Part shown: positions 1 to 23,570 of the stretch, one piece after another
How the letters are laid out: every line of letters starts with the position of its first letter
Position numbering within the stretch: the first letter of the stretch is position 1
Source of the DNA: a virus
DNA length: 23,570 nucleotides
Virus record (IMG/VR): IMGVR_UViG_3300045911_000068
Span: 1-23,570 of that record
Strand: one strand, 5' to 3'
The notes under the pieces: model-generated
Told to the model about the DNA's origin: nothing
Databases searched by the model: none
What the model saw: only the letters and a program-made list of their open reading frames with translations
Program-made: the position numbers and the translations under genes

Positions 1-138
1 GCATTTCACGGCTCCAGCAATCGAATCATTTACATGCCCCAGCAACCAAAATACGGGGACATAAAAAAAGAGAGCTAACCATGCCGTCCAGCCAATGCGC
101 TTCGCGCATGGCTGACGGCGGACGTTCTCCATATTCAT
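1..138 (-). CDS. Small membrane protein, truncated by the window edge
   Basis: An open frame starts at an ATG that overlaps the stop of the upstream PP-loop gene (ATGA overlap at 135-138) and stays open for 46 codons to base 1, so the 3' end is missing. After a basic N-terminus (about residues 1-15) there is one hydrophobic segment, about residues 17-35 (WTAWLALFFYVPVFWLLGHV), typical of a membrane helix. The four-base start-stop coupling copies the pattern of the rest of this operon, which is why I prefer this frame to the longer ORF over the same bases. The family is not recognised. A small inner-membrane accessory protein is the most that can be said. Confidence 0.6.
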   Translation of the reverse strand, partial: MNMENVRRQPCAKRIGWTAWLALFFYVPVFWLLGHVNDSIAGAVKC

Positions 139-980
139 ACGCCGCACATTCCTTCGCACTCTTGCGGCCAGAGTTCCGGTTGTCCGTTGTCGGCGTCGAA
201 GTCCACATCCCGCAGAGGCACACGCGAAGCATGCAGATAGGGCGTGCCTCGGATGACACCTTTTAGCGTTTCCCGGAGCCGCTCGTCGTATTCCACGGCT
301 TGCGTGAATCCGTCCGGGTCTTCGGATTTTAGCCGCCGCCATTCGGCGTCGGAATGATACGGGCAGAATGTGCATGACGAGCGCGGCGGCTTCGGAAATC
401 CGCGCTTTTCCATCCATGCCAAGCATTCCCAGCGCGTGATCCTGTTGGCCACGAGTGGCCATTCGTTCGTGATGTAGCTGACGCGGCTCGGTTTCTGCCG
501 CCGCGCCTCGTCCAAGCTGATTCCGATCCACTGCGTTACATGCGGCTTGCCTGCCGCTTTTCTGAGTCGGGCGATTTCGCGAATGATGACTGTGATTTTG
601 AAGTCGAGAGTGCATTGCCGCATGAGGACCCCCTTCTGCCCTGCCTCATCGACGATGAAGGCGGGGACGGCATGTTTTGTGTAGAGGTTCCCGGCTTTGC
701 TGGTGCGGACACGCAGAGAGGATTCCATCAGATTCCCGGCTGTCACACGATACACCGGGAATGGCAGTTGCTTTTCGAGGTAGTCGAGCCAGTCATACAC
801 GCCTTTCGGCTCGGCCTGGGTATCCGCGAAGATTGCGCATTGCGGCATCGGCCCGATTTCCCCAGCAGCAGCCATAAGGGCCAGGGCAGAGCTCTGCACG
901 CCAGCACCAAGCGATAGCACAACAAATGGAGAACAAGGCGGCGCAGCTAACGGCGGGATCGCGTCACTTGTGGTTGTCAT
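135..980 (-). CDS. PP-loop / PAPS reductase-like phage protein
   Basis: 281 residues. The N-terminus has a modified PP-loop, VLSLGAGVQSSALALMAA (about residues 21-38), which in this superfamily binds ATP and adenylylates a substrate. Cysteines at about 123 (RQCTLDFK) and in the pair SSCTFCPYHS (203 and 206) could hold an Fe-S cluster or act in sulfur transfer. Family knowledge: phage proteins of this PAPS reductase/DndC-like type are common near DNA methyltransferase genes, but their reaction is mostly unknown. The ATG at 980 has a good Shine-Dalgarno (GGGAGG, about 8 nt upstream), and the gene overlaps the zinc-ribbon gene by 17 bases. A role in nucleotide or DNA modification is inferred from context. 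Assimilatory sulfate reduction seems unlikely in a phage operon. Confidence 0.85.
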   Translation of the reverse strand: MTTTSDAIPPLAAPPCSPFVVLSLGAGVQSSALALMAAAGEIGPMPQCAIFADTQAEPKGVYDWLDYLEKQLPFPVYRVTAGNLMESSLRVRTSKAGNLYTKHAVPAFIVDEAGQKGVLMRQCTLDFKITVIIREIARLRKAAGKPHVTQWIGISLDEARRQKPSRVSYITNEWPLVANRITRWECLAWMEKRGFPKPPRSSCTFCPYHSDAEWRRLKSEDPDGFTQAVEYDERLRETLKGVIRGTPYLHASRVPLRDVDFDADNGQPELWPQECEGMCGV

Positions 981-1380
981 GCCTTTTCCTCCCGCCGTAG
1001 CTGGCCTTGGTCGTTCGCATTCCGCGCCGCATTTTCAGAAGAGCGGCGACCGCTTCAGCATCGTCATTTATGCTGCCATCCACGCAATGTGGCTGAATGC
1101 CGAGAGCTACAGCCAAGCGACGAAGCAGGCACATTGGAGCCCCGCACTCCTCTGTGTCGGGTATTCCGATCTGATTCATCCATTCGTGAACGGTTTTTCG
1201 CTCGCCAATTTTTGCGACTACGCTTTCAATCATTTCGTGCCGTTCCTGATAGGCGTCGTTCCATCCTGTCAGGTAGTTCCGGCTCCATGTGGTTTTGCAT
1301 TCTGTGCAGGTGTATCGGAGCGTTGCCGAATTGATCTCCATTCGCTCGGAGTGTTTGCATTTTGGGCATTGTGGTTTCAT
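964..1380 (-). CDS. Zinc-ribbon protein, function unknown
   Basis: 138 residues. The N-terminus carries two CxxC pairs (CPKC at 4-7 and CTEC at about 25-28), the spacing of a zinc ribbon, followed by an aromatic segment (TTWSRNYLTGWNDAY). The remainder looks helical and the C-terminal tail is basic and histidine-containing. Short ribbons of this type (Lar-like/restriction-alleviation-like or transcription-factor-like) are frequent in phage accessory operons and usually bind nucleic acid or protein. The exact family is not recognised. The start at 1380 is chosen because its ATG overlaps the preceding stop by four bases; a longer in-frame extension to 1515 is arginine-rich, lies inside the preceding gene and looks non-native. 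Confidence 0.75.
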   Translation of the reverse strand: MKPQCPKCKHSERMEINSATLRYTCTECKTTWSRNYLTGWNDAYQERHEMIESVVAKIGERKTVHEWMNQIGIPDTEECGAPMCLLRRLAVALGIQPHCVDGSINDDAEAVAALLKMRRGMRTTKASYGGRKRHDNHK

Positions 1381-1580
1381 ATTGCTTGTTCTTTTCCGTT
1401 TGGGGCAGCGTAGATGGGCCATTCGTGGCCGTATCGCTCCCGCCATTCGTGTTTGCATTCTTCGGCGTCTTCTCCGCGTTTGATAAGTCGGTCTAGGGAG
1501 TCCATTCCAAGGCAATGAAATCTGCGAACAATGTGATCGAGATAACCACTACCAGCGGCCACAATCAGCGTGTTATTCAT
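1377..1580 (-). CDS. Small hypothetical phage protein, 67 aa
   Basis: 67 residues starting MNNTLIVAAGSGYLDHIVRR. The ATG at 1580 follows a strong AAGGGGGAG ribosome binding site, and the gene overlaps its neighbours by a few bases on both sides, so it fits the operon. The sequence includes ECKHEWRERYGHEWPIY, with Cys/His residues that could bind metal, but no complete zinc motif is visible. No family is recognised. Confidence 0.65.
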   Translation of the reverse strand: MNNTLIVAAGSGYLDHIVRRFHCLGMDSLDRLIKRGEDAEECKHEWRERYGHEWPIYAAPNGKEQAI

Positions 1581-1839
1581 GCTCCCCCTTCGCTGGTAGT
1601 GGCATCTCATCACTGGAGTTCGGCGCTTGATACCGCTCAGCCTGGGCTCGGGTCATGAAGTGAGTCTCTGCATACGACGGCCAATCAAATCGGACCGCAA
1701 ATTCCAGATGCGGTTTATTAGGATGACTGAATGGCCGCACCGTGATTTTACACCGCCGCCGCGCCGAACAAGGCGATGGACTCAACAGAGTCCCGGCGGC
1801 GGTTTCGGTGGATTCGGGAGTCTTTTGGCGGGTGCTCAT
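1573..1839 (-). CDS. Hypothetical protein, 88 aa
   Basis: 88 residues. The start at 1839 overlaps the methyltransferase stop by four bases (ATGA) and the stop overlaps the next start. The first 25 residues are Ser/Thr/Pro-rich and look disordered. A compact segment follows (RRRCKITVRPFSHPNKPHLE and on to an alternating FAVRFDWPSY strand-like stretch). It may be a small beta-rich protein. The family is not recognised. Confidence 0.6.
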   Translation of the reverse strand: MSTRQKTPESTETAAGTLLSPSPCSARRRCKITVRPFSHPNKPHLEFAVRFDWPSYAETHFMTRAQAERYQAPNSSDEMPLPAKGEHE

Positions 1840-2849
1840 GGGTGATCTTGTGCGTTGGGCAAAGAATCGACGCGCATTATGCAACGCATGATTTCCGCCG
1901 CGACTTGCGGCACAATGGCATTTCCGAGTCCTTTAATGCGGTCCACCCTTCGGGAAAGCCCATGAGCCACTCCACGAAAATCACGCTCAATTTCCCGCCC
2001 GCTTGATCGTTCAAGTTCCGTAATCGGGCTGGGTTGTCCCACCGTTCCGCCTGCCCAGTCCGGAAGTCCCTCGCCTGCGGAGTTGCAAACATCTTTGCAG
2101 CTAAAGCCAGTGGCGGCGATGATACCTTCCCAGCCTCCTTCCGTTTCAGCCAGCTCTCCAGGTTTTCGTTGGACGCTTTCGTTGCCCTCGGCGTGGGCCA
2201 CAATTTCACCTGAGCGCAGAGATACTTTTTTTTCAGCATCGTTTGATGCGATTTGCTCCCCTCCCGCCCGCTCCCTTTCCATTCTGTTGTGCTGGGAGTG
2301 CCCCACAATCCACACTCGTTCTCTTCTGTGTCGGGCGTTGATGCCGCAAGCTGGAATACAGAGCGCTTCGCAGGCGTAGCCTTCATTTTCCAGGTCAGCA
2401 AGCACACCGTCGAGCGCCAGCGTGATGATTCCAGGCACATTCTCACCAAGCACCCAACGGGGTCTTGCCTCGCGTATGACTCGCAGCATTTCCGGCCAGA
2501 GCGCGCGGTCATCATTGTTGCCTCTTCGTTGCCCGGCAACGCTGTAAGGCTGGCAAGGGAAGCCGCCTGTAATAAGGTCAATTGTTCCATATTCATCTCC
2601 CTTCATCTTGTGGATGTCGTTGACAATAGGCACATCCGGCCAGTGTTTGCGGAGCACGGCTTGCGCGTAGGGTTCACGCTCGCAAAAACCCACCGTCTGC
2701 ATTGCGTTCCATCGCGCCGCCAGAGCAAACCCGCCGATACCAGAAAACAAGTCGAGATGCCGCCAAACATGCCCAACAATGCGATGGACCGAATGCCTAC
2801 CAGCGGCGTCGTCCACTTTGCAATCAACGTCTGTTTCGATGGTATTCAT
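1836..2849 (-). CDS. dcm: DNA (cytosine-5-)-methyltransferase
   Basis: 337 residues. Motif I is LDLFSGIGGF (32-41), for S-adenosylmethionine binding. The catalytic loop is GGFPCQPYSVAGQRRG, with the nucleophile Cys at about 99. ENV is at 136-138, RHRRERVWIV at about 173-182 (motif VIII), and GLGNAIVPQVAAEI at 307-320 (motif X). The protein transfers a methyl group to C5 of cytosine in a short target, probably protecting phage DNA from host nucleases. The region between motifs VIII and X, where target recognition lies, contains repeated V-A-H-A/V-x-H-S-like stretches, and the usual RLQGFP-type motif IX is not visible. ATGA coupling to the HTH gene upstream supports the start at 2849. A second long frame overlaps most of the gene (1877-2590). 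Confidence 0.92.
   Translation of the reverse strand: MNTIETDVDCKVDDAAGRHSVHRIVGHVWRHLDLFSGIGGFALAARWNAMQTVGFCEREPYAQAVLRKHWPDVPIVNDIHKMKGDEYGTIDLITGGFPCQPYSVAGQRRGNNDDRALWPEMLRVIREARPRWVLGENVPGIITLALDGVLADLENEGYACEALCIPACGINARHRRERVWIVGHSQHNRMERERAGGEQIASNDAEKKVSLRSGEIVAHAEGNESVQRKPGELAETEGGWEGIIAATGFSCKDVCNSAGEGLPDWAGGTVGQPSPITELERSSGREIERDFRGVAHGLSRRVDRIKGLGNAIVPQVAAEIMRCIMRVDSLPNAQDHP
1877..2590 (-). CDS. Overlapping frame inside dcm: W-P-T-P repeat / LMGFPxGWT protein
   Basis: A 237-codon frame in the +1 phase of the methyltransferase gene and almost wholly inside it. Its ATG at 2590 (MEQLTLLQAASLASLTALPG) follows AGGGAG at about 6 nt, so it has its own ribosome binding site. A middle section reads STVCLLTWKMKATPAKRSVF. 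Three T-P repeats follow (LWGTPSTTEW, LWPTPRATKA, MFATPQARDF), and the end carries FVEWLMGFPEGWTALKDSE. I recognise this architecture from many separately annotated phage and bacterial proteins of unknown function. Here the same bases encode the conserved methyltransferase motifs in the other phase: for example LWPTP lies over IVAHA, and LMGFPEGW over VAHGLSRRV. Either it is a genuine overprinted gene or a shadow of methyltransferase conservation. Expression cannot be shown from sequence alone. Confidence 0.55.
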   Translation of the reverse strand: MEQLTLLQAASLASLTALPGNEEATMMTARSGRKCCESYARQDPVGCLVRMCLESSRWRSTVCLLTWKMKATPAKRSVFQLAASTPDTEENECGLWGTPSTTEWKGSGREGSKSHQTMLKKKYLCAQVKLWPTPRATKASNENLESWLKRKEAGKVSSPPLALAAKMFATPQARDFRTGQAERWDNPARLRNLNDQAGGKLSVIFVEWLMGFPEGWTALKDSEMPLCRKSRRKSCVA

Positions 2850-3064
2850 CGGTCATCTTCGGCGTTCGATTTATTGAGCCGTCTGGCCTTTTTACCCACG
2901 CACGCCAGCACCCATGCCTGAGCCCAGCCAGGAGGTTTCCGCGTCCCGTCGAGCCAGCACTGCACCGTCCGAACGGACAACAGCGGAGACACCGCAGCAG
3001 CGGCCTGACGTGCCGTCAGGCCCTGCATAACTTTTCTCAGTTCGGTTTGCCAGGTCATTGTCAT
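2846..3064 (-). CDS. Small helix-turn-helix protein
   Basis: 72 residues, with ATGs at 3064 and 3058. The core LTARQAAAAVSPLLSVRTVQ followed by CWLDGTRKPPGWAQAW fits a helix-turn-helix of the XRE/Cro or plasmid-copy-control type: a helix, a turn at S-P-L-L-S, then a recognition helix starting VRTVQCWL. The C-terminus is basic. It overlaps both neighbours by four bases and follows the promoter/operator region at 3448-3476. It is a plausible transcriptional regulator of this left-end operon, but whether it represses or activates cannot be seen. Confidence 0.65.
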   Translation of the reverse strand: MTMTWQTELRKVMQGLTARQAAAAVSPLLSVRTVQCWLDGTRKPPGWAQAWVLACVGKKARRLNKSNAEDDR

Positions 3065-3393
3065 TGGGCTGCGACTTTTGACAGACTACGGGCCGCCTCG
3101 GTCAACCGAAGGTCAACCAAATAGAAATTTTTAGGGTTTTGATTGTAAACTTCGACCATAGTGGCAATGAAGTTTTTGATTTCTTGCACGTTCTTGCACG
3201 AGCAAAAAGTCCGCTCGCTGGTTTTGCTTTGCACGATATATTCTCCGGCGCAGAGGCAGGCAGTTTCTTGAGCAAGGGCGTTTCCAGTTCCGTGATTTCC
3301 CACTAGTTGCATTCCGACTGATTCGGCATATTGATGAGCCGCTTTGTGGTCGGCAATTTGGGCTTCAGTTTCGCAGATTGTTACTTGTTTCAT
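3061..3393 (-). CDS. Hypothetical protein, 110 aa, in an AT-richer segment
   Basis: 110 residues from MKQVTICETEAQIADHKAAH. It has four cysteines in the middle (ETACLCAGEY and RTFCSCKNVQ), a spacing compatible with a small metal site, and a helical C-terminus. The segment 3061-3485 is visibly AT-richer, with more Lys/Asn codons than the surrounding genes, which hints at a separate origin. The ATG at 3393 is preferred; an alternative at 3441 adds 16 Lys/Arg/Gln-rich residues but would place the 3420-3439 hairpin inside the gene. It is the first gene after the putative promoter at 3448-3476. No family is recognised. Confidence 0.6.
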   Translation of the reverse strand: MKQVTICETEAQIADHKAAHQYAESVGMQLVGNHGTGNALAQETACLCAGEYIVQSKTSERTFCSCKNVQEIKNFIATMVEVYNQNPKNFYLVDLRLTEAARSLSKVAAQ

Positions 3394-3419
3394 TTTCGTT
3401 TTTGCTTTCTTTTTTTGTC

Positions 3420-3439
3420 GAGAGGCTTGATTGCCTCTC
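3420..3439. promoter_or_regulatory. Leader hairpin
   Basis: A perfect 7-bp inverted repeat, GAGAGGC / GCCTCTC, with a 6-nt loop. It lies in the leader just downstream (minus strand) of the putative promoter and before the ATG at 3393. On the minus strand it is followed by A-rich rather than T-rich sequence, so it is not an intrinsic terminator for this operon. It may stabilise or regulate the mRNA. Confidence 0.4.
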
Positions 3440-3447
3440 ATGTATAA

Positions 3448-3476
3448 ACAATACCGCAATGCCGTATTATCGTCAA
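3448..3476 (-). promoter_or_regulatory. Sigma70-like promoter with embedded operator-like palindrome
   Basis: On the minus strand, TTGACG (3471-3476) and TATTGT (3448-3453) are separated by exactly 17 bp. The spacer and -10 contain an inverted repeat, AATACCGC-AAT-GCCGTATT (3450-3468, 7 of 8 positions paired), placed as expected for a repressor site. It lies in the AT-rich gap between the primase-helicase gene and the regulatory/methylation genes, one of the few gaps in the left half. An operator is inferred. The small HTH protein at 2846-3064 is an obvious candidate ligand. Confidence 0.5.
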
Positions 3477-3484
3477 CCTTTATT

Positions 3485-5536
3485 TTAATTATTTTTCCCA
3501 GGCAAAAAGTGGTCTGGTATATGGGGGTCTGGCCGAATAATGCGAGAGGCGACAAGGCGGCGCAGAATTGGCGGGCAAGAGCTATCTTTGTAACCCTCTC
3601 TCTGTAACCATGTTAAAATGTCCTTGCGGGACATTGGCAGGACTGCCTGTAGGCAAGACCAGTCCTTTTTGGGGCGGTTTGCAGGGGCAGTCCCATTGCC
3701 CGCCCCGCCCGCATTGGGGTCGGGACACGCGAGCCAGGATTGGCCCCGGTCCGAGTGGCGCAAGAAAATACGGGTCGAGGCGAGGCCATCGTAATCCCGC
3801 AAGCCAGCCCGCCCACCGCGCTTTACCGCCGAGAGACAGAAGGTCGGCGCGTCGTCGTTCTCGGTCTTGACTCTCTGCAAGACCATGATTGAGCGTGCCC
3901 AGTTGGTCAGATCGGACGACCCGATGCCGAGGTATTGGAGATCAGAGTCGGTCCAATGCTGGCGGGCCTTGGCATCGGCAATGGGCTTGCCGGTGTGGTG
4001 GACCCAGATCATGCCGGGGCGGGTTGCCGATTGCTCGAGGATTTGGTTGATCCCGTTGCGGAAGAATGAGGATACCGTCTCCAGCTTGGTCACGTCGCTG
4101 CCGACGTAGGTCAAGAGTGGATCGGCAATCACCAGATCGGGGCGGTGCATGGCAATCAGGCGTCTAATCCGCTCCAGGAATCGCTCGCCACTGGCCCCAC
4201 TCTCGCTCAAGAAAACCATGTTCCGCTTGGCGGCATCCCATTCATCAGCTTGGAAAGCATGGCCCACGAGGCCTTGGAGCATTTCGCCCACGTCCCCGTT
4301 GTCGTTCTCTGCCTGAATGTAGAGGATGCGCAACGGGCGTGCCGGGGCCAGTCCATGGAAGTCCCTTCCCAAGGCCCACCGCACGGCAGCCGTCAGAATC
4401 AGTGTGCTCTTGCCAATGCCGCTTGAGCCAACAAAAAGCGCAGAGCGAGTTCGGCACAGCCAGCGGTGCCCAAGCAGATTGTCGGGGTCCTGGGTCCAGT
4501 CGGCAACAATGAGTCTGTCGAGGTCGAGTGGCGCAGGCAATGGATCGGCGTGTGCCGCCTCCCACTCATCCCAACTCGCAGCCCCAACGGCCAGCTCGAT
4601 GAGTTCTTGTTTCGCGTCTCCGCGAGGGTAATTGGGGAAACGGATCGAGCGGGACGGGTCGGACAGGCACTTGTCGGGGGCAGGCAGTCCTAGCCTGGCT
4701 ATGTGGTCCAATGCAGCCTGCGCCCTAGTCCGAAATGTAGCGGCATCAGGCGCATCAAATCGGACGGCGGCGTGGTATGATTTCCCGCCCGAGAACACCA
4801 CTGCGGATATGGGCAAGCCGCTCTGGACGATCCAGGACATTTGCTCCTTTAGCGTGCCTTGGTCCCACTCTAACAACCCATGCCGGAAAGCCACAACGCC
4901 AGCGTGCCCTGCCTTAGTCGCGGGATTGATGACCACTCCTAGGCCGCACCCCTCGCCACGTGGAGGAAAGAGCTTGGCGGGTGCGTGCCCCTCAGATAGG
5001 CGAGCGGTGATCGTCTCATAGCTCCAGGCATCCCCGCGCCCCGCCCACGACGGTTCGCCATTCTCGTCGAGGTGCTGCTGCCGGAACACAAGAGGCTCGC
5101 CTGGCTGAAAAAGCGCGTCCACAAATGCTTGCGCCCCGCCAGGAATCACAGGGGGCAACTCGGTGGGTGCCGGGGTCGTTCCGTTGCGCGTTGGCTGCGC
5201 CCCAAGCGTTGGGCGCAATGCCGGAGCCTGGCGCGGACCAGTCCGGTCCTCAAACCGATGCTCATACCTCCGCCTGGCGGGAGTTGCCTCAGCCGCCTTC
5301 TTGGCCCCATCCGCAGCCGCATTCGAGCGCCGCGCCGATGCCAGGACCGACCGTGCCTCCGCCTCAGAGAGGCCATAGCGCACCGCCGCTGGCACCAGCT
5401 CGGCGGCCACCAGATCGGCGGGATGACCTGCCCCCAGCCACGCCACCGCCGCCTCATACAGAGCGGAATTGCGCTGGCCAGACCCAACCAATCCTCCGAG
5501 GAACATATCCACAGCTTGTGGCAGACGACGACTCAC
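3485..5536 (-). CDS. Primase-helicase (RecA-fold replicative ATPase)
   Basis: 683 residues. The N-terminal 75 residues are helical, then comes a Pro/Ala/Thr-rich linker (about 75-130). The middle part (about 135-320) has SGGKSYHAAV (249-258) and DPSRSIRFPN (293-302), which resemble the last motifs of archaeo-eukaryotic-type primases; the expected first acidic motif is not clearly seen. The second half is a RecA-fold ATPase: Walker A GSSGIGKST (370-378), Walker B LVIADPLL (468-475), and WVHHTGK (511-517) like the RepA/DnaB-type helicases. The C-terminus looks like a winged helix (RKDILTWLQREG). Its likely job is to prime and unwind the phage origin. It overlaps the RuvC-like gene by four bases. 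Confidence 0.82.
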   Translation of the reverse strand: MSRRLPQAVDMFLGGLVGSGQRNSALYEAAVAWLGAGHPADLVAAELVPAAVRYGLSEAEARSVLASARRSNAAADGAKKAAEATPARRRYEHRFEDRTGPRQAPALRPTLGAQPTRNGTTPAPTELPPVIPGGAQAFVDALFQPGEPLVFRQQHLDENGEPSWAGRGDAWSYETITARLSEGHAPAKLFPPRGEGCGLGVVINPATKAGHAGVVAFRHGLLEWDQGTLKEQMSWIVQSGLPISAVVFSGGKSYHAAVRFDAPDAATFRTRAQAALDHIARLGLPAPDKCLSDPSRSIRFPNYPRGDAKQELIELAVGAASWDEWEAAHADPLPAPLDLDRLIVADWTQDPDNLLGHRWLCRTRSALFVGSSGIGKSTLILTAAVRWALGRDFHGLAPARPLRILYIQAENDNGDVGEMLQGLVGHAFQADEWDAAKRNMVFLSESGASGERFLERIRRLIAMHRPDLVIADPLLTYVGSDVTKLETVSSFFRNGINQILEQSATRPGMIWVHHTGKPIADAKARQHWTDSDLQYLGIGSSDLTNWARSIMVLQRVKTENDDAPTFCLSAVKRGGRAGLRDYDGLASTRIFLRHSDRGQSWLACPDPNAGGAGNGTAPANRPKKDWSCLQAVLPMSRKDILTWLQREGYKDSSCPPILRRLVASRIIRPDPHIPDHFLPGKNN

Positions 5537-6030
5537 AGGCCCGCCCTCCGTCCATACTCGGCGATCAGGGCGGCATCAATGAGTCCATCATGAGGCGTCC
5601 TGCATCGGTCGGACGCTCGCCAGTCGGTGGTCGGCCACAATCTCCCCGCCACCTCCAGTGCCCGCGCCTTGGTCTCCCCGGACTTGGCCCCCGGGATCAT
5701 CACCCGCTGCCAAGCCTGCGGCGTCACGCGCTCATAACGCCCGCCTCGGCATTCGAGCATGGCGCGCAGTGCGTGGAACGATCCCGCCATCGATGTCGCC
5801 GCCCGGGCCGACTTGGACCCTCCTGGTTCCTCGATGATCGTCATCGTGTCGGGCAGCTGGATGTCCTGCCAATCCAGCCACCGGATCACCTCGCAGATGT
5901 CCACTTCGTTCCCCTTCCGCGCCCGCTTCACCGGCATCGGCAGCAGGGCCAACGGTGGGAGACCAGCGGTTGGCGAGAGTGCCACCAACCCGCCCGAGAC
6001 CCCATTATCGATTCCCAGATATTGCTTCAT
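5533..6030 (-). CDS. RuvC-like Holliday junction resolvase
   Basis: 165 residues, the size of a RuvC-family nuclease. It begins with the RNase H-fold strand YLGIDNGVSGGLVAL (Asp8). The second acidic position is TIIEEPGG (Glu67/68), and the last is HDGLIDAALIAEYGRR (Asp148, Asp152), the HDxxDAxxIAxYGxR signature. The segment VTPQAWQRVMIPGAKSGETK matches the region before the last acids in phage RuvC homologues. It would cut four-way or branched DNA during replication and before packaging. It overlaps the RHH-like gene by 26 bases and the primase-helicase by four. Confidence 0.88.
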   Translation of the reverse strand: MKQYLGIDNGVSGGLVALSPTAGLPPLALLPMPVKRARKGNEVDICEVIRWLDWQDIQLPDTMTIIEEPGGSKSARAATSMAGSFHALRAMLECRGGRYERVTPQAWQRVMIPGAKSGETKARALEVAGRLWPTTDWRASDRCRTPHDGLIDAALIAEYGRRAGL

Positions 6031-6187
6031 TTTTTTCCCTTGTTAGGTGTTGCCACATGGCTTCCACCATCCGGCCAGGGGCGATGCCCTGAGACGCGCA
6101 AATAGACGTGAAAGCCTCCCAAAAGTCCGGGCACACACTCAGCGCCACCCGCACCCTCCGTTTCCTTTTGGTTCGATTCTTACTCAT
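6005..6187 (-). CDS. Putative ribbon-helix-helix DNA-binding protein, 60 aa
   Basis: 60 residues. A very basic start (MSKNRTKRKRRVRVALSV) leads into a strand-like stretch, then helix PDFWEAFTSICASQG, a turn, and helix APGRMVEAMWQHLTREK. This order fits an Arc/MetJ-type ribbon-helix-helix dimer, with the strand contacting DNA. The ATG at 6187 is preferred because AGGAGG lies about 8 nt upstream; a GTG at 6193 is too close to it. It resembles the product of the gene immediately upstream (6190-6321), suggesting tandem duplication. It may be a small regulator of the replication genes. Confidence 0.6.
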   Translation of the reverse strand: MSKNRTKRKRRVRVALSVCPDFWEAFTSICASQGIAPGRMVEAMWQHLTREKNEAISGNR

Positions 6188-6189
6188 AA

Positions 6190-6321
6190 TCACTCACCTC
6201 CTTTCGGTTGTTTTTCGTTGAAAAGTTTCTCCAGCCCGCGTCCGTTCGACAGGCCCTGCGCCAGGCACCAGGATTGGAAGCTTGCCCAGAAAGCGTCCGT
6301 CACCGTCACGCAATGATTCAC
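6190..6321 (-). CDS. 43-aa protein, paralogue-like to the downstream RHH-type protein
   Basis: A 43-codon frame starting at a GTG that overlaps the preceding TGA (GTGA overlap at 6318-6321), with a GAGGGGG stretch upstream as ribosome binding site. It ends in TGA just before the next start. The core DAFWASFQSWCLAQGLSNGR lines up without gaps with PDFWEAFTSICASQGIAPGR of the downstream gene, sharing FW, F, S, C, QG and GR. The long basic N-terminal arm is missing. It could be a truncated duplicate that dimerises with the longer protein, or a degenerating copy. Confidence 0.5.
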   Translation of the reverse strand: MNHCVTVTDAFWASFQSWCLAQGLSNGRGLEKLFNEKQPKGGE

Positions 6322-6500
6322 TTGCCCACCCCCTCGCTCAAGCGGACCAAGTCACGCAGCACCCCAGGTGAGAGCGCGGCCAGTGTATCGGCCAGATGAT
6401 CGGGCACTGTTACCCTGTTGACAGACACAGAGGCAAAGTCCCGACGCCCCGGCCGGCCACAAGCCACCGTGAGTATCACCCGCAGCTTTTTCCTTTTCAT
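6318..6500 (-). CDS. Small hypothetical protein, 60 aa
   Basis: 60 residues, basic at the N-terminus (MKRKKLRVILTVACGRPGRR), with a strand-like SVSVNRVTVPDHL followed by a helical C-terminus (LAALSPGVLRDLVRLSEG). Strand then helix after a basic arm is compatible with a small DNA-binding protein, but no family is recognised. It overlaps the nuclease gene stop by four bases and is itself overlapped by the 43-codon gene. Confidence 0.55.
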   Translation of the reverse strand: MKRKKLRVILTVACGRPGRRDFASVSVNRVTVPDHLADTLAALSPGVLRDLVRLSEGVGK

Positions 6501-7528
6501 TTCTTGGCCTCAACCAGTGCCACGATTGAAGGCCCCAGCTCGAAGGCATCCGCGAACATCGCTGCCGCTTCCTCCGAGTGCGCTTCAATAGCCTCTTTGA
6601 GCTTGGCGGCATTGATGGTTGCGCACTCAAACACCTTGGCCGTGCCAAGGCGCATGGCGATGGCGTCTAGGTGAGTGCGGTTGACTTGGAGCTTGCCCTT
6701 GCGTCGTTGCACCCGGTATCCCTCCGGGCACCAGTCGCCGCCAGCCTTGGCCTTGGCGTCGATTGCCTCTTCAATTTGGGCGGCAATCTTCATGGCGCGC
6801 TTGAAAGTTCCAGCACGCACTGGGTCGGCCAGCAGAATCGCCTTGGCTTGCTCCAAGTCGGCAGGTAAGGGCACAAGCGGCGCAAGCGGAGCCAACTGCT
6901 TGGCAATAGCCGAGCAAGATGCGTCCCCGGATGGTCCCTTCCTGCACCAGTCGCAATACTCACAGGGAGTCGGCTCCACGTCGCTCCGCAGGTTCCAAGC
7001 ATCACGCAATGACAGGACGCGTAACGCAGCCTCGTCGTAGGTCCAGTGCATCTCAACTGTCTCTCCCTGGTCCACGTAGAGGAGCAGCGTGGTCCAAGTC
7101 TCCACGCCAAAGCGATCCATGCACCCGAGCGCATATGCCGCCATCTGGTGGGCGTAACCGCGGATCGCCCCTGTCTTGAGGTCGGCAGAGAGCCTTAGCG
7201 CGGGGACAATGGCGTCGCACGTGCCCTCACACACCTGCTCGAAATCAGAGTCCTGCACAATGATCTTGCAATCCTGCTCACGTGAGAGGATAGGGCGCTC
7301 GCCCGCTTTCTCCCGCAACATCTCGACGCCCTTGCGCGCCAGCGCAAGCTCTGCTTTCTGTTGGTCCGTCTCGGCCTCGATTTTGTCGTTGGCTAGGATA
7401 GCTCGGAAGAAGCCATCAATGCGTGTCCCCCGCGCAGCGGCGTCCCCCGCCGCGCCAGGCTCGAAGTGGAGGCAATGACGCAGCTTGGGCAGCGATGAAG
7501 GGCGGAAGATGTTGGGCTGTGTGCTCAT
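6497..7528 (-). CDS. Cas4/RecB-like PD-(D/E)XK nuclease
   Basis: 343 residues. The nuclease core is CEGTCDAIV (Asp105), then SADLKTG (Asp116-x-Lys118), then GYAHQMAAYALG, which gives the Gln/Tyr of motif III. A cysteine cluster follows (CEYCDWC at 189-195 and C205), and with Cys20 near the N-terminus it matches the four-cysteine Fe-S arrangement of Cas4/AddB-type exonucleases. In phages such a nuclease resects DNA ends for single-strand annealing. It sits next to the SSB-like and Sak4-like genes, forming a recombination module. The ribosome binding site AAGGAGA lies just before the ATG at 7528. The last 100 residues are helical and of unclear role. Confidence 0.82.
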   Translation of the reverse strand: MSTQPNIFRPSSLPKLRHCLHFEPGAAGDAAARGTRIDGFFRAILANDKIEAETDQQKAELALARKGVEMLREKAGERPILSREQDCKIIVQDSDFEQVCEGTCDAIVPALRLSADLKTGAIRGYAHQMAAYALGCMDRFGVETWTTLLLYVDQGETVEMHWTYDEAALRVLSLRDAWNLRSDVEPTPCEYCDWCRKGPSGDASCSAIAKQLAPLAPLVPLPADLEQAKAILLADPVRAGTFKRAMKIAAQIEEAIDAKAKAGGDWCPEGYRVQRRKGKLQVNRTHLDAIAMRLGTAKVFECATINAAKLKEAIEAHSEEAAAMFADAFELGPSIVALVEAKK

Positions 7529-7536
7529 ATCTCTCC

Positions 7537-7944
7537 TTAGAACGGGATATCGTCCGCCTCATTGGATTGAGGCGGCTGTGCAGCGTCTTTTTTCTCCAGC
7601 CACGCGACCACCTTCGGCCACGTCTTGCCCTCTTCGTCCTTTTCATGCTCGATGCGGGCCCACCCTTGGGCGCCGAGGCAAAGTTGAGGCGTCACGTCCA
7701 CTAACACGCCTTTGGCCTTGGGCGCCTTTCCGGTTGCCTTGAGGAATGTGTCGATCTTCCACCCCGTCTTCGGCGAAAAGACGAGGTAGTCCCTGACTTT
7801 TCCTTGTTCGCATTCCAATTCCAGCACCAGCATCTCGTTGCCGGACTTGGAGATTTTTTCCGTCACGTTGACCACCGTCAAAAAGTGGTCGCCCTCCGGC
7901 AGCACTTGGAAGCCGGCTTCATCGTTGAATTGATATTGAGGCAT
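7537..7944 (-). CDS. Phage single-stranded DNA-binding-like protein (DUF669-type)
   Basis: 135 residues. The beta-rich start FLTVVNVTEKISKSGNEMLV and the layout resemble phage OB-fold proteins of the DUF669 type. The C-terminus is an acidic tail ending D-D-I-P-F, the same kind of tip that SSB uses to recruit partner proteins. It likely coats single-stranded DNA and delivers it to the annealing/recombinase protein encoded just upstream and the nuclease encoded just downstream. A good AAAGGG ribosome binding site precedes the ATG. Confidence 0.75.
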   Translation of the reverse strand: MPQYQFNDEAGFQVLPEGDHFLTVVNVTEKISKSGNEMLVLELECEQGKVRDYLVFSPKTGWKIDTFLKATGKAPKAKGVLVDVTPQLCLGAQGWARIEHEKDEEGKTWPKVVAWLEKKDAAQPPQSNEADDIPF

Positions 7945-7961
7945 AATTTCCCTTTCGTTTT

Positions 7962-8999
7962 TTATTGGTTAAATTCCTTGAGCCGCTTGCGGAACGCATC
8001 CGGACGGGCCAAGATTTGCTTACAGTGGTGATCCGACAGAGCAGACAACTCCTGCCCCTCCTGGAGCCACCCCCACGCCCGCAAGGCCACCACCGCTTTG
8101 TGAGACTCGGTCATAGTCCCGCGCAGGACATCAAAGAAGACCTGCTCCTGGAGCGAGGGCGACTTTGCCGGGGCTGTAGCCGGGGCTGTAACCGCCTCAG
8201 CTTGAGGCGCAGACTCGGACTTGCTGGGTTCAGGCTTGGCCTCCTCCGACGGCTTGGCAGCGGGAGAAGGCTGAACATCGCCAAAGATCGGGGCAACTGC
8301 TGCCCAAGTCATCGGGATCTCTTCGGGAACGCCGGACGCCCGGCACTTAGCGTCCCAAGCGGCACACCTCTGCGTGTAGAGGACGCGCTCCTTCCCGCCC
8401 ACTCCCTTCGCCCGTCCCGATTCCGCCTCCAAGACCCGTGTCTTGAAGTTGGCGAAGAGCAACGCATCGGCCCACTCCTTGATCAAAGGACTCGATTGCT
8501 TGGACAGTTTGAGTTCATACCTATCGTAGGCTTGCATCCCGTCCGGCGGCTCATGCCGCGCCACCTTGGCGTGCGCGATCAGGAGCACATGCACCCCACG
8601 AGCCACCACCATGTCCAAGGTGGCCAGCCACCGCGTCATCTTCTCAGCCAGAAGCACATACCCCTTTCCATACCCGTAGTCCTCCACCGAGGATTTCTTA
8701 TCCTTCTCGAGCATGTGCTCGACGGCCAACTTCTCGGCCCAGTCCACCGAGTCGATGACTAGGGTGCGGAACTCATGTCCCCCAGCGGCCACTTCCTTCA
8801 CCGCCTGCTCCAATGCGGACCACGTCTTGACCGACAGGCGCGGCACGTCCAGGTGCGCGGTCCCGTCTTCAACGTCCAAGAACAACGGCGTCGGAGCCTG
8901 CGCCGCCAGAGTCGTCTTGCCGACCGATTCTACCCCGTAGAGCACCACTCGTTGCGCACGGGGTACCGTCCCCCGGCGGACTGTTTGCAGCAGGCTCAT
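7962..8999 (-). CDS. Sak4-like RecA-fold ATPase (phage recombinase)
   Basis: 345 residues. Walker A is YGVESVGKTT (21-30), then LFLDVEDGT. Walker B is TLVIDSVDW (about 80-88), and VHVLLIAHAKV (about 137-147) is a sensor-like strand. This is the AAA_24/Sak4 type, a short Rad51-like core used by phages with an SSB to anneal or exchange strands. The C-terminal third has a Pro/Ala/Glu/Ser-rich linker, then a short helical domain resembling the tail found in such proteins. AGGAGG lies 7 nt before the ATG. The ATG overlaps the stop of a 15-codon upstream frame, and the ATAGGCCTAT element lies about 75 nt upstream. Confidence 0.82.
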   Translation of the reverse strand: MSLLQTVRRGTVPRAQRVVLYGVESVGKTTLAAQAPTPLFLDVEDGTAHLDVPRLSVKTWSALEQAVKEVAAGGHEFRTLVIDSVDWAEKLAVEHMLEKDKKSSVEDYGYGKGYVLLAEKMTRWLATLDMVVARGVHVLLIAHAKVARHEPPDGMQAYDRYELKLSKQSSPLIKEWADALLFANFKTRVLEAESGRAKGVGGKERVLYTQRCAAWDAKCRASGVPEEIPMTWAAVAPIFGDVQPSPAAKPSEEAKPEPSKSESAPQAEAVTAPATAPAKSPSLQEQVFFDVLRGTMTESHKAVVALRAWGWLQEGQELSALSDHHCKQILARPDAFRKRLKEFNQ

Positions 9000-9043
9000 A
9001 TGTTGGCCTCCTGTAGATTTGTAGGTTCTGCATTTCCTTTCAT
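8996..9043 (-). CDS. Possible 15-codon leader peptide before the Sak4-like gene
   Basis: A short frame (MKGNAEPTNLQEANI, then stop) lies in the leader of the Sak4-like gene. Its ATG follows AAAGGAG at good spacing, and its TGA overlaps the downstream ATG, so ribosomes finishing it could restart. The downstream Shine-Dalgarno lies inside it. It may tune expression; chance is not excluded for so short a frame. Confidence 0.35.
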   Translation of the reverse strand: MKGNAEPTNLQEANI

Positions 9044-9072
9044 TTTTTTCTCCTTTGTTATTAGTTTACGTT

Positions 9073-9082
9073 ATAGGCCTAT
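9073..9082. promoter_or_regulatory. ATAGGCCTAT palindrome, copy 1
   Basis: Exact copy of the 10-bp palindrome found four times in the window. On the minus strand it runs into TATAAC, a good -10 match, about 75 nt before the Sak4-like start. No clear -35 is seen at the usual distance, so an activator or a phage-specific factor may be needed if this is a promoter. Confidence 0.55.
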
Positions 9083-9101
9083 GGTAAAGAGATAAGGTTT
9101 T

Positions 9102-9218
9102 TCAAGTGGACTCCAAGGGGCTGCCGACGCTGAGGGCGTCAGCGTGGATATAGCCCATGGTGGTCTCTAGGTTTTGATGGCTTATGGCAGCTTGGACGGC
9201 GCGGACGTTGGCAAAACC
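9102..9218 (-). pseudogene. C-terminal remnant of a tyrosine recombinase
   Basis: A clean 38-codon frame, limited upstream by a stop at 9219-9221, reads VRAVQAAISHQNLETTMGYI, then H-A-D-A-L-S-V-G-S-P-L-E-S-T and stop. This is the end of a tyrosine recombinase: an L-G-H-like (here I-S-H) position, TTMGYIH with the nucleophile tyrosine, and an S-P-L-E ending like integron-type integrases. No start, catalytic arginines or N-terminal domain are present. Its upstream part overlaps the 3' end of the gene at 9182-9463 in another phase. It is best explained as the leftover 3' end of a replaced integrase gene. Confidence 0.55.
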
Positions 9219-9463
9219 TCAAAGCGGATGCGAATGAGGCGGACCTCCTCGCAATCAGGCAGGGCTTTTGCGATTATCTTGGCGGCTATCTCGCGGGCTT
9301 CGTCTATTTCGTCCTCGCGCCAGTTGGTATGCGCGACCCACTGGCCTTTCGTTTTTTTCTCTATCCTCAAGGTGTAATTCTGGTAGAAGCTGCATGGGGA
9401 GCCTATCGGCATAAGCAACGGAGCCGGATAAGTCGGCGGTGTCGTGCTCTCGGAATTGTTCAT
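9182..9463 (-). CDS. Hypothetical protein, 93 aa
   Basis: 93 residues. A Pro/Ser-rich N-terminus is followed by an alternating strand pattern (NYTLRIEKKTKGQWVAHTNW), an acidic helix (EDEIDEAREIAAKIIAKALP) and a final strand (EEVRLIRIRFEVL). This suggests a small alpha/beta fold. It overlaps the start of its neighbour by a few bases (TTATG), fitting the operon of small genes. The last 12 codons lie over the recombinase remnant in another phase, so the 3' end may have been created by that junction. The family is not recognised. Confidence 0.6.
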   Translation of the reverse strand: MNNSESTTPPTYPAPLLMPIGSPCSFYQNYTLRIEKKTKGQWVAHTNWREDEIDEAREIAAKIIAKALPDCEEVRLIRIRFEVLPTSAPSKLP

Positions 9464-9675
9464 AATTTCTCTAAACTCCTCTCTTCCACGCCTTGCAGCA
9501 CACCGCGAGAGTCGAGCTTACCGAGATGCACGGCCCACTTGCAGGTGTATGAACCCTTGTGGTTGCCGATCCAGATGTCAGGCGGGAGAAGGATTTTCAC
9601 CGCCACCTTGGCGAGATTGATCCGAGCCCGCCAAATCATCGCCGAGAGTCCACTCGGGCGAGCTTCATTTTTCAT
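9460..9675 (-). CDS. Hypothetical protein, 71 aa
   Basis: 71 residues. The ATG at 9675 has a near-perfect AGGAGG 5 nt upstream and overlaps the previous stop. The centre alternates hydrophobic and aromatic residues (AVKILLPPDIWIGNHKGSYT), suggesting a small beta protein. There is no signal or membrane segment. The family is not recognised. Confidence 0.65.
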   Translation of the reverse strand: MKNEARPSGLSAMIWRARINLAKVAVKILLPPDIWIGNHKGSYTCKWAVHLGKLDSRGVLQGVEERSLEKL

Positions 9676-9869
9676 GCATCCTCCTTTGTGGGTGTGTGGT
9701 CATTGCGGTCGTTCGGCGCTTTAGGCCACGCGCTCACTACCGATGCGACGCAATATCCGAATCCAACGATTGCCGCAGTTAGGGAGAGCCATTCGCCGTT
9801 CGCCACGTTACTCAGGATGAATAGAAGGATTCCAATGATATAATAGGTGTCCGATTTGGTCATGGTCAT
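9672..9869 (-). CDS. Small two-helix membrane protein, 65 aa
   Basis: 65 residues, with a second ATG at 9863. Two hydrophobic segments are seen: YYIIGILLFILSNVANG and a second, LTAAIVGFGYCVASVVSAW. The soluble tail is charged. The ATG at 9869 overlaps the stop of the tiny gene upstream (ATGA), and the stop overlaps the next start. It could be an inner-membrane accessory or exclusion-type protein; it lies outside the lysis cassette, so a holin role is less likely. Confidence 0.65.
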   Translation of the reverse strand: MTMTKSDTYYIIGILLFILSNVANGEWLSLTAAIVGFGYCVASVVSAWPKAPNDRNDHTPTKEDA

Positions 9870-9949
9870 TTGTTTTTTGTGCCGCAAACGGTTAAGCGCC
9901 GAACCACGTCTTCCAGCGAACTCGCCTCGGCTGTGCTGGTCACGATCAT
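9866..9949 (-). CDS. Tiny coupled gene, 27 aa
   Basis: A 27-codon frame (MIVTSTAEASSLEDVVRRLT and on) that exactly fills the gap between two genes. Its ATG overlaps the preceding TGA as ATGA, and its TGA overlaps the following ATG as ATGA. That double coupling is the pattern of real genes in this operon. The product looks like one short amphipathic helix. No family is recognised, and no strong ribosome binding site is visible. Confidence 0.45.
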   Translation of the reverse strand: MIVTSTAEASSLEDVVRRLTVCGTKNK

Positions 9950-10338
9950 CGTGATTCGTTTCCTTTCTCGCCTTCCGAACGCGCCGCTTCCGGCGAGTCG
10001 CTGAAGACGACGTTCGCGCAGCCTCTCACCCACAACCGTAACGGCCGCAAATGCGTCTGCGGGCGCAGCGAAGTCCGAAACCCAGGGGCCCGCTTAATCC
10101 AGCCCCTCGCCGCTGCCAGCCGAAAGGCCGCACCCATCGCGCTCGGATTCGTCGGCGGCGTCGGCACCAGCGGCCACACCTTATCGGCCGTAAACTCTCT
10201 TCCTTGAGACGCCAGGTCCGCAATCAGTCGCGCCGTGGACTCCACCCAGCGGGCATTCGTCGCCTCAACCCGGTCGATCCCCTCGGTTGCCGCCCGCTCG
10301 GCCACGGCTCTTTGCTCGGCATACTCAAACAGCGTCAT
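9946..10338 (-). CDS. Hypothetical phage protein, possible winged helix
   Basis: 130 residues. An N-terminal helical part (TLFEYAEQRAVAERAATEGI) is followed by ADKVWPLVPTPPTNPSAMGA and AFRLAAARGWIKRAPGF. This VWxxL ... P-x-x-MGAAFRxAAxxGWI pattern is one I know from phage proteins of unknown function with a winged-helix look. The C-terminus is basic then acidic. ATGA coupling on both sides supports the start and the end. DNA binding is inferred. Confidence 0.65.
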   Translation of the reverse strand: MTLFEYAEQRAVAERAATEGIDRVEATNARWVESTARLIADLASQGREFTADKVWPLVPTPPTNPSAMGAAFRLAAARGWIKRAPGFRTSLRPQTHLRPLRLWVRGCANVVFSDSPEAARSEGEKGNESR

Positions 10339-10529
10339 GACTTTGCCCTCGGTTGCCGCTTGCCCGTGCCACGCAAAAGCACCTCATCAATGCTTTGGCG
10401 CATCTCTTCTGCAAGCTCGGCAAGTTCCTCGTTGTCCTGCTGCTGCGCCACATGTCGCAGCCACTCGGCTTTGTCGTGCCATTGCCAAAGCAGGTCCCGA
10501 TCCACCCAAACGTGATCGTGCTCACTCAT
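10335..10529 (-). CDS. Small hypothetical protein, 64 aa
   Basis: 64 residues from MSEHDHVWVDRDLLWQWHDK, followed by an acidic helix (NEELAELAEEMRQSIDE) and a basic tail. GGAGGG precedes the ATG at 10529. It is a helical, highly charged protein of a type common in phage early operons. It overlaps the 49-aa membrane gene by eight bases and the next gene by four. The family is not recognised. Confidence 0.65.
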   Translation of the reverse strand: MSEHDHVWVDRDLLWQWHDKAEWLRHVAQQQDNEELAELAEEMRQSIDEVLLRGTGKRQPRAKS

Positions 10530-10671
10530 GGCTCTCCCTCCACCAGTGTTCTGCCAGCGCCCAAAGAGCGCCGACCAATCCAATTATGCCCCCCGCCGTC
10601 AGGCTGATCCCCGCCGCCAACAATGCCATATCCAGCCAGTCCGACCTTCCTAATAAAAGCATAAAGTTCAT
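10522..10671 (-). CDS. Small membrane protein, 49 aa
   Basis: A 49-codon frame beginning MNFMLLLGRSDWLDMALLAA with a long hydrophobic stretch (ALLAAGISLTAGGIIGLVGA), then a short charged tail that ends over the start of the next gene (8-base overlap). It appears to be the first gene of the small-gene operon, just downstream of a TTGACG sequence at about 10707-10712 (minus strand) that could be a -35. No strong ribosome binding site is seen. The family is not recognised. Confidence 0.5.
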   Translation of the reverse strand: MNFMLLLGRSDWLDMALLAAGISLTAGGIIGLVGALWALAEHWWRESHE

Positions 10672-10714
10672 GGCGCATACTTTTACGGAAAGAGCCCCGC
10701 CGTCAATAAAAATT

Positions 10715-10731
10715 TTCAGAAAAATTCTGAA
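10715..10731. repeat. AT-rich hairpin between operons
   Basis: A perfect inverted repeat TTCAGAA-AAA-TTCTGAA, itself inside wider AGCCCC / GGGGCT arms (10692-10738). On the minus strand it is followed by AATTTTTATT, so it may act as a weak terminator after the lysis genes; it also sits just upstream of the small-gene operon and could be an operator. Confidence 0.4.
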
Positions 10732-11075
10732 TGGGGCTTGTCAGGCGGGTGCCGGTGCGCCCTGCGCTGGCGGCATTTTGGGCTGAGCGAGGCACCGGGT
10801 CGGTGATGCTTCCAGGATTCCGCAAGGCTCGCCTGGCGGCGGCAGCGGTCTCAGGGGTGGTGTGGTCTGCCGACGTGACCCGGCATACCTGTGCCTCCAT
10901 GTGGCTGGCGGACACTCAGGATGCGGCCCGGACCGCGTGGGCCATGGGGCATGGGGAGGCGGTGTTGCGGAGGCACTACGATGCTGCGGTGTCGGCGGAA
11001 GAAGCCGCAGCCTTTTGGTCCATCAGGCCGGAACCCATCCGCTCGGCATCTTCTTGCGCAGATCGGCAAGATTGA
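10731..11075 (+). pseudogene. C-terminal fragment of a tyrosine recombinase/integrase
   Basis: The plus-strand frame, preceded directly by a stop, encodes about 100 residues of an integrase catalytic domain: VRRVPVRPALAAFW, then SADVTRHTCASMWLAD (second catalytic Arg), then WAMGHGEAVLRRHYD with the GH position and nucleophile Tyr, and a tail AAFWSIRPEP. The first catalytic Arg and the whole N-terminal half are missing. The style (RHTCASMWLA...QDAARTA...MGH...HY) is what I associate with Verrucomicrobiota integrases. Beyond about 11042 the frame is only antisense to the endopeptidase gene. It is a truncated remnant, not an active integrase, and differs from the fragment at 9102-9218. Confidence 0.6.
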
Positions 11076-11619
11076 GGCGAGGCAGTTGGATGTGGGGAGG
11101 GTCCTGGAATCCGGTCCAGACTCCGCCCCAATCAAGACCGAGGTCCAGGGCGATGCGCCCCGCCTGCGTCATGAGCGGCGATCCCCACTGTGGCTCGCCA
11201 GCGCCACCGGATGCCGAGACCCCCTCGAACACCACAAAGTCGATGGCCATGCCGAAATTGTGGGCCGATTCACCGGGCCTTGCCCGGGTGACTATGATCC
11301 CCGGCTTGGTGCGCCCGCGTGCGTAGAGTTCCGCCTGTTCCGCGAAAGTTCGAGTGCCGCAGATGATGACGGCGGGGATATTTGCTTCCCGGCATCGGCG
11401 GAGCCAGATGCGGAATTGTCGATCGGCCTCTGGGGTGAGGCTGCGTAAATTTCGCTCGCTCCTCGCATCAAATTCCAAGCGTCTATGATCCGACGCACGC
11501 GGCGGGATGGGCGAGGGGTGAGTAGGACGGGGTGGGGCGGGGTTGAGTTGCGGGACGGGTCGAGTGCCCGCAATAATCTCCCTAATTTTCCGGACAAACC
11601 CACGAGGAGTCGGCTTCAT
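11023..11619 (-). CDS. Endolysin: M15-family peptidoglycan L-Ala-D-Glu/D-Ala peptidase
   Basis: 198 residues. The metal-binding signature SAHNFGMAID (SxHxxGxAxD) and the later DPPHIQLP (second His) define the VanY/M15 peptidase fold used by phage endolysins such as those of T5. AVIICGTRTFAEQAELYARG matches the substrate-side helix. The N-terminus (about 1-60) is basic and Pro-rich, with no signal peptide, so release would depend on the holin-like proteins. The ATG at 11619 overlaps the lipoprotein stop (ATGA). An upstream extension to 11847 is only the shadow of that gene. Confidence 0.88.
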   Translation of the reverse strand: MKPTPRGFVRKIREIIAGTRPVPQLNPAPPRPTHPSPIPPRASDHRRLEFDARSERNLRSLTPEADRQFRIWLRRCREANIPAVIICGTRTFAEQAELYARGRTKPGIIVTRARPGESAHNFGMAIDFVVFEGVSASGGAGEPQWGSPLMTQAGRIALDLGLDWGGVWTGFQDPPHIQLPRLNLADLRKKMPSGWVPA

Positions 11620-11855
11620 TTTTCGTTGGGGCCGGGGTCCGCGAGGACATACCAACCCTCCTCCAGGTTGACCCGACCGCGCACCCAAGTGCCGGACGAA
11701 TCCCGCACCCACACAGGTGCGGACTTGATGGGAGCGGCCAAGCGGACCGGCTCGCCGTGGGGCACGTAGATCGTCCGGGTGGCGCACCCGGTAAAAAGCA
11801 CGAACACGCAGGCGAAGGCCAGCGATAGAAGCAAGGAGATGAGCCAATTCTTCAC
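11616..11855 (-). CDS. Small lipoprotein in the lysis cassette
   Basis: 79 residues starting with GTG at 11855, behind a clear AAGGAG 8 nt upstream. The start VKNWLISLLLSLAFACVFVL ends in the lipobox L-F-T-G-C, so the protein should be lipidated at Cys after signal cleavage. The mature part (PHGEPVRLAAPIKSAPVWVR, then EEGWYVLADP) matches short phage lipoproteins I have seen in lysis regions. It could act like an outer-membrane spanin subunit, but no partner i-spanin is obvious. It overlaps both neighbours by four bases. Confidence 0.75.
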   Translation of the reverse strand: MKNWLISLLLSLAFACVFVLFTGCATRTIYVPHGEPVRLAAPIKSAPVWVRDSSGTWVRGRVNLEEGWYVLADPGPNEK

Positions 11856-12037
11856 GGCTTTGCTCCTTCGATGACTCGGTGCAGGCGGTTCTTCAGTTCG
11901 GGGTTCCGCTGGGCATCTTCCATGGTGTCGGTGATGGCCTCCTTGATGGAGTCCTTCAGTATCTGGGCGAGGACGGGGGCGCACTGCTTGAGTGCGGCCC
12001 CCAGCACCGTTCCGAGGAAGGCGGCCAGAAATTCCAT
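11852..12037 (-). CDS. Small protein with hydrophobic N-terminus, lysis cassette
   Basis: 61 residues. The N-terminus MEFLAAFLGTVLGAALKQCA is hydrophobic but short and weak for a full membrane span; the rest is an amphipathic charged helix (KDSIKEAITDTMEDAQRNPE). Its position between the holin-like and lipoprotein genes suggests a role in lysis, as an antiholin or spanin-like helper. This is inference from context only. Confidence 0.6.
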   Translation of the reverse strand: MEFLAAFLGTVLGAALKQCAPVLAQILKDSIKEAITDTMEDAQRNPELKNRLHRVIEGAKP

Positions 12038-12040
12038 GAC

Positions 12041-12241
12041 TCAGGCTTTCTTCTTGAGCAGCTTGGCGTTGAAGGTGGACCAGCCGAAAGCCAGCAGCGC
12101 GAGCGCGGTGGCCAGACCGAACTCGGTTCCGGCTGCGGTCCAGGCGTCCGCTTGATCGACGGCCAAGATGCCTTTAGAGGTGAGATAGCCCGCCGCGAGC
12201 GTAAGGCCCTGGCGGATGATGCGTTGGATGATGAGGTTCAT
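12041..12241 (-). CDS. Putative holin
   Basis: 66 residues from MNLIIQRIIRQGLTLAAGYL. A first moderately hydrophobic segment (about 11-27) and a second strong one (TEFGLATALALLAFGWSTF, about 41-59) are followed by a Lys-rich tail (AKLLKKKA). Two membrane segments plus a basic C-terminus and small size fit a class II-type holin, and it precedes the endolysin in the same operon. The ATG at 12241 follows an AAAGGG site; the longer upstream extension lies inside the preceding gene. Confidence 0.7.
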   Translation of the reverse strand: MNLIIQRIIRQGLTLAAGYLTSKGILAVDQADAWTAAGTEFGLATALALLAFGWSTFNAKLLKKKA

Positions 12242-12261
12242 GTTTTTTCCCTTTTTTTGTA

Positions 12262-12561
12262 TTACTGTGTCAGGTGCAAAAATTTTAGAGTAGCAACAGT
12301 GGCGGCAACAATGGCCGGCACGCCGCAAACAAGATAGACGCGCACCTCTAGAGCGCGTAAACGCTGATCGCGCTCGCTGGAGAGTGTTTCCAGTCGGGTC
12401 AGCAATGTATCAAAGCCCTTGCTCATTTCGGCCTCCAGATCACGGACCCGCCCAGTGAGTCCGTTGTTGCCGTCCACACCGACGAGCCGGATTTCCAACT
12501 CACGTATTTTAAAGTTGGTTTCTTCTAGGTTTCGGGGCTGTGGGCACACGGATTCATTCAT
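12262..12561 (-). CDS. XhlA-like coiled-coil membrane protein
   Basis: 99 residues: a long coiled coil (about residues 10-70, heptads such as RDLEAEMSKGFDTLLTRLE) followed by one C-terminal membrane segment (VYLVCGVPAIVAATVATL). This is the layout of XhlA-type phage proteins that assist lysis. It overlaps the upstream gene by four bases and precedes the holin-like gene. Identification rests on architecture, not on specific residues. Confidence 0.65.
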   Translation of the reverse strand: MNESVCPQPRNLEETNFKIRELEIRLVGVDGNNGLTGRVRDLEAEMSKGFDTLLTRLETLSSERDQRLRALEVRVYLVCGVPAIVAATVATLKFLHLTQ

Positions 12562-12968
12562 GCTTGCTGTTTGTTTGGCGCATCAAAAACTTGCGCGTAG
12601 CTCAGTGGCGGCGGACCAAAGCCCTCGAAATCTGACTGCCCCGACAAAGCGGCGGCTTTGATCGGCATGATCCAGTCATTGTAGATTTGCGCCGCTTTGG
12701 TGTTGCCTGACATTAAGGCCACAGAAAGGTCGAGCAATTCGAGCGGACTGAAATATCGGGTCACGTAGAGTTCGGCCAATCGCCTGCACTCTTCGGGCGT
12801 GGGCGGCTGAGGCTTTGGCGGCTCAGGCGCGGTGAACACGGGCTTGCCAGATGCGTCTTGGCTGTAGATGAATCCGGGCACCACATGGTCAGGCACTTCA
12901 ACTAGGCCTTCCCGCATGGACGCTTCAATTTGGACCACGGCTCCGTCTTTTATTAGGGCGTATTTCAT
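12558..12968 (-). CDS. Probable tail-fibre accessory protein
   Basis: 136 residues. The beta-type N-terminus MKYALIKDGAVVQIEASMRE is followed by a Pro-rich hinge (APEPPKPQPPTPEECRR) and a helical part (ELYVTRYFSPLELLDLSVAL). Small proteins with such an N-terminus and Pro hinge often follow fibre genes and act in fibre assembly or attachment. The start at 12968 lies just 2 nt after the fibre stop. Function is inferred from position only. Confidence 0.6.
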   Translation of the reverse strand: MKYALIKDGAVVQIEASMREGLVEVPDHVVPGFIYSQDASGKPVFTAPEPPKPQPPTPEECRRLAELYVTRYFSPLELLDLSVALMSGNTKAAQIYNDWIMPIKAAALSGQSDFEGFGPPPLSYAQVFDAPNKQQA

Positions 12969-12970
12969 GG

Positions 12971-14338
12971 TTAGGCAATTTTGGTAATTACGGCTGTTAG
13001 GTAGCACTCAGAGAAGCCGGACACGCTTGCCGGTAATCCGCTCAAGGCCGATCCGAGGGTGGCTTTCGGGTATTCTTGGATTTCAAAAGTCGTCGATGCG
13101 TTTAGTGTAAAAACGCCGGATAGAGACGACATTATGTTGTTCGACGATGAGGACACGAAATAGTGGGTGAGCCCAAATAAAACATCCGAACTGTTTGTAA
13201 TGTTCCGCAATCTAAAAAGCGATTGTCTGGTCGAGGTGCTGGAGGTGTTAAGGGCAGACGTAAAGGCAGCTTGAATGGAATACGTCCCGGCTGGAAGTGT
13301 AAACTGATTATTGTTCAGCGTGCAAATGTTGCCTGTGTCGGTCTCTTCCGTGTTAATGTGGCGCGTGTTCCAAGTGTTCTGTGACAAAGTTTGCCCATTG
13401 GTGCCTGATGCTTTGACATCTTTCAGCACAACAAAATCTAGGCTGGAAGATGACGGCACGGCGGGCACCCACGCCGTGCCGTTCCATTGCAGCACGTTTC
13501 CAGTTGCGGCACCGGATTGTGTTAGGTCTGAGGTGGGGTGCGTATGTGAAGAGGGAGGGAAGGTGGATGGTTTACCTGTGAGGGTGTTCCACGTCACCGC
13601 AGCCAGAGCGGCAGAGGCAAAGTCAGAAATAGTCGCCGCCAGTTGGCTGCCTGTGTGATTGACCCGGTCCAGTAAGTAGGAAAGCAGCGAGGAATCGAGC
13701 TTGTTTTGCGTCACCGACCCGTTTGCGATCTTGGCTGAAGTAACAGCCGCGTTCGCGAGCTTGTTGGTCACCACCGAAAAATCCGCCAGCTTGTTAGTCA
13801 CCACCGAAAAATCCGCCAGCTCGGTCGTGCCGATTGATCCTGGTAGGACTCCGGTGCTACTCGTTGCCACAGGCTGGCCGTTGGCATTGAAGCCAAGCAG
13901 TTTGTTAGATCGGTCGGCTTTCGCGGGAAGCTCCGCCACATACGGGCTTGGCTCGGTGACAGGATAGCGCAAGGCCCGATCAAGAGGGCCGCCGGAGGAA
14001 CGCATCTCTTGCGCCAGCATGGTCAGCTTGTCGAGAGCTTGCTCATGGGTCTCCGCCGGAAAGGCGTCGTTGGCCACATAGTCCACTTCTTGCGTCAGTG
14101 GGGTATCGCGAAGGATCAGGATTTTGTGCCCAGATGCCGGGGCGGTATTAAAGGTCACCGTGCCGCCCAGTGGATTGCCTGCGCCGGTCAAGCTGTAATC
14201 CGTGCCCAGCGTCTTCAGCACATCCTCGACGTAAACTTTCACGTGAGCGTTCGCCAGGAAATAAAACCCGGTTGCGAAAGCGGTGGTGTTGCCGTTGCCG
14301 GTGTAGGTGCTGCGGATGGTTGTGGAGGTGATGGCCAT
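12971..14338 (-). CDS. Tail fibre protein, T7 gp17-like N-terminus
   Basis: 455 residues. The N-terminal 150 residues match the virion-attachment domain of T7-type fibres: YTGNGNTTAFATGFYFLANA, then HKILILRDTPLTQEVDY and FPAETHEQALDKLTMLAQEM. The middle holds short repeats (DFSVVTNKLA twice, then NAAVTSAKIANGSVTQNKL), likely a trimeric shaft. The C-terminal 155 residues look like a C1q/TNF-type jelly roll (FTLPAGTYSIQAAF, STTFEIQEYPKA), the probable receptor-binding head. It is shorter than T7 gp17 (553 aa). A promoter-like site with ATAGGCCTAT lies 15-45 nt upstream. Confidence 0.85.
   Translation of the reverse strand: MAITSTTIRSTYTGNGNTTAFATGFYFLANAHVKVYVEDVLKTLGTDYSLTGAGNPLGGTVTFNTAPASGHKILILRDTPLTQEVDYVANDAFPAETHEQALDKLTMLAQEMRSSGGPLDRALRYPVTEPSPYVAELPAKADRSNKLLGFNANGQPVATSSTGVLPGSIGTTELADFSVVTNKLADFSVVTNKLANAAVTSAKIANGSVTQNKLDSSLLSYLLDRVNHTGSQLAATISDFASAALAAVTWNTLTGKPSTFPPSSHTHPTSDLTQSGAATGNVLQWNGTAWVPAVPSSSSLDFVVLKDVKASGTNGQTLSQNTWNTRHINTEETDTGNICTLNNNQFTLPAGTYSIQAAFTSALNTSSTSTRQSLFRLRNITNSSDVLFGLTHYFVSSSSNNIMSSLSGVFTLNASTTFEIQEYPKATLGSALSGLPASVSGFSECYLTAVITKIA
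13758..13817. repeat. 30-bp tandem repeat within the tail fibre gene
   Basis: Two adjacent 30-bp copies differing at one base (AGCTTGTTGGTCACCACCGA / AGCTTGTTAGTCACCACCGA and onward). They encode the decapeptide repeat DFSVVTNKLA and could vary in number, changing shaft length. Confidence 0.8.
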
Positions 14339-14353
14339 GGCGATTGGATTCAG

Positions 14354-14382
14354 GTTATAGGCCTATTCCCAGCGAACCGCAA
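14354..14382 (-). promoter_or_regulatory. Sigma70-like promoter of the tail fibre/lysis unit
   Basis: Minus strand TTGCGG (14377-14382), 17-bp spacer, TATAAC (14354-14359), about 15 nt before the fibre ATG. The ATAGGCCTAT palindrome (14357-14366) overlaps the -10. Confidence 0.55.
14357..14366. promoter_or_regulatory. ATAGGCCTAT palindrome, copy 2
   Basis: Exact copy in the divergent gap between the fibre gene (minus) and the lone plus-strand gene. It overlaps the fibre -10 and could affect transcription in both directions. Confidence 0.6.
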
Positions 14383-14421
14383 GAATTGACTTCGGCAGGT
14401 GAACAGTCTAAGGATTAATTG

Positions 14422-14757
14422 ATGAAGAAAATCCTCCCCTGGGTTCTTTCGGGGTTGCTCCTCGTTTCGGCGGGCGGGCACGTCTGGCAGGCTAAAAATA
14501 CCGCCCACTGGAAACAGAAAGAGCGGGAGGCCAAATACCGCTGGATCAATGCGGAGCAGTGGAAATCGCTCTACTACGATGCGCTGACCATGAAGCAAAG
14601 CCCGGAGGAATTGGGCCGTCGCGAGGACAAGCTCTTGGCGGAAGGATGGGAGCCGAACATGGTTCGGCTTACCCCCGGCTGGGAAGAAAGGATGGACCGG
14701 ATCGTCCGCATGGCCCTGGACGCTCATAGCAACTCCTTGCCGGTCAAGGCCCGATAG
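14422..14757 (+). CDS. Lone plus-strand gene: membrane-anchored protein (moron-like)
   Basis: 111 residues. The ATG at 14422 follows AAGGA by 7 nt. The N-terminus MKKILPWVLSGLLLVSAGGH is a signal-anchor or signal peptide; the rest is a hydrophilic, Trp/Lys/Glu-rich helical domain (HWKQKEREAKYRWINAEQWK, then PGWEERMDRIVRMALDAHS). A TTGACT (14386-14391) upstream may be its -35. It is the only clear gene on this strand, sits between late genes, and overlaps the 3' end of the 940-aa gene by 34 bases tail to tail. That arrangement is typical of a moron gene. The antisense frame over the same bases (14350-14781) reads as Pro/Leu/Arg-rich noise. The family is not recognised; an i-spanin is a possible alternative. 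Confidence 0.7.
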   Translation: MKKILPWVLSGLLLVSAGGHVWQAKNTAHWKQKEREAKYRWINAEQWKSLYYDALTMKQSPEELGRREDKLLAEGWEPNMVRLTPGWEERMDRIVRMALDAHSNSLPVKAR

Positions 14758-17546
14758 TGGCGGCGCACGCCATCCACCCAATGCTTGTTCAGTCCCCGCG
14801 GATCATTCTCCGCGCCGACCGGAGCATAAACCGCTGCCAAGTCCTCCAGTCGCCCGGTCGCCCTCCATCGCTTGTAGGCATCCGCCTTGGCCAGACGCGA
14901 GGCCATGTGACGGACCGATTCTTCAGCCGTTCGGCCCTCCGCTTTCCAATTCCGCACCCCCGTGCGGTCGCTGATGCCCATCAGATTGCCCTTCTCCACT
15001 GCGGCGCGTGAAGTCCCATTGGCCGTCTCATGCATCGAGATGGCGGCCAGCAGGGCGGAATCCACCCCGAACTCCTCTCCAGCAGACTCAAAAACAGGCG
15101 CAGCCTCGCGCAGCACGCCCCCCAGTCGGTCCGCCGGGATCGAGTCGGCGGTTGAAGCCGAATCTGGGCTGGCTGTCGGCGCGTCAACAGCCACAGTGCG
15201 GCGGCTTGGCTCCGGCCCGACACGGAAAGAAAGGTCGCCGATCTCCACCGTCTCTCGCAGGTCGGCTTCCAGGGCGTCACCCATCTGCCCTCCCCGACTA
15301 CGGGCGTCGGGTTGCTGGAAGGACAACTGATCGCCTACGCGAATGACTGGCCGCTTGCCATCGAGTGCGGCGACTTGGTCGCCGCCGATGTAGTTTCCCT
15401 TACCCCGATAATGCAGCTCTTTCAGCGCATCCGCTGGGATTTCTACGTTGACCTTGTTGCCATCCCGCCCGTAGGCCGCCACGGGCTCAATTCCTTGGTC
15501 GGTTTCGGCGTAGAGCCGGGCAACCCCATCCTCGATCTGCCAGAAGCCCGTCTTGCGCACGATGTCCCGCATCTCTCCACCACGGTCGGACACGAATTCA
15601 AAGCGGTCTAAACTTGCCTTTAGAAAGTTGTCTGCCGTGCGCAGCACTTCCTGCGGATCGCGGTCCCCGGTCGCCCCCTTGTCCATGCGAATCAAGCGCC
15701 CGCCGGACTCAGCGAAGACGTAGGCCGAGCCAAGGGTCCGGTCCATTGCCCACTGCACGCTGGCCTCGTCTGGCTGACCGGGGGTGCCGTATTTGCTGGC
15801 ATGGTAGAAAGCCATCTGAGCCACGCCCTGGGCGAGCCCGCCGGAGAGTTCTGCCCGGCTGTCCATGCCGCGGGTGGATTCCAAGAAGTGGCGCATGGTC
15901 AAGTTTTTGGCCACCAGTTCGTTGACTTTCTCGACGGCTGTTTTTTCAAACTTGGTCTCGGGCTTCCAGGTGGCCGCCTCCCAAACCTCCCGGTTTTGCA
16001 TGTTCAACATCGCCGTCAGCACCACGCCAGGCATTTGCCCGGTGCGTCCGGCCAGCACCTGCCGGGCAGCCAGATGGGCGCGGTCCCCGTAGATGTCCAT
16101 CAAACTCATCGCCATGGCGCGGGCACCTTCCGGCGTCCGGGCTTGAGCGCGGAGCGTTTCCGCTTGGGTTTGGGTGAGATAGCGCACCTCAGATGCCGGG
16201 ATGCCCGCATCAAGCTGGAAGGCCTCCACCTCCCGCAACACTTGCCGCAAGCCTGCCGCCGCAGCGGCCTTGGCTTCGGCCCCTTGGGCCTGCGCGTAGG
16301 CCGTGGAAAGTTCCTGCCACTTGGCCCCCGCTGCCGGATCGGAAAAATACACCCGGACCGGGTCAAAGCTCCTGTCTCCTGGAGTCATCGCCCGCACATA
16401 TTGGGCAGCTTCCGCCTGCATGGCACGGTGCATGGCGGGATCGACCCGCCCCTCCAGTCCGTCCACCGTGCGCTGCACTTCGTCCGCGCTGCGGCCATAA
16501 GCGGCCACGCGGAAAGCGTTGACGGCCACTTGCGCCCGCGCCTTGGCGAGCGCGGAATCCGGCACCTGCCCGGCAAAACGATCCAGGTCCACTTCTGCGG
16601 TCAGTGCCGCAATGGCGTTCTCCATTGGCACTTGGCGAATGGCCGCCTTGCGTTCCATAGCTGCCGCCCGCGCTGCCTCGGCGGTCAAGAGGTCTTTCGG
16701 GTCCACCTCACCACTGGCTGCTTGCGCGGATAGGACCTGCACTTGTTCGGCGGCTTGGCGTTCCTGGGCGGCTGCTTCCAGGCGTGCGCGGGATTCCAGC
16801 CTCAGTGCCAGGCTTTCCCGAGCCATGGCCCCCATGCTGGAGGCCAGCTTGCCCGCCCGGACTTGTTCGGCCGCCGTCGCGTATCCCGCCGTGCGGGCCG
16901 TCTGCATCACCTCAATGTCGTCGATCTCCAGCAGCGCCTTTTCCCGCTCCACCATGGCAGAGCCAGCCAGCCCCGAGCCATCGCCCACCGTCTCTTGTAG
17001 CACCGCCCGGGCTTGGTCGAGCGGCATGGCTCCATCCCGAGCCAGCCTCACAGCATCCCACATCGCCTGAGTAGCGGAAGCCGTGCGCTGTTGCACGCGC
17101 AAGGCGGCCTGTGCCCCCACACTCTGCCGGTAGATCGAGAGACCAAAGCCCTGCAAGTCCTCCTCCGCCGCCAACCGGGCGCGTCGTGTGGGAGCCGATT
17201 CCAGTCGCTGGGCCAAGTCGGCCTGATAGGCTTCCTCAAACGCCTCCGGCGTCATCGGTTGGCCATTGGTCTCAGCCTCCGCCAGCCGACGGGTCCACTC
17301 CTTCCGGGCGTCAATTCCCACGCGGGAAAGCCAGGCGCGTTCGTTGATGGCTTGTTCCCGCTGAGCGATGTCCATCATGTCCCCGCCAAATGAGGCCAAC
17401 CCGCGGGCCAGCCCGGACACATCCACATGGAACTGCCCCGCATGAGCCTGCGGGCCCGTATCCGTGTTGAGCCGGGTGACAAGGTCCACCCCAGCGCGAA
17501 CGCCTCGGGGATCGGGAGCAGTGGGGCGATTGGTTAGTGAGGGCAT
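14724..17546 (-). CDS. Internal virion protein with C-terminal muramidase-like domain
   Basis: 940 residues. Most of it is Ala/Gln/Arg-rich helix and coiled coil, as in the T7 ejection proteins gp15/gp16. The last 130 residues carry a lysozyme/glucosaminidase-like domain: FGVDSALLAAISMHETANGT (putative catalytic Glu in HETANG), KGNLMGIS (the N-L-x-G-I of FlgJ/GH73-like folds) and HWVDGVRRHYRAL. It would be carried in the capsid and injected, opening the cell wall during DNA entry. In T7 the wall-cutting domain is N-terminal in gp16 and gp15 is separate; here one protein with the domain at the C-terminus seems to replace both. It follows the gp14-like gene by 5 nt. Confidence 0.75.
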   Translation of the reverse strand: MPSLTNRPTAPDPRGVRAGVDLVTRLNTDTGPQAHAGQFHVDVSGLARGLASFGGDMMDIAQREQAINERAWLSRVGIDARKEWTRRLAEAETNGQPMTPEAFEEAYQADLAQRLESAPTRRARLAAEEDLQGFGLSIYRQSVGAQAALRVQQRTASATQAMWDAVRLARDGAMPLDQARAVLQETVGDGSGLAGSAMVEREKALLEIDDIEVMQTARTAGYATAAEQVRAGKLASSMGAMARESLALRLESRARLEAAAQERQAAEQVQVLSAQAASGEVDPKDLLTAEAARAAAMERKAAIRQVPMENAIAALTAEVDLDRFAGQVPDSALAKARAQVAVNAFRVAAYGRSADEVQRTVDGLEGRVDPAMHRAMQAEAAQYVRAMTPGDRSFDPVRVYFSDPAAGAKWQELSTAYAQAQGAEAKAAAAAGLRQVLREVEAFQLDAGIPASEVRYLTQTQAETLRAQARTPEGARAMAMSLMDIYGDRAHLAARQVLAGRTGQMPGVVLTAMLNMQNREVWEAATWKPETKFEKTAVEKVNELVAKNLTMRHFLESTRGMDSRAELSGGLAQGVAQMAFYHASKYGTPGQPDEASVQWAMDRTLGSAYVFAESGGRLIRMDKGATGDRDPQEVLRTADNFLKASLDRFEFVSDRGGEMRDIVRKTGFWQIEDGVARLYAETDQGIEPVAAYGRDGNKVNVEIPADALKELHYRGKGNYIGGDQVAALDGKRPVIRVGDQLSFQQPDARSRGGQMGDALEADLRETVEIGDLSFRVGPEPSRRTVAVDAPTASPDSASTADSIPADRLGGVLREAAPVFESAGEEFGVDSALLAAISMHETANGTSRAAVEKGNLMGISDRTGVRNWKAEGRTAEESVRHMASRLAKADAYKRWRATGRLEDLAAVYAPVGAENDPRGLNKHWVDGVRRHYRALTGKELL

Positions 17547-17551
17547 AACTT

Positions 17552-18151
17552 TTAGCGTCCGTAGAAGGAATGGGCCGAATTAGCCACCGAGCCAATACCC
17601 CCAACGGCAGTGCCGATGGCGTTGAACATCCCCGACATGCGGGCATTGCGCGCCTCCATGCGATAGAGACCAGCTTGCGCCTGTTCCTTGCGGGCCAACA
17701 CTTCGCTGTTGTAGGCGTCGGCGGCAGCACGGTTTCGATTTTGCCAAAGCTCCAGTCCGGTCAGGTATTGCGCATCCAACGCCTCCGTCTCCATGACCAC
17801 GGCCGTATCGGTCATCACGTCCAGTGCCGATCCGGAGGCGGTGGCACCGGAATTGAGCAGGGTATTGATTTGCCCCGCCGTAGCCGCTCGGTTCTGTCGG
17901 CGGATGCGCTCGGCCTGCCGGGCTCCTTGATCGGCCGCAGCGCGGGCTTCTTCCAAAGCCTGTTGGCGATTAAGCTCTTGCTGTTGCCGGGCGGCAATGG
18001 CGTTGTTCTCCGCCACTTTGGCGTTGTATTCCGCAGCCCTCGCTTGGGCCTGCCCCTGGGCAATGGCCCCCACCACACCGACAGCGGTCGAGGCTACTGA
18101 GGCCGCAATGGCCACACCTGCCAGGACAGCCGGAGCAATCATGATGCACAT
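17552..18151 (-). CDS. Internal virion protein, T7 gp14-like
   Basis: 199 residues, close to T7 gp14 (196). It starts MCIMIAPAVLAGVAIAASVA, a hydrophobic segment followed by a long Ala/Gln/Arg-rich helix (AARQQQELNRQQALEEARAA) and a Gly/Ala-rich end (NAIGTAVGGIGSVANSAHSF). T7 gp14 forms the outer-membrane part of the DNA ejection channel; the same role is inferred here from sequence character and gene order (13-14-15/16). GGAGGAG precedes the ATG at 18151. It overlaps the gp13-like gene by 13 bases. Confidence 0.75.
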   Translation of the reverse strand: MCIMIAPAVLAGVAIAASVASTAVGVVGAIAQGQAQARAAEYNAKVAENNAIAARQQQELNRQQALEEARAAADQGARQAERIRRQNRAATAGQINTLLNSGATASGSALDVMTDTAVVMETEALDAQYLTGLELWQNRNRAAADAYNSEVLARKEQAQAGLYRMEARNARMSGMFNAIGTAVGGIGSVANSAHSFYGR

Positions 18152-18603
18152 GGCGCATCTCCTCCAAATTGGAACGTCTGGAACTTCATCCCGCCGACCA
18201 CAAAAGGCTCTCCCACAAAGCGGGCACCGAGCCGGGCCAGCCAGTCCTTGCACTTCTGGTTATCCACTGCCACTCCATTGCAGAGGGTGCCATACTGTTT
18301 CATCCACCCTTCCGCTCTCTTGCGAGCTTCGCGGAAAAACCAGAAGCGGACACGCTCCATCTCAGGCGTGCCCAAGAATCCCACCGTGGCCAGGCCAGGT
18401 CGCTCCACCTTAATGCCGCCCAATCCAATCGGACGGCCGTCCAGGCAGACAGTCAGGCACTCTGTCGTCTCCGTCACCTGAGCCTCCAGAGCCGCCAGGG
18501 TGTCCTGCGCGAACACCCCCAACTCGGCCGCATCCCACGGGCGCAGCCCGTTCGCCAGCACGCGCACGTCGTCGATGGTGGATGGGCGAACGAGTAATTT
18601 CAT
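18139..18603 (-). CDS. T7 gp13-like internal virion protein (acetyltransferase fold)
   Basis: 154 residues. RPSTIDDVRVLANGLRPWDA, then ECLTVCLDGRPIGLGGIK, and MKQYGTLCNGVAVDNQKCKD with WLARLGARF match the order of conserved segments in T7 gp13 and its relatives, a degenerate GNAT-like fold. T7 gp13 is needed for assembly of the internal core. The start MKLLVRPST at 18603 is chosen; the frame upstream is arginine-rich and lies within the tail tubular B gene. The ATG is part of the ATAGGCCTAT copy at 18602-18611. Confidence 0.8.
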   Translation of the reverse strand: MKLLVRPSTIDDVRVLANGLRPWDAAELGVFAQDTLAALEAQVTETTECLTVCLDGRPIGLGGIKVERPGLATVGFLGTPEMERVRFWFFREARKRAEGWMKQYGTLCNGVAVDNQKCKDWLARLGARFVGEPFVVGGMKFQTFQFGGDAPCAS

Positions 18604-18611
18604 AGGCCTAT
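18602..18611. promoter_or_regulatory. ATAGGCCTAT palindrome, copy 3
   Basis: Exact copy lying across the start codon of the gp13-like gene, in the 22-nt gap after tail tubular B. If it were a -10 (TATGAA), transcription would begin inside gp13 and serve gp14 and the 940-aa gene; alternatively it is an operator or RNA processing site. Confidence 0.5.
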
Positions 18612-18625
18612 TTCTACCACAGCCC

Positions 18626-21043
18626 TCAGGCTTCGTAAACCGTTCCTTCCGGCATGGCTGCCAAGATGTTGAGGGGGTAGGGCTGCGATTGACGGATTTT
18701 GAACACTCCCTGGCGGTTGGCACTCTGATCAATCAAGATCGGGAAATCGCCGGTGAAAAAGCCCGGGCTGACATCCATCGGCATGGAGGCGTCGCGGAAG
18801 TGGGCTTCCCGCTCCGGGCTTTCCCCGGGGGTGGAATATCGAAACCCTAACGAGTTAAGCAGCCGCAAAGTGATTTTGTGGATGCGCTTGATCTGCCCCT
18901 GAATCGTCCCGAGTTGGCCGGGGAACTCCACCGGCAAGGACTCCATGGTCGAGGTGTAGGCCAACCCCGCCCGCACCTTAGTGCCAGGCTTGGGCAGCGT
19001 GATCGTCCCGCCACTGACAGTGCAGGGGGGGATGACGGCCCCATCCACCACGACCGTCACCTGTTGACCCTCCAAGTGATTCAACCCCGTCACCGTGGTG
19101 ACCGGACTAACAAAATCTCCAGAGACCCCCGAATCCACAAACCACATCCCGTCCTTATCCTGCGCCGTGGCAGGCCAGAAGATGTTTTCCAAAAACTCCA
19201 CATGGCGGACCGTCCCCCCGTTCACCGTCCGACGGACACAGAGCCACAACTGATCCTCACCGGAAGGGCCGCCGGGGATAACGGCCACTGACTCCACAAA
19301 CGCATCCACTCCACCGATCCGGTGCCGTGCCCATCCTATCACTTCTTGATCCCGCAAGTAAGTGAGAGCGCACAATGAGCCGTCATTCATGGCGCACCAG
19401 ACAATCGAGAATGGCTCTTGTTGGTAGGCCATTTGGCGGACGCCCCCCAGCGTTCGGGGAAGATGCTCGGCGAGCAGGGTGAGGTCCTTGGCGATATACC
19501 CGTCAATCTCAAAGTTATAGACCAATTCCCGCACCCTCGCCCCACCTCGCTGAACAAAAAGCACACTGGTCCCCACGGCCACCGGCTGAACAGCATTTGA
19601 ACCAAATGACGTTTGCAGCCGGGCCTCGGCATTGTCGGGCGCAAACGCCTTCGATGTAGCCGCTGGGTCAATCGTCCATTCTCCACCCGCAGTTCCGACG
19701 TGGAGCTTGGTTTGACCAGAGAGCCACAGGATTTTGTTAACCTGTCCACTTGCTATGGTTAAAGTGATGGCATTGGTGTCCACGACCTCAGTGCCTCGGT
19801 CAGTGGGCGCAAACGCCTCAAATTGACCAGTCTCCGAAAACCACAGCGTCTGCGGTTGGTGGGAGGTTGAGGCGAACACCAAACGCTCGGCAAAAAAACT
19901 TACGCACGAGGGGTAGCCTCGCACGGCACTCCATGCGCCTTCCCTCCATCGGATCGTTCCCGTCAAGACCGAGGTGGGCAACCGCTTGAGCACAGTGGCT
20001 GTCACTGTGGTGGAGTTGGTGAAGCCCGTAATCTTCACCACGCCAAAGCCCGAGTGCAAGTAGGTCCACGAAAGCGTGCCGTCACTCTCCGTCCCAGTCG
20101 TGTGCACCGGAGCGCGGGACTCCGAACGCTTGCCCACATACAACCAGTTGACATTTCCATCACTAACCGTCCCGCTGGTGTGCGTGGGAGCCGTGTTGCC
20201 GCTGCTGCCTGCGCTCTGCGCCCGATAGACATTCTCCCCGTGGTGACAATGACGCCCAATCCCCCACCCGACGCCTGACTGCCAAGCGGATGACCCCACC
20301 AAGCGGGCCTCATTGGTGGCCGCGTTGGTCCCGCTGAGCACATAGACCAAGCCGTCGCTTTGCACCTCAATGCCCGTCTCATAGCACACGCCCCGAGCCC
20401 AGGCCACCCGCTTGGACTTGGTGGACTCTTCCAGCCGGAAGATTGCTCCCACATGGCCCGGCTGGAACAAGGCCGAGGTGCTGGTCAGCGTCACGGTTCC
20501 CGTCACAGCGGAGGCCGTGATCGCCTGCGCGTCATCGGTGTTCAGGTCAAGATATGGGCCATCTTGGAAGTCGATCACCTGCAACGTCCATGAGGTGTGA
20601 GAGAGGCGCGAGATCTTGCGCGGCACATGATCCGGGTGGGCGAGATATAGGACATCCGCACTCTGGGCGTAATAGAGCCCATCCAAGTCCGCCTCTGTGT
20701 AAGGGCTGGCAATCTCCACCGGCGTGTTGGGGGGGCTCTCAATGCGCCCTTCGTCTTTGTAGAAGCGGATATATTGATCTCCAAACTCCAAGATGTAGCT
20801 CTGGATGTTGGAAAAAGAAAACGGGATCAGCCGGGTCTTTTTATTGGCCAGCTTGGCAGGTTTGACAAACCGGGTGCCCGGCCGTCGAAAGAGTCCACCT
20901 TGCGGGGAAAGAAGAAAGTTCTCCAGCTTGGCGCACCCATTCCCATACCGCTGCACATCCACTCGTCCGCGCATCGCCGGGGAAAGTTCCCCCGCGTTGA
21001 ACGTGGTCTGGATGCCATTGAACGGGGATATCCGGGCCGCCAT
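18626..21043 (-). CDS. Tail tubular protein B / nozzle protein (T7 gp12-like)
   Basis: 805 residues, close to T7 gp12 (794). The start ISPFNGIQTTFNAGELSPAM, then RRPGTRFVKPAK and LEFGDQYIRFYKDEGRI are hallmarks of the podoviral tail nozzle family, as are SYVSFFAERLVFASTSHQPQ-type segments (here PSCVSFFAERLVFASTSH), TLWFSETGQFEAF and FVQRGGARVRELVYNF. It forms the hexameric distal tail tube below the gp11-like gatekeeper. It follows tail tubular A by 6 nt. Confidence 0.9.
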   Translation of the reverse strand: MAARISPFNGIQTTFNAGELSPAMRGRVDVQRYGNGCAKLENFLLSPQGGLFRRPGTRFVKPAKLANKKTRLIPFSFSNIQSYILEFGDQYIRFYKDEGRIESPPNTPVEIASPYTEADLDGLYYAQSADVLYLAHPDHVPRKISRLSHTSWTLQVIDFQDGPYLDLNTDDAQAITASAVTGTVTLTSTSALFQPGHVGAIFRLEESTKSKRVAWARGVCYETGIEVQSDGLVYVLSGTNAATNEARLVGSSAWQSGVGWGIGRHCHHGENVYRAQSAGSSGNTAPTHTSGTVSDGNVNWLYVGKRSESRAPVHTTGTESDGTLSWTYLHSGFGVVKITGFTNSTTVTATVLKRLPTSVLTGTIRWREGAWSAVRGYPSCVSFFAERLVFASTSHQPQTLWFSETGQFEAFAPTDRGTEVVDTNAITLTIASGQVNKILWLSGQTKLHVGTAGGEWTIDPAATSKAFAPDNAEARLQTSFGSNAVQPVAVGTSVLFVQRGGARVRELVYNFEIDGYIAKDLTLLAEHLPRTLGGVRQMAYQQEPFSIVWCAMNDGSLCALTYLRDQEVIGWARHRIGGVDAFVESVAVIPGGPSGEDQLWLCVRRTVNGGTVRHVEFLENIFWPATAQDKDGMWFVDSGVSGDFVSPVTTVTGLNHLEGQQVTVVVDGAVIPPCTVSGGTITLPKPGTKVRAGLAYTSTMESLPVEFPGQLGTIQGQIKRIHKITLRLLNSLGFRYSTPGESPEREAHFRDASMPMDVSPGFFTGDFPILIDQSANRQGVFKIRQSQPYPLNILAAMPEGTVYEA

Positions 21044-21049
21044 AGTCGA

Positions 21050-21625
21050 TTACCCCCACAAGCCGGAGCGGCGTCGGGCACGCTCGTAATGGTCAAGCTG
21101 GAGCCGCTGGAGGTCGTTCTCCTGCGCATCCACCGTCTTAGCGAAGCGAAATTGTTCGTCAAATGCCGCCCGCAATCGGGAGTGAAGTTCCGGGTTTTGC
21201 AGCAGGGTGTTGGCGAGGTCGGCGGCCAAATAGGCCGCGATGCACTCCGCGCAGAGCGTGTCCAGCCGGGTCACGTCGTCCACCGCAGCCACATAGACCA
21301 AGTCAATCGAATCCGCATCGGCCAAAATCCGGCGGCCTTCGATCTCATACGGCACGCCACCCTCCAGCCGGAGCACCCGGAGGCAATCAACCGGGAGCGG
21401 AAATGCCGCATCCCAACCGAAGGCCGGGGCGGTTGTCTCTGCCGCCAGGGTGATCCGCTTCTGCGCACAGTTCCATGGGTGCAGGCGCAGCACGGTATCC
21501 CGGCACGGATTGAGGCGCACCTTGGCCACTTGCGCGGCTTTGGCGTCATCGTCCAGCGAGATGATCGTCGGCACGCCCAGGCGGACCAGTGCGCCATTGA
21601 CAACCTCAATCCAGGAAGACGCCAT
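21050..21625 (-). CDS. Tail tubular protein A / gatekeeper (T7 gp11-like)
   Basis: 191 residues (T7 gp11 is 196). IEVVNGALVRLGVPTIISLD and the following AAQVAKVRLNPCRDTVLRLH, then HPWNCAQKR and FPLPVDCLRVLRLEG form the standard pattern of the family. In T7 it forms a 12-mer joining portal and nozzle and closing the channel. AAAGGAG precedes the ATG; this Shine-Dalgarno is complementary to the loop of a large hairpin just upstream (21642-21699). Confidence 0.9.
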   Translation of the reverse strand: MASSWIEVVNGALVRLGVPTIISLDDDAKAAQVAKVRLNPCRDTVLRLHPWNCAQKRITLAAETTAPAFGWDAAFPLPVDCLRVLRLEGGVPYEIEGRRILADADSIDLVYVAAVDDVTRLDTLCAECIAAYLAADLANTLLQNPELHSRLRAAFDEQFRFAKTVDAQENDLQRLQLDHYERARRRSGLWG

Positions 21626-21641
21626 GTGCTCCTTTCAATGA

Positions 21642-21699
21642 GCCCGCCCGGACAGGGAACGGGCCAAGGAGGATAAAAGCCCGTCCCTGTCCGGCGGGT
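21642..21699 (-). promoter_or_regulatory. Long hairpin with anti-Shine-Dalgarno loop
   Basis: Arms at 21642-21664 and 21679-21699 pair over about 20 bp with two single-base bulges; the loop is 14 nt. On the minus-strand mRNA the loop contains CTCCTT, complementary to the AAGGAG of the tail tubular A gene 30-40 nt further on. It could damp read-through from the capsid unit or control initiation by a loop-leader pairing. Confidence 0.65.
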
Positions 21700-21716
21700 G
21701 GGGCAAGCAAGCCCCA
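21699..21716 (-). terminator. Short GC-rich hairpin after the decoration gene
   Basis: TGGGGC-AAGCAA-GCCCCA, 6-bp perfect stem, just downstream of the decoration gene stop and directly before the longer hairpin. There is no T-run directly after it, so any termination would be partial. The only T-run (TTTT) lies in the loop of the second hairpin. Confidence 0.4.
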
Positions 21717-21722
21717 AGCAGA

Positions 21723-22151
21723 TCAATGGGTCACGTAGAGGACCGCGATTTTAAGATCGCGAGCCGCCGCGTAGTTCGCGCCCCCGGCCGTGGCCACGAT
21801 GATGGTCTCGGCCGGCAGGATGTAGCCCAAGCCGGTTAGGGCGATGTCATCCGTCCGCCCCGCAGCCGCAACGCTGGTCGAAGCCAGGTAGCGGTTGGCG
21901 CTGCCCGCATCCCCAATCGTCAGGGTGGCACCAGTGCCCATCGCACCGTAAGCCACCTGGAGGCCAACGATGCGCGCCCCCTTTGGCAGGGTGAAGAGGT
22001 TGATGGTGTCGCCGTTGTTGACGGGCTGGGTGGTAGTGTTGAGTTCGGCGTAGGCCAGGCGGATTTCACCACTCAGGTCGATGGGCTCAGTGGGGTTCTC
22101 GAAACCCGCCGAGATTTGCTTGGCGTAGGTAGTGGAATTGATGGTAGCCAT
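21723..22151 (-). CDS. Probable head decoration / minor structural protein
   Basis: 142 residues, almost entirely beta-strand with Ala/Gly/Thr: GDTINLFTLPKGARIVGLQV, then GATLTIGDAGSANRYL and ETIIVATAGGANYAAARDLK. The FTLPKGARIVGLQV ... LTIGDAG pattern is one I recall from small proteins encoded directly after phage capsid genes. It probably binds the capsid surface and stabilises it. TGGAGA precedes the ATG; the gap from the capsid gene is 18 nt. Confidence 0.65.
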   Translation of the reverse strand: MATINSTTYAKQISAGFENPTEPIDLSGEIRLAYAELNTTTQPVNNGDTINLFTLPKGARIVGLQVAYGAMGTGATLTIGDAGSANRYLASTSVAAAGRTDDIALTGLGYILPAETIIVATAGGANYAAARDLKIAVLYVTH

Positions 22152-22169
22152 TGGATTCTCCAGTTGGGA

Positions 22170-23060
22170 TTACTTGGTTTCGTCGCAGAGGATTTCCACG
22201 ACTTTTTCTTCCCACATCCGGACCGCCGCGAAGGAGGCCATGATGGAGATTTGCAGGGCATAGTCCTTGTCGGCGCGTTCCGCGATGCGGCCCTTCACTG
22301 GGTCCAGCCAGCAGAATTTGATCGCGCTCTTGGGGAAAGCAAGCACGCTGCGGTTGTTGCCGGTTTTCTTGATCTGCTGGCTGACAATGAACTTGAACCC
22401 CATAAAGGTGTCCAAGCTGCCGTTGACCAAGGACTTCACAGTGTTGAAGTCGGCACTGGTGGTCTCCGTGGTGCGGAGCAGGCTGTTCATTTGGCTGGCC
22501 GACAGGATCAAGTGCTGGGGTTCCCCGTCCATCACCGCTTCCTGCTCGTCTAGGAGCAGACGCGCACGGCGCAGTTTGCCGATGGTGAGATTGGAATCAG
22601 TGGGACCGCCGGTCTCCACAAAGTTCACCGCGACCTGCTGGCTAGAGGGGAAGCTCACTGTGCCCGATCCGCTCTTGCCAGAGTAAACCACGCCAGTTGC
22701 CGCACGCACGACCTCAAGGTCGATGGCGCGGTTCATCCCCCGCACCAAAGATGCGGCGTAGTCGCTCTCCGGGCTGATGGCCAACCGGAGCTTGTCCGAG
22801 TGGTCCAGCGGCAAATGCTTGATATAGTCTTCCGGCTGCACGCGGCGGCGGGAATGTTGAGGGTCTTCCCACTCGGTGTCCGAGAGGCGGCCCTTCTTCT
22901 TGGCCACACTGATGTCGCCAAGCCGGTCGTAGTATTTGAACTCGGCTCCAGTCTGATCTAGGGTGACCGCTTGGAGCAGCTTGGGGATTTGGTTGCGAGC
23001 GATAACGTCGAGGGAGTTGTTGAACTCCTGGATAAAATTGTCGCCAATAGTTGCAGGCAT
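22170..23060 (-). CDS. Major capsid protein (HK97-fold type)
   Basis: 296 residues. MPATIGDNFIQEFNNSLDVI begins a helical N-arm. The conserved parts GAEFKYYDRLGDISVAKKKG, then EDYIKHLPLDHSDKLRLAIS (P-domain-like) and MNRAIDLEVVRAATG match a podoviral capsid family that I know as a distinct 'phage capsid protein' group rather than classical T7 gp10. LDTFMGFKFIVSQQI and a final VRMWEEKVVEILCDETK are also typical. It is the first gene of the late structural run. GGAG lies about 8 nt before the ATG. No scaffold or protease gene lies upstream in the window. Confidence 0.88.
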   Translation of the reverse strand: MPATIGDNFIQEFNNSLDVIARNQIPKLLQAVTLDQTGAEFKYYDRLGDISVAKKKGRLSDTEWEDPQHSRRRVQPEDYIKHLPLDHSDKLRLAISPESDYAASLVRGMNRAIDLEVVRAATGVVYSGKSGSGTVSFPSSQQVAVNFVETGGPTDSNLTIGKLRRARLLLDEQEAVMDGEPQHLILSASQMNSLLRTTETTSADFNTVKSLVNGSLDTFMGFKFIVSQQIKKTGNNRSVLAFPKSAIKFCWLDPVKGRIAERADKDYALQISIMASFAAVRMWEEKVVEILCDETK

Positions 23061-23081
23061 ATTGTTGTCTCCGTATTTTTC

Positions 23082-23105
23082 CCGCCGTTGTTTGGGTTAC
23101 GGCGG
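23082..23105. repeat. Hairpin in the capsid mRNA leader
   Basis: Perfect inverted repeat CCGCCGT / ACGGCGG with a 10-nt loop, about 20 nt before the capsid ATG. On the minus strand it is followed by GAAAAA, so it is not a terminator; it may protect the abundant capsid mRNA. Confidence 0.5.
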
Positions 23106-23412
23106 AAGGGTGAAGCTGTAAAACGGCTGAGTTCTCTCCACACGGAGGCTCGGGCCATTGCGGGTTTATCGCCACCCACCCACCGCTTCCGGATATGGAA
23201 GCAGCTTCACGGAGACATTTGCTCGGGCGTGCGGTCCGGCTGGTGCCTGGATTGTCGCCTCGTTCCTCGAACGCCTCACCACGGGTCCTGCCGGATTTCT
23301 CTCCGGTTTCGGATTGTCCGATCCTTGATCTGGCCCAAGGAGGCCCCGAGTTTACCGGTCCACGGGTAATGCCCCTGACGGGGCAGAATTGTCCGCCTAA
23401 TGTTCCATGTAG

Positions 23413-23440
23413 AACATAGGCCTATTTTTTGCAAGCACAA
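23413..23440 (-). promoter_or_regulatory. Possible promoter of the capsid unit
   Basis: Minus strand TTGTGC (23435-23440), 16-bp spacer, TATGTT (23413-23418). It overlaps ATAGGCCTAT copy 4 in the same way as the fibre promoter does. The matches to consensus are moderate. Confidence 0.45.
23416..23425. promoter_or_regulatory. ATAGGCCTAT palindrome, copy 4
   Basis: Exact copy about 355 nt upstream of the capsid gene, immediately next to a TGTTC / GAACA dyad (23401-23416). As in the other copies, the last TAT belongs to a -10-like hexamer. Confidence 0.6.
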
Positions 23441-23510
23441 TTTGGTAGTGTCCTAATTTGAATTTGGAATCTAGTGCGTCCTATGGCAGTCTTCTCTGGT
23501 GGGGGTGGTT

Positions 23511-23570
23511 TGGGGGTGCAGGGGATCGAACCCTGTGCAGCGTTGGATGTATAGCCGAGCGCAGCGCCAA
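23511..23570 (-). ncRNA. ssrA: 3' end of a tRNA-like RNA gene, probably tmRNA; likely attachment site
   Basis: On the minus strand, CAGGG-TTCGATC-CCCTG is a perfect T-arm (5-bp stem, 7-nt loop), followed by CACCCCCA, an acceptor 3' strand with discriminator A. CCA is not encoded. No 5-7-5 anticodon arm can be formed in the bases before the T-arm, so an ordinary tRNA is unlikely. The CACCCCC end would pair with the GGGGGTG start usual for tmRNA. The 5' part lies beyond the window. ssrA 3' ends are common phage integration sites, so this may be the host side of att or a phage-carried copy. Confidence 0.55.

Follow-up and report, generated by a model that had tools for sequence, protein, structure and literature searches.

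Two reading frames of one viral gene very probably encode the two subunits of a C5-cytosine DNA methyltransferase

In single-chain C5-cytosine DNA methyltransferases such as M.HhaI and M.HaeIII, the target-recognition domain and motif IX share one reading frame with the rest of the enzyme. M.EcoHK31I is a natural two-polypeptide enzyme, in which the large chain carries motifs I-VIII and X and the small chain carries motif IX only, the predicted target-recognition domain being assigned to the large chain, and in M.AquI motifs IX and X are both located on the small chain (PMC3404938). The gene analysed here is encoded in the window, i.e., the whole 23,570 nt (23.6 kb) stretch that makes up a virus record, and shares with M.EcoHK31I the presence of motifs I-VIII and X on a large chain (alpha) and of motif IX on a separate small chain (beta). 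The small chain of M.EcoHK31I is reportedly encoded in another phase within the large-chain gene, as Lee et al. are said to have described in 1995, and M.EaeI is a further two-polypeptide enzyme of the same sort. The specificity of M.EcoHK31I is YGGCCR. The nested small-chain gene of the window resembles the arrangement reported for M.EcoHK31I in this respect as well. However, the window contains a phage gene for which no adjoining restriction enzyme was identified, and the recognition region is placed in beta here, whereas published work assigns it to the large chain, a disagreement that stands. The assignment to the M.EcoHK31I kind is one of anatomy. With M.AquI the window enzyme has in common that it would be a natural two-chain methyltransferase divided after motif VIII, but motif X lies in alpha and not together with motif IX on the small chain. 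An M.AquI-like division is found in the actinophages Stasia, Phanphagia, and NiebruSaylor. A literature search, for which most subscription papers were beyond reach, found no paper describing a phage-wide nested family.

The earlier note on this DNA had described a 237-codon frame in the +1 phase within a 337-codon methyltransferase gene, provided with its own AGGGAG site and ATG, and our reading of the open frames agrees. The beta frame lies entirely within the alpha gene and is open from 2596 or 2590 to 1877 (-), so that beta comprises 239 aa if the ATG at 2596, immediately adjacent to the AGGGAG, is used and 237 aa from the ATG at 2590. The superpositions of motifs from both phases quoted in that note are all exact, and its observation that the methyltransferase phase lacks motif IX while the other phase has LMGFPEGW agrees with our frame reading. 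In the window, the LMGFP codons of beta start 35 nt ahead of the GLGNA codons of motif X in alpha, and a short distance between the two motifs is common to most loci. Translation of the small upstream ORF and of alpha is probably coupled via their ATGA overlap. Elsewhere in the window, a 326-codon open frame (5125-6105, +) runs antisense to the gene of an AAA ATPase (3485-5536) and to the gene next to it; this frame probably just mirrors GC-rich coding sequence. A 281-aa ORF (135-980, -), which presumably resembles phage PAPS-reductase-like proteins, gave no Pfam match at 0.01.

Table 1. Coordinates of the two-phase gene, its motifs and its upstream neighbour in the window.
Feature	Position	Strand	Remark
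alpha, putative C5-cytosine methyltransferase large subunit	1836..2849	-	337 aa, motifs I-VIII and X
beta, putative nested small subunit with motif IX	1877..2590	-	237 aa, +1 phase of alpha
beta ribosome-binding site (AGGGAG)	2597..2602	-	6 nt upstream of ATG 2590
alpha motif I (FSGIGGF)	2727..2747	-	not within the overlap
alpha motif IV, catalytic PCQ (GGFPCQPYS)	2541..2567	-	overprinted by the beta N-terminus
alpha motif VIII (HRRERVWIV)	2304..2330	-	from sequence reading
beta predicted hairpin (WRSTVCLLTWKMKATPAKRSVFQL)	2348..2419	-	best-confidence part of the AlphaFold beta model
beta W-x-T-P units (WGTPS, WPTPR, ATPQARD)	2066..2305	-	proposed target-recognition region, role inferred
beta motif IX (LSVIFVEWLMGFPEGW)	1943..1990	-	conservation in 80 sequences
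alpha motif X (KGLGNAIVPQ)	1905..1934	-	G-N invariant in 54 sequences
small ORF upstream of alpha	2846..3064	-	stop overlaps alpha start (ATGA)

We propose that the two phases of this one stretch very probably encode the two subunits of an M.EcoHK31I-like C5-cytosine DNA methyltransferase. Alpha would bind AdoMet and bear the catalytic PCQ cysteine without possessing a small domain of its own, and beta, translated from the internal ribosome site, would supply motif IX and presumably the DNA-contacting target-recognition part. Both chains would be needed and would assemble in order to methylate a specific DNA sequence, the most likely purpose being to shield the phage genome from host restriction.

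Alpha displays motifs I, IV (PCQ), VI (ENV), VIII, and X and the large-domain fold by which C5-cytosine DNA methyltransferases are recognized. It matches phrog_363 (8.6e-79) and Pfam DNA_methylase (4.5e-41), the latter over residues 31-209 only, which correspond to motifs I-VIII. In the AlphaFold model, the large domain matches that of M.HhaI, residues 202-296 between motifs VIII and X are unstructured, and no small domain is present. The large domain is what alpha has in common with the single-chain enzymes M.HhaI and M.HaeIII. A reading of all three frames did not find motif IX in the alpha frame, so that alpha differs from single-chain enzymes, in which one polypeptide holds I-VIII, IX, and X together.

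The missing motif is encoded by beta. Its consensus is LxPxFVEWLMGFPxGWT, and among 80 beta sequences the M and a G are invariant and L-P-VEWL-P-G-T nearly so; variants such as MMGFP or LMGYPAEH were covered by three-frame reading and profile search. The spacing L-x-P-five residues-L-x-G-F-P is identical to that of LTPRECWRLQGFP in ordinary enzymes. The number of W-x-T-P units varies from 0 to 6 per beta across the family. Modelled by itself with AlphaFold, beta shows little order (pLDDT 63) except for the hairpin and the motif IX helix, and a fold search with this weak model gave no match and is uninformative. Comparison of beta with Pfam, NCBIfam, and PDB returned nothing relevant and no solved relative, and Pfam DNA_methylase matched 0 of 80 beta members. 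What likens beta to the small domain of ordinary enzymes is motif IX together with the fused relatives, because matches to Pfam, structures, or folds are lacking. Beta does match phrog_1008 (2.2e-33), a profile that it has in common with separate and fused actinophage forms, although PHROG 1008 is a sequence family named by annotation that states no mechanism. As PHROGs names it "DNA methyltransferase" and some annotators mark the inner gene, the statement in the earlier note that the family is annotated without a function has to be corrected.

The order of the motifs on the DNA is that of a single-chain enzyme, and one could imagine that programmed frameshifting fuses both frames into one polypeptide with motifs I-VIII, IX, and X instead of producing two chains. 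Exchanged phases are also encountered, since motif IX is located in the alpha frame at L007:2740-3760 and L213:3660-4700 and motif X in the beta frame at L208:3790-4700, in each case as if by single indels, which may be real or sequencing errors. However, two shifts would be needed, the second one inside the 35-nt interval that separates IX from X, and the internal start signals are enriched. A Shine-Dalgarno sequence plus start codon is found near the beta start in 118 of 185 loci versus 52.8 expected, in comparison to 18 versus 17.3 expected for the control phase. We therefore regard frameshifting as improbable and maintain that two chains are very probably made.

Relatives in actinophages inform about the role of beta. 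In the Mycobacterium phages Aggie (gp53) and Daenerys (gp70), motifs I-VIII, P-T-P units, IX, and X are encoded in one frame, and Aggie gp53 unites phrog_363/116 and phrog_1008 on a single chain. In Phanphagia the enzyme is divided between the overlapping genes gp65 and gp66, which share 87% and 57% identity, respectively, with the halves of the Aggie enzyme, and Stasia, NiebruSaylor, and Vash possess a split enzyme with motif X on the second chain. In RedFox (gp43) and Samy (gp50) the second gene is separate and, as annotated, does not overlap with the first. Profile alignment connects the beta family of the window with these actinophage proteins at 98.6% probability. Wherever it is fused, the beta family appears to be part of a methyltransferase, and therefore the nested form likely has the same role. 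Beta is best understood as the small-domain subunit, because motif IX is present in beta and absent from alpha and because its family is fused to alpha in actinophages. An internally started, co-made partner could also regulate the enzyme, which is the sole point in favour of beta regulating or inhibiting the methylase instead of belonging to its active form. Against this, alpha is devoid of motif IX and of a predicted small domain, which must come from elsewhere, and the beta family constitutes the in-frame C-terminal half of single-chain methyltransferases; such a role thus appears improbable. Between the two functions once suggested for the inner frame, target-recognition partner or inhibitor, motif IX and the fused relatives make partnership the best reading, while inhibition finds no support.

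When the window is considered alone, the +1 phase stays open along the 232-codon stretch of beta homology in 245 of 20,000 random synonymous recodings of alpha (1.2%). By itself the open frame is mildly unusual and no proof, and therefore related loci were collected, namely two sets of 80 viral loci, one retrieved with beta and the other with alpha, and 80 loci from bacterial genomes by the beta profile. With the window counted, profile search places beta in the +1 phase of alpha in 240 of 241 loci. The 241st, L147, had been considered as a stand-alone beta, which was rejected, as it is a tandem duplication in which beta is likewise nested in the same phase, so that the phase agrees in 241 of 241. 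At this locus (L147:130-1960), a complete alpha/beta pair is followed by an alpha that lacks the part with motifs I-IV and contains a complete second beta in its +1 phase. The suggestion that the family is generally an overprint of phage dcm genes agrees with the nesting at all 241 loci but is too strong, because it does not extend to the stand-alone and fused actinophage forms described above (RedFox gp43 and Samy gp50, Aggie gp53 and Daenerys gp70).

As stop counts within the beta-profile envelope are circular, regions defined by alpha were used instead. Between motifs IV and X, the +1 phase is open in 60 of 62 non-redundant loci selected by alpha alone, where synonymous shuffling predicts 2.0, and the +2 phase in none of the 62. 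Over this region, which is wider than the beta-profile envelope, 147 of all 170 non-redundant loci are open in +1 versus 6.4 expected, and the remaining 23 clusters show one or few +1 stops somewhere within it. None of 37 ordinary methyltransferases, which have motif IX in frame, is open in +1, but this contrast is weak because the control set is mostly AT-rich (expected 0.0).

Both frames are also under constraint. With a beta profile trained on bacterial loci only, and thus independent, the beta of the window scores 250.6 bits, while none of 1000 shuffles that preserve alpha exceeds 121, and its alpha obtains a profile score of 242, while no shuffle that preserves beta exceeds 94; among viral loci, the real frame lies above every shuffle that preserves the other frame in 125 of 126 and 126 of 126 cases. 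Related genes differ at alpha codon positions 1/2/3 by.147/.092/.381 before the overlap and by.232/.126/.233 within it. The silent position of alpha, which is the second position of beta, is slowed and the silent position of beta, the first of alpha, is faster, as dual-coding constraint would produce. Conservation of alpha exceeds that of beta over motifs IV-VIII (.52 versus.38), and beta exceeds alpha at motif IX (.64 versus.55). Part of the N-terminal similarity of beta is forced by alpha, because ordinary methyltransferases give weak N-terminal matches to the beta profile in +1 as well; the shuffle, substitution, start-signal, and openness tests take this forced similarity into account. Judged from these sequences, the comparative evidence for a real second protein is decisive, and the prediction of a large, long-lived dual-coding gene is upheld by the common phase and the constraint on both frames. 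That beta is a by-product, untranslated or functionless and kept open and recognizable in +1 by the alpha protein and codon use, is contradicted by the shuffle tests and very improbable, as the level forced by alpha is surpassed in openness and sequence as well as in start signals and the pattern of substitutions, in spite of the 1.2% of open shuffles and the weak matches in ordinary enzymes, alpha would otherwise lack motif IX, and beta is a separate gene in other phages.

Two-phase loci occur in about ten bacterial phyla, as judged by record title, and in many phages, and the hundreds of such phage and bacterial genes are mostly annotated with just one protein. In Escherichia phage ST20 (L249) the inner frame alone is annotated, as a hypothetical protein, the annotation of Paenibacillus phage Shelly marks it as "g55 internal gene", and in phage Leyra it appears as a second "DNA-cytosine methyltransferase". 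ST20 belongs, together with a Klebsiella (L244) and a Rhodobacter phage (L250), to a second subfamily, in which the nested frame ends with HSRWLMGFPVEW / HSRWLMGYPxEW. At L050:2300-3150, an HNH-endonuclease-like insert, which matched no Rfam intron family, splits the two-phase gene at motif VIII, and VIII-like sequence is present on both sides. At L065:2500-3700, alpha has a stop just ahead of the motif IV PCQ (GGFP*PCQD) and beta is intact. One Roseovarius chromosome (OX638333.1) contains the same beta match five times (L201-L205), which suggests related prophages or a repeated element.

To our knowledge, there are few documented cases in bacteria and phages of long overlaps on the same strand in which both frames have been preserved over such a time. 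We tentatively consider it possible that single indels, by shifting motif IX or X between phases, act as an evolutionary switch through which the enzyme in phages changes among a single-chain, an AquI-like split, and a nested organization, and that the W-P-T-P units (0-6 per beta) are exchangeable recognition modules overlying the free linker of alpha. Both proteins very probably form one cytosine-methylating enzyme together. If such a "dcm" gene were expressed or recoded with only alpha in mind, beta would be lost and the product would probably be inactive. Relatives in fused, split, and nested form provide material for studying how a domain switches its reading frame.
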